Origin: Streptococcus ovis DSM 16829
GTDB taxonomy: Bacteria; Bacillota; Bacilli; Lactobacillales; Streptococcaceae
Length of the DNA: 64,000 nt
Reading direction: 5' to 3'
Assembly (NCBI RefSeq): GCF_000380125.1
Contig: NZ_KB904564.1
Location: forward strand, 1-64,000
The notes beneath the pieces were generated by a model. It saw only the letters and a list, made by a program, of their open reading frames with translations. It ran no database searches and had not been told where the DNA came from. This document shows positions 1 through 64,000 of this stretch, in pieces (position 1 is the stretch's first letter; every line of letters begins with the position of its first letter). A program made the position numbers and the translations under genes.

Positions 1-85
1 GGACTTATCCGAAAAGATATTGACAGCGAAGTTAAAACTTGTTAGAATATAGGTATTCAATTTTGAATGGTAACATTCGAGAGAG
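1..85 (+). other. rRNA operon spacer upstream of 5S
   Basis: This short AT-rich stretch precedes the 5S rRNA gene. It is most likely the 23S-5S spacer of an rRNA operon cut by the window edge. I do not see a convincing 23S 3' end in it. Confidence 0.5.
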
Positions 86-201
86 TTAAGTGACGATAGC
101 CTAGGAGATACACCTGTACCCATGCCGAACACAGCAGTTAAGCCCTAGAACGCCTGAAGTAGTTGGGGGTTGCCCCCTGTGAGATACGGTAGTCGCTTAG
201 C
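86..201 (+). rRNA. rrf: 5S ribosomal RNA
   Basis: About 116 nt with the typical Gram-positive 5S features: the central stretch cccatgccgaacacagcag and complementary ends (ttaagtgac with gtcgcttag). A tRNA array follows directly, as in streptococcal rRNA operons. Ends are placed by the terminal helix and may be off by a few bases. Confidence 0.93.
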
Positions 202-226
202 GAATCAAGAGGATTCAATATCCTTT

Positions 227-299
227 GGGAGTTTAGCTCAGCTGGGAGAGCATCTGCCTTACAAGCAGAGGGTCAGCGGTTCGATCCCGTTAACTCCCA
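227..299 (+). tRNA. tRNA-Val (UAC)
   Basis: A 73-nt cloverleaf with acceptor gggagtt/aactccc, a T-loop ggttcgatcc and anticodon TAC. First tRNA after the 5S gene. Confidence 0.97.
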
Positions 300-305
300 T
301 AAATA

Positions 306-378
306 GGTCCCGTAGTGTAGCGGTTATCACGTCGCCCTGTCACGGCGAAGATCGCGGGTTCGATTCCCGTCGGGACCG
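306..378 (+). tRNA. tRNA-Asp (GUC)
   Basis: A 73-nt cloverleaf with acceptor ggtcccg/cgggacc and anticodon GTC in the loop ccctgtcacgg. Confidence 0.97.
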
Positions 379-381
379 TAA

Positions 382-454
382 GACTCGTTAGCTCAGTTGG
401 TAGAGCATTTGACTTTTAATCAAAGGGTCGCTGGTTCGAGCCCAGCACGGGTCA
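382..454 (+). tRNA. tRNA-Lys (UUU)
   Basis: A 73-nt cloverleaf with acceptor gactcgt/acgggtc and anticodon TTT in the loop acttttaat. Confidence 0.96.
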
Positions 455-459
455 TTTAT

Positions 460-541
460 GCGGGTTTGGCGGAATTGGCAGACGCACCAGATTTAGGATC
501 TGGCGCCGAAGGGCGTGGGGGTTCAAGTCCCTTAACCCGCA
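460..541 (+). tRNA. tRNA-Leu (UAG)
   Basis: An 82-nt class II tRNA with a long variable arm, acceptor gcgggtt/aacccgc and anticodon TAG. Confidence 0.96.
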
Positions 542-553
542 TAGAGAGAAAGA

Positions 554-626
554 GCCGGCTTAGCTCAGTTGGTAGAGCATCTGATTTGTAATCAGAGGGT
601 CGCGTGTTCAAGTCATGTAGCCGGCA
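554..626 (+). tRNA. tRNA-Thr (UGU)
   Basis: A 73-nt cloverleaf with acceptor gccggct/agccggc and anticodon TGT in the loop tttgtaa. Confidence 0.96.
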
Positions 627-641
627 TTGAGGGAAAAAATT

Positions 642-713
642 GCGAACGTAGTTCAGTGGTAGAACACCACCTTGCCAAGGTGGGGGTCGCGGGTTCGAAT
701 CCCGTCGTTCGCT
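642..713 (+). tRNA. tRNA-Gly (GCC)
   Basis: A 72-nt cloverleaf with acceptor gcgaacg/cgttcgc and anticodon GCC. It is the glycine tRNA isoacceptor expected to be sensed by a GGC-specifier T-box such as the one upstream of glyQ in this window. Confidence 0.96.
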
Positions 714-720
714 TTGCCTC

Positions 721-804
721 GCCGGGGTGGCGGAACTGGCAGACGCACAGGACTTAAAATCCTGCGATGGCAACATCGTACCGGTTCGATTCCGGTCCTC
801 GGCA
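721..804 (+). tRNA. tRNA-Leu (UAA)
   Basis: An 84-nt class II tRNA with a long variable arm and anticodon TAA in the loop acttaaaat. Confidence 0.95.
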
Positions 805-817
805 TAAATAATAATGA

Positions 818-891
818 GCACCCATGGCTCAACTGGATAGAGTACCTGACTACGAATCAGGCGGTTAGAGGTTCGAATCCTCTTGGGTGCA
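818..891 (+). tRNA. tRNA-Arg (ACG)
   Basis: A 74-nt cloverleaf with acceptor gcaccca/tgggtgc and anticodon ACG. Confidence 0.96.
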
Positions 892-948
892 TAACTCGCT
901 TAATGGGAAACATTAGGGGAGCTTTATTTTTAGTTGATAGAACTATAT

Positions 949-1022
949 CGGGAAGTAGCTCAGCTTGGTAGAGCACTTGGTTTGGGACCAAGGGGTCGCA
1001 GGTTCGAATCCTGTCTTCCCGA
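949..1022 (+). tRNA. tRNA-Pro (UGG)
   Basis: A 74-nt cloverleaf with acceptor cgggaag/cttcccg and anticodon TGG. Last tRNA of the array, followed directly by a terminator. Confidence 0.96.
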
Positions 1023-1027
1023 TTGAT

Positions 1028-1052
1028 GGACAAGTATGCTTGTCCTTTTTTT
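1028..1052 (+). terminator. Terminator of the rRNA-tRNA operon
   Basis: The stem ggacaagta/tgcttgtcc is followed by seven T residues immediately after the last tRNA. Confidence 0.9.
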
Positions 1053-1347
1053 GTTTCATTTTTGAAATTTTCCTAATTAAGTAAGAACGTAAAAAATTGA
1101 TATTTTTTTGAATCATGCTATAGCCATTTGTATTGTTTGATATTCTCTCTAATTTTTTGGAGATGTGCACAAAACTGATGTTGAATTCGTCTATCCTCTT
1201 ATAGAGATTGTACAAAAAATACCCTATTCTTTCCATCGAACTGTTTTAGCAAGTTCGATGGTTTTGATAGAGTAGGGCAAGAGGTGTTATTTATTTTCTT
1301 GTGAGGTTGTGGCTATACTGATTCTAAAGTATAGGCGAGTGCACTTG
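1053..1347. other. Gene-free spacer with long hairpin
   Basis: No gene is supported here. The only structure is an imperfect palindrome at 1222-1277: outer arms CCCTATTCT/AGAGTAGGG (one G-U), an internal loop, and a perfect 10-bp inner stem CCATCGAACT/AGTTCGATGG. It may be a small repeat or a structured RNA. The run of four T residues after the inner stem is weak for a terminator. Confidence 0.5.
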
Positions 1348-1665
1348 TTATAAAATGGTTAATTCATCTGGTAGTGTGATGGTTTCTCGGCCATTTCTGT
1401 CGATGACGTATACGGTATGAGGGTAGAATGGATCGAATTTATAGGGGGTGTCAATTGTCATGACATCTTTATTTCGATCTTGTGAAAAAGTAATGCTCAC
1501 TTTTCCCTTATTATTTCTAAGTTTGAAATGAATGATTTTTTTCAGGGGAATGACATGTTTTAGGTATTGGTCTATGGTGTACCAAAAGCTGTCAATTATT
1601 TCACTGGGGAGTGAAGTGACAATGCCGAAGCTAGCATATCTTCCTGTTGTGTTTGTAAAGGCCAT
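1348..1665 (-). CDS. DUF960-like small cytosolic protein
   Basis: A 105-residue soluble protein that looks like the streptococcal/staphylococcal DUF960 family, for which no activity is established to my knowledge. A longer frame exists, but the methionine at 1665 is chosen because AAGGAG lies just upstream and the upstream part would overlap the next gene. There is no signal peptide or membrane segment. It lies downstream of, and in the same direction as, the Ntdp gene, about 70 bases away, so the two may be co-transcribed. The family call rests on overall similarity I recall, not on a diagnostic motif. Confidence 0.65.
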   Translation of the reverse strand: MAFTNTTGRYASFGIVTSLPSEIIDSFWYTIDQYLKHVIPLKKIIHFKLRNNKGKVSITFSQDRNKDVMTIDTPYKFDPFYPHTVYVIDRNGRETITLPDELTIL

Positions 1666-1736
1666 GTGTTCTCCTTCTAGAGATAGTAAATGATAAGAAA
1701 AAAGCCTGATAATCAGGTTTTTCTTTGTCTGTGACT

Positions 1737-2270
1737 TTAGCGATTTCGAAGTTCTAAATAGCGTTTGTACCAAATATTGACATAGGCTTCAGAGAAGGGG
1801 CCACGTTGTTGATTAATCCAATCAACGAGAATTTTGACATTTTCTTTTAAAATATAGTCTATCTCTGTTGGATAGTTCATCTCTTTACGGTGTCGTTCGT
1901 ACTCATCCACGTCTAGTAGCCTTTTTTCACCATCAGCAAATACTTTGACATCTAAGTCGTAGTCAATGTATTTTAGGGCTTCGCTATCTAGTAGATAAGG
2001 ACTTGCTAAATTACAGTAATAAGATGTACCATTTTCACGTATCATTGCGATGATATTGAACCAATATTTTTTGTGAAAATAGACAATGGCTGGCTCTCTG
2101 GTAACCCAGCGTCGACCATCATTTTCAGTTACCAATGTATGGTTATTGACTCCAATGATGGCATTTTCTGTCGTTTTTAGTACCATGGTATCGCGCCAGG
2201 TGCGGTGCAATTCCCCATCATGTTTATAACTTTGAATTGTAATAAAGTCTCCTTCTTTTGGAAGTTTCAC
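1737..2270 (-). CDS. ntdp: Nucleoside tri-/diphosphate phosphatase (DUF402)
   Basis: A 177-residue cytosolic protein that begins [19 protein letters not shown], the typical start of the UPF0374/DUF402 family. The studied staphylococcal member hydrolyses nucleoside tri- and diphosphates. Acidic residues in the stretch [12 protein letters not shown] fit the family's metal-binding site. Length matches the family norm. It lies between recX and the DUF960-like gene, all on the minus strand. The substrate in this organism is inferred from the family only. Confidence 0.88.
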
Positions 2271-2449
2271 CTTGTTACCGTCTTTCTACAATTTCAATTT
2301 ATCTATGTCATTATACCATAATTTGATTAGAATGTGGAATTATTTACTTATAATCATGGTGTCGTTCGGGTTTGGGTTTGAATATGATTTGGAATTTTGT
2401 TATTATCGTGGGGAAGATAGTTTGCTTGCTGTAGGGGCAGAGAAATGGT

Positions 2450-3226
2450 TTAAAAATAATCTCTGAGTGCACTATTGATGCTATAAAAGTCAAAGCCTTT
2501 GCGTGCTAGGGCTTGAATTAGCCGTTGTTTTAATTCATAATCGGTGTACTTTTTAGAATATTTTCGATATTGTTTTTCTAATTCTTTGTAAATAAGATCA
2601 GTTTCCTGTTCTGCATTTGTTTCGATTTTGAGGGAATCAAGGGCATATTTGGCATCTTGATAGGAGAAACCTTTGTTGATAAGGGCTTGTTTGATTTTTT
2701 CAGTTAAGGCTCTGTATGGAAGTTTATTTTGGTAGGTTTGTAGTGCTTTTTTGGCAAGGCGTTCCGCTATGGAAGAGAAATCTTCTTCTTGAATCAGTTC
2801 CTGTGCGAGTGCTTTATCAATTCCTTTTTGCAGTAAGGTCTGTTGAAGGACATACGGTCCCTTGCTACCGGATGCCTGGTTTTGTTGCAAGAGGGATTCT
2901 GTGTAAGAACGGTCATTAATCCAGTTTTCTTCTTCTAGTTGACGTAGGATTTGTGGGATTATCTGCTGGTCCACATCGTGAGTACTTAAGTAATCTCTGA
3001 CTTCTTTTTTAGTACGTGATTTGAAAGAGATATGGTATAAGGCAAGGTTTTTGCCATAAGAATATTGGGCGAATGCTTGTATTTCTTTCCAGTCATTTTC
3101 AGATATTTCTTTGTCTTTTGATAGAAAGAATCGGACAATGGTATCTTCTGTGATGTAGCATTTGTCGCTGGTGTCAAGTTCTAGTAGGTAGAGTCTTTTT
3201 TTCTTTTCAAGTTTTATGATTTTCAT
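2450..3226 (-). CDS. recX: Recombination regulator RecX
   Basis: A 258-residue protein with three-helix RecX repeats, for example around [29 protein letters not shown] and [15 protein letters not shown]. RecX binds RecA filaments and limits strand exchange and its ATPase. The length is typical of streptococcal RecX. It is divergent from rlmCD with a 37-base spacer that must hold both promoters; the recX/rlmCD head-to-head arrangement is common in streptococci as I recall. Confidence 0.93.
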
Positions 3227-3263
3227 TCTTTCATTATACCTAAAAATCAGTTAAAATAATAAT

Positions 3264-4616
3264 ATGAATATACAAGTAAAACAAAGAATAGTCTTAAAAA
3301 TCAAAAGAATGGGTATTAATGGCGAGGGCATTGGCTTTTATCGGAAGACGCTCGTATTTGTTCCAGGTGCTTTGAAAGGAGAAGAGGTGCTCTGTCAAAT
3401 TACGTCAGTGAGGCGGAATTTTGTAGAAGCACGTCTCCTTCAGATTCAAAAAAAATCAAAATTTCGTGTTCAGCCTGAGTGTGGTCTCTATGAGGTCTGT
3501 GGTGGGTGTCAATTGATGCACTTGCGCTATGACAAGCAGTTGGATTTTAAGGTGGATTTATTGCGTCAAGCCTTAAAAAAATATCAGCCAAAAGGCTATG
3601 AGTCCTATGAAATTCGTCCAACCTTGGGGATGCAAGAGCCCCGTTATTATCGGGCAAAATTGCAGTTTCAGACGCGTTTGAAAAATGGGAAAGTAGAAGC
3701 TGGTCTTTATGCTGAAAACTCTCACCACTTGGTTGGCATTCGTGATTGCTTGGTACAGGATCAAGAAACTCAGAAAGTTATGAATCGGATTTCGGATTTA
3801 ATGACAAAGCATCGTATTCCAGTCTATGATGAGCGAAAAGGACAAGGAGTTCGAACGGTCATGGTGCGTAGAGCGAGGGAAACAGGAGAGGTTCAGATTA
3901 TTTTTGTGACCTCAAGACCGGTTCCCCTGACTGCTCTTATAAAGGAACTAATTGCAGAATTTCCTGCAATTGTGACGGTGGCGGTCAATCATCATCGGAG
4001 TCGTTCGAGTGAAATTTATGGAGAGAAGACCGAAATCATCTGGGGCGAAGATAGGATTCAAGAGTCGGTGTTGGATTACCATTTTGCCTTATCACCAAGG
4101 GCTTTTTACCAATTAAATCCAGAACAGACCGAGATTTTATATCGTGAAGCAGTCAAGGCATTGGATATCACTGGTAATGAAGAATTGATTGATGCCTATT
4201 GTGGTGTGGGAACGATTGGTTTTGCCTTTGCTGGGAAAATAAAAGCAGTTCGTGGAATGGATATTATTCCAGAAGCTATCGAAGATGCTAAGCGCAATGC
4301 TGCAAATATGGGATTTGAGAATACCTACTATGAAGCTGGGAAAGCTGAAGAGATTATTCCTAAATGGTATCAAGACGGGTACCGTGCGGATGCTTTAGTG
4401 GTCGATCCTCCTCGGACAGGTCTAGATACACAATTATTGGACACCATTTTGCAATATCAGCCTGCGAAGATGGTCTATGTTTCTTGTAATGTGTCTACTC
4501 TTGCTCGAGATTTGGCGAGATTAGTAGAGATATACGATGTCCAGTATATACAATCAGTTGATATGTTCCCGCATACAGCGAGGACTGAAGCGGTTGTGAA
4601 GCTCATCCGAAGATAA
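3264..4616 (+). CDS. rlmCD: 23S rRNA uracil-5-methyltransferase RlmCD
   Basis: A 450-residue SAM-dependent methyltransferase of the RumA family that makes m5U in 23S rRNA; in S. pneumoniae a single enzyme, RlmCD, modifies both U747 and U1939. An N-terminal TRAM domain (about residues 5-60) binds RNA. A cysteine cluster ([12 protein letters not shown], about 74-85) matches the iron-sulfur motif. SAM motif I is [13 protein letters not shown], and the catalytic cysteine is C408 in [12 protein letters not shown]. The dual-site specificity is taken from the pneumococcal homologue and is not visible in the sequence. Confidence 0.93.
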
Positions 4617-4649
4617 CGTCTGTTGCTTCTTCGTTTTTAGGCAACAGGC

Positions 4650-4674
4650 TGAAATAGTCCCCAGGACTATTTCA
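4650..4674. repeat. Perfect 11-bp palindrome after rlmCD
   Basis: TGAAATAGTCC and GGACTATTTCA are separated by three bases. No T-tract follows, so it is not a typical terminator. It may be a short intergenic repeat unit or a weak transcription end for rlmCD. The rest of 4617-4823 shows no gene. Confidence 0.5.
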
Positions 4675-4823
4675 CTCTTACCTGTAGCAAAGGTCGACAC
4701 TGTAGTGATTTTGAACAAGAGATAGCTTTAGCTGAGATAAGGGTTAGAATTCGGGGTTTCATCTTGATTTCAACACTTGAATAGAATATAATAAGTTTGA
4801 TAATAGAGAAAGGAGGCGATTGG

Positions 4824-5555
4824 ATGATTGATGCCCGTAATGATAAACCATTGTATTTACAATTGGTCGAAGAGTTGGAGAATAAAATTCATGGGACTTT
4901 ATTGTCCAATGATAAGTTACCTTCTGAACGAGAATTAACGCAGATATATGGTGTTAGTCGTATCACAGTCCGTCTTGCCTTGCAAGAATTAGAAAATAAA
5001 GGATTGGTCTACCGTAAACATGGGAAAGGGACCTACGTATCAGAAATTACAGATTCTGCTGTTGATTTGTCTGCGACCTATAGCTTTACTGAGCAGATGA
5101 GAAAATTAGGGAAAGATCCAAAAACTAAGATTCTGTCTTTTCGGTTAGTTGAAGCTTCGGAATCTGTCGCCCAGCAGATGCAGATTGGTGTGGGGCAACA
5201 GGTTTTTGAGATGGAGCGGCTACGGTTGGCCAATAATGTTCCAATGATGATTGAGCGAACCTATGTACCTTATTCACAGTTTGAAGGTCTGACAGAAGAG
5301 ATGCTTAGTAAGCGGTCATTGTATGATATTTTCTATGAAGAGTTTCATCAAGTGATCCGTCTAGCAGATGAAGAATTCTATGCTAGTATTGCGTTTGATA
5401 ACGAAGCGAAGATGCTTGATATTGAAAGTGGAGACCCTGTTTTACACTTATTGAGAAAAACATACAGCAGTAAAAATATTGTGATTGAATACACCTTTAG
5501 TATAGCTCGTGCTGACCAATTCCGATATAAGATTACACATGTGAGAAATGATTAA
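4824..5555 (+). CDS. GntR/HutC-family transcriptional regulator
   Basis: A 243-residue repressor-type protein: winged helix-turn-helix at about 5-70 (LPSERELTQIYGVSRITVRLAL) and a UTRA effector domain from about 85 to the end. The start at 4824 is preceded by AAAGGAGG; a frame opening 27 bases earlier has no such site. UTRA-type GntR regulators respond to sugar phosphates or amino-sugar phosphates. It converges on another GntR gene and shares a terminator with it. Its target is unknown; the neighbouring bga operon is one candidate, NagR/YvoA-like amino-sugar control another. Confidence 0.88.
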   Translation: MIDARNDKPLYLQLVEELENKIHGTLLSNDKLPSERELTQIYGVSRITVRLALQELENKGLVYRKHGKGTYVSEITDSAVDLSATYSFTEQMRKLGKDPKTKILSFRLVEASESVAQQMQIGVGQQVFEMERLRLANNVPMMIERTYVPYSQFEGLTEEMLSKRSLYDIFYEEFHQVIRLADEEFYASIAFDNEAKMLDIESGDPVLHLLRKTYSSKNIVIEYTFSIARADQFRYKITHVRND

Positions 5556-5582
5556 AAAAATCCTCAAATCGAGGATTTTTTT
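5554..5582. terminator. Bidirectional terminator between GntR genes
   Basis: A-tract, stem ATCCTC/GAGGAT with a five-base loop, then T-tract. It can end both convergent transcripts and overlaps the stop codon of the minus-strand gene. Confidence 0.88.
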
Positions 5583-6291
5583 AATGTTTATGAGAGGAGA
5601 TTTCGAATTTGAAGAATTTCCAGTGTTTGTGGGTTTCAGTGTATTCGAGGATCTCTTGGCTGCCAACGCGTGTGGTTGTTTTCAATTGGAGCACACTAGG
5701 TTCTGAAGGAGAGAGATGGAGGAGTGTGGCAATGTGCTCGGGAGTTGTGAGGCAGATTTCATTCGTTTCTTTGAAGGACTCTTCGACCATATGGATCCCA
5801 AAATCTAATTTGAAGCGTTGGTAAATAGAGTTAAAGTGTTCTAAAGGGGCGTCTGCATTTTGAATGTAGTGAGCAGGGAGATAGGTTTGATGGTACATAT
5901 AGGGTTGTTGCCCGATCGTCCGTAATCGTTTGATTTTATAATAAAAATCGTGTTTGTCTAAGTTTAATTTTTTCAAGATGGTTTGGTCATTGCCCTTTTT
6001 ACAAGAAAGAACGGTGACTGTTGCTTCTTCGAGAGGGAACATTTCAATATCTGAAAATTCTAATAGTTTACCTTTACGAGCACGGGAAATGAACGTCCCT
6101 TTGCCTTGTTGACGAATGAGATAGCCATCTTTGACTAATTCGTTGAGGGCACGAATGACTGTAATCGAACTAACTTTATAGAGTTGAGTTAGTTCTGTTT
6201 CAGTGTAAAATTTATCTCCATTCTCAAATTTTCCAGATGTGATTTCCTGCTGGAGTTCATTTTGAATTTGTTGGTATTTAGGAATTTTCAT
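5581..6291 (-). CDS. bgaR: GntR regulator of bga operon (BgaR-like)
   Basis: A 236-residue GntR/HutC protein: winged helix at about 3-70 (FYTETELTQLYKVSSITVIRAL) and UTRA domain after it. It is divergently placed upstream of bgaC, the position of the repressor BgaR in S. pneumoniae. The shared intergenic region holds an inverted repeat (AACTGG-N6-CCAGTT) covering the -35 box of the bgaC promoter, which would suit repression. The ligand is not known from sequence; a phosphorylated galactoside is a reasonable guess. Confidence 0.85.
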   Translation of the reverse strand: MKIPKYQQIQNELQQEITSGKFENGDKFYTETELTQLYKVSSITVIRALNELVKDGYLIRQQGKGTFISRARKGKLLEFSDIEMFPLEEATVTVLSCKKGNDQTILKKLNLDKHDFYYKIKRLRTIGQQPYMYHQTYLPAHYIQNADAPLEHFNSIYQRFKLDFGIHMVEESFKETNEICLTTPEHIATLLHLSPSEPSVLQLKTTTRVGSQEILEYTETHKHWKFFKFEISSHKH

Positions 6292-6382
6292 ACCAGAAAC
6301 CTCTCATATCAGGCAATATTTTAATTGATATTTATTATTATACTAAAATCTTTCAAAAAAAATATTATTTTTTTTGAAAAAT

Positions 6383-6400
6383 AACTGGACATAACCAGTT
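6383..6400 (+). promoter_or_regulatory. Candidate GntR operator of bga operon
   Basis: Inverted repeat AACTGG-N6-CCAGTT overlapping the -35 hexamer TGGACA (6386-6391). The position is suited to steric repression by the divergent GntR protein. Regulator assignment is inference. Confidence 0.6.
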
Positions 6401-6414
6401 CTTTGTGTTAATAT
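6386..6414 (+). promoter_or_regulatory. bgaC operon promoter
   Basis: -35 TGGACA (6386-6391), 17-bp spacer, -10 TAATAT (6409-6414); transcription is expected to start near 6421, about 30 bases before the bgaC start codon. Confidence 0.65.
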
Positions 6415-6425
6415 ATTGACATAGA

Positions 6426-6440
6426 AAGAAAACGATTACA
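6426..6440 (+). promoter_or_regulatory. cre site (CcpA) before bgaC
   Basis: aagaaaacgattaca matches the consensus WTGNAANCGNWNNCW with one mismatch. It sits just downstream of the predicted start point, where bound CcpA would act as a roadblock. This would give glucose repression of the operon. Confidence 0.6.
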
Positions 6441-6452
6441 TGGAGGGCATGG

Positions 6453-8228
6453 ATGGAAGATTTTCAAGTAAAAGAAAATTTTTATCTGAATGGGCAACCT
6501 TTTAAAATTTTATCAGGAGCCATTCACTATTTCCGAGTGCATCCAGACGATTGGTTTCATTCTCTCTATAATTTAAAAGCCCTTGGCTTTAACACAGTCG
6601 AAACCTATATTCCTTGGAATTTGCATGAACCTCGTAAAGGGGAATTTCAGTTTGAAGGAGTGCTGGATGTTGAGCATTTTCTTCAATTGGCGCAAGAGTT
6701 AGGTTTATATGCCATTGTTCGCCCATCGCCTTATATCTGTGCGGAGTGGGAATGGGGTGGTCTGCCAGGATGGTTGATGGAGAGGAGAACTTCAGTTCGA
6801 ACAGATGAAGAATGGTTCTTAAAGCAGGTGGACGATTATTACAGTAGGTTACTACCTAGACTGGCTAAATTTCAGCTGACTCAAGGTGGAAACATTCTCA
6901 TGTTCCAAGTGGAAAATGAATATGGTTCCTATGGGGAGAACAAGGCATATTTAAGAGCAATTGCTGGTCTCATGCGTAAGTATGGATTGACTGCTCCTTT
7001 CTTTACATCAGATGGTCCATGGCGAGCCACATTACGTGCTGGTAGTCTGATTGTAGATGATATCTTGGTCACCGGAAATTTTGGTTCGAAACCGACAGAA
7101 AATTTTGCCCAGATGCAGGCTTTCTTTGAGGAAAATGGGAAATCATGGCCCTTGATGTGTATGGAGTTTTGGGACGGCTGGTTCAATCGCTGGGGTGAGG
7201 AAGTCATTCGCCGTGACCCAGAAGAATTGGTAGCCGCTGTGATGGACACCATTTCTCTAGGCAGTATCAATCTTTACATGTTTCATGGTGGAACCAATTT
7301 TGGCTTTATGAATGGTTGCTCTGCACGTGGGCAGCATGATCTACCTCAAGTGACCTCTTATGATTATGATGCGATTCTGGATGAGGCAGGAAATCCAACT
7401 CAGAAATTCTATCTATTGCAAGAGCAGATGAGGCAGATTTACCCGGATTTAGGCTACCTAGAACCACTAGTTAAGCCGAGTCGGGCTTATCCTTCTATTT
7501 CTGTAGCGGACAAGGTGAGCCTATTCTCAACGCTAGATACGATAGCCACCTCACATACCTCTTTTTATCCGAAGAATATGGAGATGTATGGTCAAATAAC
7601 TGGTTATATCCTCTTTCGGACAACTCTTGAAAAAGACAAGGATGAAGCCGAGAGAGTGCGAGTGATTGATGCGCGTGATCGGATTCAACTCTATCAAGAT
7701 GGTCAATGGGTCGCTACCCAGTATCAAGAAGAAATTGGTGAGGAAATTTTTCTAGATTTAAAGGAAATGGAAACGGAAGTATCTATCTTGGTTGAAAATA
7801 TGGGGCGTGTGAACTATGGTCATAAGTTGACCGCACCTACTCAGTCAAAAGGTCTGGGACGAGGATTGATGGCAGATCTTCACTTTGTGGGTCAGTGGGA
7901 GATATTTCCCTTGCCTTTAGAAAATGTGAGTGGAGTGGATTTTTCCAAAGAATGGAAGTTTGGTCAGCCAGCCTTTTATCGTTATGTAATCGAATTAGAT
8001 GACTTAGCAGATACTTATCTGGATATGTCAGGTTTTGGCAAGGGAGTCGTCTTTGTAAATCAACAAAATATTGGTCGTTTTTGGGAAAAGGGTCCGATTC
8101 TTTCTCTGTATTTATCAAAGGGATACTTAAAGAAAGGAGAGAATGAAATTGTGGTCTTCGAAACAGAGGGGCGTTACCGAGAAAGGTTGGCTTTTTCACA
8201 GAAACCTGTTTATCAAACAACAAATTAA
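6453..8228 (+). CDS. bgaC: Beta-galactosidase BgaC (GH35)
   Basis: A 591-residue glycoside hydrolase family 35 enzyme. The catalytic acid/base is E156 in QVENEYGSYG and the nucleophile E238 in MCMEFWDGWFNRWG. The (beta/alpha)8 barrel covers about 1-330 and beta-sandwich domains follow. Pneumococcal BgaC removes beta-1,3-linked galactose from host glycans such as Gal-beta-1,3-GlcNAc. There is no signal peptide, although the pneumococcal enzyme is reported at the cell surface. First gene of an operon with four PTS components and galM, so released or imported galactosides would be used here. Confidence 0.95.
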   Translation: MEDFQVKENFYLNGQPFKILSGAIHYFRVHPDDWFHSLYNLKALGFNTVETYIPWNLHEPRKGEFQFEGVLDVEHFLQLAQELGLYAIVRPSPYICAEWEWGGLPGWLMERRTSVRTDEEWFLKQVDDYYSRLLPRLAKFQLTQGGNILMFQVENEYGSYGENKAYLRAIAGLMRKYGLTAPFFTSDGPWRATLRAGSLIVDDILVTGNFGSKPTENFAQMQAFFEENGKSWPLMCMEFWDGWFNRWGEEVIRRDPEELVAAVMDTISLGSINLYMFHGGTNFGFMNGCSARGQHDLPQVTSYDYDAILDEAGNPTQKFYLLQEQMRQIYPDLGYLEPLVKPSRAYPSISVADKVSLFSTLDTIATSHTSFYPKNMEMYGQITGYILFRTTLEKDKDEAERVRVIDARDRIQLYQDGQWVATQYQEEIGEEIFLDLKEMETEVSILVENMGRVNYGHKLTAPTQSKGLGRGLMADLHFVGQWEIFPLPLENVSGVDFSKEWKFGQPAFYRYVIELDDLADTYLDMSGFGKGVVFVNQQNIGRFWEKGPILSLYLSKGYLKKGENEIVVFETEGRYRERLAFSQKPVYQTTN

Positions 8229-8240
8229 AGGAGAATATAT

Positions 8241-8726
8241 ATGGCAATTATTGCAACACGGATTGATGGTCGCTTGATTCACGGTCAAGTTGCCAATCTT
8301 TGGACAACAAAACTCAATATTTCACGGATTATGGTTGTGGATAATGAAGTGGTCAATAGTGACCTGGAGAAAACTGCCTTGAAATTGGCAACCCCTCCTG
8401 GAGTAAAGCTATCTGTTTTGTCAGTAGAAAAAGCAGCGAATAATATTTTAGCTGGAAATTATGATTCCCAACGATTGTTGATTGTGGCACGTAAGCCGGA
8501 TCGTTTCCTAGGTTTGTTGGAGAGGGGCGTGACTTTCCCTGAGCTCAATGTTGGGAATATGTCACAAAGTGATGAAACTCGTTCTGTTACGACTTCTATC
8601 AATGTCGTGGATAAGGATATTGAAGATTTTGATGCGATTGCTGCTAAAGGTGTGAAACTAATCGCTCAGATGGTTCCGGGGGATAGCCCGAGAGACTTTA
8701 TGCCTCTATTGGCAAAAGTTCGTTAA
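8241..8726 (+). CDS. gadV: PTS EIIB, mannose/sorbose family
   Basis: A 161-residue cytosolic IIB protein. The phosphoryl-accepting histidine is H14 in TRIDGRLIHGQV, the family signature. It passes phosphate from IIA to sugar carried through IIC/IID. AAAGGAG precedes the start, 12 bases after the bgaC stop. The symbol gadV follows the pneumococcal operon naming as I recall; the transported sugar is probably a galactose-containing disaccharide or an amino sugar. Confidence 0.9.
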   Translation: MAIIATRIDGRLIHGQVANLWTTKLNISRIMVVDNEVVNSDLEKTALKLATPPGVKLSVLSVEKAANNILAGNYDSQRLLIVARKPDRFLGLLERGVTFPELNVGNMSQSDETRSVTTSINVVDKDIEDFDAIAAKGVKLIAQMVPGDSPRDFMPLLAKVR

Positions 8727-8771
8727 TTTATTTGTCTATATATTTATAAAAAAATTTTAGGAGGATACATC

Positions 8772-9656
8772 ATGATTCAATGGTGGCAAATTTTACTACT
8801 TACCTTGTATTCAGCTTATCAAATCCTTGATGAGTTGACTATTGTGTCGTCTGCTGGTTCACCTGTTTTTGCAGGTTTCATCGCAGGTTTGATTATGGGA
8901 GATATCGAAACTGGTCTGTGGATCGGTGGTAGTCTTCAATTGATGGTACTCGGTGTTGGTACTTTTGGTGGTGCATCACGTATCGATGCAACTTCTGGTG
9001 CGGTATTGGCAACTGCTTTCTCAGTAGCGCAGGGCATCAAGCCTGAATTGGCAGTTTCTACGATTGCGGTACCAGTAGCGGCCCTTATGGTTTATACTGA
9101 CGTTCTGGGTCGTTTCTCAACTACTTTCTTCGCACACCGTGTAGATGCTGCGGTAGAACGCTTTGACTATGCGGGTATTGAACGCAACTACCTTCTTGGT
9201 GCAGTGCCTTGGGCTCTCTCTCGTGCACTTCCAGTCTTTATCGCTCTTGCATTTGGTTCTGGTGCCGTTCAAGCACTCGTTGACGGCGTGGCAAAAGTTC
9301 AATGGCTTGCTGATGGGTTGACACTTGCTGGTAAGATGCTTCCAGGTCTTGGTTTTGCAATCTTGCTTCACTACTTACCTGTTAAACGCAACTTCCACTA
9401 TTTAGCTCTTGGTTTTGCTATTACAGCAATGTTGACTGTTGTTTACGGAGGTCTTTCTTCACTTGGTGGTGCAGTTGCTGGTGTGGTGGAAGGATTTGAT
9501 CCAAGTGCATTCAGCAAAGGCCTTCCAATGATTGGTATTGCCATTATTGGTGCTGGTCTTGCGACTATTCATTACAAAAATGGTCAAAATGTCCAAGTTG
9601 TTGAAAAAAGCGTAGGCGTATCAGAAAGTGGGGAAATTGAAGATGACGAAATCTAA
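8772..9656 (+). CDS. gadW: PTS EIIC, mannose/sorbose family
   Basis: A 294-residue integral membrane protein with the many glycine-rich hydrophobic segments typical of mannose-family IIC (for example the stretch from AGFIAGLIMGDIETGLWIGG). It forms the sugar path with IID. A strong AGGAGG precedes the start. Its last 14 bases overlap the IID start, so the two are translationally coupled. Confidence 0.9.
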   Translation: MIQWWQILLLTLYSAYQILDELTIVSSAGSPVFAGFIAGLIMGDIETGLWIGGSLQLMVLGVGTFGGASRIDATSGAVLATAFSVAQGIKPELAVSTIAVPVAALMVYTDVLGRFSTTFFAHRVDAAVERFDYAGIERNYLLGAVPWALSRALPVFIALAFGSGAVQALVDGVAKVQWLADGLTLAGKMLPGLGFAILLHYLPVKRNFHYLALGFAITAMLTVVYGGLSSLGGAVAGVVEGFDPSAFSKGLPMIGIAIIGAGLATIHYKNGQNVQVVEKSVGVSESGEIEDDEI

Positions 9657-10452
9657 TTATAAATTAACAAAAGAAGATTTTAATCAAATCAACAAACGTA
9701 GTCTCTTTACCTTCCAATGGGGATGGAACTATGAGCGGATGCAAGCTTCAGGTTACTTGTATCATATCTTGCCACAATTACGTAAGATTTATGGAGATGG
9801 AACACCTGAGTTAAAAGAAATGATGAAGACCCATACGCAGTTCTTCAATACTTCTAACTTCTTCCATACCATTATTACAGGTATCGACCTTGCTCTTGAA
9901 GAAAATGAGGGAGTTAGTGCAAAAGATGCTGTTAATGGTGTAAAGACTGGTCTGATGGGGCCATTTGCACCAATTGGAGATTCACTCTTTGCATCTCTTG
10001 TACCAGCGATTATGGGTTCCATCGCTGCTGGTCTTGCTATCAATGGAAACCCACTCGGTATTGTTCTTTGGGTGGCAGTTCAAATGGTTATCAACGTCTT
10101 TCGTTGGAAACAATTGGAAATTGCTTATAAGGAAGGAACGAAGCTCGTTACGACGATGCGCGATAAATTGACTGCTCTAGTTGATGCTGCTTCTGTAATG
10201 GGTGTCTTCATGGTTGGTGCCTTGATTGCAACCATGATTAACTTCCAAATTATTGCAGCTCCGCAAATTGGTGAAAAAGTGATTAATATCCAAGATCTCT
10301 TCAACCAAATCTTCCCTCGCTTAGTGCCAGCTCTCTTTACAGGTCTTCTTTTCTGGTTGCTTGGTCGCAAGGGTATGACTTCAACTAAAGCAATCTTGAT
10401 CATTATTGTGTTTGCATTGGCAATGGCATTCTTCAAGATCCTAGGTGTGTAA
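9643..10452 (+). CDS. gadE: PTS EIID, mannose/sorbose family
   Basis: A 269-residue membrane protein with the family signature region FTFQWGWNYERMQASGYLY and an acidic/glycine segment GLMGPFAPIGDSLF. ATG at 9643 with GGGGA upstream is preferred over a GTG five codons earlier. It overlaps the IIC 3' end. IID pairs with IIC in the transporter. Confidence 0.9.
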   Translation: MTKSNYKLTKEDFNQINKRSLFTFQWGWNYERMQASGYLYHILPQLRKIYGDGTPELKEMMKTHTQFFNTSNFFHTIITGIDLALEENEGVSAKDAVNGVKTGLMGPFAPIGDSLFASLVPAIMGSIAAGLAINGNPLGIVLWVAVQMVINVFRWKQLEIAYKEGTKLVTTMRDKLTALVDAASVMGVFMVGALIATMINFQIIAAPQIGEKVINIQDLFNQIFPRLVPALFTGLLFWLLGRKGMTSTKAILIIIVFALAMAFFKILGV

Positions 10453-10464
10453 GGGAGGATGAAG

Positions 10465-10869
10465 ATGGCGAGACAATTAGTATTAGTCAGTCATGGTCGT
10501 TTCTGTGAAGAGTTGAAAAAAAGTACAGAAATGATTATGGGACCGCAGGATGGGATTCACGCAGTCGCTCTCTTACCAGAAGAAGGTCCGGAAGATTTTC
10601 AGAAAAAGTTTGAGGCAGTTATTGCAGAGTTAGACGATTTTGTCGTCTTTGCAGACTTGCTGGGTGGCACACCTTGTAATGTTGTCTCACGCTTAATCCT
10701 AGAAGGTCGCTCGATTTCCCTTTATGCTGGGATGAATATGCCAATGGTCATCGGCTATCTAAATGGCGTATTGGTCGGTGAAGAAGTAGATTATGTTGAC
10801 TTTGCTACTAGTAATATCAAACATGTCAATGACTTGCTAAGCGCAGATGATGATGACGAGGATGAATAA
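10465..10869 (+). CDS. gadF: PTS EIIA, mannose/sorbose family
   Basis: A 134-residue IIA protein with H10 in LVLVSHGRFCEEL as the likely phosphorylation site accepting phosphate from HPr, and the LLGGTPCN loop typical of mannose-family IIA. The second of two in-frame ATGs is chosen because GGGAGG is only a base or two from the first. It ends in an acidic tail (DDDDEDE). In S. pneumoniae agaS follows this gene; here it does not. Confidence 0.9.
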   Translation: MARQLVLVSHGRFCEELKKSTEMIMGPQDGIHAVALLPEEGPEDFQKKFEAVIAELDDFVVFADLLGGTPCNVVSRLILEGRSISLYAGMNMPMVIGYLNGVLVGEEVDYVDFATSNIKHVNDLLSADDDDEDE

Positions 10870-10872
10870 AAC

Positions 10873-10985
10873 TGGTATACTATAGTTGTGAAACTTGATG
10901 AGGACTCTCTCTAGCTAGCAACTAATGACGATGCTTTAAGTATCCAAAGAGAGACTCAGCAATTGCTTGAGTCCTCTTTGTGTTT
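10873..10985 (+). ncRNA. Candidate small RNA or galM leader
   Basis: An extended -10 (TGgTATACT, 10873-10881) right after the IIA gene is followed by GAGGACT (10900-10906), CTCTCT, AGAGAG and AGTCCTC (10970-10976), which can pair over a long range, and by an inner near-palindrome around gcaattgc. A short T-rich stretch follows. This could be an independent sRNA or a structured leader for galM. No family is recognised. Confidence 0.35.
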
Positions 10986-11026
10986 ATAGAAATATTTGGA
11001 AACGAAAACCAAGGAGGTTTGTATAG

Positions 11027-12022
11027 ATGATTGAAGTTTGTCCTTTTGGTACGGGAAAAGCACACTTGTATTGCCTAACGAATGAAAATGGGATGCAAGT
11101 GACAGTGACAAATTTTGGGGCTCGGTTGGTGGATATTGTGCTTCCTGTCAATGGAAAGCGATCGGTTAGTTTATCAGCCGCCTCAGATGTGGAGTATCGT
11201 GACAAAGATGTTTATGTCGGCTCCACAGTAGCTCCTGTTGCAGGTAGAATTGCTGGGGCAGCGACTGAGATTAAGGGAGAAATCTATCGATTGACAGAAA
11301 ATGAACCAGGCAAAACCCTTCACAGTGGGATAAACACAGCGAACGAGCAGTATTGGCAGGCAAGGGTTGAGGAAGAAGCGAATCAAGTTCATTTTTATTT
11401 GACACTCCCCGATGCTTACAATGGTTTTCCTGGTCCAGTTGCCATCAAGGCTAGTTATCAGTTGACAGAGGAAAATGAGATCCGTATCCGCTATTGGGCA
11501 CGTTCAGAAAAAGATACGATTTTTAATCCAACCAACCATGTTTATTTCAATCTATCGGGAGATTTTAGTCAAAGTGTGGCAAGCCACCAAATGCAGATTC
11601 ATGCCGATCAGTTTATCCCACTAGGCGATGATAATTTGCCAACGGGGGAATTTCAATCCGTTGTGGGGACACCGTTTGATTTTCGCCAGCCAGCTCCAAT
11701 TGGACAAGGATTAATGGGTACACATCCTCAAAATCGCCTTGTTAATGGCTATGATCACCCTTGGCTACTCAACCAATCAGAAGTACCAGTAGAAGTGGTG
11801 AGTCCCGATGAAAAAGTTCGATTGCTCATGCGTACCAATCAACCAGCTGTGATTGTATATACCTATAATCACGGCCCAACTGCAATGGCAGAGCGACACA
11901 CGGCCTTTAGCTTGGAATGCCAGGCCTTGCCAAATGCCTGTAACATCGATCATTTTGGATCGATTTTGTTGGAAAAAAATCAGGAATTTGTCAGTGAATG
12001 TTCCTATCAGTTTCTTTTTTAG
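11027..12022 (+). CDS. galM: Aldose 1-epimerase (galactose mutarotase)
   Basis: A 331-residue cytosolic GalM-fold enzyme that interconverts alpha and beta anomers of galactose or glucose. Family residues visible are the histidine in NPTNHVYFNL (proton donor) and the glutamate in FSLECQALPNACN (general base). AAGGAGG precedes the start. It closes the bga operon and would feed galactose released by BgaC into the Leloir pathway. It is separated from the PTS genes by a structured 157-base spacer, so it may have its own transcript. Confidence 0.92.
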   Translation: MIEVCPFGTGKAHLYCLTNENGMQVTVTNFGARLVDIVLPVNGKRSVSLSAASDVEYRDKDVYVGSTVAPVAGRIAGAATEIKGEIYRLTENEPGKTLHSGINTANEQYWQARVEEEANQVHFYLTLPDAYNGFPGPVAIKASYQLTEENEIRIRYWARSEKDTIFNPTNHVYFNLSGDFSQSVASHQMQIHADQFIPLGDDNLPTGEFQSVVGTPFDFRQPAPIGQGLMGTHPQNRLVNGYDHPWLLNQSEVPVEVVSPDEKVRLLMRTNQPAVIVYTYNHGPTAMAERHTAFSLECQALPNACNIDHFGSILLEKNQEFVSECSYQFLF

Positions 12023-12113
12023 ATTTGAGAGAAAAGACTTCCTAGCCTTTTTTTATCTGAAAAACCTTGTAAAATATGATATAATGATGAGAATAAAGGA
12101 CAAGGGGAACACG

Positions 12114-12347
12114 ATGAATGACATTGATTTAACTCTACCCGTTGCGCAGGTGGTGGAGAATCATCCAGAGCTGCTCGATATTCTAGTAGAACTGGGTTTT
12201 AACCCCCTAGCAAATCCTATCATGCGTCATACAGTCGGACGGAGAGTGTCCATCAAGCAAGGCGCAAAATTGAATGGGTTGGATCTAGGTGTGATTCAAC
12301 AGACCTTGGAATACAATGGTTACAAAGTGCTAGGAGGAGAAGAATGA
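12114..12347 (+). CDS. DUF1858 domain protein
   Basis: A 77-residue protein made of one DUF1858 domain (VAQVVENHPELLDILVELGF...LNGLDLGVIQQTL). Such domains often accompany DUF438/hemerythrin proteins and are suspected, not proven, to act in iron-sulfur or redox sensing. The start follows GGGGAA, and a TATAAT lies about 30 bases upstream. Its stop overlaps the next gene by 4 bases (ATGA), showing translational coupling. Confidence 0.85.
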   Translation: MNDIDLTLPVAQVVENHPELLDILVELGFNPLANPIMRHTVGRRVSIKQGAKLNGLDLGVIQQTLEYNGYKVLGGEE

Positions 12348-13678
12348 GCGATGAACGCATTCTTGTTTTGAGAGATATTTTGCTGGATTTGCACAATGGA
12401 GCCAGTCCAGAATCCGTTCAGGCTCGGTTTGATGAGACTTTTTCAGGGGTTTCTGCTTTGGAAATTTCTCTCATGGAACACGAATTGATGAGTTCGGATA
12501 CAGGGATTACCTTCGAAGATGTCATGGAACTCTGTGATGTGCATGCTAATCTGTTCAAGAATGCTATTCAGGGTGTGGATGCCGACGACATGGATCATCC
12601 GGGGCACCCAGTCCGTATCTTTAAAGATGAAAATCTTGCTCTACGAGCAGCCATTATCCGAGTCCGTAGGCTGTTGGAGAATTACGAAACAGCAGACGAC
12701 AATGCCACTCGGCTTGAATTAGCCAAGGGCTTAAAACGGCAGATGGGCTTGCTGGGGCAGTTTAGCCGTCATTATCGCAGAAAGGAAGAGCTCTTTTTCC
12801 CTATCATGGAACGATATGGTCATGATGTTCCGCCTAAGGTCATGTGGGGTGTGGATGACCAGATTCGAGACTTGTTCCAAGTAGCAGAAGCTTCTATTTC
12901 AGCCTTGACTGAAAATGTCGAACAGGCTAAGACAGACTTTGAAAGCTTTGTGACAGAGTTTGAAGCCATGATTTTCAAGGAAGAATCCATCTTACTGATG
13001 ATTTTACTGGAGACCTTCTCTCAGGATGACTGGCTGCTGATTGCTTCAGAAAGTGAACATTTTGGCTACGCTATTATCCGTCCGTCAGAGGTTTGGAAGC
13101 CATATCGCCAAGATTTCACAAGAAAAGATGTAGGTTGTGAGACAGAGGACACTTCTATTGAAACCACTAGTTTGGCAGAAACACATGTGATTGATACGCA
13201 GGAAGGACAGTTCACGATTACCTTTACACCCAAGGTAGAGCAGGCCGTCAATCGGACGACGCCTCAACCATTTGGCAATGGCTATTTGTCTGTGGAAGAA
13301 GCCAATCTCATTTTGAATCATTTGCCGATGGAAATTACCTTTGTGAATAAAGACGATATATTCCAATACTACAACGATAGCGTGCCGACTGAGGAAATGA
13401 TGTTTAAGCGAACGCCTTCGCAGGTGGGACGAAATGTGGAACTCTGTCACCCGCCTAAGTTGCTACCAAAGGTAAAACGGATTTTTGCAGCTCTGCGTTC
13501 AGGGGAAAAGGACAAGTTTGAGATGTGGTTCAACTCAGAATCTCGTGGTCAATTTGTCCATGTGACCTATGCGGCGGTGCGAGACCTTGCAGGAAACTTC
13601 CAAGGTGTGTTAGAATATGTGCAGGATATCGCTCCATATCGGGCAATCGACACAGATACTTACAGGGAGATAGACTAG
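12344..13678 (+). CDS. DUF438, hemerythrin and PAS domain protein
   Basis: A 444-residue cytosolic protein with DUF438 at the N terminus (about 5-75), a hemerythrin-like HHE region (about 85-235; DHPGHPVRIFKDEN, RHYRRKEELFFPIMERYGHD, KEESILLMILLETF) and a C-terminal PAS domain (about 310-430). The His/Glu pattern could hold a di-iron centre. Redox, oxygen or nitric-oxide sensing is plausible from domain content but unproven. Coupled to the DUF1858 gene upstream and to a DUF1912 gene directly downstream. Confidence 0.88.
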   Translation: MSDERILVLRDILLDLHNGASPESVQARFDETFSGVSALEISLMEHELMSSDTGITFEDVMELCDVHANLFKNAIQGVDADDMDHPGHPVRIFKDENLALRAAIIRVRRLLENYETADDNATRLELAKGLKRQMGLLGQFSRHYRRKEELFFPIMERYGHDVPPKVMWGVDDQIRDLFQVAEASISALTENVEQAKTDFESFVTEFEAMIFKEESILLMILLETFSQDDWLLIASESEHFGYAIIRPSEVWKPYRQDFTRKDVGCETEDTSIETTSLAETHVIDTQEGQFTITFTPKVEQAVNRTTPQPFGNGYLSVEEANLILNHLPMEITFVNKDDIFQYYNDSVPTEEMMFKRTPSQVGRNVELCHPPKLLPKVKRIFAALRSGEKDKFEMWFNSESRGQFVHVTYAAVRDLAGNFQGVLEYVQDIAPYRAIDTDTYREID

Positions 13679-13933
13679 GTGACTTACGAACAAGAATTTT
13701 TAAAAGAGTTTGCAGCTTGGATTGAAACGCAGGTGATGATTAACCAGATGGCGATGGACGAAAGCCGCCGTGTTCTTGAAGAAGACAAGGATGAGCGAGC
13801 GGCTGACGCCTATATTCGTTATGAAAGTAAATTGGATGCCTATCAATTTATCCAAGGAAAATTTGAAAATTATAAGGCAGGCAAGGGATTTCATGATTTA
13901 CCAGACGGTTTGTTTGGACAAAAACATTATTAA
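13679..13933 (+). CDS. DUF1912 family protein
   Basis: An 84-residue acidic helical protein of the streptococcal DUF1912 family, function unknown. It starts with GTG immediately after the stop of the DUF438 gene, so it depends on re-initiation. The conserved core RYESKLDAYQFIQGKFENYK is typical of the family. There is no membrane segment. Confidence 0.85.
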   Translation: MTYEQEFLKEFAAWIETQVMINQMAMDESRRVLEEDKDERAADAYIRYESKLDAYQFIQGKFENYKAGKGFHDLPDGLFGQKHY

Positions 13934-13960
13934 AATAAAAACCACAAAAAGGAGAAAAAA

Positions 13961-14365
13961 ATGGCAAATAAAAAAGTAAATCGTAAAAAACAATTGAGAA
14001 AACAATTTGCAGCAATGAAAAAAGCTGGTAAAGCATTTGGTGAAACTGTAGCAGAAACAGCACAAACTGTTGCGCATCAAACAGCTGAAAGAGCTCACGA
14101 AATGGTTGAGGCAGTAAAAGAAAAGGTAGAAGAGGGCAAAGAAGCCGTCCAAAAGGCAACCCAAAAAGCTGAGGCAAGTCTGGAAGACTTAACAGAAGAG
14201 TTAACGGGATTGGCAGAGGCGCGCATCGAGACATTCTACTCAGCAGGCATTCGCACAGCAAAAGATTTTGCAAAATGGACGGAAAAAGAACTCTTAGAAC
14301 TCAAGGGAATCGGTCCTGCAACTATCAAGCAACTAAAAGAATTGGGTGTGACGTTTAAAAAATAA
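13961..14365 (+). CDS. HhH protein with basic N-terminal helix
   Basis: A 134-residue protein with three parts: a strongly basic N terminus (residues 4-24, rich in K and R), an Ala/Glu/Lys-rich amphipathic helix (about 25-80), and a C-terminal helix-hairpin-helix (ELLELKGIGPATIKQLKELG, about 110-130). HhH motifs bind DNA backbones without sequence preference. A nucleoid-associated or DNA-protecting role is possible but unproven. A strong AAGGAG precedes the ATG. I do not recognise a named family. It lies just upstream of the valS T-box leader. Confidence 0.75.
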   Translation: MANKKVNRKKQLRKQFAAMKKAGKAFGETVAETAQTVAHQTAERAHEMVEAVKEKVEEGKEAVQKATQKAEASLEDLTEELTGLAEARIETFYSAGIRTAKDFAKWTEKELLELKGIGPATIKQLKELGVTFKK

Positions 14366-14376
14366 CCTCAATCCAG

Positions 14377-14405
14377 TTGCCTTGCGGTTAGAAATCTGTT
14401 AAAAT
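14377..14405 (+). promoter_or_regulatory. Promoter of the valS operon
   Basis: TTGCCT (14377-14382), 17-bp spacer, TAAAAT (14400-14405), immediately upstream of the T-box leader. Confidence 0.55.
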
Positions 14406-14410
14406 AAGTA

Positions 14411-14604
14411 CATTCAGAGGTGTTTTGAAGACGAGTTGTCACAGAAAGCGGTGTTGCTGAGAAATCCGCACAACTATCAAAACTGGTTGCTGAAAGTGAA
14501 AATAGAATAAACAAAGTTGCGGGTATCTTACCCGAAATTGGGTGGTACCGCGGAAATCGTAAACGAATTTCGTCCCTGTCAGTATTGACAGGGGCGTTTT
14601 TTTA
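14411..14604 (+). promoter_or_regulatory. T-box leader (valine) with terminator
   Basis: The T-box sequence ttgggtggtaccgcgg is at 14537-14552. Upstream stem I elements include gagttgt...acaact and gcgg...ccgc. The factor-independent terminator CGTCCCTGTC/GACAGGGGCG plus T-tract spans 14571-14603. Uncharged tRNA would favour the antiterminator and read-through. Valine is inferred because the operon ends in valS; I could not fix the specifier codon with confidence. Confidence 0.9.
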
Positions 14605-14624
14605 TCATAGTGGAGGAGGTCTCA

Positions 14625-15185
14625 ATGAAAGAATTCAAAGAACGGATAACAGAACGCTTGTATTTGAGACCCGTTCGCTTAATGGATGCGGAAACCATGT
14701 ATGACTACGGACATCGTCCAGAAGTGGCGCGTCTAGCTGGTTTCCCAGTGAATCAATCTGCTGAAGAGTGCCAACAGTTTATCCAGATGGATTTGAATAA
14801 AACGGATGAGGCAGTTCTACAACGGATTTATGCGATTTGTCTGAAGGGTCAGGACAGGCTGATGGGGACAGTTAGTTTTGCCAAAGAAATCAAACCAGAT
14901 ATTCTGGAGATTGGCTATGTCTTGCATCCAGATTTGTGGGGACAAGGCCTGATGCCAGAGGCGGCTGGTTCATTAGTGGACTTCGGTTTTACAGAGTTAG
15001 AACTTCACAAAATTGAAATTGCGGTCTATGATCACAATTCTCAAAGTCAGCGTGTGGCGGAGAAATTAGGTTTTCAACTGGAAGCTAGATTACGCAAGCG
15101 GAAAAAGATTGATGGATACTATCGAGATAAATTGATCTTTGGATTATTGCGAGAAGAATGGGAGGAACAACATGGAAGCATTTAA
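14625..15185 (+). CDS. GNAT N-acetyltransferase (RimJ/RimL type)
   Basis: A 186-residue GNAT fold protein. It opens ITERLYLRPVRLMDAETM, and the acetyl-CoA region is LHPDLWGQGLMPEAAGSLVDFGF followed by LHKIEIAVYDHNSQSQRVAEKLGF. The family acetylates protein N termini or small amines; the substrate is unknown. ATG at 14625 follows GGAGGAGG; an upstream in-frame GTG overlaps that site and is rejected. First gene behind the T-box and paralogous to the gene at 16354. Confidence 0.88.
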   Translation: MKEFKERITERLYLRPVRLMDAETMYDYGHRPEVARLAGFPVNQSAEECQQFIQMDLNKTDEAVLQRIYAICLKGQDRLMGTVSFAKEIKPDILEIGYVLHPDLWGQGLMPEAAGSLVDFGFTELELHKIEIAVYDHNSQSQRVAEKLGFQLEARLRKRKKIDGYYRDKLIFGLLREEWEEQHGSI

Positions 15186-15789
15186 CACAAACAAACTCGT
15201 TTGGACACGTGAGCCCAAATCTTATCAGATTTCTGAACAGGAAATTACGATTGAAACCCTGCCTCATACCGACCTTTGGCAGCGAACTTATTATCATTTT
15301 CGCAATGACAATGCGCCTGTCCTGCAGATGACAACAGAGGAGCAGTATTTCTCTTTTGTGGTCAAGACGACCTTTGATAGTCACCATCGCTTCGACCAAT
15401 GTGGTGTGGTGGTCTATCTGGATAGCGACAACTGGATTAAGGGCTCCATTGAATATGAAAATGAAGCCTTTCAGCATCTAGGTAGTGTCGTGACCAATCA
15501 GGGCTATTCAGATTGGGCGACGGTAGAAATTCCAGCCGAAACCAACAGCATGTGGTACCGCCTCAGTCGTCGCGGTCAAGATTTCCGAATTGAAAATTCA
15601 ACAGACGGTGTGACCTTCAAGCAAATGCGAATTGCCCACTTGGCAAAAGCAACCGATGAGATTTCCTTTGGGCTTTACGCTTGTAGCCCAGAGGATTCCT
15701 CTTTCAAGGCAACTTTTACTAATTTTGAATTGCAAGAGTGTCAATGGCAAGCCCATGATGGGCAAGCGCCTGATGAGGAGATGAATTGA
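15172..15789 (+). CDS. DUF1349 family protein
   Basis: A 205-residue soluble protein that looks like the DUF1349 family, a concanavalin-like beta-sandwich that may bind sugar (QCGVVVYLDSDNWIKGSIEYE; GLYACSPEDSSFKATFTNFEL). GGGAGG precedes the ATG, which overlaps the end of the acetyltransferase gene by 14 bases. No signal peptide. The function is unknown; it is co-transcribed under the T-box. Confidence 0.8.
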   Translation: MEAFNTNKLVWTREPKSYQISEQEITIETLPHTDLWQRTYYHFRNDNAPVLQMTTEEQYFSFVVKTTFDSHHRFDQCGVVVYLDSDNWIKGSIEYENEAFQHLGSVVTNQGYSDWATVEIPAETNSMWYRLSRRGQDFRIENSTDGVTFKQMRIAHLAKATDEISFGLYACSPEDSSFKATFTNFELQECQWQAHDGQAPDEEMN

Positions 15790-16379
15790 AGCAAAAATTT
15801 GATACTACAAAATTTTATTATGGTTTTCCAATTTATATTTTAGGCTACAAGGATGAAAAGTTTGGTTATAACATCACAACGTCTAGCTCTTCCTACAGTT
15901 TAGGTGAGATGCTGGTAATGGGGATGTTTAAGGGAAGTAATGCGGTCGAGCAAATCCAACGTTATCAATCTTTCACATTGAATATACCAACTGAGGAACA
16001 AGCTTTCTTGATGGAACGCGCAGGTTTTCTAACACGCAGAGACAAACTTAGTTTACTTAATGTGAATTATAGTATGGCAGAGACAATTGATGCTCCGTTG
16101 TTGGATGATTGTCCTGTGTCCTTAGAGTGTGTTGTGGAAGCCGTTCAAGAATTTGACAATTATGTCAATTTCACCGCCCGCATTGTCAACCGTTGGGTCG
16201 ATGCTAGTCTGTTAGACGAGAAGGGGCATTTCAAGTCAGAAGCCTTCTATCCTATAGAATATATGGGAGATGGTAAAGCACGGATTTACCGCTATTTGGA
16301 TGAGGAAAAGTCTGAAAAATTAGGGCAGTATAGTAAGAAGGGGAGAAAATATCATGATAAGAATCTTAGGAAAAATTGA
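15786..16379 (+). CDS. Flavin reductase-like protein (FMN split barrel)
   Basis: A 197-residue protein that reads like the flavin reductase/FMN-binding split-barrel family (ILGYKDEKFGYNITTSSSSYSL; FTLNIPTEEQAFLMERAG). It probably binds FMN; the physiological partner is unknown. TTG start with GAGGAG upstream, overlapping the DUF1349 stop by 4 bases. The 3' end overlaps the next gene by 26 bases. Confidence 0.75.
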   Translation: MKQKFDTTKFYYGFPIYILGYKDEKFGYNITTSSSSYSLGEMLVMGMFKGSNAVEQIQRYQSFTLNIPTEEQAFLMERAGFLTRRDKLSLLNVNYSMAETIDAPLLDDCPVSLECVVEAVQEFDNYVNFTARIVNRWVDASLLDEKGHFKSEAFYPIEYMGDGKARIYRYLDEEKSEKLGQYSKKGRKYHDKNLRKN

Positions 16380-16935
16380 GAATAATATCTTGCCAGATGT
16401 TGAAACTGACCGTCTTTACTTACGCCAACGGACAGTGGCAGATGCAGCAGATGTATTTGAGTACGCCAAGTTGGCTGAGGTTTCCTATCCTGCGGGATTT
16501 CCGCCCGTCGCAACCTTGGAAGATGAGATTTATTATATTGAAAATATCTTGCCAAAGCGTTCTCAGGAACACAATATCCCTTCCGGCTATGGCATTACTC
16601 TAAAGGGTGAAGATAAGGTTATTGGCTCTATTGATTTTAATCATCGTCATGCCGATGATGTGCTGGAGATAGGCTATCTCCTCCACCCTGATTACTGGAA
16701 TCAAGGAATTGTAACCGAGGCTGCTCAGGCCCTACTGGAAATTGGTTTTACACTTCTCAATCTCCATAAGATTGAAATCGGCTGTTACGACTATAACATT
16801 GGCAGTCGCCGCGTTGCAGAAAAACTCGGTTTCACCCTCGAGGCCACCATCCGTGACCGCAAAGACGCCCAAGGCAATCGCTGTGCAGATTTACGGTATG
16901 GATTGCTGAAGAGTGAGTGGGAGGCTCGGTTATGA
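16354..16935 (+). CDS. GNAT N-acetyltransferase, second paralogue
   Basis: A 193-residue GNAT protein similar along its length to the one at 14625 (shared LEIGY-LHPD-W-QG, LHKIEI, RVAEKLGF). The two probably arose by duplication and now flank two unrelated genes in the same operon. The substrate is unknown. The start follows GGGGAGA inside the preceding coding region, and the stop overlaps the next ATG (ATGA). Confidence 0.87.
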   Translation: MIRILGKIENNILPDVETDRLYLRQRTVADAADVFEYAKLAEVSYPAGFPPVATLEDEIYYIENILPKRSQEHNIPSGYGITLKGEDKVIGSIDFNHRHADDVLEIGYLLHPDYWNQGIVTEAAQALLEIGFTLLNLHKIEIGCYDYNIGSRRVAEKLGFTLEATIRDRKDAQGNRCADLRYGLLKSEWEARL

Positions 16936-17495
16936 ATATCGTTTTAATTGGAGCTCAAGCGTCTGGAAAAATGACAATTGGGCAAGAACTTGAAAAACAA
17001 TCTGATTTAGTCCTTTTTCATAATCATGAATCCATTGATTTTGTCACAAAATTTATACCGATGTCAACTGAGGCTAGAGAACTAATCAATACGATTCGAG
17101 TGGAATTTTTCAAAACCTTTGCCAAAACAAATCAACAGATGATTTTTACAGTTGTTATTGATTTCAATGATCCTGATGATATTGCCTTTTTAGAAGAAAT
17201 CCAATCTATTTTTCAGCAATGGGATAGGGAGGTTTTATTTGTTGAATTAGAAACGGATTTGCAAGAACGTTTAAGACGTAATAAAACAGAAAATCGTCTC
17301 TATCATAAACCTATAAAGCGCCATATAGAGTGGTCTGAAAAAGATATTTTAGAGACAGCGACTTTTGCTAACTTTAATCCAGAAAAATCACCAGAAAGCC
17401 TGAGACGGTATGTTAAAGTTAATAATACCGAGCTTTCTCCTCAGGAAACAGCGCAGCTTATTTTACAAAACATAAAAGAAATACAAGAAAATTAG
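16932..17495 (+). CDS. P-loop kinase-like protein
   Basis: A 187-residue P-loop protein resembling small-molecule kinases of the shikimate/gluconate type. The Walker A loop is GAQASGKMT near the N terminus; the position after GK is M instead of the usual S/T, with T next. A later stretch (LETDLQERLRRNKTENR) resembles a LID region rich in arginine. GGGAGG precedes the ATG at 16932. It lies directly upstream of valS, 12 bases away. The substrate is unknown. Confidence 0.75.
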   Translation: MNIVLIGAQASGKMTIGQELEKQSDLVLFHNHESIDFVTKFIPMSTEARELINTIRVEFFKTFAKTNQQMIFTVVIDFNDPDDIAFLEEIQSIFQQWDREVLFVELETDLQERLRRNKTENRLYHKPIKRHIEWSEKDILETATFANFNPEKSPESLRRYVKVNNTELSPQETAQLILQNIKEIQEN

Positions 17496-17507
17496 GAAGG
17501 ACATCAT

Positions 17508-20156
17508 ATGTCAAAAGAACTATCACCAAAATACAATCCAGCCGAGGTTGAGGCTGGGCGTTATCAAACTTGGTTAGACCAAGATGTTTTCAAGCCGTCA
17601 GGCGACAAAAAGGCCAAGCCTTATTCTATCGTGATTCCACCGCCAAATGTTACTGGTAAGTTGCACCTTGGCCACGCTTGGGACACGACCCTTCAAGATA
17701 TCATTATCCGTCAAAAACGTATGCAGGGCTTCGATACCTTGTGGTTGCCAGGTATGGACCACGCAGGAATTGCAACACAGGCTAAGGTTGAAGAGCGCCT
17801 TCGTGAGCAGGGCATCACGCGCTACGATCTCGGTCGTGAAAAATTCCTAGACAAAGTTTGGGAATGGAAGGACGAGTATGCGACCACTATCAAGGAGCAG
17901 TGGGGCAAGATGGGGCTTTCTGTGGACTACTCACGCGAGCGTTTCACCCTTGATGAAGGCCTGTCAAAAGCCGTGCGCAAGGTCTTTGTGGACCTCTATA
18001 AAAAAGGCTGGATCTACCGCGGTGAGTTCATCATCAACTGGGACCCAGCAGCCCGTACAGCCCTTTCAGACATCGAGGTTATCCACAAGGATGTTGAGGG
18101 TGCCTTCTACCACATGAATTATCTGTTGGAAGATGGCTCGCGCGCCCTTCAAGTAGCAACAACGCGACCAGAAACCATGTTTGGAGACGTTGCAGTTGCC
18201 GTAAATCCAGAAGATCCTCGTTACAAGGATTTGATTGGTAAAAACGTGGTTCTTCCAATCGTGAATAAGCTCATCCCAATCGTTGCCGACGAGCATGCCG
18301 ATCCAGAATTCGGAACAGGGGTGGTGAAAATCACACCTGCCCATGACCCTAACGACTTTGAGGTCGGCCAACGTCATGATCTTCCACAAGTTAACGTGAT
18401 GAACGCAGACGGTACCATGAACGAATTAGCTGGTGAATTTGCCGGTATGGATCGCTTTGAAGCTCGTAAAGCCGTTGTAGCTAAGTTGGAAGAAATCGGA
18501 GCTCTCGTTGAAATCGAAAAACGTGTCCACTCAGTTGGTCACTCAGAACGTACAGGTGTGGTGGTTGAACCTCGCTTATCAACACAGTGGTTCGTGAAGA
18601 TGGATCAATTGGCGAAGAATGCCATTGCCAACCAAGACACAGAGGACAAAGTAGAATTTTATCCACCACGGTTCAACGATACATTCCTTCAATGGATGGA
18701 AAATGTCCATGACTGGGTAATCTCTCGTCAGCTTTGGTGGGGTCACCAAATCCCTGCCTGGTACAATGAAGCAGGTGAGATGTACGTCGGTGAGGAAGCT
18801 CCAGAAGGTGACGGTTGGAAACAGGACGAAGACGTCCTTGACACATGGTTCAGCTCTGCCCTTTGGCCATTCTCAACTATGGGCTGGCCTGATTCGGAGT
18901 CAGAAGACTTCCAGCGTTATTATCCAAACTCCACATTGGTAACAGGTTATGATATTATTCCTTTCTGGGTATCTCGTATGATTTTCCAAGGAATTGAGTT
19001 TACTGGTAAGAGCCCGTTTAAGAATGCTCTTATCCACGGACTTATCCGTGACGAAGAAGGGCGCAAGATGTCTAAATCACTTGGAAATGGTATTGACCCA
19101 ATGGATGTTATTGAGAAATATGGTACAGATAGCTTACGTTGGTTCTTGTCTAACGGCTCTGCCCCAGGACAGGATGTCCGTTTCTCATACGAAAAAATGG
19201 ATGCCTCATGGAACTTCATTAACAAAATCTGGAACATTTCGCGCTATATCCTTATGAATAATGAGGGCTTGACGCTGGCAGATGCGACCGCAAATGTGGC
19301 GAAAGTGGCGAGCGGTGAAGTTGGAAACGTGACGGATAAATGGATCCTCCACAACCTCAATGAGACCATCGGTAAGGTGACAGAAAACTTTGACAAGTTT
19401 GAGTTTGGTGTAGCTGGTCATATCCTCTACAACTTCATCTGGGAAGAGTTTGCCAACTGGTACGTGGAGCTGACCAAGGAAGTCCTCTACAGCGACAACG
19501 AAGACGAGAAGGTCATCACCCGCTCTGTCCTCCTCTACACGCTGGATAAGATTCTCCGCCTTCTTCACCCAATCATGCCGTTCGTGACGGAAGAAATCTT
19601 TGGCCAATACGCTGAAGGTTCTATCGTGACAGCGGACTACCCAAGGATTGATGCGGCTTTTGACAATGAAGCTGCGCACAAGGGCGTGGAAAGCTTGAAA
19701 GATTTGATTCGTACCGTGCGAAATGCACGTGCGGAAGTGAATGTTGCCCCAAGCAAACCAATCACAATCCTTGTGAAAACAAGCGACAGCGACTTGGAAG
19801 CCTTCTTCAACAGCAATGTTAACTACATCAAACGCTTCACAAACCCAGAAACGCTTGAAATCTCATCAAGTATTGCGAACCCAGAACTTGCCATGTCAGC
19901 CGTTATCACAGGTGCTGAAATCTTCCTCCCACTCGCAGACCTACTCAACGTGGAAGAAGAACTCGAACGTCTCAACAAAGAACTCGCTAAATGGCAAAAA
20001 GAACTCGACATGGTCGGCAAAAAACTCAGCAACGAACGCTTCGTCGCCAACGCCAAACCAGAAGTCGTCGAAAAAGAAAAAGCCAAACAAACCGACTACC
20101 AAGCTAAGTATGATGCGACAGTGGAGCGTATTAAAGAGATGGAGAGGCTTGTCTAG
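17508..20156 (+). CDS. valS: Valyl-tRNA synthetase
   Basis: An 882-residue class Ia synthetase that charges tRNA-Val. HIGH-type motif in [14 protein letters not shown] (about 46-60), an editing CP1 domain in the middle third, KMSKS in [11 protein letters not shown] (about 521), an anticodon-binding domain after it and a C-terminal coiled coil (about 815-880). Length is normal. It is the last gene of the T-box operon, nearly 2.9 kb from the leader, and ends before a terminator at 20279. Confidence 0.97.
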
Positions 20157-20278
20157 TGGTCAAAAATCACTTGAAGCTTCGTCAACTCACCTTGCCGTAC
20201 TCAAGTACTGTCTGCTGTTTCGTTTCTTAGCCTCAAGATGATTTTACCCACACTAGAACATTCCTAGTAAAGACAAAT
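20157..20278. repeat. Possible intergenic repeat after valS
   Basis: About 120 bases without a gene, containing cttgaagcttcgtcaactc and actcaagtactgtctgc, of higher GC than the following genes. It resembles dispersed intergenic repeat units of streptococci as I recall, but only one copy is seen here. Confidence 0.3.
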
Positions 20279-20303
20279 GCCCAGCCTAAAAGGCTGGGTT
20301 TTG
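20279..20303 (+). terminator. valS operon terminator
   Basis: The stem gcccagcct/aggctgggt is followed by a T-rich stretch. A TATAAT box (about 20307-20312) follows and may start the next transcript. Confidence 0.8.
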
Positions 20304-20357
20304 TGGTATAATTGTTTTCAAAAGTATGTAGTTCTGAAAGAGAAGGGATTTTTATCT

Positions 20358-23213
20358 ATGTTATTGAAAATGATTTTACTATTAGCTGTTTCGACAACGT
20401 TTTCTTTTCTCCTATATTTTATTCCCCATTCCCTAAAAAACTATTTTCAAAAAAGGAAATCAATTGTGATAAAGAATGTAAATAATATTTTTGATGGAGG
20501 AATTGGGAGTCTTCCCAGAACAAATTTTGAAAAACTTCTTTTGAAATGCAATGGATTGTCGAATAAGGTGTATGATATTTATGAGTTATATTGGCAGAAT
20601 AATTTACACCATATAATTAAAATAATTATAATTTGCTATTATTTTTCATCTGTTTTAATTCAAAAATCGTTTAACATTAAGTTTATCAATCTTGTCTCAT
20701 TATCTTTCCTAGATATTTTTTCTTTCATTGTTGGAATACTGGGAATGTACGGTATTTACATAGGTTTTTTACAATATGTTACGGAGAGTAATGAACAAGG
20801 GAAATATCTGGGTAAAAATAAAACAAGCTATTTATTGAAAGATTTTTTCTGGTATCGTTTTAGCCAAAGCAATGGTTTTATATTTTCATTATTTGTTATG
20901 ATAATTATTCCAATTGTTATAAAGTTATCTTTGCCAATTGATGAAGTAAATTTATATTTAGTTTATCTATGGCAGAGTTCAATATTTTTATTGTTAATTG
21001 CTTTTATATTTCTTCTGAAAATGAGTCTGTTTTTGATTAGTATTATGTCAACAATACATTCTGGTTCAGATTATAATTTGCGAAGTATTATACGTGAAAG
21101 AATCAAAAAAGGATACATTCAAAAATTTTGGATAGAATTTAAAAAAGAATTGCGTAGTGCAAAGTTTAGCAAGAAAGAGAGGAAGTATAAATTTACCAAA
21201 CGATTATCTTTTAAAATGAAATTCCTTTGGGGTCATTATAACATGAAGCAACGATTACTTCATGATGAATTAGAACCTAATTTTTTATATAAATGGCTGA
21301 GATATGACACAAATAACTTATCGGAAGTAGAGAAACAAGAATATATAGAATTAGTATTTTCTGGAATACAAAAGGATGTGCACGATAAAATAGATGATAA
21401 TGATAGATTGGTAATAGATAATCTTGTAGATTTTCATCGATTTTATAGATCTTTTGTAGAAACAAAATGGAAATTATTTGTACAAGCTAATGATGAATTT
21501 AGATTTGCAACAAAGCAGCCAGATAAGTTAGATATAGTAATATCATTTGAGTCATGGTATATTTTATTAAGTTATGAAATCAAAATATTTAATTTATTGC
21601 TTGAAAAATCAAATAAGAAAGAACTGTGGAATGACTATTATATAAAGAAAAGTACAATATATCGAGGGGTTGGTATTAAAAATCAATATCATTGGAAATA
21701 CTCTGAAAAAACAGTAGAAAAATTTTTATGGAAAATGATTTTAAAACATCCTGATCTAGATGTTCAAAAAGTTTATGGTGATTTAATAGATTCAATTGAA
21801 TACCTGATGAGTAGAAATAATTTTAATAAAATAACCTTTGCTAAAAATGGAAAAACTAGGGTGCTGAATCTACCAAAATATCGGTATAATAATCTTGAAA
21901 AGAGGGATATTGTACGAAATATAAAAAGTTATGAAAGATACAGTAATTATAAATTTTATGAGAAACATTTCGAGAACTTTAAATGGTATCAGTTTTGGAA
22001 GCAAGAAGCTCAAACACTGAAAAATATTGACTACAGTAAAAAAAATTTACATCAATCGGAACTAGCATTTAAGACATATTCAAAAATATTATTTGATTCA
22101 TTAGGGCATTCTCGTGCAAAGCTTAATCACAGCCAAAAAAATCGTATTTTAAGCATGAATGAAGAATACCGATTAGCCTATATGCTACATCAACTTTTCT
22201 ACACAGATCATACTCAATGGAACAATAATCTTGAGTTTTATGATACTGAGATTAGGAAGATAATGAATGATGATAGACAGTATCATGACTATCTATTTAA
22301 TCAAACGAAGAGAATTATCTTGAGTACAAATATTAGCCATAGGATTACTAAAGAATTTTTAGATAAGCTTTGGCAGACAAGGTTTGATAAAATTGAAAAT
22401 TTTTCTTGGTTTGATCAGTTTGGAACAAGGCATCAGATGTCAGATCTTAAAATCCTCTATGTTCAAGAGTTATTGTCTAGTAAAGATTATTCCTATGCAA
22501 AAAGTAGATTTAGCTTTGAGAGAGAATTTCCTCTGAGAGTAAGTAGCTTACTTCTTAGGAAAATACAAAAAAGTGAGAAAAAAGAGCTAACCGCTACAGA
22601 TTTGAAATGGATCCTTCAACGTAGAAAAGAAAGATTAAGCTATTTTTGTAGAGCTTATTTATTATTAGCAGATCGATTACCAACTGTTTTTACTAAAGAA
22701 TCTTCCTCGTATAAACAAAATGAGTTACAAGTATCAGTTGAGTATCTTTTACATAGTAATAAAATTAATTTATCCAAAGTTATCGAAAATGTATCTATAA
22801 CAAGTTTATTGCGTTTAGAATGGATTTTAAAATGGAATTATTATCATTATATTAGGGAATCAAATTACACTAGCAGAACATTCTTTGATGAGATGAGTTA
22901 TAATAGTCGATATCATTTGTCTGGTGGAAATGGGATATTAGAATTTTACATTTTAAAACTTATTGATAATTTTTATCATGATTTGTATCAAGATAAGGAG
23001 TTTGTTGATGGTTTTACATATCAATTAGAATCACAATTGAACTCACTGAATATGAGAGTGGAGGAATATGTTGAATTAATCTCTGATAAGGTTTCAGAAG
23101 TCCAAAGTATTTCCATTTTACAAAAAGAACAAATAATTTCTAAGTTGCATGATATTCTATTTAGACAAGATGATAAGATTAGAACAAAAAGAAAACGGTA
23201 CCGTTATAGATAA
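20358..23213 (+). CDS. Large membrane protein of unknown family
   Basis: A 951-residue protein that I do not recognise. The first 235 residues hold five or six hydrophobic segments (about 3-22, 86-102, 108-138, 173-192, 200-230); the remaining 700 are hydrophilic, lysine-rich and helical, probably cytosolic, with several Trp/Tyr-rich stretches. Start at 20358 after AGAAGGGA; the frame extends upstream but overlaps the valS terminator. Codon use is far more AT-rich than valS, which suggests transfer. Next to the STAND NTPase gene but with its own promoter and a hairpin between them. A membrane effector or an unrelated cargo gene are both possible. Confidence 0.8.
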   Translation: MLLKMILLLAVSTTFSFLLYFIPHSLKNYFQKRKSIVIKNVNNIFDGGIGSLPRTNFEKLLLKCNGLSNKVYDIYELYWQNNLHHIIKIIIICYYFSSVLIQKSFNIKFINLVSLSFLDIFSFIVGILGMYGIYIGFLQYVTESNEQGKYLGKNKTSYLLKDFFWYRFSQSNGFIFSLFVMIIIPIVIKLSLPIDEVNLYLVYLWQSSIFLLLIAFIFLLKMSLFLISIMSTIHSGSDYNLRSIIRERIKKGYIQKFWIEFKKELRSAKFSKKERKYKFTKRLSFKMKFLWGHYNMKQRLLHDELEPNFLYKWLRYDTNNLSEVEKQEYIELVFSGIQKDVHDKIDDNDRLVIDNLVDFHRFYRSFVETKWKLFVQANDEFRFATKQPDKLDIVISFESWYILLSYEIKIFNLLLEKSNKKELWNDYYIKKSTIYRGVGIKNQYHWKYSEKTVEKFLWKMILKHPDLDVQKVYGDLIDSIEYLMSRNNFNKITFAKNGKTRVLNLPKYRYNNLEKRDIVRNIKSYERYSNYKFYEKHFENFKWYQFWKQEAQTLKNIDYSKKNLHQSELAFKTYSKILFDSLGHSRAKLNHSQKNRILSMNEEYRLAYMLHQLFYTDHTQWNNNLEFYDTEIRKIMNDDRQYHDYLFNQTKRIILSTNISHRITKEFLDKLWQTRFDKIENFSWFDQFGTRHQMSDLKILYVQELLSSKDYSYAKSRFSFEREFPLRVSSLLLRKIQKSEKKELTATDLKWILQRRKERLSYFCRAYLLLADRLPTVFTKESSSYKQNELQVSVEYLLHSNKINLSKVIENVSITSLLRLEWILKWNYYHYIRESNYTSRTFFDEMSYNSRYHLSGGNGILEFYILKLIDNFYHDLYQDKEFVDGFTYQLESQLNSLNMRVEEYVELISDKVSEVQSISILQKEQIISKLHDILFRQDDKIRTKRKRYRYR

Positions 23214-23261
23214 ATATTTGAACATCTGATTGTTTGATATAATTAAGTAGGATCAAGTCTA

Positions 23262-23290
23262 GTAGCGTAGCTAGGCTTGGTTTTTGTTAT
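23262..23290 (+). terminator. Weak terminator between accessory genes
   Basis: Imperfect stem aagtctagtagc/gtagctaggctt followed by ggtttttgtt. TATAAT boxes lie on both sides, so the STAND gene probably has its own promoter. Confidence 0.5.
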
Positions 23291-23326
23291 AATATTGGTA
23301 AATGGTTTACGAGAAAGGGGGTAACT

Positions 23327-26300
23327 ATGCCTTACGAATCTGGAGGAAGAGCAGACAAACTAGGTAATCGATATGAATTTAATTGGATTGTGTTAAAACT
23401 TATCGATATCATTGCTGAAAAAATAGAAGCGATAAAAATTGAACCTATAGGAGAAGAAGAGCAAGGTGTAGATGTCTGGATAAGATATAAAGATGGGCAT
23501 AAAGAGGCGCAACAGTGTAAAGGACGAAATGGAAGTAAAGAGTACTGGGATTTATCTGATTTAAATCAAAAAGGTATTCTAAGGAGTTGGAAAGAACATT
23601 TAGAAAGAGAACCGCAAATAAAAGTTTCACTAGTCAGTCCTCTTACATTTACCAATCTTTCTGATTTGATTTATAGGGCTAAAACTAATGATAATACTCA
23701 GTCTTTTATTGATTATCAGATTAAGACCTCTTCTAGCATTAAAAGGATGTTTGAGAGTTATGTTAAATATTTTGGACTTTCTATTGAAAAAGATATCTCT
23801 AAAATAATTAATTTTTTGAGTAGAACAATCATTAGACAAGAACCCTATCCCGAGAATGAGGAATTTATAAAAGATAAGATTGGACAATATTTTGTTGGCG
23901 ATACGGTCGGTATAAAATCTAAATTTATCGATTTTATTTTAGGTGGTGAAAACTATGGGAGATGGATCACATTTAAAGAATTAGAGTTATTTATACAAAA
24001 AGAAAACATTGAATTACGAAATTTAGCGCGTGATTCTCGAGTAATGCTAAGGATAAAAGTTTTGAATGCTGAGTATCACTATCGTTTTAAGACATTAAGC
24101 TCTGGTATAAAAATTCGTACAGAACTTGAATCGTGTATAAACTATATCCAAGATGGGAAATCGATTATTGTTCATGGAAAAGCTGGAAATGGTAAAAGTG
24201 GATTAACACAGAATATTATTGATTGGTGTGATAAAAATAATATTTTACACTTAGATTTAAAACTCGATAGCCATATTCCAGCTCACTCGTCCCAGAGATG
24301 GGGAGAAGAGTTGGGATTTCCAGCAAGTATAAGTTATTGCTTAGATGCCTTTTCTAAAGAGGATCATAGTGTTTTAATTTTAGATCAATTAGATGCGTTG
24401 AGATGGACTGCTAGAAATTCTAAAAATTCTATTTCTACTTGTTTAGAGTTAATAAAAGAAATACAGAATATTAATCTGGAACGAAGCAAGAAGATTTCAA
24501 TTGTTTTTATTTGTAGAACTTATGATTTAGAAAATGATAGTGGAATAAAATCACTTTTTGAAAAACAGAATGATGATGTTGAATTTTGGCATCGAATTGA
24601 AGTGAATGAGTTTTCAGAGGATGAAGTTCAAAACATTTTAGGAAATAAATACCTAACTTATCCGAGGAAGACAAAAGAGTTACTAAGAACTCCTAGTAAT
24701 CTTTACATTTGGGAAAAAATTAGTGATGAAACAGAATATTATCAAATAACCAGTACCTATAATTTGGTGGATAAATGGTGGAGGGATTTATCAGAAGATT
24801 GTCAAGATGCAAATATCAGTGAGGAGGAACTGAATAGTCTAAAGGCAACACTTGTAAAACAATTTACTGATACAGGTGAGATTGTATTTAGTAAAAGAAG
24901 AATTATTGGAAAAGAGAGAGCCCTAAGGTATCTGATTAGTCAAGGTATGTTGATGGAAAGTACACAGAAGATTTCTTTCGTCCACCAATCCTTTTTGGAC
25001 TGTTTTGTTGCTGAACAAATGATTAATGATTATTATTCTGGCTATGATATAGATAAAATCCTTGGTGAAAAATCACAACAAAATCCTACAAGACGGTATC
25101 AATTTCAAATTTTTTTACAATCCTTGCTGGATGAATCGGAAGAAGATTTTTTGAAATTTGGAGATGGATTGATCAATAGTGATAAGATTAGATTTAATTT
25201 TAAATATGTTTTTTTTGAACTTCTTAGAAGTATACATAAACCCTCTGATAAAGTATTGAAATATCTAGGAAGTTTAATTCAAGGAACAAAATTTAGAAAT
25301 CATTTATGTTCGACGGTTGTTAGTGGGCATCCAGTCTATGTTAATTTTTTAGTCAAAGAAGGAATTTTACCAAATTGGATTGATGAAAATAAAACTTTTG
25401 TTATTAATTTGTTGAGTAGTATTTCACCAAATTATACAAAGAATTGTGTTGAATTTATGTCTCAAGCCATTACGAATTCCGATACTAAAAATGAGTGGAG
25501 AGGTTGTTTTTATAGCGATTATCATAATGATTCAGAAGAGTTTTTTCGATTACGCTTATATTATTGGCGTAATTGCGTGAATCAGTTAGATTGGTTTGGA
25601 GATTTTTATAAAAACATTAACAGTTATACGATTGAAATGCTAGTGTTAATTCTTGACCAGTATCAAGGAGAGGATGAAACAGATAGATTTTATAGTGAAT
25701 CTAAAGAGTTTGATGAAGTGTCAAAAGAATATATAGAGCATAATTATACTCATATTGTCAATTGTCTGTTACCATTTGCTGTAAAATTTTCAAAGATAAA
25801 TGCTCCAAAATATAATTTTGCACTGTTAGAAAGAGATGAAGTGCAGCAGTTTTATATTAATGTGCTTCATGAAGCTAATAAAGATTTTGCGCACAAAGAA
25901 CCTGAAAAATTCTTTAAGTGTTATGAAGACTATATGGGAACAGGGGATTGTTTTTATAATGAAATTGTTTTGGATGCACTTTACTTCCTTCCTAATAACT
26001 ATGCGGATAAATGTGTAGAGTATCTATTGACTGATTTTAATAAAACTTTATTCGAGAAATCAGAAGGCTATGAAAGAAAGATGGTTTTAGCTAAACGATT
26101 GATAAGCAAAGTATCAACTAATTGTTCCTTGGAACTGTACAAGAAATTAGAATATAACATTATACACTATCAATCACCGGATTATGTACGCAGGTTGAAA
26201 TCTCGTATTGATACCAATAAAGAACAGAAAGGCTATAGAGTTTATTGGCCGTTTTGGGGCGAACTTCAATATAGATTACTATCTGTTTTACCTGAAGATA

Positions 26301-27799
26301 GAATGAGTAGCCATGCTACTGAATTATTGAAAGTTTTAGAACGATCTAATCATTTCAATAATTCGTTTTATGAGTCACATTGTGGAAGTGTAGTATCTCC
26401 ATTGAATGGAAAGGTAATCTCTTATAAAGCATGGGAAAGGATTCTTCTTAATAAAAAAGATAAGGGACGGAGTATTTGGGATGACAAACAAAAGTATTTT
26501 ATTAGCTCATCTCCTGCAGAATTATCTAGAAATTTTAGAAATGTAGTTTCTCAAGAACCTTATATTTATATACCTTTATTTTTAAAGTTATCATCTAATA
26601 ATGAAATTAATCGTTATTATCAGGATGCTTTGTTGGGAGGGATTGCAGATTTAGAAGAAATTTCTTTGGATATTTTAACGGATATTGAATCTACACTATT
26701 AAATTGTGTAGATGAGAATAGCTGGGAAAATCTTTATCATTTCTTCCAAATTATAGAAAAACATCCTAATATAGGATGGTCTATAAAAATTTTAGAGAAA
26801 TTAGATAGCTATTTGAAAAAAATAGATTTAGACAACATGGATAGGTTTCATGAAATAAAAACAATGGAAGACTATAGAAACCAGTCATACTCAACCCTAA
26901 GGGGACACGGAATCCATGCTTTAGATAAACTCCTAACTTCTTTACCAGAATCTCTTGGATATTTTAGAGAGACAATTCGTCTACTTGTCATCGATAAAAA
27001 GGAATATGTAAGATTTAATGCTATTTTTCTTATTGCAACTATTTTGGAATTAGATAGAGAATTTGCTATAGATCTGTTTGAATTGGTTTTTGATGAGAAT
27101 GAGAAGATGTTAGCGCACTGGCACAGTTATTATATTTTTTATAGACTTTATGATGATAAGAGAGAAAAAATTCATGGCTTATTACAATTGGGGTTTAATT
27201 CTAAAGATAAATTACTTATAAAGCAATCTTCCTCCTTGATTACAGAAATATACCTAAACAAAGGTGATATGGAAATGGAGGTTTATAGCGGAAGTGGATA
27301 TCATTCAGAAATCATTTGTCAGATGGCAATTAATTATTTTAAGAGGACAGATTGTAAAGAAAAATCTAAGAAAATTTTATTTCATTATTTGTCAGATGAT
27401 AGCATGGATCATGAGAAGATTTTTCCACAATTGTTTAGGGATAATCTGCTAGACATAGATGAAGATAAAGAACTAATAACTCTCTTACTAACTTCGAGAT
27501 ATAAACGAAAATTATATTATTATTTCTTAAAATTTTTAGAAAAACAAGTAATTATTTCAGACTATAAGGAAATTATTTTTGAAACGATTCCTAGTGTTTT
27601 GTCTAAAGATAATGAACTAGAAAGTGTTCGCTACTATGATAGATTAATGGAGGAACTTCTTGTAAGATTATTACTAAATCTCTATGATGAACATAAGGGT
27701 GATCATATTGCAGAACAATGTCTAGATATCATTGATCAAATGTTTGAGGAAGGATTTGCTAATTCACGATTATTAGTCGAAGAATTAATGCAGAAATAG
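23327..27799 (+). CDS. STAND NTPase with PD-(D/E)xK nuclease (Avs-like)
   Basis: A 1490-residue protein with three parts. Residues about 10-70 look like a PD-(D/E)xK nuclease of the Cap4/Mrr type, with E17, D49 in QGVDVWI and Q63-C-K65. A STAND/NACHT-type NTPase follows, with Walker A GKAGNGKSGLT near 283 and Walker B SVLILDQLDAL near 348. The last 900 residues are helical and repeat-like, fit for a sensor. This order (nuclease, STAND, long sensor) is that of antiviral STAND proteins that recognise phage proteins, tetramerise and cut DNA. AAAGGGGG precedes the ATG. The gene is AT-rich, suggesting transfer. The exact Avs class and trigger cannot be read from sequence. Confidence 0.8.
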   Translation: MPYESGGRADKLGNRYEFNWIVLKLIDIIAEKIEAIKIEPIGEEEQGVDVWIRYKDGHKEAQQCKGRNGSKEYWDLSDLNQKGILRSWKEHLEREPQIKVSLVSPLTFTNLSDLIYRAKTNDNTQSFIDYQIKTSSSIKRMFESYVKYFGLSIEKDISKIINFLSRTIIRQEPYPENEEFIKDKIGQYFVGDTVGIKSKFIDFILGGENYGRWITFKELELFIQKENIELRNLARDSRVMLRIKVLNAEYHYRFKTLSSGIKIRTELESCINYIQDGKSIIVHGKAGNGKSGLTQNIIDWCDKNNILHLDLKLDSHIPAHSSQRWGEELGFPASISYCLDAFSKEDHSVLILDQLDALRWTARNSKNSISTCLELIKEIQNINLERSKKISIVFICRTYDLENDSGIKSLFEKQNDDVEFWHRIEVNEFSEDEVQNILGNKYLTYPRKTKELLRTPSNLYIWEKISDETEYYQITSTYNLVDKWWRDLSEDCQDANISEEELNSLKATLVKQFTDTGEIVFSKRRIIGKERALRYLISQGMLMESTQKISFVHQSFLDCFVAEQMINDYYSGYDIDKILGEKSQQNPTRRYQFQIFLQSLLDESEEDFLKFGDGLINSDKIRFNFKYVFFELLRSIHKPSDKVLKYLGSLIQGTKFRNHLCSTVVSGHPVYVNFLVKEGILPNWIDENKTFVINLLSSISPNYTKNCVEFMSQAITNSDTKNEWRGCFYSDYHNDSEEFFRLRLYYWRNCVNQLDWFGDFYKNINSYTIEMLVLILDQYQGEDETDRFYSESKEFDEVSKEYIEHNYTHIVNCLLPFAVKFSKINAPKYNFALLERDEVQQFYINVLHEANKDFAHKEPEKFFKCYEDYMGTGDCFYNEIVLDALYFLPNNYADKCVEYLLTDFNKTLFEKSEGYERKMVLAKRLISKVSTNCSLELYKKLEYNIIHYQSPDYVRRLKSRIDTNKEQKGYRVYWPFWGELQYRLLSVLPEDRMSSHATELLKVLERSNHFNNSFYESHCGSVVSPLNGKVISYKAWERILLNKKDKGRSIWDDKQKYFISSSPAELSRNFRNVVSQEPYIYIPLFLKLSSNNEINRYYQDALLGGIADLEEISLDILTDIESTLLNCVDENSWENLYHFFQIIEKHPNIGWSIKILEKLDSYLKKIDLDNMDRFHEIKTMEDYRNQSYSTLRGHGIHALDKLLTSLPESLGYFRETIRLLVIDKKEYVRFNAIFLIATILELDREFAIDLFELVFDENEKMLAHWHSYYIFYRLYDDKREKIHGLLQLGFNSKDKLLIKQSSSLITEIYLNKGDMEMEVYSGSGYHSEIICQMAINYFKRTDCKEKSKKILFHYLSDDSMDHEKIFPQLFRDNLLDIDEDKELITLLLTSRYKRKLYYYFLKFLEKQVIISDYKEIIFETIPSVLSKDNELESVRYYDRLMEELLVRLLLNLYDEHKGDHIAEQCLDIIDQMFEEGFANSRLLVEELMQK

Positions 27800-27867
27800 T
27801 GTCTTGTTAACGCTCTTTCATCATATAAGACTAATAGATCTTTACATCCCTCTTAATATATTGGATA

Positions 27868-27900
27868 ATAGTTCTATCAACTAGATAGGACTATTTTTTT
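27868..27900 (+). terminator. Hairpin with T-tract abutting helicase start
   Basis: The stem aatagttctatc/gatagga-ctatt is followed by seven T residues that end exactly where the next ATG begins. It can end the STAND transcript, but it also occupies the place of a ribosome binding site for the next gene. Confidence 0.7.
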
Positions 27901-30771
27901 ATGGGAACAGCTTTTGAGGCTCAGTTGTTGGAGTCGATGCAGTTTGGGTTTATTGATCGGGTGCGGTTTCGGGATGTGACTTATGCGCCCAAGATTTTAA
28001 TTAATAACGCTGAGGAGAAGCGGTTTGTCTTAACTGATTTGCAGGAGGAATTGGTTAAGTGTCAGGCCTTCTATTTTTCAGTGGCTTTTGTGACCCAATC
28101 AGGAATTTCCATGATTAAGGCTCAATTATCGGATTTGGCCTTGCGTGGTGTGCGTGGGAAGATTTTGATTTCTCCTTATCTTGGTTTTAATGACCCTCTA
28201 GCTATGTATGATTTGTTGCGCTTGCCAAATGTCGAGGTGAGAATTTCTCCAGAAGTTCTACAATTGCATTCCAAGTATTATCTCTTTGAACAAGAGACCA
28301 AGCAGGTCTTGATTGCGGGTTCGTCGAATTTGACAGCGACTGCTTTGAAGCAAAATTATGAGTGGAACATTAAGCTTAACTCAACAGACAATGGTGATTT
28401 GCTCTATCGAACTAAGCAAGAGTTTGACCGTGTTTGGGCACTGTCTTCTCCTTTATCTGCAGAAATCATTGAATCCTACAAGAGAAGGCGCAAGCCACAG
28501 ATTCAGATTTCATTAATCGAGGATGAGGAGACACCGACTTACCAGGTTGGACAAGTTGAGCCCAACAAAATGCAAGAGGAAGCTCTGGCTGGTTTACAGA
28601 ATGTGCGTGAGAACGGTGCTCAAAAAGCCCTGGTGATTTCTGCGACAGGGACGGGCAAAACCTACTTGTCTGCTTTCGACGTCCGGCAAGTCAATCCGGA
28701 GCGGGTTCTCTTTATTGTCCACCGTGAACAGATTTTGAGTAAATCCTTGGAGAGTTTTCAACGTGTTCTTGGTTTTACTGATGACGAAGCCTGTCTCTAT
28801 AAGTCGGGAGTCGATCTTTCAGGAAAGAAATATATTTTTGCCACCATTCAAACCTTGTCACGTGAGGAACATTTGCAGCGGTTTGCGCCAGATTTCTTCA
28901 ATTACATTTTAATTGATGAGGTGCATAAGGCTGGTGCGGAATCTTATAAGAAGGTGATGAATTATTTTGCTCCAGACTTTTTGCTGGGGATGACGGCAAC
29001 CCCGGAGCGTACTGATGGCCAAAATATTTATGAGCTCTTTGATTACAATATCGCCTATGAGATTCGCTTACAGGATGCCATGGATGCGGATTTGTTGTGT
29101 CCTTTCCATTATTTTGGAGTGACGGATATTACTGTTGATGGTAAGCTCATCGGTGAAGATGTGGATTTTTCCAATTTGGTTTCTGCTGAGCGAGTGAATC
29201 ATATTGTCGATAAAATTCGTTACTATGGACATAGTGGTGAGTCTGTTCGTGGCCTCATGTTTTGTTCGAGTAAAAATGAAGCTAAGGAACTCGCTATTCT
29301 TCTTAATCAGAGAGGTTTTCGTACACAAGCTCTGACAGGCGATGATAATCAGGCTGTACGGGAAGAAGCCATTAACAAATTGGAACGAGGTCAGCTTGAT
29401 TACTTGCTCACAGTGGACATCTTCAATGAAGGAATTGATATTCCAAGTGTTAATCAAGTGGTTATGCTTCGGAATACGGAATCAAGCATTATTTTTGTGC
29501 AACAACTGGGGCGTGGTCTACGTAAGCATAATTCAAAAGAGTATGTGACGATTATTGATTTTATTGGAAATTATCGCAATAACTATTTGATTCCAGTAGC
29601 TTTATTTGGCGACCAGTCCATGAACAAGGATAATTACCGTCGTGAAGTTCGTGAAGCGAATTTGATCAGTGGTTTGACGACCATCAATTTTGAAGAGGTT
29701 GCCCGCAAACAGATTTTTGAGTCTATTACGAACACTAGTCTATCTAGCATGAAAATTTTACGAGACAGTTATGTGGACTTGCAGAATAAATTAGGCCGTC
29801 AGCCATTTTTGAAAGATTTTGTGACCTATAATGGCATTGATCCATTGACGTTCTTTGACAATAATGCTTTCAAAGATTATGCGGATGTAGTCAGCAAGTT
29901 TGGTGAAAATGTTGTTCATTTTGAAGAGGTTTCTAAAAACTTTTTATCCTTTGTGACCTTTGAATGCTTGAGTGGCAAACGCAAGCATGAACTTGTCTTG
30001 TTGCAGTTGCTCCTTGAAAATGATGGCGAGATTTCATTTGATACCTATTTTGAAACCTTGATTGCCAATGACTTGGATATTTCAAGTGACGTGTTTGACT
30101 CTGTGGAAGGAGTGCTGAATCTATCTTTCCTGAAAGCGCAAGAGCAAAAACGTTTTGGTACAGAACCATTAATAAGCAAAGAGAATGATGTTTATTTACT
30201 GAATAAGCGCGTGTTGGAAGAATTGAAAACCAATCAAGAATATTTTGCATTCTTTAGAGATGTGATTGAGACTGGTTTGTTGAAATCTAAAGATTATCCA
30301 CAGGTGTTTACACTCGGTCAGAAGTATTCACGTCGTGAAGTACTCAAATTGTTAAATGTCAAACGGGATGAACCACCGCTCAATATTGGTGGATACAAGA
30401 TTGATAAGGATACAAACTCTTGTCCAATTTTTGTTACTTATCATAAAAGTGAAGATATTAGTGATACCATCAAGTATGAAGATGAGCTTCTCAATGAATC
30501 AACGTTGAGATGGTTCTCTAAAAATAAGCGAACTCTAGAATCTCCAGACGTGAAACAAATTATTGGTTCATACGAAAATGGTTTGCGTTTAGAATTATTC
30601 GTCATTAAAGATGATGCTGAAGATGGAGATTTCTATTATTTAGGACCTCTGGATTATATGGAAGATAGTGCAGAGGAGATGGAGAGAGCAGGTGAAAGTG
30701 TCGTGAGTATGCTTTTTACGCTCAAAAATCCTGTCAAAACTGATTTGTTCCACTATTTAACGACAAAATAA
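27901..30771 (+). CDS. PLD-DEAD/DEAH helicase-DUF3427 protein
   Basis: A 956-residue fusion. An N-terminal phospholipase D-type nuclease domain (about 50-190; LHSKYYLFE and GSSNLTATAL) is followed by an SF2 helicase core: Walker A ATGTGKTY near 250, DEVH near 340, motif III TATPERTDG and motif VI QQLGRGLRKH near 535. DUF3427 makes up the C-terminal third. Such proteins are common in defence islands and act on DNA, but the system is not well defined. Only a weak ribosome site is seen because a hairpin and T-tract touch the ATG; a start at codon 13 is possible. Composition is more host-like than the two genes before it. Confidence 0.87.
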   Translation: MGTAFEAQLLESMQFGFIDRVRFRDVTYAPKILINNAEEKRFVLTDLQEELVKCQAFYFSVAFVTQSGISMIKAQLSDLALRGVRGKILISPYLGFNDPLAMYDLLRLPNVEVRISPEVLQLHSKYYLFEQETKQVLIAGSSNLTATALKQNYEWNIKLNSTDNGDLLYRTKQEFDRVWALSSPLSAEIIESYKRRRKPQIQISLIEDEETPTYQVGQVEPNKMQEEALAGLQNVRENGAQKALVISATGTGKTYLSAFDVRQVNPERVLFIVHREQILSKSLESFQRVLGFTDDEACLYKSGVDLSGKKYIFATIQTLSREEHLQRFAPDFFNYILIDEVHKAGAESYKKVMNYFAPDFLLGMTATPERTDGQNIYELFDYNIAYEIRLQDAMDADLLCPFHYFGVTDITVDGKLIGEDVDFSNLVSAERVNHIVDKIRYYGHSGESVRGLMFCSSKNEAKELAILLNQRGFRTQALTGDDNQAVREEAINKLERGQLDYLLTVDIFNEGIDIPSVNQVVMLRNTESSIIFVQQLGRGLRKHNSKEYVTIIDFIGNYRNNYLIPVALFGDQSMNKDNYRREVREANLISGLTTINFEEVARKQIFESITNTSLSSMKILRDSYVDLQNKLGRQPFLKDFVTYNGIDPLTFFDNNAFKDYADVVSKFGENVVHFEEVSKNFLSFVTFECLSGKRKHELVLLQLLLENDGEISFDTYFETLIANDLDISSDVFDSVEGVLNLSFLKAQEQKRFGTEPLISKENDVYLLNKRVLEELKTNQEYFAFFRDVIETGLLKSKDYPQVFTLGQKYSRREVLKLLNVKRDEPPLNIGGYKIDKDTNSCPIFVTYHKSEDISDTIKYEDELLNESTLRWFSKNKRTLESPDVKQIIGSYENGLRLELFVIKDDAEDGDFYYLGPLDYMEDSAEEMERAGESVVSMLFTLKNPVKTDLFHYLTTK

Positions 30772-30800
30772 AAATGAGGTTCTTTTGAATCTCATTTTTT
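30769..30800. terminator. Bidirectional terminator, helicase and mutT
   Basis: AAAATGAG...CTCATTTTTT with an inner TTC/GAA pair, between convergent genes; it overlaps the mutT stop. Confidence 0.8.
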
Positions 30801-31184
30801 GCTTAATAAGTCAACAGCAGGACGATCAACAGGTGCCCAATCAAGAGTGTGGAGCAGGCTAGGTTCTAACCATTTGGAGTCTTGGTGTTCTAATAAAGTT
30901 AACTGTTCAGATAAGAGTTTAGCCTCAAAAGTCTTCATAACAACAGTTCCGAAGTCATAGTCATAAGAGGCTTCGTTGACGTAGTTCAACGCTTCAATAT
31001 CAGCATTGAATTCCTCTTTGATTTCACGGATAAGTGCTTCTTGAGGAGATTCTCCGTCCTCTAATTTGCCACCCGGAAATTCCCAAAAACCAGCCAGTGA
31101 TTTTCCTTCTGGACGCTGAGCACAGAAGTATTTCCCATCCTTCAAAATAGCAGCAGCAACGACGTTGATAATTTTTTTCGACAT
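30792..31184 (-). CDS. mutT: Nudix hydrolase, MutT-like (8-oxo-dGTPase)
   Basis: A 130-residue Nudix protein with a full Nudix box (GGKLEDGESPQEALIREIKE, residues about 39-58, continuing EEF). It begins KIINVVAAAILKDGKYFCAQR like MutT/CTP pyrophosphohydrolases. MutT removes 8-oxo-dGTP from the nucleotide pool; other oxidised or noncanonical nucleotides are possible substrates. AAGGAG precedes the start. It converges on the PLD-helicase gene. Confidence 0.9.
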   Translation of the reverse strand: MSKKIINVVAAAILKDGKYFCAQRPEGKSLAGFWEFPGGKLEDGESPQEALIREIKEEFNADIEALNYVNEASYDYDFGTVVMKTFEAKLLSEQLTLLEHQDSKWLEPSLLHTLDWAPVDRPAVDLLSKK

Positions 31185-31328
31185 GGTGTTCTCCTTTGTT
31201 ATAACACTATCATATCAAAAAAACTGGTTTATTAACATAATAGTTATTAACTTTAAAAAAATATTGTTTTTTGTAGCGAAATTTTATAAAAATGGGTAAA
31301 ATAGAAGAAAAAGGAATCGAGGTACTAT

Positions 31329-32060
31329 ATGGGATATCCAGTGTTTGATGAATCGCAGGGACAACAAATTGTAGATGCTATTTTGAAGGGGTATAAGGCA
31401 TATTTGGATGTACGGCTGAAGGCAAAGGAGGAGATGATAGTCTCTGCAGGTTTTGCATGGACAAAGCCTAATTATATTGATGATGCTGTTTCTAAAGCAA
31501 ACTTACCATTTATAACAAATGATACCGTTCAGCATGCAGGTCAATCTTGGGAATATATCGAGTTTGAGAGTGAGAATACAGGCTTGGGTAAGGTATTACT
31601 CATTATCAAGGGCGAGGCTCGCTTGAAACAAAATTTTCCAAAAGTAGCAAAGGAAAAGGACGGTTACTTATTTGATCTTGCTGAAATCAATAATCGCTTT
31701 ATTGCGGAGCAAATTAAGATTGATAATCATTCTAGTGAGCTCAAATTAGATAAGATTCAGTTAGAGCTTATTCAAGATGAGCAATTTGAAGCCTTAACTC
31801 ACACCGAATCAACTTTTGATAATTTTTTGATTATAACACATCAAGTAGATAAAAGTTACCAAATGACAAAGATTCAAGTAGTGATGCCAGACGCACGTTA
31901 TGGGAAATTATTGGAGTTGCAAGATTTATCCGAATATATCAGTTCAAGTTCAATCGATTTCACTGATGACAAATACCATAAATTTACAGACTTGTCTGAT
32001 ATTAACGATATCGAAGAATTTGGTATTCTACCACGTGTAGCTATTCAAAAACAAGGATAG
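31329..32060 (+). CDS. Hypothetical protein, possibly DUF5986
   Basis: A 243-residue soluble acidic protein. I associate the sequence with the DUF5986 family, with low certainty. There is no membrane segment, signal peptide or known catalytic motif. It is followed after 22 bases by an HTH/ImmA-IrrE gene in the same direction, so the two may form a unit such as a substrate-protease or toxin-antitoxin-like pair. Start ATG at 31329 with GAGG upstream. Confidence 0.6.
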   Translation: MGYPVFDESQGQQIVDAILKGYKAYLDVRLKAKEEMIVSAGFAWTKPNYIDDAVSKANLPFITNDTVQHAGQSWEYIEFESENTGLGKVLLIIKGEARLKQNFPKVAKEKDGYLFDLAEINNRFIAEQIKIDNHSSELKLDKIQLELIQDEQFEALTHTESTFDNFLIITHQVDKSYQMTKIQVVMPDARYGKLLELQDLSEYISSSSIDFTDDKYHKFTDLSDINDIEEFGILPRVAIQKQG

Positions 32061-32082
32061 TTGCTTTAGAAAGGGAATTTCC

Positions 32083-33240
32083 ATGTTTAATGGTCATATT
32101 TTGGAAGAGTTGCGGTTGTTGCATGGGTTGACGCGCTCAGAGTTGGCTGAGAAATTGCAGGTGAGTGAGCAGGCGATTTGGCAGTTTGAGAACCAGCAGA
32201 CAACACCTAAAATGAAGCATTTGATGGCTCTGTGTCAACTTTTCCATGTAGCGATTGATTATTTTGATAAAGCAGAGCAGCCGTCTCAATTTGATTTGAG
32301 TCGGATTGCTTTTCGGAATGCGGATTTGGAGACGAAAAAGACCATCCGTATTCAGACGATTTACCTTGAGAAATTAAATCAGATGATTGATTATTTGGAG
32401 CAGTTTGTGGAGATTCCGCATCAGATTATTTATGACTTGTGCAAGGAAACCAATCAGTTGTTTCAAGATGGTATAGCGATTCAAGAGATAGCGATGATGG
32501 CTCGGAAGGCGCTAACGATTGCTTCGGACAATAGTAATCTTCTCTATCATTTGGAAAAGTCGGGAATCTACATTTCAGAACGATTGATCAATGGGCAAGC
32601 AGATGCTTATAGTGCGTGGTCAAAGAATGGACGTCCCTTTATCATACTCGGAGTTGGAAAATCATCTGTCCGTCGTAACTTTGATTTGGCGCATGAGTTG
32701 GGTCACTTGTTACTGCATCAACAAATTGATTTTGAAGAGCTTTCAGTAGCTGATTTAGAGGAAAAAGAAAGAGAGGCAAATCAGTTTGCTTCCTATTTCT
32801 TGTTGCCAGAAGAAGAGTTTTTACGAGATTTTCATGATTTGGTAGGTAAGCGAGTGAGTAATCCAGATCAGTATGTCCTTTTGAAGCAGAAGTATCATGT
32901 CTCCATTCAGGCTTTGGAATATCGTGCTTACAAATTAAGTTTGCTGACACCACAGCAGAATGCTTATTTTTATAGACAGATTTCTAAAAAAGGTTATAAA
33001 ATTGTTGAGCCCTTAGATACGGATATTCCGATAAAACATCCAAGCAAAATCAGAAGTATTTTGGAAGTGATTTTATCGCATAATTTATTGACCTTACCTG
33101 ATTTGACAAGATCTCAGAAAGCTTCTACACAATACATCAGTCAATTATTTGGCTTTGATGACCAATTTTTTGACCCCTACCGTGAAACTGACACAAGATT
33201 TGATAACGTCATTCCTTTATTTTCGAGGAAAATGGGGTAG
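32083..33240 (+). CDS. XRE-type HTH with ImmA/IrrE metallopeptidase
   Basis: A 385-residue fusion. An N-terminal XRE helix-turn-helix (residues about 8-60, LRLLHGLTRSELAEKLQVSE) is joined to an ImmA/IrrE zinc-peptidase domain with HExxH motif FDLAHELGHLLLH near 205-217 and a downstream acidic helix LEEKEREANQFASYFLLP. Proteins of this type cleave repressors or sense stress, as ImmA of ICEBs1 and IrrE of Deinococcus do. AAAGGGAA precedes the ATG. The cleavage target is unknown; the protein encoded just upstream is one candidate. Confidence 0.9.
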   Translation: MFNGHILEELRLLHGLTRSELAEKLQVSEQAIWQFENQQTTPKMKHLMALCQLFHVAIDYFDKAEQPSQFDLSRIAFRNADLETKKTIRIQTIYLEKLNQMIDYLEQFVEIPHQIIYDLCKETNQLFQDGIAIQEIAMMARKALTIASDNSNLLYHLEKSGIYISERLINGQADAYSAWSKNGRPFIILGVGKSSVRRNFDLAHELGHLLLHQQIDFEELSVADLEEKEREANQFASYFLLPEEEFLRDFHDLVGKRVSNPDQYVLLKQKYHVSIQALEYRAYKLSLLTPQQNAYFYRQISKKGYKIVEPLDTDIPIKHPSKIRSILEVILSHNLLTLPDLTRSQKASTQYISQLFGFDDQFFDPYRETDTRFDNVIPLFSRKMG

Positions 33241-33307
33241 TTAAATAAGCATTCAAAAAGTTGTTGTGACGTTGTCTATCTAAAATAAACATCCCACGAG
33301 GTAATTT

Positions 33308-34105
33308 ATGTCAGAATCTATTATACGCTTAGCGAGTCAGGGGAGCTTGGAGGAGGAGTTAGCTGAGTTAAAAGTGCAGCTAGCTGCCTTGCTGTCTGAG
33401 CGAGACGACCTATTGCTCCATGTTTGTAAAAATATTGAGATGGATTTTATGCTCAAGATTGGTCGGTTTGAGTATGAAGCTTTTCAGGCGCAGTGTGATT
33501 ATCTGCGGGCAAAGCGGAAATGTGAAATGCTTCAGGCATTGAAAAATCGTCAAGAAAAGCCAAATTTAGCTGAAATTGAACGCCTGCTGGATGAGGAATT
33601 AAAAGAGTATATGGAGCGCTTGAAGGTGCAGTTTGAGGAGATTACCAAAGCGATTGAGCGTAGTCAGTATGCGACCTTGACGGAGGACGAAACCAAGGAT
33701 TTAAAGCAATATTATCGTCAGATTATCAAGTGGCTTCACCCAGATTTGCATCCTGATATTTCAGATGAGGAGTTAAAACTTTTTCATGCGGCCGTGGCAG
33801 CTTACGAGGCAGCGGATTTAGAAACGGTTCGGATGATTTATGAGTTGCTGGTGGATAGAGCAGAAGACGAGACGCTCAGTAGCCATACGCTCTTGAAAAA
33901 GCGGATTGAGCAGTTGAGGGTACAAATTCAGCAACTAGAAGAGCAGATTGAAAACATCAAGTCTAACTATCCCTACATTTACAAAAATCTTTTGCAGGAT
34001 GAGAAATGGGTAGCGGAGCGTCAAGAAATGTTAAGGAATGCTAAGGCTGATTTTATTAAAGCAAAAGAAAACTACGACAAGAGAATCAAGGAGTTGTTAC
34101 GCTAG
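33308..34105 (+). CDS. Coiled-coil protein with J-domain HPD
   Basis: A 265-residue charged, helical protein. Coiled coils cover about 10-125 and 195-260. Between them, YYRQIIKWLHPDLHPD (about 134-149) carries the HPD tripeptide of DnaJ J-domains, followed by FHAAVAAYEAAD as in helix IV. J-domains stimulate Hsp70 ATPase, so it may direct DnaK to a substrate. GAGG precedes the ATG, and the stop is joined directly to the next ATG, so the HIRAN gene is coupled. No named family recognised. Confidence 0.8.
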   Translation: MSESIIRLASQGSLEEELAELKVQLAALLSERDDLLLHVCKNIEMDFMLKIGRFEYEAFQAQCDYLRAKRKCEMLQALKNRQEKPNLAEIERLLDEELKEYMERLKVQFEEITKAIERSQYATLTEDETKDLKQYYRQIIKWLHPDLHPDISDEELKLFHAAVAAYEAADLETVRMIYELLVDRAEDETLSSHTLLKKRIEQLRVQIQQLEEQIENIKSNYPYIYKNLLQDEKWVAERQEMLRNAKADFIKAKENYDKRIKELLR

Positions 34106-34504
34106 ATGGACTTACAGAAGATAGACAAAGGAAATGATCTGGTCAGCCTTTTTCATCAAAAAGGTAGTGAAGTGGATTTCGCTCTGCCATTTGAGCGGGA
34201 CATTTTCCTCTTTGATACCTATGTCGCAGGTGTCATGCACGTTGAGAATTTTGAAATGATTGAGCCAGATTTGAAAAATGGAGTGGAATTAGTCTTTCTC
34301 AGAGAACCCAATAATCCCTATGATGCGGAAGCCATTATGATTCAAACCCAAGCTGGGCAGAAAATCGGCTATGTCCCCAAGAAAGATAATGTGGTTTTTG
34401 CCCGTCTCATGGATGCCGGAAAACTTCTTATCGGCAAAATCCAAGAGAAAACCCAAAAAGGCAAATGGACTAAGATGGATATTGGGATTTATTTGAGGGA
34501 TTGA
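34106..34504 (+). CDS. Stand-alone HIRAN domain protein
   Basis: A 132-residue protein. Its C-terminal 90 residues match a HIRAN domain (VAGVMHVENFEMIEPDL, REPNNPYDAEAIMIQT, GQKIGYVPKKDN). HIRAN domains bind 3' single-stranded DNA ends in repair helicases such as HLTF; small solo versions occur in bacteria near repair and defence genes. The ATG follows the preceding stop with no gap. It is the last gene before the CRISPR locus, ending ahead of a terminator at 34531. Confidence 0.82.
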   Translation: MDLQKIDKGNDLVSLFHQKGSEVDFALPFERDIFLFDTYVAGVMHVENFEMIEPDLKNGVELVFLREPNNPYDAEAIMIQTQAGQKIGYVPKKDNVVFARLMDAGKLLIGKIQEKTQKGKWTKMDIGIYLRD

Positions 34505-34530
34505 TTAGTGGGAAATAAATAGAGCATATG

Positions 34531-34556
34531 GAAGCAGAAGAGTATTCTGCTTTTTT
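34531..34556 (+). terminator. Terminator after HIRAN gene
   Basis: The stem AGCAGAA/TTCTGCT with a five-base loop is followed by six T residues. Confidence 0.88.
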
Positions 34557-34601
34557 GTATATTATATGCCTAGACGGCAGTCATCATCATAAAAAGTTTT
34601 A

Positions 34602-34630
34602 TTGTCAGAATCACCCAAAGAGAGTATAAT
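34602..34630 (+). promoter_or_regulatory. cas9 operon promoter
   Basis: -35 TTGTCA (34602-34607), exactly 17 bp, -10 TATAAT (34625-34630). The start point would be near 34637, giving a 180-base leader that runs through the tracrRNA gene in antisense. Confidence 0.8.
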
Positions 34631-34661
34631 AGCTGTGTAATCGAATACATTTCGAAGCAAC

Positions 34662-34763
34662 AAAAAAGCACCGAATCGGTGCGCATGACTAGACTATGGA
34701 TATACCATATTTTAACTCAAAAGGACGTACCTTTTGGCTGTGTTGTTTCGAATGGTTCCAACA
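34662..34763 (-). ncRNA. tracrRNA with extra hairpin
   Basis: About 102 nt on the minus strand. The upper anti-repeat (34737-34761) is complementary to 25 consecutive bases of the CRISPR repeat; the lower anti-repeat is 34709-34717. Between them, where family members known to me have one base on the plus strand, lies CAAAAGGTACGTCCTTTTG (34718-34736), a perfect 7-bp hairpin. A short nexus-like stem (ATGGTATATCCAT) and the terminal hairpin GCACCGATTCGGTGC with T6 (34662-34682) follow; the usual stem-loop 1 (AACTT-GAAA-AAGTG) is not seen. tracrRNA pairs with pre-crRNA, recruits RNase III and loads Cas9. Confidence 0.88.
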
Positions 34764-34768
34764 CTGTC

Positions 34769-34797
34769 ATTCTACCTCATTAAAGAGGATTTTGCAA
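34769..34797 (-). promoter_or_regulatory. tracrRNA promoter
   Basis: On the minus strand, TTGCAA (34792-34797), 17 bp, TAGAAT (34769-34774); start point expected near 34763. It lies inside the cas9 5' leader, just upstream of the cas9 start codon. Confidence 0.65.
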
Positions 34798-34815
34798 GAG
34801 AATAGGAGAATTTTA

Positions 34816-37800
34816 ATGGCAAAATTTAATCAAAAATATTCCATTGGCTTAGATATAGGGGTTTCTTCGGTTGGGTATGCTGTAGTTACAGAGGATCACA
34901 AAGTGCCAAGTTTTAAATTTCGTGTGTTTGGAGAAACAGAGAAAAAGTACATTAAGAAGAATCTAATTGGCTCAACAATTTTTGAGTCCGCAGAACCTGC
35001 TCAAGATACAAGATTATTTAGAACGAGTAGCCGTAGACTTGAAAGAAGAAATAACAGGATTAAATATCTACGTGAAATTTTTAAAGAGGAAATTGATAAG
35101 GTAGATAAAAACTTTTATCGCCGGCTGGATGAGACGTTTAGAATCGTAGATGACAAAAGTGATGATATCAGAATTAAACATCCTTTTTTTGGAAAAAAAG
35201 ATTTAGAAAAAGAATTTCATCAGCAATATCCGACTATTTATCATTTAAGAAAATATTTAGCCGATATGCCTGACACTGAAGAAAAAGCTGACATCAGAGA
35301 AGTTTATATGGCGCTTTCTCATATTTTAAAATATCGTGGAAACTTCTTAACAACTCGTGATATAAATCCTAATAATATTGATATAAAAGAAAAATGGAAA
35401 GATTTTGTACTTGCTTGTCAAGAGTGTTTTGACATGGAATTACCTGACGGATATGAAGAGTTTTATACTGTCTTGAAAGAAAAATTAGCGCGTAAAGATA
35501 AAGTAAAAACAATGGTTTCTTTATTTCCAAAAGAAGAAAGTAAAAAAGATACAAGTGTTTTTAAACAATTATTACATTTGTTATTTGGATTATCTACAAA
35601 ATTTAAAGTTTGTTTCGAGTTAGATGAAGAACCAGACTTAGACTTTTTAAAAGAGAATTATGATGAAAAATTATCGGAGTTACTATGTGTTATTTCTGAT
35701 GATTTTTCTAATGTTTTTGCTTGTTTAAAATCTTTCAACGATACATTATTGCTTTCAGATATGCTAACTCATAAAGGAGGAACGCATGCTAGATTTTCAG
35801 CAACAATGATTGATAGATATGAAGAACACAGAAAAGATTTACAGCGGTTAAAATCTTTTGTAAAACAAAATTTATCAGAGCAAGATTATCTAGATATTTT
35901 CGGTAAAAAGACGGAGAAGGGATTTGTAGTTGATAAAGAGATAAGAGGTTATGCGGGATATATTAATAATAAGACAAAAATAGACGATTTTTATTCATAT
36001 CTTAGTAATAAAATCAAAATGTTAGAAGGTGCTGATTATTTTCTAGATAAAATTGAACATAAAACGTTATTAAGAAAACTCAGAACAGTTGATAACGGTG
36101 CAATACCGAATCAAATTCATGCCTATGAATTTGTTAAAATAATTGATAGACAAGGGAAAAATTACCCATTCTTATTGGAAAATAAGGAGAAATTGCTAAA
36201 AATTTTAACTGTTCGAATTCCGTATTTTGTAGGACCTTTAGCACAAAAAGATGGCAGCCGATTTTCTTGGTATGTAAAGAATGAAGCACCAAATGTTTTA
36301 GATTCAGATGATGAGGATACTAAGGCTGGGAAAATTCGTCCCTGGAATATAGACCAGTTGGTTAATATGAATGAAACAAGAAAAGAATTTATTAATAATC
36401 TAATAGGAGAAGACACTGTTCTTTTAAATAAAAAAGTATTACCTAAAAGAAGTTTAATTTATGAAGAACTAATGCTACATAATGAATTAACGAGGGTGAA
36501 GTATAAAAATAAATATGGAAAGACTGATTCATTTAAATCTGATGTCAGGAAGGCTATTATTAAAGACTTGTTTAAAGATACATCTAAAAGAGTTACAGTG
36601 AAACAACTAGTGAATTATTTGCAGAACTGCCATGATGAATTAAAAGTTGTTGAGATAGTAGCTGGGGTAAGACAATCATTTAATGCCTCCTTGAAGACTT
36701 ACAACGATTTTAAAAATATTTTTTCTGCACAGATGTTAGATTCTGAAGAATATCAAAATGAATTAGAAGAAATTGTAAAGATTATTACTGTATTTGAAGA
36801 TAAGAAATCAATTAAAGATTATTTCAAGAAAAATTTTTCAAATTTTTTATCGGATGAACAAATTGATCAACTATCTAAATTAAGATATAAAGGATGGGGA
36901 GAATATTCACAAGAATTGTTGACGAATATACGAGATGAAGATACTGGATTTAATTTATTGCAATTTGTTAGGACAGATGATAGAAACAGAAATCTTCAAC
37001 AGTTAATTTCTGACGATAAATTGTCCTTTAAACATAAGATTTCAGAAATCCAATCGCAATCTTTACAATCAGATACATTATCTGAAAGCATTAAAGAAAT
37101 TGCAGGAAGTCCAGCGCTCAAGCGTGGCATTTTAAATAGTATCAAAATTGTTGATGAACTTGTAGATATTATTGGTTATCCACCTCAAAAAATTGTAATT
37201 GAAATGGCACGAGAAAATATGACAACAGAGGAGGGGAAAAAGAAATCAAAACCAAGAAAAACCAAACTTGAACAAGCTTTAAAGAGAATGGAAACAGATT
37301 TATTGGTTGATAATGGTAAAAATAAGGGGCAACTGAAATATAGTAACGAAGAACTACAATCAGAAAAACTCTATTTATATTGTCTGCAAAATGGGAAAGA
37401 TATGTATTCGTTAGATAAGGATGGTAATCCGGAAACTATAGATTATAATCAATTAAATCAGTATGAAGTGGATCATATTATACCGTATAGCCATTTACCG
37501 ATAGATTCTATTGATAATAAAGTCTTGACTCGTCGAATAAACAATCAGAATAAAGAAGCAAATATTCCAAATAAAGATATTGTTCGGAAAATGAAGCCTT
37601 TTTGGGAACAGCTTTATGAAGCAAAACTGATTTCACAAGTTAAATTTCAACGATTAACAACAGCAGAAAGAACACCTAATGGTGTTTTAACAGAGGATAT
37701 GAAGGCAGGATTCATCGAACGTCAATTAGTTGAAACACGCCAGATTATTAAACATGTCGCTCGAATTTTAGATGGTCGATTTGAAAGTAGTAAAATTGTT

Positions 37801-39036
37801 ACTTTAAAGTCTCAATTAGTATCTAACTTTAGAAATACTTTTCATTTACCTAAGATTAGAGAGTTAAACGATTACCATCATGCCCATGATGCTTATTTGA
37901 ATGTTGTTATTGCCCAAACTTTGTTAAAAGCATATCCGAAATTGGCACCAGAACTAGTTTATGGTCAGTATAGAAAATTTAATCGTCATGAGGAAAATAA
38001 AGCAACAGTCAAAAAACATTTGTATTCAAATGTAATGAAATTTTTCAACAGTCCAGAAACTAAAGTTAGTAAAGAAGTTTGGAGCTGTAGTAGGGATTTA
38101 CCTATTATTAAAAAAGTTTTATATAAATCTCAAATTAATTTTGTTAAAAGGACAGTGATAAAAAAGGGTGGTTTCTTTAATCAAAATCCTGTTGGTCAAA
38201 ATTCTACGAAACTAGCACCAGAAAATCTCTATCCAATAAAGCAGGGGTTAAATCCATCTATTTATGGAGGATACGGGCCGCTAAATTCAGCCCTTTCAGT
38301 TCTAATAATAGCAGAGAAAATGAATAATAGAACCAATAAAACAAAACTAGTAAAAGAACTTCATGATATTGATATTATTGATTATAAGAGATTCAATGAA
38401 AATCCAATTGATTTTCTCAATAGTCCAGAATTCTTAAGTAAAAATGATTTTTCTAGAGTAAAAAACTATATTCAGATTCCTAAATATTCTTTAGTTCAAC
38501 AAGCTAATGGTGGAAAAATGATGATTGAAAGTTCTACAAATTTACATAAGGCAACACAATTTAAATTGACTGAATCCCAAAGTGAACTCTTTTATCATAT
38601 GAAACGTTATTTGACAAAATCAAATTTGATGGATTTAAAGGATGAAATGGCAGTTAAAGAAAGTGTTAACTTTATTGAACAACATAGCGATGAATTTGAT
38701 AAACTTGCAGAAGCAATATTTAATTTCTCCAGAAAATACCTTGGTGAAACAGCAGGTTTAAAATCATTAGAATCAGGTTATAACAACCGGAACTTTAAAG
38801 ATTTTCAATGTAACGATGAAGTAGTTAGATATTATTATGAGAATTTTTTAAAGATGTTTGAATTTGTAAAAAGTGGAGTTAGTAGAGATATTAAAACTTA
38901 CTTTTCTGAAAAAAATTCAGTTGCGAGACCAAGATATAAGCCAAATTCTAAATTACTCTCAGCCACCCTCATCCACCAATCCATCACAGGTCTTTACGAA
39001 ACTCGCATTGATTTGAGTAAGTGGGGAGAAGAGTAA
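34816..39036 (+). CDS. cas9: CRISPR-associated endonuclease Cas9 (type II-A)
   Basis: A 1406-residue RNA-guided DNA endonuclease. RuvC-I D13 (IGLDIG), arginine-rich bridge helix about 65-90, RuvC-II E796 (VIEMARENM), HNH with D886-H887 ([12 protein letters not shown]), RuvC-III H1022 and D1025 ([10 protein letters not shown]). In the PAM-interacting domain R1371-P-R1373 lines up with R1333/R1335 of SpCas9, predicting an NGG-type PAM. All catalytic residues are present. ATG at 34816 after AGGAG; the open frame extends upstream but runs through the tracrRNA gene. The body is AT-rich while the last 90 bases are host-like. The stop overlaps cas1 (TAATG). Confidence 0.97.
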
Positions 39037-39902
39037 TGGGATGGCGAACAGTAGTTGTTAATACACATTCAAAATTATCCTACAAAAATAACCATTTGAT
39101 TTTTAAAGATGCTTATAAAACAGAGATGATTCATCTGTCTGAGATTGATATTCTGTTACTGGAAACAACAGATATAGTATTGTCTACAATGTTAATAAAG
39201 CGTCTTGTAGATGAGAATATTTTAGTGATATTCTGTGATGATAAACGATTGCCAACAGCTATGATCATGCCTTATTATGCAAGGCATGATTCTAGCTTGC
39301 AATTGAGCAATCAAATTGCATGGGGAGAAGATATCAAATGTGAGGTTTGGACAACCATCATTGCTCAGAAAATTTTGAATCAGAGTATGTACTTGGGAGA
39401 ATGTTCGTTCTTTGAAAAGTCTCAATCCATTATGGACTTGTATCATAGTTTAGAGCCATTTGATCCGAGTAATCGTGAAGGGCATGCTGCGCGTATTTAT
39501 TTTAATACTTTGTTCGGGAATGATTTTTCACGGGAGCAGGATAATGACATCAATGCAGGACTTGACTATGGTTATACGTTACTATTAAGCATGTTTGCGC
39601 GTGAGGTGGTAGTGTGTGGGTGCATGACACAATTTGGTCTGAAGCATGCCAATCAGTTCAACCAGTTTAATTTTGCCAGTGATGTCATGGAGCCGTTTCG
39701 TCCCATTGTGGATAGGATTATCTATGAAAACCGCAATAATTCTTTTGTCAAAATGAAGCGTGAGTTGTTCACGATATTTTCAGAGACGTATCTTTATAAT
39801 AACAAAGAAATGTACCTCTCAAATATTGTCAGTGATTATACGAAAAAGGTCGTGAAGGCGTTGAATAATCAAGGAAAAGGAGTTCCTGAGTTTAGGATAT
39901 GA
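39036..39902 (+). CDS. cas1: CRISPR integrase Cas1
   Basis: A 288-residue Cas1 of type II-A. Conserved metal-binding residues are the glutamate in [16 protein letters not shown], the histidine in [14 protein letters not shown] and the aspartate in SDVMEPFRP. With Cas2 it forms the integrase that inserts new spacers at the leader end. ATG at 39036 overlaps the cas9 stop; the open frame extends 15 bases further into cas9. Base composition is closer to the host average than cas9. Confidence 0.96.
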
Positions 39903-40243
39903 GTTATCGGTATATGCGTATGATTTTAATGTTTGATATGCCAACGGATACAGCTGAGGAACGCAAGGCATATCGTAAATTTAGGAAGTTTTTACTTGGT
40001 GAAGGTTTTATCATGCACCAATTTTCTGTTTACAGTAAGTTGCTGCTTAATAATTCTGCTAACAAGGCGATGATAGACCGTCTTCAAGAGAACAACCCTA
40101 AAAAAGGGAGTATTACTTTATTGACAGTGACGGAGAAACAATTTGCTCGGATGATTTATTTACACGGAGCCCGTAATCAGAGTATTGCCAATTCAGATAG
40201 TCGAGTCGTGTTTTTAGGGGAGGCATACGATGCTGAAGATTAA
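39899..40243 (+). CDS. cas2: CRISPR-associated protein Cas2
   Basis: A 114-residue ferredoxin-fold protein ([17 protein letters not shown]...), structural partner of Cas1 in the adaptation complex. Four-base overlap with cas1 (ATGA) and 14-base overlap with csn2 show a tight operon. Confidence 0.95.
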
Positions 40244-40895
40244 TTTTCCGATTTTAGATGAACCCTTGACGTTAGAAAATGGGACGATTCTTGTTATCAA
40301 AGATGTGGCAATATTTTCAAATCTAATCAAGCAGCTTTATGACTATGATGAGGATGGCGAACTCAAATTATTTGATAGCAAGTTAAAATCACTTAAAGAA
40401 TCTGAGCTTATGGTAGTAACAGATATCTTAGGATATGATATCAATGCCCCTGCCCTTTTGAAGCTAATCCATGCGGATTTGGAATCACAGTTCAATGATA
40501 AGCCGGAAGTTAAATCAATGGTTGAAAAGTTAGCTGCAACGATCACAGAATTGATTGCCTTTGAATGTTTGGAAAATGAACTGGACTTGGAATTTGATGA
40601 GATTACAATTTTGGAGTTGATTAAGGCTTTAGGTGTAAAAATCGAAACACAAAGTGATACCATTTTTGAAAAATGTTTTGAAATACTACAAATTTTTAAT
40701 TACCTCAGTAAAAAGCGCCTTTTGATTTTTGTAAATAGCGGAGCTTATTTAACAAAAAAGGAAATGGGAAAGTTATTGGAGTACATTCGACTGTCTAACC
40801 AAACAGTATTATTTTTAGAACCAAGACGACTGTACGATTTTCCTCAATATGTTTTGGATGAAGATTACTTTTTGATGGCAGAAAATAATATGTAA
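40230..40895 (+). CDS. csn2: CRISPR adaptation protein Csn2
   Basis: A 221-residue Csn2 of the short subtype found with S. pyogenes-like type II-A loci. Csn2 forms a tetrameric ring that slides on double-stranded DNA ends during spacer acquisition; its presence marks subtype II-A. It overlaps cas2 and is the last cas gene before the leader. Confidence 0.93.
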
Positions 40896-41107
40896 ATACG
40901 AATAAAAAGGTGTTGAAACAAACTCTGGATACTTCTTTGTAGTAGGTATTAAATATATAAAAGTGTAGCTAAAGTACTTGAAAATGTTGAATTGAAAGGC
41001 TTTTTGAGGTACAATAAGAGTAGCATAATGGAAGCATTTGAAACTGAAGTCTAGCTGGGATGAATGGCGCGATTACGAAATTTTCTAGATTCAAAATGGT
41101 CTACGAG
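40896..41107 (+). promoter_or_regulatory. CRISPR leader with array promoter
   Basis: Gene-free AT-rich leader. TTGAAT (40987-40992), 17 bp and TACAAT (41010-41015) form a promoter for the pre-crRNA. The last seven bases, CTACGAG (41101-41107), match the leader-anchoring sequence at the integration end of type II-A arrays. Confidence 0.8.
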
Positions 41108-41605
41108 GTTTTAGAGCTGTGTTGTTTCGAATGGTTCCAAAACCGCACCGTCACCGTACTTGATTTTTGTATTGTTTTAGAGCTGTGTTGTTTCGAATGG
41201 TTCCAAAACGTTACTCCTTTTCCACCTGCAAGAGAAGAAGTTTTAGAGCTGTGTTGTTTCGAATGGTTCCAAAACTATTGCAGATGATAAAGCACTAGCC
41301 GACAAGTTTTAGAGCTGTGTTGTTTCGAATGGTTCCAAAACAAGCGAGACAACTTACCGAGACAAAGAACTGTTTTAGAGCTGTGTTGTTTCGAATGGTT
41401 CCAAAACGGCAGTTGCTGTCTCATCCCTTAGCAATTAGTTTTAGAGCTGTGTTGTTTCGAATGGTTCCAAAACATGTATTCGGATGAATTTAAAAAGATG
41501 AAGGTTTTAGAGCTGTGTTGTTTCGAATGGTTCCAAAACCACAAGCTTAGCCCACTCTCGATAGCAAGCGTTTTAGAGCTATGTTGTTTCGAATGGTTTC
41601 AATAC
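41108..41605 (+). CRISPR. Type II-A CRISPR array, 8 repeats, 7 spacers
   Basis: Eight 36-bp repeats starting gttttagagctgtgttgttt at 41108, 41174, 41240, 41306, 41372, 41438, 41504 and 41570, with seven spacers of exactly 30 bp. Repeats 1-7 are identical. The last (41570-41605) is degenerate (ctgtg to ctatg, and an altered 3' end ggtttcaatac), which marks the distal end. Several spacers read as open coding sequence in one frame, fitting phage or plasmid genes. No spacer matches elsewhere in this window by eye. Confidence 0.98.
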
Positions 41606-41783
41606 TAAAATCATATGGGCATTCTAACTGTTAAGTTTGAGCAGTTGGATATTTTGGGCTCTGCTATTAGCTTGTATTTAAGTTGGACAAAAGGAGCGTG
41701 CTAAGATGTTCCTGCCTAATTAGGGGGAATGTATTTTTACTTAAAGTCCTGTAGCACGATGTGTTTTTCCAGTTAATAGTATA

Positions 41784-41805
41784 GAGAGGCGTGAGCCTCT
41801 TTTTT
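41784..41805 (+). terminator. Terminator downstream of CRISPR array
   Basis: AGAGGC-gtga-GCCTCT followed by seven T residues. Confidence 0.88.
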
Positions 41806-41835
41806 TGACTCCATAAAATTTTTTTAAGAGGATTT

Positions 41836-41880
41836 AAAATTTATATATTATGCAAATGAAGAAATTACTGATAAGATAGC
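41836..41880 (+). promoter_or_regulatory. Shared promoter/leader module, copy 1
   Basis: A TATATATTA-type -10 region, GCAAATG, and TGATAAGATAG about 20 bases later. Aligns base by base with modules at 47145 and 48011. A common regulator or a common leader-RNA function is inferred. Confidence 0.6.
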
Positions 41881-41907
41881 TACTATAAAAACACAAGGAG
41901 AGAAAAA

Positions 41908-43482
41908 ATGAAACAGAAATTTTTAGCAGGTGTCTTATCAGCGGTAGCGATTTTAACATTGGCAGCTTGTGGAACAGGTAGTGCTTCAAAATCGACAACT
42001 TCCTCTTCATCAGCAGCAGATGATGATACGTTTACCTATGCAATTGACGGGGACCCAAGTTCAACCAATCCAATCAATACAAGTGATCGCTGGGGCTTGA
42101 CTTTGACAAACTTTATTTACTCACCATTGATTCGAGTAGAAGCAGATGGCAGCTATGTCAATGAATTGGCAGATAGTTACGAAATCGCTGAAGATGGGTT
42201 GAGCATTACAGTGAAATTGCGTCAAGATGTGAAATGGTCAGATGGCGAAACCTTCACAGCTGATGACGTTATCTTTACTTACAATCAAAAAGTGAAGGAA
42301 GAAAATGGAAATGCAGATGGCCTTTACATCAATGAAAAACCTGTTACCTTTGAAAAAGTCGATGACTATACGGTGAAGTTTGTCTTGCCAGCAGTGAGTG
42401 CAGCGGCTCTAGACAACATCGTGACAGAAACCTACATCATTCCTGAACACATCTTCAATGATGAGGCTGACTTCTCTGTAGCAGAATTGAAAAACACGCC
42501 AGTCGGAACAGGTCCTTACAAATTTGTAGAATACAAACATGGTCAATTTATCAAGCTAGAAGCCAATGAAGAATACTACAAAGGGGAGCCTGAAATTGAC
42601 AACCTTGTTCTTCGGATTATCACCAGTGCTGACACACGTAAAGTTGCTCTTCAAACGGGTGAGGTGGATGCATCCTTTGTTCTTCCAACAGACATAGAGG
42701 ACTTGGATACAAAAACAATTAAGACCTATGCGTATACAGAAAACCGTGTTGGTTACCTTGGATTGAATACGACAACTCCTGAATTGAAAGATGTTCGCGT
42801 TCGTCAAGCTCTTCTATTTGCTTTGAATAAGGACGAGATGAATCAAGCGGCTTACTTGGATAAAAAATATTATGAAACACCGTATTCATTCTTGCCAGTT
42901 GCCAATCCATATACAACTGATAAAGTTGAAAAATATGAGCAAAATGTAGAAACGGCTAAGAAACTCTTGGCAGATGCAGGTGTCAGCAACTTGAAGGTCA
43001 ACTTGGGTTATAATTCATCTGATGCGGCGCAAACTTTACAAGCAACCTTGATCCAAGAGCAGTTGTCACAAATCGGTGTGACAGTTGAATTGGCAGGTGG
43101 AGATTCAACAGCGCTCTTTACAGAATTGCGCAAGGAAGGTTCTGTGGCTTATGACCTCTTCCTAGGTGGTTACATCATGGGGAATGACCCTGACCAATAC
43201 ACACGTCTCTTCAAAGTAGGCGGCGGTTCTAACTACTTTAAGCTGGATTCGGCCAAAGTGAACGGACTTTTTGAACAAGGTTCAGTAGAGTTGGACAAAA
43301 AGAAACGTGAAACCATCTACGATGACTTGCAAGCAGCAATTGCTGATGAAGCAGCCATCTATCCAATCGTTGACAACAAGAAAATCTTAGCTGTCAACAA
43401 CCGCGTGAGTGGTGTGGAAGAAACAGGCTTGATTCCGATTTATACCTTTGAAGATCCGTCACACTTGACGATGAAAGACTAA
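41908..43482 (+). CDS. Peptide-type ABC transporter substrate-binding lipoprotein
   Basis: A 524-residue family 5 extracellular solute-binding protein. Lipoprotein signal with lipobox LTLAAC and lipidated C21, then a Ser/Thr-rich linker (to about 36). Family landmarks include GDPSSTNPINTSDRWG, LADSYEIAEDGLSITVKLR and VKWSDGETFTADDV. It captures peptides, nickel complexes or similar ligands outside the membrane; the ligand is not evident. First gene of a five-gene operon. AAGGAG precedes the ATG. Confidence 0.9.
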   Translation: MKQKFLAGVLSAVAILTLAACGTGSASKSTTSSSSAADDDTFTYAIDGDPSSTNPINTSDRWGLTLTNFIYSPLIRVEADGSYVNELADSYEIAEDGLSITVKLRQDVKWSDGETFTADDVIFTYNQKVKEENGNADGLYINEKPVTFEKVDDYTVKFVLPAVSAAALDNIVTETYIIPEHIFNDEADFSVAELKNTPVGTGPYKFVEYKHGQFIKLEANEEYYKGEPEIDNLVLRIITSADTRKVALQTGEVDASFVLPTDIEDLDTKTIKTYAYTENRVGYLGLNTTTPELKDVRVRQALLFALNKDEMNQAAYLDKKYYETPYSFLPVANPYTTDKVEKYEQNVETAKKLLADAGVSNLKVNLGYNSSDAAQTLQATLIQEQLSQIGVTVELAGGDSTALFTELRKEGSVAYDLFLGGYIMGNDPDQYTRLFKVGGGSNYFKLDSAKVNGLFEQGSVELDKKKRETIYDDLQAAIADEAAIYPIVDNKKILAVNNRVSGVEETGLIPIYTFEDPSHLTMKD

Positions 43483-43496
43483 CAAGGAAAGAGGAT

Positions 43497-43523
43497 GAGT
43501 TTGAGAGTTTCCTTCTCAAACTC
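43497..43523 (+). terminator. Intercistronic attenuator hairpin
   Basis: Perfect 10-bp stem GAGTTTGAGA/TCTCAAACTC with a seven-base loop, followed by gttttctggttttt. It lies between the binding-protein gene and the permease and would lower permease expression relative to the lipoprotein. Confidence 0.7.
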
Positions 43524-43566
43524 GTTTTCTGGTTTTTATAAAACCAACCCTTTTATAGGAGCATGT

Positions 43567-44523
43567 ATGTTTAAATATATTGTCAAACGAATCGCACAAG
43601 CGATTCCCTTACTATTGTTGATTTCCTTTATTGTATTTTCTTTGATACAGGCGGCGCCCTTTGATGTCATTGATTCTTTAGCGACGCCCAATATGACAGC
43701 AGAGCAAATTGAATTGTTAAAAGAACAAAATGGCTTGAATGAGCCCTTTTTGGTGCAGTATTTTGTCTGGTTGAAAAATATTCTAATAGGAAACTTTGGT
43801 CATTCTTTGTTAACGCAGCACAGTATTGCAGCGGATTTGGCAGAGAAATTGCCCAATACGATTTCCCTGGTATTGCCAGCCTATGTGACAGCCTTGCTTG
43901 CGGCGATTGCATTAGGATTGCTTGCAGCGGCTAATCGTGGTAAGTGGATAGACCGTGCCGTGGATGCCTTTGCTTCTTTGGGAATTGCGGTGCCCACCTT
44001 CTGGTTTGCCATGATTTTGATTTATGTGTTTGGTTATCGTTTGAATTTGTTACCATTTATTGGAATGCATACGCTGGGGAAGGAAGGACAATTTGGGGAC
44101 TTTCTAGCCCACTTTATCCTTCCCTATATCACTTTGGTGATGGCCTTTATGCCAGAGTTGATTCGTTATATCCGGACATCGGCTATCATCGAGATGGATA
44201 AGGATTATGTGACAGTGCAGGAAGCTTTTCAGGCTAAGAAGAGTGAGGTTTTTGGGAAACACATTGCACGAAATGTATTGATTCCAATTGTCACCCAGAT
44301 TGGGATGGCCTTGCCGATGTTAGTAACAGGGGCTTTGATTACGGAGACCATTTATGCTTGGCCGGGCGTTGGTCCTTATCTTACTTCTGCGACCAAGGCT
44401 TTGGATTATCCAATTATTATGGCAGTCATGCTCTTGTCAGCGAGCCTTGTTATCCTAGGGAATCTGCTGTCAGATATTTTGTATTCACTGGTAGATCCGC
44501 GTATCACGAGAGGAGGGGAATAG
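43567..44523 (+). CDS. ABC transporter permease (DppB/OppB type)
   Basis: A 318-residue inner-membrane permease with six predicted helices. It begins MFKYIVKRIAQAIPLLLLIS, as DppB-type proteins do, and has an EAA-like loop near EAFQAKKSEVFGKHIARN. ATG at 43567 follows AGGAG; an earlier open frame runs back through the attenuator hairpin and is rejected. It pairs with the next gene's product. Confidence 0.92.
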   Translation: MFKYIVKRIAQAIPLLLLISFIVFSLIQAAPFDVIDSLATPNMTAEQIELLKEQNGLNEPFLVQYFVWLKNILIGNFGHSLLTQHSIAADLAEKLPNTISLVLPAYVTALLAAIALGLLAAANRGKWIDRAVDAFASLGIAVPTFWFAMILIYVFGYRLNLLPFIGMHTLGKEGQFGDFLAHFILPYITLVMAFMPELIRYIRTSAIIEMDKDYVTVQEAFQAKKSEVFGKHIARNVLIPIVTQIGMALPMLVTGALITETIYAWPGVGPYLTSATKALDYPIIMAVMLLSASLVILGNLLSDILYSLVDPRITRGGE

Positions 44524-44524
44524 G

Positions 44525-45355
44525 ATGTTTTGGAAACCATTTAAAGAAGAGTTGCTAGCGTCACCTCTCTATCTTTTTTCTGTCCTTTTTCTGCTGGCCT
44601 TATTAGTCCTATCCTTATTGGCACCTGTTTTGCCCTTGGATCCTAATACGACCAATGTCAGTCAGATGAATCAGGCCCCTAATTTGGAACATTTTTTTGG
44701 CACAGATAATGTGGGACGGGATTATTTTGCCCGCGTTCTTTATGGTGGGCGAATTTCTCTCCTTGTAGGTGTCCTTGCCATGATGGCGTCCGTCATGATT
44801 GGGAGTGTCATCGGGATTGTTGCTGGTTATTTTGGTGGGAACATCGATAGTTTTCTCATGCGGACGGTAGATGTGCTGTCCTCAATTCCGTGGTTGGTAC
44901 TGGTTATCGTTCTTAGTGTCTTTTTAAAACCTGGTTTGACTACGATTATTGTGGTTATCGGCGGTTTTTCGTGGATGAGCATTGCCCGTTTGGTGCGGGC
45001 GGAAACCCTATCTGCAAAAACAAATGACTATGTCCAATACGCTCGTTTTATCGGTGTGAGACCCATGACGATTATTTTTCGTCATATCTTACCATCTATT
45101 TTACCGACCTTGATTGTAGCGGCTTCGACTAGTATTTCGTCAGCGATTATGACAGAATCAGCCCTTAGTTTTTTAGGAATTGGTATTCAACAGCCCTTGG
45201 CTTCTTGGGGAAGTCTCTTGCAAAATGCCCAATCCACCTTGCAGAGTGCTCCATATATGGCGATTTTGCCAGGGATTTTCATTCTGCTGACCATCTATTC
45301 CTTTAATAACATCGGAGATTTAATCCGTGATGCCTTGCAGAAGGAGGTGGCCTAA
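44525..45355 (+). CDS. ABC transporter permease (DppC/OppC type)
   Basis: A 276-residue permease with six predicted helices, an extracytoplasmic N-terminal loop (PVLPLDPNTTNVSQMNQAP, FGTDNVGRDYFARVLYG) and an EAA loop (YVQYARFIGVRPMTIIFRHILPS). It begins one base after the previous stop and shares a base with the next start. AGGAGG is upstream. Confidence 0.93.
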   Translation: MFWKPFKEELLASPLYLFSVLFLLALLVLSLLAPVLPLDPNTTNVSQMNQAPNLEHFFGTDNVGRDYFARVLYGGRISLLVGVLAMMASVMIGSVIGIVAGYFGGNIDSFLMRTVDVLSSIPWLVLVIVLSVFLKPGLTTIIVVIGGFSWMSIARLVRAETLSAKTNDYVQYARFIGVRPMTIIFRHILPSILPTLIVAASTSISSAIMTESALSFLGIGIQQPLASWGSLLQNAQSTLQSAPYMAILPGIFILLTIYSFNNIGDLIRDALQKEVA

Positions 45356-46218
45356 TGTCGACAAGTATTCTTTTAGAAAACCTACAGATTACAACCAAAA
45401 AGGGCAAGGAAATCAAGACCTTGGTTGAAGACGTGACCCTGAAAGTCCCTAAAGGAAAGGTATTAGGGCTGGTGGGAGAGTCAGGAAGCGGAAAGAGCTT
45501 GACGGTCAAGTCCATTATGGGGATTCAGCCCAAAGAAGTATCTGTTAGCTACGACCGTCTGGAGTTTGAAGAAAAAAAAGTCGTGACAGGGGAAGCTCTT
45601 CCGATTGCCATGATTTTCCAAGATCCGATGACGTCTCTCAATCCTTTGCGGAAAATTGGCTATCATTTGGAAGAAATTATCAAGCGTTTTACTCCTCAGT
45701 TGACAGCTACAGAACGGCAAGAGAAGATGGTGGATATGCTATCAAAGGTGGGCATTCCTCAGCCAGAACAGCGCCTGAATCAGTACCCTTTTGAATTTTC
45801 AGGAGGTATGAGGCAACGGATATTGATTGCTATGGCCTTGTTGGCAGAACCTCGTGTCCTCATTGCAGATGAGCCAACGACAGCTCTTGATGTGACCATT
45901 CAAGCCCAAATTCTGGCGCTTATTAAGGAATTGCAGGAGAGTCTGGGTCTGACGGTAGTGATTGTCAGTCATGATTTTGGAGTTATTGCAGGATTATGTG
46001 ATGAAGTAAAAGTCATGCGGGCAGGGCAAGTGGTCGAAGAAGGAACCGTTGAAGATATTTTTGACAACCCACTTCACCCATATACCCAAGAACTCCTTCA
46101 AGCAGCTCGTTTAGAAGGGCAAAATGCAGAGGTTGCAACGTCTGAAAGAATTGTACAGGAAGGGAAGTTAGTCCCTGTATCAGACACCCATTTTGTACGG
46201 AAAGGAGGCAAACTATGA
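45355..46218 (+). CDS. ABC transporter ATPase (DppD/OppD type)
   Basis: A 287-residue ATPase. Walker A GESGSGKS, Q-loop MIFQDPMTSLNP, signature FSGGMRQRI, Walker B VLIADEPTTALD and H-loop VIVSHDF are all present. The C-terminal LHPYTQELL region is typical of oligopeptide-type ATPases. It drives uptake with the partner ATPase encoded next. Overlaps neighbours by 1 and 4 bases. Confidence 0.94.
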   Translation: MSTSILLENLQITTKKGKEIKTLVEDVTLKVPKGKVLGLVGESGSGKSLTVKSIMGIQPKEVSVSYDRLEFEEKKVVTGEALPIAMIFQDPMTSLNPLRKIGYHLEEIIKRFTPQLTATERQEKMVDMLSKVGIPQPEQRLNQYPFEFSGGMRQRILIAMALLAEPRVLIADEPTTALDVTIQAQILALIKELQESLGLTVVIVSHDFGVIAGLCDEVKVMRAGQVVEEGTVEDIFDNPLHPYTQELLQAARLEGQNAEVATSERIVQEGKLVPVSDTHFVRKGGKL

Positions 46219-47093
46219 GGAAAGAAGCACTGATCAGCATTCAGAATGTCAAGAAGGTGTATCGGAAGAAAAATATTCTCGGTCAAGAAAGTCAGCAGAT
46301 AGCCGTTAATGGTGTGGATTTAACCTTATATAAGGGAGAAACGCTTGGGTTGGTGGGTGAATCTGGCAGCGGAAAATCTACGCTTTCCAAGTTGATTTTG
46401 GGATTGGAAGAGCCGACAGAGGGTCAAATTAACTACGTGGGACTGACGCAAGAAGATTTAGACAATCAGGCTCTGCAAATCATCTATCAGGATCCTTTTT
46501 CAGCTCTCAATCCTCATCTTTCTGCCTTGGAATTGGTCAAGGAACCTCTTTATCGTTTGCCAAATGAGGAAGCTGACACATTAGCGCGAACAGTATTAGA
46601 CCGAGTTGGTATCCATGAAGAAGATATAAACAAACGTCCTAAATCTTTTAGTGGTGGACAACGACAGCGGATTGGAATTGCGCGTGCGGTAGTCAGTCGG
46701 CCTCAGTTTATTGTATGTGATGAACCGACTTCCGCCCTTGATGTGTCGATTCAAGCCCAGATTTTACAACTGTTGGCTGAATTACAAGAAGAATTTCATC
46801 TGTCCTATCTCTTTATTTCCCATGATTTGACAGTAGTTCGGCATTTTGCTCAACGGATAGCAGTCTTGTACAAGGGAGCCTTGGTGGAGTTGGCGCCAGC
46901 TGAGAACTTGTTTGCCAATCCGCAACATCCTTACACTCGCTACCTTCTCTCAGCTAATCTTCCCTTGTCTCCTCAACTGGCACGAGAACAACTGAGTCAA
47001 GTATCTAGTCAGGTACAAAACTTTGAATTGACTGAAGCATTTGACTGGGTCGAAATCGAACCGGAACATTTTGTGAGAATAAACAAAAACTAG
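46215..47093 (+). CDS. ABC transporter ATPase (DppF/OppF type)
   Basis: A 292-residue ATPase. Walker A GESGSGKST, Q-loop IIYQDPFSALNP, signature FSGGQRQRIGIARA, Walker B FIVCDEPTSALD and H-loop FISHDLTVV. Last gene of the operon, closed by a terminator at 47088. Confidence 0.94.
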   Translation: MRKEALISIQNVKKVYRKKNILGQESQQIAVNGVDLTLYKGETLGLVGESGSGKSTLSKLILGLEEPTEGQINYVGLTQEDLDNQALQIIYQDPFSALNPHLSALELVKEPLYRLPNEEADTLARTVLDRVGIHEEDINKRPKSFSGGQRQRIGIARAVVSRPQFIVCDEPTSALDVSIQAQILQLLAELQEEFHLSYLFISHDLTVVRHFAQRIAVLYKGALVELAPAENLFANPQHPYTRYLLSANLPLSPQLAREQLSQVSSQVQNFELTEAFDWVEIEPEHFVRINKN

Positions 47094-47118
47094 ATTCCAA
47101 ATGGTGTCTAGTTTTTTT
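47088..47118 (+). terminator. Terminator of peptide ABC operon
   Basis: AACTAGA/TCTAGTT stem followed by a run of T residues, overlapping the end of the last gene. Confidence 0.85.
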
Positions 47119-47144
47119 CTATTAAAAATTCTTTATCCCCTCTT

Positions 47145-47190
47145 AAATTTTATATATTAGACAGAGAATTATTCTCATGATAAGATAATA
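47145..47190 (+). promoter_or_regulatory. Shared promoter/leader module, copy 2
   Basis: TTTTATATATTAGACAGAG followed by a short spacer and TGATAAGATAA. Nearly identical layout to the modules at 41836 and 48011. Confidence 0.6.
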
Positions 47191-47215
47191 AAAAACGAGG
47201 AGAGGAGTACCAGAT

Positions 47216-47905
47216 ATGGCAAAGGTGATTGTTGGAATTACAGGAAATGAGAAGGAAATGCCAGCTATGTCTGGTATCAAATATGTCGCTATAGCGCGTG
47301 ATTTGTCTGAAGCTGTCAAAGAAGCAGGTGGCTTACCGATTGTGATTCCGATTGGTCAACCAGAATTAGCTAAAGACTATATTGACATGATTGACAAATT
47401 GGTCCTCTCAGGCGGACAACATGTGGATCCACGCTTTTATGGTGAGGAAAAAGAGATTGATAGTGATGATTACCTCTTAGCGCGTGATGAGTTTGAATTG
47501 GCACTGATTCGCGAAGCCTTGAAGCAAGGAAAACCAATTTTTGCCGTTTGTCGTGGGATGCAATTGCTCAATGTAGCTCTGGGTGGAACTTTGCAACAAT
47601 CTATCGACAATCATTGGCAGGAAGAGGTTGAAGGAACTTCTCACTCTTTACAAATCCGTCCTCACAGCCGTGTCAGCAAACTCTTCCAAGAAGGGACGTC
47701 TATTAACTCCCTTCATCGTCAACGGATTAAAGACTTGGCACCAGGCTTGGTCGCAACGGCTCTCGATCCCCGAGATGGGACGATTGAAGCCTATGAAAGT
47801 CAAGCTGGACATTCTCTCCTAGGAATCCAATGGCACCCAGAATTTTTAATTCGGAAATGCGAAAGTAATCGGAGATTGTTCCGCTACCTTGTTCATCAGT
47901 TGTAA
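47216..47905 (+). CDS. Class I glutamine amidotransferase-like hydrolase
   Basis: A 229-residue protein of the gamma-glutamyl-GABA hydrolase (PuuD-like) family. Nucleophile cysteine in FAVCRGMQLLNVALGG, histidine and glutamate in LGIQWHPEF, and the oxyanion region LVLSGGQHVDPRFYGEE. The family cleaves gamma-glutamyl amide bonds. It lies between the peptide transporter and the methionine transporter and shares the promoter module with both; handling of gamma-glutamyl peptides is a guess. Monocistronic with its own terminator. Confidence 0.88.
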   Translation: MAKVIVGITGNEKEMPAMSGIKYVAIARDLSEAVKEAGGLPIVIPIGQPELAKDYIDMIDKLVLSGGQHVDPRFYGEEKEIDSDDYLLARDEFELALIREALKQGKPIFAVCRGMQLLNVALGGTLQQSIDNHWQEEVEGTSHSLQIRPHSRVSKLFQEGTSINSLHRQRIKDLAPGLVATALDPRDGTIEAYESQAGHSLLGIQWHPEFLIRKCESNRRLFRYLVHQL

Positions 47906-47913
47906 CAGGAAAT

Positions 47914-47942
47914 CCTATTCATTACAATGAATAGGTATTTTT
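47914..47942 (+). terminator. Terminator of amidotransferase gene
   Basis: Perfect 10-bp stem CCTATTCATT/AATGAATAGG with a two-base loop, followed by tatttttg. Confidence 0.88.
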
Positions 47943-47953
47943 GTGACCTTGGA

Positions 47954-47970
47954 TATAGTTAAAAACTATA
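47954..47970 (+). promoter_or_regulatory. Met-box (MetR/MtaR-type site) upstream of metQ
   Basis: TATAGTTAAAAACTATA is a perfect palindrome around AAA and equals the streptococcal Met-box pattern TATAGTTTNAAACTATA in both arms. It is centred about 70 bases before the predicted metQ start point, a normal place for a LysR-type activator. Confidence 0.85.
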
Positions 47971-48010
47971 TCTTTTACAAAAAGGCTATAAATAATTTTA
48001 AAGTCCCACT

Positions 48011-48058
48011 TAAAAATTCTATACTAGGCAGATGGCATTCCTTATGATAAGATAAGAA
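48011..48058 (+). promoter_or_regulatory. Shared promoter/leader module, copy 3
   Basis: TAAAAATTC, TATACT (-10, 48020-48025), AGGCAGATG and TGATAAGATAA, matching modules at 41836 and 47145. Promoter of metQ. Confidence 0.6.
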
Positions 48059-48108
48059 CAGTTAGATGAACAGGGAATGAGATATTTCCTGACAAAAGGA
48101 GACTTATT

Positions 48109-48972
48109 ATGAAATTTAAAAAATGGTTTGGTTTAGCAACAGTTGCAGCCGTGTCAGTGGTTGCTTTAGCAGCTTGTGGAGGCGGTTCAAAATCTGCTTC
48201 TACTTCTAAAGAAGATGCCAATACAATCAAGGTTGGTGTAATGAGCTTGAGTACATCAGAGGAAGCACGCTGGGACAAGGTTCAAGAACTCTTGGGTGAT
48301 GAAGTGAAATTGGAGTTTACTCAATTTACAGATTACTCACAGCCTAACCGTGCAGTTGTCGAAGGTGAAGTCGATATCAACGCTTTCCAACATTACAATT
48401 TCTTGAACAACTGGAATGAAGAAAACGGTGAAGAATTGGTAGCTATTGCAGATACCTATATCGCACCAATCCGTCTTTACTCTGGTACAGAAGGTGGAAA
48501 AAACAAATATAAATCGGTAGATGAGATTCCAAATGGTGCTGAAATTGCTGTACCAAATGACCCAACAAATGAAAGCCGTGCCCTGTACTTGCTTCAATCA
48601 GCTGGTTTGATTAAATTGGATGTATCTGGTGAAGAATTGGCAACGATTGTCAATATCAAAGAAAATCCTAAAAAATTAACCATTACAGAATTGGATGCCA
48701 GCCAAACAGCAAGTTCTCTTGAGTCGGTAGCAGCAGCAGTTGTCAACAATACATTCGTGATTGAATCTGGTTTGGATTACAAAAATGCCCTATACAAAGA
48801 GCAAAAAGACGAAAACTCTGCTCAATGGTACAACTTAATTGCAGCAAAACCAGATTGGGAAAAATCTGACAAAGCAGCAGCAATCAAGAAAATTGTCAAA
48901 GCTTACCAGACAGATGATGTGAAAAAAATTATCGAAGAAACTTCAGATGGTATGGATGAGCCAGTTTGGTAA
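48109..48972 (+). CDS. metQ: Methionine-binding lipoprotein MetQ
   Basis: A 287-residue NlpA-family lipoprotein with lipobox ALAAC and lipidated C23. Family landmarks are VEGEVDINAFQHYNFLNNWN, IAPIRLYS and IAVPNDPTNESRALYLLQSAGLI. It binds methionine and delivers it to MetNI. The upstream Met-box and the downstream metN/metI genes support the assignment. AAGGAG precedes the ATG. Confidence 0.94.
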   Translation: MKFKKWFGLATVAAVSVVALAACGGGSKSASTSKEDANTIKVGVMSLSTSEEARWDKVQELLGDEVKLEFTQFTDYSQPNRAVVEGEVDINAFQHYNFLNNWNEENGEELVAIADTYIAPIRLYSGTEGGKNKYKSVDEIPNGAEIAVPNDPTNESRALYLLQSAGLIKLDVSGEELATIVNIKENPKKLTITELDASQTASSLESVAAAVVNNTFVIESGLDYKNALYKEQKDENSAQWYNLIAAKPDWEKSDKAAAIKKIVKAYQTDDVKKIIEETSDGMDEPVW

Positions 48973-48985
48973 AAAGGAAGAAGAT

Positions 48986-49009
48986 GAGGCGTGTGCGAGC
49001 ATACGCCTC
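48986..49009 (+). terminator. Intercistronic hairpin after metQ
   Basis: GAGGCGT/ACGCCTC stem followed only by ctttgcctta, so termination is probably partial. It would raise metQ over the downstream genes. Confidence 0.55.
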
Positions 49010-49035
49010 CTTTGCCTTATTTAAAGGAGTAGAAA

Positions 49036-50421
49036 ATGGAAGCACAAGCACGATTGGAAAAACAAAAAAAGTTTGAAACGGACAAGACCATTCAGTCTTA
49101 TTTTGAAGAGTTAAAGGTCCTAATTACTAAGAAGTCTATCTTTGCACAACAAATTGGCCTGTTAGAAGTTGCGACATATTTGAAGGATTTATTTGAAAAA
49201 GCAGGAGCGTCTGTGGTGCTTGATGATAGTTTTGCAGCTCCCTTTGTCATGGCGAAGTTTGCCAGCCCAAATCCAAATGCCAAGACTATTATTTTTTATA
49301 ATCATTATGATACGGTACCAGCTGATGGCGACCAGATTTGGACGGATCAGCCCTTTGAAGTCAGCGTTCGTGATGGTCACTTGTATGGGCGTGGAGTAGA
49401 TGATGACAAGGGACATATCATCGCTCGCTTGACAGCTGTTCAGAAGTATTTGGAAAAGCATGATGCTCTACCTGTTCATATCCTCTTTATCATGGAGGGA
49501 GCTGAGGAGTCGGCTTCCGTAGATTTGGAAAAATACCTTGTCAAGTATCAAAAGGAATTGGCTGGCGCAGACCTCTTGATTTGGGAGCAAGGCATCCGCA
49601 ATATTAAGGATGAGTTGGAGATTTCAGGGGGAAACAAGGGAATTGTGACCTTTGATGTGCGGGTGAAAAGTGCCGATTTGGATATCCATTCCTCTTATGG
49701 AGGGGTGGTAGATTCGGCTTCGTGGTATTTGCTCAATGCCCTCCAGTCCATGCGGGCGACAGATGGCCGTATCTTGGTGGATGGCATTTATGAAAAAGTG
49801 ATGGCGCCAAATGAACGGGAATTAGCCTTGGTAGAAGAGTTTGCCTTGGCTAGTCCTCAAACGGTGAAAGAGATTTATGGTTTGACCCTACCAACCTTGG
49901 TAGAAGAACGTAGAGAATTTTTGAAACGTCTATACTTTGAACCATCTATGACCATTGAAGGCTTGTCTACTGGTTATCTGGGACAAGGGGTCAAGACAAT
50001 TGTTCCTGCAGAAGCTAGTGCTAAGATGGAAGTCCGCTTAGTGCCGGGACTCGAGCCACAGTATGTGCTGGACAAGATTCGCCAACATTTGATAAAATAT
50101 GGTTTTGAGAAGGTGGATGTTATTTATACGTTGGGGGAAATGAGTTATCGGAGTGATATGTCAGCTCCAGCTATCCAGCGTCTGATTGAAGTGGCAAAAC
50201 AACACACACCAGAAGGCGTAGCAGTGCTTCCAACGTCACCGGGTACAGGACCAATGCACACGGTCTTTCATGCCTTGCAAGTGCCGATTGCGGCCGTTGG
50301 CATGGGCAATCCCAATAGCCATGACCATGCAGGGGATGAAAATGTTCGCATTGAAGATTATGTCCATCATATCGAATTAGTAGAGGAGTTTATTGCAACC
50401 TATGAAGAAAGAAATGATTAA
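49036..50421 (+). CDS. M20 family metallopeptidase
   Basis: A 461-residue M20/M25/M40 dipeptidase-like enzyme. Metal ligands are seen in [20 protein letters not shown] and MEGAEESAS (catalytic Glu-Glu), and a late histidine region in [15 protein letters not shown]. It removes amino acids from small peptides. In pneumococci the same gene sits between metQ and metN, so it probably releases methionine or a relative from peptides, but the substrate is not proven. AAGGAG precedes the ATG. Confidence 0.9.
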
Positions 50422-51463
50422 ATTAGACCACATTGACGTGACCTTCCGTCAGAAAAAACGCGTCATTGAAGCGGTCAAGGATGTGACGATTCACATCAAC
50501 CAAGGTGATATTTACGGGATTGTAGGCTACTCAGGTGCGGGGAAATCCACTCTGGTACGGGTCATCAATCTCTTACAGGTCCCGTCAGCAGGAAAAATCA
50601 CCATTGATGAGGATGTGATTTTTGACGGAAACGTTACATTAAATGCAGCAGAGCTACGGCAAAAACGTCGGGATATTGGGATGATTTTCCAGCATTTCAA
50701 TCTGATGGCGCAATCTACGGCCGCTGAAAATGTGGCTTTTGCTCTGAAGCATTCTGGGCTTTCCAAGGAAGAAAAGAAAGAAAAAGTCGCTAAATTGTTG
50801 GAATTGGTTGGCCTGTCTGACCGTGCGGACAACTATCCGTCCCAATTATCTGGTGGACAGAAGCAGCGGGTTGCCATTGCGCGTGCCTTGGCGAATGACC
50901 CTAAAATCTTGATTTCAGATGAAGCGACCTCTGCCCTTGATCCGAAAACAACGAAACAAATCTTAGCCTTGTTACAGGAATTGAACCAAAAATTGGGACT
51001 GACTATTGTCCTCATTACCCATGAAATGCAAATTGTCAAAGACATTGCCAACCGTGTAGCCGTTATGCAAAATGGTCGCCTGATTGAAGAAGGGTCTGTC
51101 CTTGAGATTTTTTCCCACCCAAAAGAAGCCTTGACACAGGATTTCATCAGTACAGCAACAGGAATTGATGAAGCCATGGTCAAGATTGAAAAGCAGGATG
51201 TGGTGCGTGAGCTACAAGTAGGTGAAAAGTTGGTACAGCTGAAATATGCAGGCCATGCGACAGATGAGCCACTTTTGAACCAACTCTACCGTGATTATCA
51301 AGTGACAGCTAATATTCTTTATGCGAATATCGAAATTTTAGACAATACACCAGTCGGTGAAATGGTTGTTATCTTGTCAGGGGTGACGGAAAATGTCCAA
51401 GAAGCCTTGACGAGCATCCAGCAACAAAATGTTGAAGTGACTATCTTGAAGGAAGGAAATTAA
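50402..51463 (+). CDS. metN: Methionine ABC transporter ATPase MetN
   Basis: A 353-residue ATPase. Walker [10 protein letters not shown], signature [14 protein letters not shown], Walker [14 protein letters not shown] and H-loop LITHEM. A C-terminal NIL/C2 regulatory domain (about 270-350) binds methionine and gives trans-inhibition in the family. The ATG at 50402 is chosen by comparison with streptococcal MetN; a TTG three codons earlier is closer to GAGGAG and is possible. Overlaps the peptidase gene. Confidence 0.94.
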
Positions 51464-52168
51464 ATGATAACAAGTATCTTAGAATTTATTCAGACAAATT
51501 TTCCTGACATCTATAAGATTGGTTGGGATGGCCAGACAGGTTGGTGGACAGCGACCTACCTTACTTTTTATATGACCTTTGCCTCCTTTGCAGTTGGGGG
51601 TGTAATGGGTTTGATTACAGGTCTTGCTCTCGTTTTGACGGGTCCTGGTGGTGTCAAAGAAAATAAGGTAATTTTCTGGATTTTAGACACTATTTCTTCT
51701 ATTTTCCGTGCCATTCCCTTTATTATCTTGTTGGGAATTATTTCACCTGTGACCAAAATGATTGTGGGGACTACGATTGGCCCCAATGCCGCGCTAGTAG
51801 CGTTGGCACTCTCAGTCTTTCCATTCTACGCCCGTCAAATCCAAGTAGTCTTGTCAGAGTTGGATGGTGGCGTGATTGAAGCGGCCGAAGCCTCAGGCGC
51901 GACTTTCTGGGACATTGTCTTTGTCTACCTAAGAGAAGGTTTACCAGATATTATCCGCGTAACGACCTTTGCCCTCGTATCGCTCGTCGGTTACACAGCG
52001 ATGGCCGGTGCGATTGGTTCAGGCGGACTGGGGCAAGTCGCCCTTGTCTATGGACACCAACGCTGGAACTACGATGTAACCTTCCTTGCCACTATCTTAA
52101 TCCTCCTCATGATTTTCATCATCCAATTTATCGGAGATTACTTGTCACGGAAACTTAGTCATAAATAA
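51464..52168 (+). CDS. metI: Methionine ABC transporter permease MetI
   Basis: A 234-residue permease with five or six hydrophobic segments and an EAA loop (LDGGVIEAAEASGATFWDIVFVYLREGLPD). The name metP is used for this gene in some streptococci. It starts directly after the metN stop and ends the operon before a strong terminator. Confidence 0.93.
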   Translation: MITSILEFIQTNFPDIYKIGWDGQTGWWTATYLTFYMTFASFAVGGVMGLITGLALVLTGPGGVKENKVIFWILDTISSIFRAIPFIILLGIISPVTKMIVGTTIGPNAALVALALSVFPFYARQIQVVLSELDGGVIEAAEASGATFWDIVFVYLREGLPDIIRVTTFALVSLVGYTAMAGAIGSGGLGQVALVYGHQRWNYDVTFLATILILLMIFIIQFIGDYLSRKLSHK

Positions 52169-52173
52169 GCTAG

Positions 52174-52206
52174 AAAATATGTAGTTAACCAACTACATAT
52201 TTTTAT
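52174..52206 (+). terminator. Terminator of met operon
   Basis: AAATATGTAGTT/AACTACATATTT with a four-base loop and flanking T residues. Confidence 0.9.
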
Positions 52207-52255
52207 TTGGTTCGTTTTTTATTTTTAGCCCAAAAAAAGTTGAAACAAAACAATA

Positions 52256-52270
52256 TTGAAAGCGCATACT
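52256..52270 (+). promoter_or_regulatory. cre site over PTS operon promoter
   Basis: ttgaaagcgcatact fits WTGNAANCGNWNNCW at every fixed position. Its first six bases are also the -35 box TTGAAA; TATAAT is at 52280-52285. CcpA binding would block the promoter. Confidence 0.75.
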
Positions 52271-52310
52271 AAAATGAAATATAATAATATTGCGGAAAGG
52301 AGGGAAATTC

Positions 52311-52751
52311 TTGTTGAGGGAATTTATAAAAAAAGAATATATTCAGTTTGATGTGGATGCAGTTGATTTTATAGATGCAATTCGAATAGCAACTCGTCCT
52401 TTACTGGAGGATGGAGCGATTACTCAAGAATACATTGAGGAAATTATTCGTATTTATAAATCAACAGGTCCATATATTGTTATTACAAAAAATATTGCGA
52501 TGCCTCATGCTCCATCTTCAAAAGGTGCATTACGTCTGGCGTTAGGGTTTACTAGACTAAAAACACCAGTGATATCAGGAAATGAACATAATGATCCTGT
52601 ATTGATTTTATTTAGTTTAAGTGCTCCAGATAGTGAATCTCATTTAGAGATGTTATCACATTTAGTAGAGGTATTGAGTGATGATAAATCCAAACAGTTA
52701 TTGTTAGATACTCACGATTCGGATCAAATTATTCAAATTTTAAATAAATAA
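52311..52751 (+). CDS. PTS EIIA, fructose/mannitol-like
   Basis: A 146-residue IIA domain with H66 in NIAMPHAPSSKGALRLALGF as the phosphorylated histidine. It accepts phosphate from HPr and passes it to the IIB encoded next. The start is placed at the TTG after AAAGGAGGG; the second TTG (52314) is equally possible, and an earlier TTG at 52290 lies before the ribosome site. First gene of the operon. Confidence 0.87.
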   Translation: MLREFIKKEYIQFDVDAVDFIDAIRIATRPLLEDGAITQEYIEEIIRIYKSTGPYIVITKNIAMPHAPSSKGALRLALGFTRLKTPVISGNEHNDPVLILFSLSAPDSESHLEMLSHLVEVLSDDKSKQLLLDTHDSDQIIQILNK

Positions 52752-52766
52752 AAAGGAGTTTAGCTT

Positions 52767-53039
52767 ATGCATAAAGCGCTAGTTGCCTGCCGAGCAGGTG
52801 TCGGATCCAGTTTGATGTTGAAAATTAAGGTACAAGAAGTTGTCAGAGAAAATGGATGGGATATCCAGATTGAACATTCATCATTAGATGGAGTGCCAGG
52901 ATTTGACGGTGATATTTTGGTAACATTAGTGGATGTTGCTGAAGAACTGGTTGAAAAAGGTATTCCACAAAAGGTTGTGGGAATTACAAATATTGTAGAT
53001 AAAGAAGAAATCAAATCAAAATTAGAAGCAGTGCTCTAA
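52767..53039 (+). CDS. PTS EIIB, ascorbate/galactitol type
   Basis: A 90-residue IIB protein with the phosphocysteine C8 in ALVACRAGVGSSLML. The CxxGxGSS loop matches UlaB/SgaB proteins. AAGGAG precedes the ATG. It works with the UlaA-like IIC downstream. Confidence 0.9.
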   Translation: MHKALVACRAGVGSSLMLKIKVQEVVRENGWDIQIEHSSLDGVPGFDGDILVTLVDVAEELVEKGIPQKVVGITNIVDKEEIKSKLEAVL

Positions 53040-53057
53040 TGATAAAAGGAGAAAAAA

Positions 53058-54317
53058 ATGAAATTTATTATTAGTTTATTAAGTACACCTGCAGTTCTCT
53101 TAGGGTTGGTTGCATTTGTTGGTCTAGTTGCACAGAAAAAGTCTCGTGTTGATGTACTGACAGGCACTTTCAAAACAATCATTGGCTTTCTAGTATTCAG
53201 CGCAGGTGGATCAATTATGACAGGAGCATTACAAAATTTTAATGCAATGTTCCAATCTGGTTTTAATATCCAAGGTGTTATTGCTTCACCAGAAGCTGCA
53301 ACAGCCCTCGCACAAACAGAATATGCCCTAGTTACGTCTTCGACCTTAATCTTGGGTTTTGTTATGAATTTGGTCATAGCTCGTATCACTCCCTTTAAAA
53401 ATATCTTTTTTACAACAGGACATAGTCTATTCTTTGCCTGTGTACTATCGCTCATTTTAAAAGCTCATGGTTTATCTGATGTAGTAGCGATTCTTGTGGG
53501 AGGTACACTCCTTGGTTTTATGTCAGCCTTCTTGCCAGAATTATGTCAACCATTTATGAGAAAAATTACGGGTGGAGATACTACAGCTATCGGTCACTTT
53601 AATATGATTGGCTATTCTTTAGCTGGTTACATTGGAAAACTCTTTAGTAAACACCAAGAAGAAAGCACTGAAAAAATCAACTTTCCAAAATGGTTGTCTT
53701 TCTTTAGAGATTTCTTGATGGGAGTATCAGTGATTATGCTGGTTCTATTCTATGTATCAGCATTAGCAGCAGGTAAAGAGATGGTGCAAGAAATGGCTGG
53801 CAGTCAACACTGGTTGGTTTATCCACTCATTCAAGCTTTTACTTTTGCAGCAGGTATGTCTGTTTTGATGACAGGTGTACGGATGTTCTTGGCAGAAATT
53901 ACAGCAGCGTTTGTATCTATCTCTGAAAAATTCATTCCAAATTCTCGTCCAGCGCTTGATGTCCCTACGGTCTTTCCATTTGCTCCTACCGCAGTAATTG
54001 TTGGGTTCTTATCAGCATATGCTGCGGGACTTCTAGCTGTAGTAGTTATGGTGGCTTTAAAGTTCCCAGTAATTATTATCCCTGCAGCACATATCTGTTT
54101 CTTCTCAGGTGGTACTGCAGCAGTATTTGGTAATTCTACTGGTGGTTGGCGTGGCGCAATTGCAGGTTCTTTTGTTGCAGGTTTACTATTAGCTTTTCTA
54201 CCAGTAGTACTTTATCCAGTATATGGAGGAATGGGAATTGAAGGATCAACTTTCCCGAATATTGACTATAATGTTATTGGTATACTGCTTGACAAGATTT
54301 TGGGTCTCTTCCATTAA
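53058..54317 (+). CDS. PTS EIIC, ascorbate (UlaA/SgaT) type
   Basis: A 419-residue membrane transporter with about ten hydrophobic segments. It looks like the UlaA/SgaT family (LLGLVAFVGLVAQKK, TFKTIIGFLVFSAGG, FFSGGTAAVFGNSTGGWRG). Known members take up L-ascorbate with phosphorylation, but the downstream enzymes are not those of the ula pathway, so the sugar here is probably different. Confidence 0.9.
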   Translation: MKFIISLLSTPAVLLGLVAFVGLVAQKKSRVDVLTGTFKTIIGFLVFSAGGSIMTGALQNFNAMFQSGFNIQGVIASPEAATALAQTEYALVTSSTLILGFVMNLVIARITPFKNIFFTTGHSLFFACVLSLILKAHGLSDVVAILVGGTLLGFMSAFLPELCQPFMRKITGGDTTAIGHFNMIGYSLAGYIGKLFSKHQEESTEKINFPKWLSFFRDFLMGVSVIMLVLFYVSALAAGKEMVQEMAGSQHWLVYPLIQAFTFAAGMSVLMTGVRMFLAEITAAFVSISEKFIPNSRPALDVPTVFPFAPTAVIVGFLSAYAAGLLAVVVMVALKFPVIIIPAAHICFFSGGTAAVFGNSTGGWRGAIAGSFVAGLLLAFLPVVLYPVYGGMGIEGSTFPNIDYNVIGILLDKILGLFH

Positions 54318-54320
54318 TAA

Positions 54321-54350
54321 ATAGCCTAGCTTTATTTGCTAGGCTATCTT
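54321..54350 (+). terminator. Internal hairpin between EIIC and lyase gene
   Basis: ATAGCCTAGC/GCTAGGCTAT perfect 10-bp stem, then cttttaac. The T-tract is short, so partial read-through is likely and downstream enzyme genes would be expressed less than the PTS. Confidence 0.65.
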
Positions 54351-54381
54351 TTAACAAAGTATAGTTTCAGAGGAGGAAAAG

Positions 54382-55287
54382 ATGAGGCTATCAGGAATTA
54401 TTACTGCTATGGTAACACCTTTTGATGAATTTGAACACATTAATTATAATGCGACTGCTCAGCTCATTGAATTTTTAATTGGAAAAGGTGTTTCAGGTAT
54501 TTTTATTCTAGGAACAAATGGCGAATTTCAGGTATTAACAACTGAAGAAAAAATTAAATTTGCTCAATTTGTTGTTGAAAAGGTAAAGAAACGTGTGCCA
54601 ATCATTGTTGGTGTTGGAGGAAATAGCACAAGAGAAGTCATTACATTAGCAGAACAGATGAATGCAATTGGTGTTGACTATTTATCAGTCATTACTCCAT
54701 ACTTTAATTCCCTTACAGAGGATGAACTCTATCAACATTATTGTAATATCGCAGAACATAGTCCAGTTCCGATTCTATTGTATAATATTCCAAAAATAAC
54801 AGGGAATCCGCTCACAATTGAATTGGTGACCAAGTTGGCTGAAGAAAACAATATTATAGGCATAAAGGATAGTAGTGGGAATATCGAAAATATAAAAGGA
54901 TATATTAAAAATACAAAAGATAAAAATTTTGATGTTTTGATAGGCTCAGATTCATTGATATTAGAAGCGCTTAAACTTGGTGCAAGAGGAGCAGTTGCAG
55001 CCACCTCTAATGCAATTATTGAAAATGATTTACGGATTTATTCAGAATTCATATCAGGAAATTTAGAGGCTGCGCAAGAAGCTCAAAATTCTATTGAAGA
55101 ATTCAGAAGGATCTTAAAATATGCTACTATACCTGCAGTTTTAAAACAGACAATTATGCTACGTGGTATTAATGTGGGGCAGGCGAGAAGACCAGTTCTA
55201 CCAGTAAAAGAAAAGTACCTAGATGATATAGAAAAGGTAATGTTAAAGTATATAGAAGAAGCAGAGGGGTATTATGCAAAAAATTGA
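54382..55287 (+). CDS. DapA-family aldolase/lyase
   Basis: A 301-residue class I aldolase of the dihydrodipicolinate synthase/N-acetylneuraminate lyase superfamily. GTNGEFQVLTTEEK near residue 44, YNIPKITGNPL with the catalytic tyrosine, and GIKDSSGN with the Schiff-base lysine. Such enzymes split 2-keto-3-deoxy sugar acids or sialic acid, or make dihydrodipicolinate. Context with a PTS and a KDPG aldolase argues for a sugar-acid lyase over lysine synthesis. GGAGG precedes the ATG; it overlaps the next gene by 14 bases. Confidence 0.87.
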   Translation: MRLSGIITAMVTPFDEFEHINYNATAQLIEFLIGKGVSGIFILGTNGEFQVLTTEEKIKFAQFVVEKVKKRVPIIVGVGGNSTREVITLAEQMNAIGVDYLSVITPYFNSLTEDELYQHYCNIAEHSPVPILLYNIPKITGNPLTIELVTKLAEENNIIGIKDSSGNIENIKGYIKNTKDKNFDVLIGSDSLILEALKLGARGAVAATSNAIIENDLRIYSEFISGNLEAAQEAQNSIEEFRRILKYATIPAVLKQTIMLRGINVGQARRPVLPVKEKYLDDIEKVMLKYIEEAEGYYAKN

Positions 55288-55909
55288 CACTTTACAGAGA
55301 TTGTTGAAATCGACTGTGATGGCTATTGTACGTGTTGAAACAATTGAAAGAGCACAACAAATAGTAGATGGCTGTTTAGCTGGTCAAATTGATTGTTTGG
55401 AAATTAGCTATACTAATGCAAATGCTTCAGATATCATTTCACAGTTGAATACAATTTATGAAAATAAAATTTTAGTAGGTGCAGGAACTGTACTTGATTC
55501 TGAAACAGCTAGACTAGCTATTTTAGCCGGTGCTAAGTTTATCATTGCTCCAAATTTTAATCAAGATGTAGCGAGATTATGTAATAGATATCAAATTCCC
55601 TATATGCCTGGTTGTACAACCTATACTGAAGCAGTTGTAGCGTTGGAGCATGGAGCATCTATGATCAAAGCGTTTCCGATTTCTAATTTTTATGGATACC
55701 AATTGGGATCTATTTTTAAGACACCATTACCTTACCTTCCACTAATGTCTTCTGGAGGCGTAACTATTGATAATATAACAAATTGGCTAGAGAGTGGTGT
55801 AGAAGTGTTGGGGGTGGGGAGCTTACTAACAAAAGGAACAACGGAGGAAATTGCATTTAATGCACAATTGCTACGCCAAGCAGTTGAAAAATTTTCGGAT
55901 AGGAAGTGA
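55274..55909 (+). CDS. eda: KDPG/KHG-type aldolase
   Basis: A 211-residue aldolase of the 2-keto-3-deoxy-6-phosphogluconate/4-hydroxy-2-oxoglutarate family. Glutamate in CLEISYTNA, VGAGTVLDSETA, PGCTTYTEA and the Schiff-base lysine in MIKAFPISNFYG. It would split a 2-keto-3-deoxy sugar acid phosphate to pyruvate and a triose phosphate. AGAGGGG lies before the ATG. The exact substrate is unknown. Confidence 0.88.
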   Translation: MQKIDTLQRLLKSTVMAIVRVETIERAQQIVDGCLAGQIDCLEISYTNANASDIISQLNTIYENKILVGAGTVLDSETARLAILAGAKFIIAPNFNQDVARLCNRYQIPYMPGCTTYTEAVVALEHGASMIKAFPISNFYGYQLGSIFKTPLPYLPLMSSGGVTIDNITNWLESGVEVLGVGSLLTKGTTEEIAFNAQLLRQAVEKFSDRK

Positions 55910-55919
55910 GGGAGAAGTT

Positions 55920-57968
55920 GTGATTGATAAACGTGTTTCTGATATTATTCATTTTTTAAAAAGGCATAGAAAGGGATCTTTTTCTGAACTAGAAGCAGAA
56001 TTGGAAATTAACCAGAGTCAATTGAAATATTCTATTAAAAAACTAAATGAATTTTTAGCGGAACATGATGTTGAACAAATTGATGGGACACACCAATTTC
56101 TTTTTATCAATGACGACCAATATCACTTTTTAATCGAAATAAATGAATTAGATTTCGCAAATGACTATATTTTTAATAGTGTAGAACGGTTAAAGCTGAT
56201 TTTTCTAATATTAGTTGCGAAAGATGAAGAATATATTAGCTTTGCTCATCTCTATGAGTTGTTAGGAGTTGGTAAAACAACTATTAGTCAAGATATAAAA
56301 GAGCTTTCGGATTTATTATCAGAAGAAGGTATTATGCTAGACTATTCTAGACAAACAGGCTATCAATTAATAGGGGATGAAATGGCTATTCGACGCCACC
56401 TTTTTTACTGGATTATGTCTGATTTTGCTGCAGGAAATAAAATGATCTATACTCTTTATTTAAAAAAATATAAAGAAATAGAATTACAATCATTTATTTC
56501 GCAAGTACATAGGTTAAATGATTCTTTGAATATACGTTTTGTAGAGGATCGCTTTGTAGAATTTTGTTGTTTTCTCGCTTTAATTTTAAAAAGAATGCAG
56601 CATTTACAAAACTGTTTTGAAGTTACTTTAAATTTTGACATCAAGGAGATGATAGAATACCAGTTTAGTAAAAATTTATGTAATTATTTTAAGATAAATA
56701 GCGAAGAAGAAATTCTTTATCTATGTTCGTGGGTTTTGGGACAATCAGTTGGAAATTTGGATTATCAAACTCCAGATAGAAATTTTATATTGCAAATTGT
56801 TTATCAACTATTGCGTCTATTTGAGAAATTGTCGGGTATTTTCTTTGATAACCGAGATGAAGTAATATATCAACTTTATGGCCATTTACGACCGTGTTAC
56901 TATCGATTACTGTTTCAATTCCCAATTGCAAATCAGCTTGTTTCTAAAATTCAAAATGAATACCGTGATATTTACTATTTGGTAAATGAGGTAGTCAAAC
57001 AAAACAACCAATTAATGGGACAGAAAATTTCTGAAGATGAAATTGCTTATTTAAGCATTCACTTTGCTTCAATTATTGAAAAAAATGGGACAAAAATAAC
57101 ATCACAGACAATGAAAGCAGTTGTTGTTTGTTCAAACGGAATTGGAAGTTCAGCGATCATCTTTGAAGAATTACGGAATCTATTTTCGGACATTCTTTTT
57201 ATTGGTCCTTTAGCCATAGAAGAATTTAGACAATTTGATATCACTAATGTTGACTTAATTTTTTCAACAAGTATGGAAAAATCTATTTTGGAATCAAAGA
57301 GTCCGGTTTTCTTTTTGAACCCAATTATGACAGTTGGAGAAAAATACAATTTGGTCAGAACTGTTTATGAAAAAATAGGCAGATACCAATTGCCAGATGT
57401 GGATAAAATTTTACAGATTATTGAAAAACACACAGATATCAATGCGTCGGATGACTTGAAAAAAGAATTAGCAAATTATTTAACTTTCCAGCAAAATATA
57501 GAGAAGAAATCAAGTGAGATAAGATTGAGCGATATTCTCTTACCTCAATATATTCAAAAAATTCCAGAGAATTCGAGTATAGAGGAAATGTTAGATTTAT
57601 TAGCTGAACCTCTGTTGAATAATAAAATTATTAGAAAAGATTATGTAAGAGCTGTTAAGGAGGAAATTTTAAACTCCAATAATACATTTCACATTGCTCC
57701 AAATATCCTTTTACCACATACTGAACCAAGTAATGGAGTCTCTGATATAGGTATGTCGCTAGGAATTTTGGAGACTCCTATGGTGATAAATGATAAGGAA
57801 ATAACGCATGTATTCTTTTTAGCGGCAGTTGATAATAAGAAACATATTTCTGCTATGGCTGATTTAGTAAAATTAATTACAAATTCTGAATTATTTTTGA
57901 ATGTATCTTTTCATACGAGTGTAGAAGATATATATACTTTTATAAAAAGGAGTGAAAATGAACTATGA
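55920..57968 (+). CDS. PRD/PTS-domain transcriptional activator
   Basis: A 682-residue regulator of the LicR/MtlR type: N-terminal HTH region(s) (about 1-130), two PRD domains (about 165-385), an EIIB-like domain with a cysteine in VVVCSNGIGSS near 402, and a C-terminal EIIA-like domain with histidine in ILLPHTEPSNG near 598. Phosphorylation by HPr and the PTS reports sugar supply. GTG start after GGGAGAA; the earlier open frame overlaps the aldolase. It probably controls this operon, and its stop overlaps the SIS gene (ATGA). Confidence 0.9.
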   Translation: MIDKRVSDIIHFLKRHRKGSFSELEAELEINQSQLKYSIKKLNEFLAEHDVEQIDGTHQFLFINDDQYHFLIEINELDFANDYIFNSVERLKLIFLILVAKDEEYISFAHLYELLGVGKTTISQDIKELSDLLSEEGIMLDYSRQTGYQLIGDEMAIRRHLFYWIMSDFAAGNKMIYTLYLKKYKEIELQSFISQVHRLNDSLNIRFVEDRFVEFCCFLALILKRMQHLQNCFEVTLNFDIKEMIEYQFSKNLCNYFKINSEEEILYLCSWVLGQSVGNLDYQTPDRNFILQIVYQLLRLFEKLSGIFFDNRDEVIYQLYGHLRPCYYRLLFQFPIANQLVSKIQNEYRDIYYLVNEVVKQNNQLMGQKISEDEIAYLSIHFASIIEKNGTKITSQTMKAVVVCSNGIGSSAIIFEELRNLFSDILFIGPLAIEEFRQFDITNVDLIFSTSMEKSILESKSPVFFLNPIMTVGEKYNLVRTVYEKIGRYQLPDVDKILQIIEKHTDINASDDLKKELANYLTFQQNIEKKSSEIRLSDILLPQYIQKIPENSSIEEMLDLLAEPLLNNKIIRKDYVRAVKEEILNSNNTFHIAPNILLPHTEPSNGVSDIGMSLGILETPMVINDKEITHVFFLAAVDNKKHISAMADLVKLITNSELFLNVSFHTSVEDIYTFIKRSENEL

Positions 57969-58558
57969 TCGATATTTATCAAAATATGAGAACTGCATTA
58001 GATACAGAGATTGCAGGAATTGAAAGTACAAAAAATGCATTAAATCAAAATACAGTTAGAGTAGTCGAGTTATTATTTGGGGTTGAGGGTAAAGTAGTTT
58101 TTACAGGAGTAGGGAAATCAGGCCACATCGGTAGAAAATTAGCAGCTAGTTTTGCCAGCTTAGGTACTCGAGCTACTTTTGTACATAGTACAGAGTCTCT
58201 CCACGGAGATATGGGAGAAATAGCTGAACAAGACATAGTGTTATTGCTTTCAAATAGTGGAACTACACAAGAAGTCTTAGCGATGTTACCGAGTTTAAGA
58301 AAAATAGGTTGCAAATTGATTGCATTTACCTCAAATCCTGAATCTGTTCTTGCCAAATCTTGTGATTATGTCCTTTCTTATACTTATCAAACCGAGGCTG
58401 ATACATTAGGTCTTGCTCCAACCACTAGTGCAACAACAATGTTAGCCTTAGGAGATAGTATTGCAGTTACACTTTCTAAAATGAAAAACTTTACAGCAGA
58501 TAATTTTCACTTATACCATCCGGGAGGTGCATTAGGAGAAAAACTTGCTCAAGGATAA
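57965..58558 (+). CDS. SIS-domain sugar-phosphate isomerase (KpsF/GutQ-like)
   Basis: A 197-residue single SIS domain (VVFTGVGKSGHIGRKLAASF, HGDMGEIAEQDIVLLLSNSG, LGLAPTTSATTMLALGDS) that is close to arabinose-5-phosphate isomerases but lacks their CBS domains. It likely interconverts an aldose and ketose phosphate in the pathway. Four-base overlap with the regulator gene. Substrate not known. Confidence 0.87.
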   Translation: MIDIYQNMRTALDTEIAGIESTKNALNQNTVRVVELLFGVEGKVVFTGVGKSGHIGRKLAASFASLGTRATFVHSTESLHGDMGEIAEQDIVLLLSNSGTTQEVLAMLPSLRKIGCKLIAFTSNPESVLAKSCDYVLSYTYQTEADTLGLAPTTSATTMLALGDSIAVTLSKMKNFTADNFHLYHPGGALGEKLAQG

Positions 58559-58564
58559 TGAATG

Positions 58565-58591
58565 AAACCAAGCAAAAATGCTTGGTTTTTG
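58565..58591 (+). terminator. Terminator of sugar-acid operon
   Basis: AAACCAAGC/GCTTGGTTT with a six-base loop and trailing T residues. Confidence 0.88.
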
Positions 58592-58628
58592 CTATACTAT
58601 GAAATAGCAATAATTGTAGGAGCTAATG

Positions 58629-59462
58629 ATGAAAACTTATACAATGAACAATGGTTTAGCCATCCCAGCGATTGGTTTTGGAACATTTGACTCGGATGGG
58701 GATGAGTTGTACAATGCAGTACTAGCAGCCCTCAAGGCTGGTTACCGCCATATTGATACTGCAGCGTATTATGGAAACGAAGAGAGTATCGGTCGTGCTA
58801 TTCGAGATTCCGGTATTCCACGCAAGGAACTCTTTATTACAACTAAACTCTGGAATGATGCACATGGATATGAGGAGGCGAAAGCCGCTTTAGCCGATTC
58901 TCTAGCAAAATTACAACTGGATTATATTGATTTGTACCTTATTCACTGGCCAAACCCTGTTAATCTTCGTGATCGTTGGCAGACAGCTAATGCAGCTACT
59001 TGGCGAGCAATGGAAGAAATGGTAGCAGAAGGTCTTATCAAGACCATTGGTGTCAGCAATTTCCTTGTTCACCATCTGGAAGAATTGCTCAAAACAGCTA
59101 AGATTGTTCCGGCTGTGAATCAACTTCGCCTTGCACCAGGAGTATATCAGGAAGAAATAGTTCACTACTGTCGTGAAAAAAATATCATTTTAGAGGCATG
59201 GAGTCCATTGGGACGTGGGGAGTTGTTTAGCCATCCAACGATGGTAGACTTGGCTGAGAAATATGGAAAGACAGTGGCACAAATTGCTCTGGCATGGTCT
59301 TGGGCAAATGGGTTTTTACCATTGCCAAAATCTGTGACGGAAAACCGTATTATTGAAAATTTGGATTTTCAAGAGATTGAATTATCAGCAGAAGATATCG
59401 CAGCTATTACAGCCATTGAAGGTGTTACAGGAGCATACGACCCTGACAATATCAATTTTTAA
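58629..59462 (+). CDS. Aldo/keto reductase
   Basis: A 277-residue NADPH-dependent reductase with a TIM barrel. AKR signatures: GYRHIDTAAYYGNEESIGRAI (Asp and the catalytic Tyr), LDYIDLYLIHWP (His), and the cofactor region LPKSVTENRIIENL. The family reduces aldehydes such as methylglyoxal or 2,5-diketogluconate; the substrate is not evident. The second of two adjacent ATGs is taken for better spacing to AGGAG. Confidence 0.92.
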   Translation: MKTYTMNNGLAIPAIGFGTFDSDGDELYNAVLAALKAGYRHIDTAAYYGNEESIGRAIRDSGIPRKELFITTKLWNDAHGYEEAKAALADSLAKLQLDYIDLYLIHWPNPVNLRDRWQTANAATWRAMEEMVAEGLIKTIGVSNFLVHHLEELLKTAKIVPAVNQLRLAPGVYQEEIVHYCREKNIILEAWSPLGRGELFSHPTMVDLAEKYGKTVAQIALAWSWANGFLPLPKSVTENRIIENLDFQEIELSAEDIAAITAIEGVTGAYDPDNINF

Positions 59463-59490
59463 GACAGGGTATTGACAAGGAGAAAAATAG

Positions 59491-60288
59491 ATGTTAGATG
59501 CGTATATCAATGAAGATAAGAAGAAATGGCTAGGGTTACTACTATTGCTTGTCGTTGCCTTGATATCCTATTTTGTACTAGCAGAATCAGATTGGCTGAA
59601 GCAAATTGTGAGTGGATTAACCACATCCTTAGACGACAAAAAAGCAACAGTCGTTTCCCTGACGGCTGCCTCTGCCACAGCTTCGGTGGCCCTCACAGCG
59701 ATTCCAGGGGATGTCGCCATGCCTATCGCAGAAAATCTAGCAGATTTATCGGATTATTTTTTGATTGTCTTCGGAGCGATTTGGTTACAAAAGTACCTAG
59801 TGGGCATTACAGGATTTGTGACCTTTAAGCTCGTTGTCCCAACTGTCTGTCTTCTTCTAGCTAGCAATGTTTTCTTGAAAAAAGATCGTTTAACCATTTT
59901 TGCGAAAAAATTAGCCCTCTTTGGAGTGGTTTTTACTCTCGTTATCCCAACCAGTGTTGCTGTGTCGAATCATATTGAAGCGACTCATCAAGATTCTATT
60001 GAGCAAACGATTAAGCAAGCAGAAAAACAGTCGAAAAAAATCAATTCCTCACAATCTATTTTTGAAGATATCGGGAATTTTGTTGAGAAAAATATTAAAA
60101 AATTGGAAAATCTATTAAGTAATATGATTGATGCGGTAGCTGTCTTGATTATCACCACCTGTATCATCCCACTGCTGGTTGTTTTCTTTTTCTTGTGGCT
60201 GATGAAATTGGTGTTCAATGTAGAATTTTCAGCTCGTATTCCAAAGTTGGGGCTTGTGAAGAAGGCGCACGGGTTAAAGAAATCGTAG
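59491..60288 (+). CDS. Membrane protein of unknown function
   Basis: A 265-residue protein with hydrophobic segments near 14-30, 87-105, 112-127, 137-158 and 208-235, and a lysine-rich soluble stretch near 165-205. No domain recognised. AAGGAG precedes the ATG, 28 bases after the reductase gene, so co-transcription is likely. Confidence 0.75.
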   Translation: MLDAYINEDKKKWLGLLLLLVVALISYFVLAESDWLKQIVSGLTTSLDDKKATVVSLTAASATASVALTAIPGDVAMPIAENLADLSDYFLIVFGAIWLQKYLVGITGFVTFKLVVPTVCLLLASNVFLKKDRLTIFAKKLALFGVVFTLVIPTSVAVSNHIEATHQDSIEQTIKQAEKQSKKINSSQSIFEDIGNFVEKNIKKLENLLSNMIDAVAVLIITTCIIPLLVVFFFLWLMKLVFNVEFSARIPKLGLVKKAHGLKKS

Positions 60289-60340
60289 TAATCAAACTGT
60301 TCTTAAATCTTTCGGTTAACGTGTTATTTTTGAATTTTAT

Positions 60341-60369
60341 TAGACAACTTCTTCATTTTCTGCTATAAT
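60341..60369 (+). promoter_or_regulatory. glyQS promoter
   Basis: TAGACA (60341-60346), 17 bp, TATAAT (60364-60369), directly upstream of the T-box leader. Confidence 0.7.
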
Positions 60370-60375
60370 ACTTCC

Positions 60376-60558
60376 TAAGAAAGAATGTTATTTCACAGAT
60401 TTCTCAAGCGAGTTCGGGACAGTGGAAGCCGAGTAGAAAGAAGAAATAATTGGCGCTTTTGGATTTTTCGAACAATCAATGAAGTAATAAATTAGGGTGG
60501 AACCGCGTTTTGACGCCCCTATGTCAACTGGCATGGGAGTGGGGAGCGTGGTTCTTTT
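60376..60558 (+). promoter_or_regulatory. T-box leader (glycine)
   Basis: Stem I distal elements (agcgagttcgggacagtgg...agccgagtagaaag), a likely GGC specifier near 60452, the T-box ttagggtggaaccgcg (60493-60508), and a terminator-like stem acgcccc/ggggagcgt with ttcttttt. It couples glyQS expression to uncharged tRNA-Gly. Like other glyQS T-boxes it is short. Confidence 0.9.
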
Positions 60559-60604
60559 TCATTGCTAGCGCCAGCCATTTTACAAAAATAAAAAGGAGTA
60601 ATTC

Positions 60605-61525
60605 ATGTCAACTAAAAAACTTACCTTCCAAGAAATTATCTTGACTTTACAACAATACTGGAATGACCAAGGCTGTATGTTGATGCAGGCTTACGATAAC
60701 GAAAAAGGTGCTGGAACCATGTCGCCATATACCTTCCTTCGTGCCATTGGTCCTGAGCCTTGGAATGCAGCTTATGTAGAACCAAGTCGACGTCCAGCAG
60801 ATGGGCGTTATGGGGAAAACCCAAACCGTCTGTACCAACACCACCAATTCCAAGTGGTCATGAAACCATCACCATCAAACATCCAAGAGCTTTACCTTGA
60901 GTCTTTGGAAAAATTGGGAATCAATCCACTTGAACATGATATTCGCTTCGTTGAGGATAACTGGGAAAACCCATCAACGGGTTCAGCTGGTCTTGGTTGG
61001 GAAGTATGGCTTGATGGGATGGAAATCACTCAGTTCACTTATTTCCAACAAGTCGGTGGTTTGGCAACAAGCCCTGTAACTGCTGAGGTAACTTATGGTC
61101 TAGAACGTTTGGCGTCATACATTCAGGAAGTGGATTCGGTTTATGACATCGAGTGGGCTCCAGGGGTTAAGTATGGTGAAATCTTCTTACAACCAGAATT
61201 TGAGCACTCAAAATACAGCTTTGAGATTTCAAACCAAGACATGCTTCTTGAAAACTTTGAGAAATTTGAAAAAGAAGCGGCGCGTGCCCTAGAAGAAGGC
61301 TTGGTTCACCCAGCCTATGACTACGTGCTTAAATGTTCGCACACCTTCAATCTGCTTGATGCACGTGGTGCCGTTTCTGTGACGGAACGTGCTGGCTATA
61401 TTGCACGGATTCGTAACCTTGCCCGTGTTGTTGCTAAAACCTTTGTCGCAGAACGGAAGAAACTCGGCTACCCACTTTTGGATGAAGAAACACGGGTTAA
61501 GTTATTAGCAGAAGACGCAGAGTAG
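60605..61525 (+). CDS. glyQ: Glycyl-tRNA synthetase alpha subunit
   Basis: A 306-residue class II catalytic subunit of the bacterial alpha2beta2 enzyme. Family landmarks: [41 protein letters not shown] and the motif region [21 protein letters not shown]. It activates glycine and charges tRNA-Gly together with GlyS. Behind a glycine T-box. AAGGAG precedes the ATG. Confidence 0.97.
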
Positions 61526-61539
61526 TTCAAATTAGACGT

Positions 61540-61736
61540 TTAAAAAGCGAAGAAATAGCGCGGCCGTAGGTCGCTCAAAGCTGAATACTAGCCTCAGTGA
61601 TGAAAAAATCGTCACTAGCTATGGTGACAATTGGAGGAAGGTTGAGAGACTGAGGCTCTCAACTTAGCCATGGAACTCCGTAGGAGGTTGCTGGCGTCCC
61701 CATCACATAAGGCTAGTGTTAAAAAGAAAGGGTATT
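61540..61736 (+). other. Structured spacer between glyQ and glyS
   Basis: About 200 bases with several inverted repeats: AGCCTCAGT (61590) with ACTGAGGCT (61649), CACTAGC (61613) with GCTAGTG (61712), and the hairpin GTTGAGAG/CTCTCAAC (61641-61663). It is more GC-rich than usual spacers here. It could be an inserted repeat element or an RNA structure that controls glyS. No open frame is convincing. Confidence 0.5.
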
Positions 61737-63773
61737 ATGGTTAAAAATCTTTTAATTGAACTCGGCTTGGAAGAACTTCCAGCCTACGTTGTAACCCCAA
61801 GTGAAAAACAACTTGGTGAAAAAATGGTAAATTTCTTAAAGGAAAATCGTTTAAACTTTGATGCGATTGAAACCTTTTCAACGCCACGTCGTTTGGCTGT
61901 TCGTGTGCTTGGTTTGGCAGATGCGCAGACAGATTTGACGGAGGATTTCAAAGGCCCTGCTAAGAAAATCGCCATAGATAGCAATGGGAACTTTACCAAG
62001 GCAGCAGAAGGTTTTGTCCGTGGCAAAGGCTTGACAACAGCAGACATCCGCTTTGAAGAGATTAAGGGTGAAGAGTATGTCTATGTGACCAAAAATGAAG
62101 TCGGGAAACCTGCTAAGGAAGTGCTTGCGGGCGTTCCAGAGGTACTTGCGAGCTTGACTTTTCCAGTCAGTATGCATTGGGCTAACAATAGTTTTGAATA
62201 CATCCGTCCTGTCCACACCTTGACCGTTCTTTTGGACGATGAGGCGCTTGATTTAGACTTCTTGGATATTCATTCTGGACGCGTCAGCCGTGGTCATCGA
62301 TTCCTCGGTCAAGAGACAGAAATCGCAACTGCTGATTCCTATGAAGATGATTTGCGTCAGGTCTTTGTCATCGCAGACGCGAAAGAACGTGAAAGCATGA
62401 TTGTTGAGCAAATCAAAGCCATTGAAGCTGCGCAAAAGGTTCAGGTTGAAATTGACGAAGATTTATTGAACGAAGTATTGAATCTTGTCGAGTATCCAAC
62501 CGCTTTCATGGGTAGTTTTGATGAGAAATATCTGGATGTGCCAGAAGAAGTCTTGGTGACCTCTATGAAAAATCATCAGCGTTATTTTGTGGTCCGTGAT
62601 CAGGCAGGCAAACTCATGCCAAACTTTATCTCTGTCCGTAATGGAAATGCCGACCACATTGAAAATGTCATCAAAGGAAATGAAAAAGTACTTGTGGCAC
62701 GTCTAGAAGATGGAGAATTCTTCTGGCGTGAAGACCAAAAATTGAAGATTGCTGATCTTGTAGCAAAACTAGCCAATGTCACTTTCCACGAAAAAATTGG
62801 TTCGCTTTCTGAACACATGAGTCGTGCCCAAGTCATTGCAGCATCACTTGCAAAACAGGCTGGTCTTTCAGCAGAAGAAACAGCAGCGGTTGACCGTGCG
62901 AGTCAGATCTATAAATTTGACCTTTTGACTGGTATGGTTGGTGAGTTTGACGAACTTCAAGGGATTATGGGTGAGAAATACGCCCTTCTTGCGGGTGAGG
63001 ACAAGGCTGTTGCCGCAGCGATTCGTGAACACTACTTGCCAAACTCAGCAGAGGGTGAGCTTCCTGAGACAAAAGTTGGTGCGGTGCTTGCCTTGGCTGA
63101 TAAGCTAGATACCCTCTTGTCCTTCTTCTCAGTAGGCCTCATTCCAAGCGGGTCAAATGACCCTTATGCTCTTCGTCGTGCAACACAAGGGATTGTCCGT
63201 ATCTTGGATGCCTTTGGTTGGACTATTCCAATGGATGAATTGATTGACAGCCTCTATGCTTTGTCATTTGATAGTTTAACTTATGGTAATAAGGATGAGG
63301 TGCTCAGCTTTATCCGTGCGCGCGTAGATAAGATGATGGGCAAAACACCAAAAGATATCAAACAAGCTGTCCTTGCTGGTTCAACCTTTGTGGTCCCAGA
63401 GATGTTGGCAGCAGCAGAAGCACTTGTGGCAGCTAGTCAAACGGATGGCTATAAACCAGCAGTTGAGTCCCTCTCTCGTGTCTTTAACTTGGCAGAAAAA
63501 GCGGATGCAAGTGTGGCTGTTTCAGAAAATCTCTTTGAAAATGTGCAAGAAAAAGCCTTGGCGACAGCTGTTGCAGGGTTGGCTTTATCTGGTACAGCTA
63601 GCGATAAACTCGCTCAACTCTTTGCCCTCAGCCCTGTTATCAACGACTTCTTTGACAATACCATGGTCATGGCTGAGGACGAAGCAGTGAAAAATAACCG
63701 TCTGGCACTCTTGGCTAACCTTGTCACCAAAGCGAATACGATTGCAGCTTTTAACAAGTTAGCAACGAAGTAG
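61737..63773 (+). CDS. glyS: Glycyl-tRNA synthetase beta subunit
   Basis: A 678-residue beta subunit with an N-terminal tRNA-binding part ([20 protein letters not shown]), the HD-like middle region and a C-terminal anticodon-binding domain. Needed with GlyQ for tRNA-Gly charging. ATG at 61737 follows GAAAGGG; a GTG seven codons earlier lies in the structured spacer and is rejected. Confidence 0.97.
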
Positions 63774-63782
63774 GGGGGCAGC

Positions 63783-64000
63783 ATGGAACAAGCAAAAATT
63801 GACCGTATCAATGAACTGGCACGCAAGAAAAAATCAGTCGGTCTAACTGGTCCAGAAAAGGTCGAGCAGGCCAAATTGCGACAAGAGTATATTGAGGGTT
63901 ATCGTCGTGCTGTTCGTCACCACATCGAAGGAATTAAGATTGTAGACGAGGCAGGCAATGACATCACTCCAGAAAAACTACGCCAAGTGCAGCGTGAAAA
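63783..64000 (+). CDS. DUF896/UPF0291 protein (partial)
   Basis: The first 72 codons of a small helical protein, cut by the window end. The start [17 protein letters not shown] is typical of the UPF0291/DUF896 family (YnzC-like, usually about 80-90 residues), function unknown. It starts 9 bases after glyS with GGGGG upstream, so it probably belongs to the glyQS operon. Confidence 0.88.

Follow-up and report, generated by a model that had tools for sequence, protein, structure and literature searches.

The bulge of the repeat:anti-repeat duplex is among the parts of the SpCas9 guide that least tolerate change. In the DNA of Streptococcus ovis DSM 16829 analysed here (positions 1 to 64,000 of contig NZ_KB904564.1, hereafter the window, 64,000 nucleotides in length) a tracrRNA gene next to cas9 carries a perfect hairpin exactly at this place. 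The question raised by this locus is whether such a tracrRNA is a naturally remodelled scaffold matched to its Cas9 or a tracrRNA in decay, both of which had been proposed in the first-pass annotation. Comparison with other streptococci points to the former, and we consider it highly probable that the gene encodes a working tracrRNA, cognate to a distinct streptococcal subclade of type II-A Cas9, in which the bulge has been remodelled to a three-way junction with a hairpin of 7-9 bp.

The locus (Table 1) belongs to type II-A, as it has cas9, cas1, cas2, an adjacent array and, by its position and size, a probable csn2. The repeat of the array is that of S. thermophilus CRISPR3. The identical repeat is present in all nine hairpin loci described below (one copy was found in S. 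devriesei), and it also occurs, exact, in 22 of 57 other loci (L097-L154) of which one strand was scanned.

Table 1. Features of the CRISPR-Cas locus of the S. ovis window (positions in the window).
Feature	Positions	Strand	Remarks
tracrRNA gene with bulge hairpin	34662..34764	minus	Anti-repeat and alignment; covariance-model match 34662-34762, 110 bits
Upper anti-repeat TTGGAACCATTCGAAACAACACAGC	34761-34737	minus	Complements the CRISPR repeat perfectly over 25 nt
Bulge hairpin CAAAAGGTACGTCCTTTTG (CAAAAGG-UACGU-CCUUUUG)	34736-34718	minus	7 bp, 5-nt loop; lies between the two anti-repeats
Bulge bases kept (AGU), then lower anti-repeat UAAAAU	34717-34715 and 34714-34709	minus	Stretch after the hairpin reads AGUUAAAAU
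Nexus hairpin UAUGG-UAUAU-CCAUA	34709-34695	minus	5 Watson-Crick pairs
Terminator hairpin GCACCGATTCGGTGC, then six T	34682-34668 and 34667-34662	minus	Whole element GCACCGAUUCGGUGC, 34662..34682; edge of the type-specific block in relatives
Promoter-like pair TTGCAA / TAGAAT	34769..34797	minus	Spacing 17 nt; 5' of the tracrRNA
cas9	34816..39036	plus	1406 aa; clade with the hairpin; two REC1 insertions, one near SpCas9 F351-Y359 and one ahead of I473
cas1	39036..39902	plus	Close to cas1 of ordinary type II-A loci
cas2	39899..40243	plus	Like cas1, common to hairpin-type and ordinary loci
csn2	40230..40895	plus	By position and size
CRISPR array	41108..41605	plus	7 exact repeats (41108-41539) and 1 degenerate; seven 30-nt spacers; repeat GTTTTAGAGCTGTGTTGTTTCGAATGGTTCCAAAAC

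The gene has the features of a tracrRNA, namely an anti-repeat complementary to the repeat together with promoter-like and terminator sequences. The structure that the first-pass annotation had read from the letters was largely confirmed: the upper anti-repeat is a perfect complement of the repeat over 25 bases, a perfect 7-bp stem with a 5-base loop lies between the two anti-repeats (all seven pairs with probabilities of 0.97-1.00 in a cofold of repeat and tracrRNA), and the hairpin that follows the nexus in SpCas9 (stem-loop 2) is indeed unrecognisable, a 12-nt linker lying between nexus and terminator hairpin. The nexus had been called short, which its five Watson-Crick pairs do not bear out. 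Free-energy folding alone did not form the A-U lower stem adjoining the hairpin. The minimum-energy cofold of the window pairs the repeat with UCUAG 3' of the nexus; this pairing is absent in most relatives and was set aside. Near position 34631, at the cas9 promoter, lies a stretch resembling the repeat; it was attributed to chance, its score having been matched in 193 of 2000 shuffles.

A stem of 7 bp is by itself unremarkable, because a perfect stem of at least that length arose in 187 of 200,000 shuffles of the hairpin 19-mer and the 64-kb window has 41 maximal perfect stems of such size with loops of 3-8 nt. What is remarkable is its conservation at exactly that place. The sample consisted of 284 Streptococcus genomes, one per species, 85 of which had a Cas9 match. 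Eight of these form a group, composed of the window and seven genomes whose Cas9 has 62-67% identity to that of the window (in G191 as two pieces); the Cas9 of the remaining 77 is less alike, mostly at 40-47%. The gap between the anti-repeats was counted in the upstream DNA of 77 of the 85 genomes, eight (seven with a distant Cas9 and one partial) having been left out. The tracrRNA pattern was matched in 70 of these 77, the gap being 2-5 nt in 61 and 19-22 nt in nine, and it gave no tracrRNA in seven, at least one of which (L053) nonetheless shows a 2-nt gap. All eight genomes of the Cas9 group have the long gap, and the ninth is a divergent locus, G035, whose Cas9 is 40% identical. Hairpin-type members include S. 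sanguinis SK49, S. oralis DD15 and DD16, S. oralis subsp. tigurinus AZ_3a and S. devriesei DSM 19639. Within the set of genomes read, the hairpin is limited to one Cas9 clade and G035.

A covariance model built from the nine hairpin-type tracrRNAs was run on the same 284 genomes and on 395 Lactobacillales genomes. It matched 109 of the former, 13 of them above 80 bits, the next best (75 bits) being an ordinary tracrRNA. A Cas9 match is absent in four of the 13 top-scoring genomes, these being G032, G126 (an 83% complete genome), G205 and G070 (a partly degenerate copy). Among the Lactobacillales 67 genomes matched, 20 of them Streptococcus, and the best 30 of the 67 matches included no hairpin type outside that genus. 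Viral contigs gave no exact pattern match, and the Cas9 of each of 16 plasmid records had less than 60% identity to that of the window. Orphan hairpin-type tracrRNAs, with no cas9 within the 3-kb stretch, lie in L196, L231, L232 and L236. The 5' end of the L232 tracrRNA is repeat-like (GTTTTGGAACC), which might point to a recombination of repeat with anti-repeat that removed the cas genes.

The first-pass annotation had supposed that a single base separates the anti-repeat parts in tracrRNAs of the S. pyogenes/S. thermophilus CRISPR3 type. In the 61 ordinary streptococcal tracrRNAs the distance from AGC to GUUAAAA is 2 nt in 54, 3 nt in 6 and 5 nt in 1, so that the hairpin stands in place of the first, variable base of the bulge. 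The ordinary form reads AGC-AAGUUAAAAU (or GAGU, AAAGU and alike) and the other AGC-hairpin-AGUUAAAAU, AGU being retained and only the first bulge base replaced. Compared with an SpCas9-type (clade IV-like) guide, the tracrRNA of the window thus has a 19-nt hairpin in the stead of a short unpaired bulge, and a nexus with the terminator hairpin only in the stead of a nexus with two 3' hairpins. The core group has a nexus extended by A-U pairs, which G035 does not (two nexus pairs fail in the alignment). Extended nexuses, for example AAGGCAGTGAU...AUCCAGUCCG, were seen in ordinary tracrRNAs too (L017, L019, L035, L036, L055, L063, L067 and L080) and represent a further natural scaffold variant.

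The joint occurrence of an added and a missing hairpin might mean that the bulge hairpin is a stability element compensating for stem-loop 2, with no role at the bulge. In agreement with this, no separate hairpin between nexus and terminator was found in the cofolds of the nine hairpin-type tracrRNAs. However, a rough scan found that 10 of the 61 ordinary tracrRNAs have no stem of at least 4 bp at that place, and at least five of them (L031, L047, L049, L052 and L074) clearly do without stem-loop 2 in spite of an ordinary bulge of 2-3 nt. A 4-bp stem is, moreover, possible in the linkers of four of the nine hairpin-type tracrRNAs, so that the loss is not uniform. The loss of stem-loop 2 and the gain of the hairpin are therefore separable, and we regard compensation as an unlikely explanation.

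The nine tracrRNAs that were aligned contain five different hairpins, one of which SK49, DD15, DD16, AZ_3a and G191 have in common, and the covariation thus comes from no more than five sequences. The 7-bp stem is paired in all 63 cells of the alignment, and the hairpins have stems of 7-9 bp (9 bp in S. devriesei) and loops of 3-5 nt. Both partners have changed in pair 1 (C-G to A-U), pair 4 (A-U to G-C) and pair 7 (A-U to G-C or U-G), the first two in G035 alone and the last in the window too. In stem and nexus together three pairs are doubly changed, whereas shuffles average 0.5 and give as many in 1 of 500 cases, and slid controls give 0-1; a second measure of covariation, counting further pair types, was ordinary (89 of 500 shuffles as high). 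A promoter-like pair, searched with a loose pattern, precedes the tracrRNA in all nine hairpin-type loci with a cas9.

A perfect inverted repeat about 80 bp upstream of cas9 could also serve, in the DNA between tracrRNA and cas9, as an operator bound by a regulator, the RNA hairpin being incidental; dyad operators likewise keep complementary arms. The spacing of an operator should be fixed, while here the loop varies (3, 4 or 5 nt), and this favours a selected RNA structure as the reason for the conservation of the hairpin. The arms also differ in G035, the element always lies exactly between both anti-repeats, and it is missing from ordinary loci whose flanks are similar. An operator is thus, in our opinion, very improbable. 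We propose a bulge-hairpin group on the conserved hairpin, its compensatory changes and its link to one Cas9 clade, G035 lying outside the well-supported core.

The relation of this selected hairpin to its Cas9 was examined in loci with closely related flanks. In S. sanguinis the hairpin-type strain SK49 and the ordinary strain BCC04 have 94.6% DNA identity over 5.3 kb on the left. This flank stops at position 5872 of L093, on the edge of the terminator hairpin of the tracrRNA, and the right one (90.7% over 2.1 kb) sets in at 10195, some 70 bp short of the cas9 end. Between these flanks only the 26-nt anti-repeat and two stretches of cas9 (56 and 32 bp) align under strict scoring, and under loose scoring the part of cas9 beyond its first kilobase aligns at only about 58-67% identity. 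The same edges were found when S. oralis DD16 and AZ_3a were compared with S. pseudopneumoniae 843 (respectively 90.0% and 94.5% identity on the left side, 92.6% and 92.8% on the right). When DD15 is compared with S. gordonii DD07 the right edge is seen (97.0%), together with 67 bp on the left (95.5%), S. devriesei and the window have the right edge alone, and G017 and G035 gave no such flank match to ordinary loci. Against ordinary loci the highest Cas1 identity is 98.3-99.7% in SK49, DD15, DD16 and AZ_3a, 97.2% in G191, 96.5% in S. devriesei, 95.5% in the window, 89.5% in G017 and 88.2% in G035, and the Cas9 proteins of the same pairs are only 39-44% identical (for G191 only a Cas9 fragment could be compared).

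For SK49, DD16 and AZ_3a these alignments show a type-specific block made up of the tracrRNA body and cas9. The right edge could also reflect the conserved C-terminus of Cas9, so that the edges mark candidate exchange points. Judging from the alignments, hairpin and Cas9 travel together, since the loci share flanks, cas1-cas2 and repeat but differ in tracrRNA body and cas9. One explanation would be that the hairpin is a device of evasion or orthogonality towards foreign Cas9 or towards anti-CRISPRs that recognise the scaffold. Anti-CRISPRs acting on the guide RNA are known, and a device of this kind would explain why tracrRNA and cas9 are exchanged as a block under common repeats and adaptation genes, the blocks differing in spite of identical repeats. 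Against it, none of the 109 matched Streptococcus genomes has more than one tracrRNA match, that is, two types in one cell were not seen, and we give this explanation little credit.

In most other streptococci Cas9 shares about 45% identity or less with that of the window. Indels and residues were counted in 102 unique Cas9 proteins of at least 1250 aa, comprising 7 of the core clade, 79 others, 15 distant ones that were set aside and G035, which was taken apart; proteins that were shorter or broken, including that of G191, were not counted. Both insertions in REC1 are present in 7 of 7 core-clade proteins and in none of the 79 others. The first lengthens the segment equivalent to SpCas9 345-359 to 25 residues against 13-21 in the others, adding 10 aa between F351 and Y359, and the second lengthens segment 460-478 to 32 residues against 18-22, adding 13 aa just before I473. 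The equivalents of F351 and Y359 are invariant in all 86 Cas9 and those of Y325 and H328 are kept too; these four residues and D364 contact the bulge in SpCas9. The equivalent of Q402 is L in all seven core-clade proteins and Q in all 79 others, and those of the catalytic residues D10, H840 and H983 of RuvC and HNH are kept in all seven. I473 belongs to the SpCas9 pocket that holds the nexus base U59 (PMC11417352). The position of the insertions is weak evidence and may be chance, because, relative to SpCas9, some 16 further indels of at least 3 residues occur in the Cas9 of the window. G035 has ordinary segments of 15 and 19 residues with neither insertion, and 3 of the 15 distant proteins that were set aside have 28-31 residues in the 345-359 segment.

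The phylogeny of 40 Cas9 proteins (IQ-TREE; 5 of the 7 core, G035 and 34 others) gave the core clade, with five rows, an SH-aLRT support of 100%, and the core with G035, which is on a long branch, 55%. With a support of 55 the tree does not decide between one and two origins of the hairpin. In a FastTree analysis G035 had grouped with the clade, the two together being sister to the remaining Firmicutes Cas9 of the group, a placement unsupported under the better model. The Cas9 frame of G035 (L173, 5976-10340) has one in-frame TAG at about codon 995 and that of G191 (L174) several stops, the tracrRNA looking intact in both.

We hypothesize that the crRNA would pair as usual through the upper and lower stem, that AGU would still be presented to Cas9 as in SpCas9, and that the hairpin would project from where the first bulge base normally lies and stabilise the junction there, the REC1 domain likely accommodating or reading it. 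Recognition of the hairpin by Cas9 is something we infer; the REC1 insertions lie beside residues that contact bulge and nexus in SpCas9, but G035 has the hairpin without either of them. As the repeat is ordinary, the crRNAs should be exchangeable with those of ordinary systems and the tracrRNA specific to its Cas9. A stronger version, which we put forward tentatively and would not yet bet on, is that the pocket enlarged by the F351-Y359 insertion requires the hairpin, that the tracrRNA is orthogonal to ordinary Cas9 and that the pair is swapped as a cassette under one array.

At the thresholds used, neither the seven spacers of the window nor those of SK49 gave a phage protospacer, a match of the former to a satellite phage being repeat-like. 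In S. oralis DD16 two spacers match phages at every base (SM1 and OlisA2; IPP36 and Javan242), and two of AZ_3a match Javan345 and Javan351 in the same way. The flanks in these relatives are NGG or NAG in five of eight distinct protospacers, which is weak evidence because the arrays may predate the present cas9. As far as such matches go, the phage-matching spacers show type II-A immunity at such loci and not acquisition by the hairpin-type Cas9, since arrays can outlive an exchange of cas9. Spacer 1 of AZ_3a (array of L096) is identical to phage Javan351, whose record gives the same strain as host; it is thus self-targeting, and the Cas9 of this strain may be inhibited or inactive. The record of Javan263, an S. 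infantarius prophage (MK448721.1), has many short array matches which look like a CRISPR repeat within the record.

Another observation concerns ordinary loci. A lone repeat upstream of cas9, preceded by a stretch of 10-14 nt, was found in L099, L102, L110, L119, L137 and L139, and at these six loci, among 15 repeat matches, a match to this stretch lies close by on the other strand, immediately followed 3' by AGG. L135 has a 9-nt match on the same strand with GGG, and the rest of the 15 have none or are repeats of arrays. These stretches are candidate short-guide crRNAs that might direct Cas9 to its own leader or promoter, as tracr-L does.

The proposal that the tracrRNA is decaying, with the insertion as a neutral remnant, can now be weighed. 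It would be in line with the orphan hairpin-type tracrRNAs of the four genomes without a Cas9 match, with the broken cas9 of G191 and with the stop in that of G035. However, cas9 is full-length in seven of the eight clade genomes (the window and six others), the hairpin is kept with compensatory changes, the promoter-like pair is present in 9 of 9 loci, and DD16 and AZ_3a have the spacers identical to streptococcal phages. Decay is, for these reasons, the least credible of the explanations considered here. A scaffold remodelled to fit its Cas9 is, on the contrary, well supported by the occurrence of the hairpin in 8 of 8 clade genomes and in G035, by those compensatory changes and by the block difference.

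Compared with SpCas9-like type II-A systems (S. pyogenes, S. thermophilus CRISPR3), the order tracrRNA(-)/cas9/cas1/cas2/csn2/array is the same, and so are the repeat, both anti-repeats, the AGU of the bulge, the nexus and the terminal hairpin. The window differs in having a hairpin of the 7-9 bp type for the first bulge base and an unrecognisable stem-loop 2, and the core clade differs by its A-U-extended nexus and its REC1 insertions. In a catalogue of Cas9 orthologs the clade IV guides are described with a bulge, a short nexus and two hairpins and those of clades III, VI and IX as longer, more varied and different in their bulges; the parts of its text that we consulted mention no bulge hairpin, although the guide figure in the supplement could hold one (PMC7606464). 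Neither is one described in the portions consulted of a work on metagenomic type II systems (PMC10278012). From what we consulted of the respective reports, BlCas9 and CjCas9 are alike in having natural departures of the scaffold matched to their Cas9, but these consist of a triple helix 3' of the duplex, the repeat:anti-repeat being plain (PMC11222456), and the type II tracrRNAs of Mollicutes also show natural variation of the bulge, which is absent in some species and not enlarged by a hairpin (PMC6882279). The first-pass annotation would have given up its reading if the hairpin proved to be an already described feature of all close relatives. It is indeed present in all of them; a description of a bulge hairpin in a tracrRNA was not found in the open-licence papers to which the search extended (subscription papers and supplements being outside its scope).

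On this comparative evidence the bulge hairpin is real and conserved, a variation on the Cas9 guide scaffold in a system of a known kind. Two independent origins, if this was the case, would make it more and not less interesting. As a natural hairpin that appears to be selected at the bulge, it shows how that contact with Cas9 can be rebuilt, and it represents a new place for structure in guides. The streptococci would also provide a natural pair of Cas9 types with common crRNA repeats but, if our inference holds, separate tracrRNAs. That tracrRNA and cas9 differ jointly while the repeats are common amounts to a natural swap experiment on the evolution of guide specificity.
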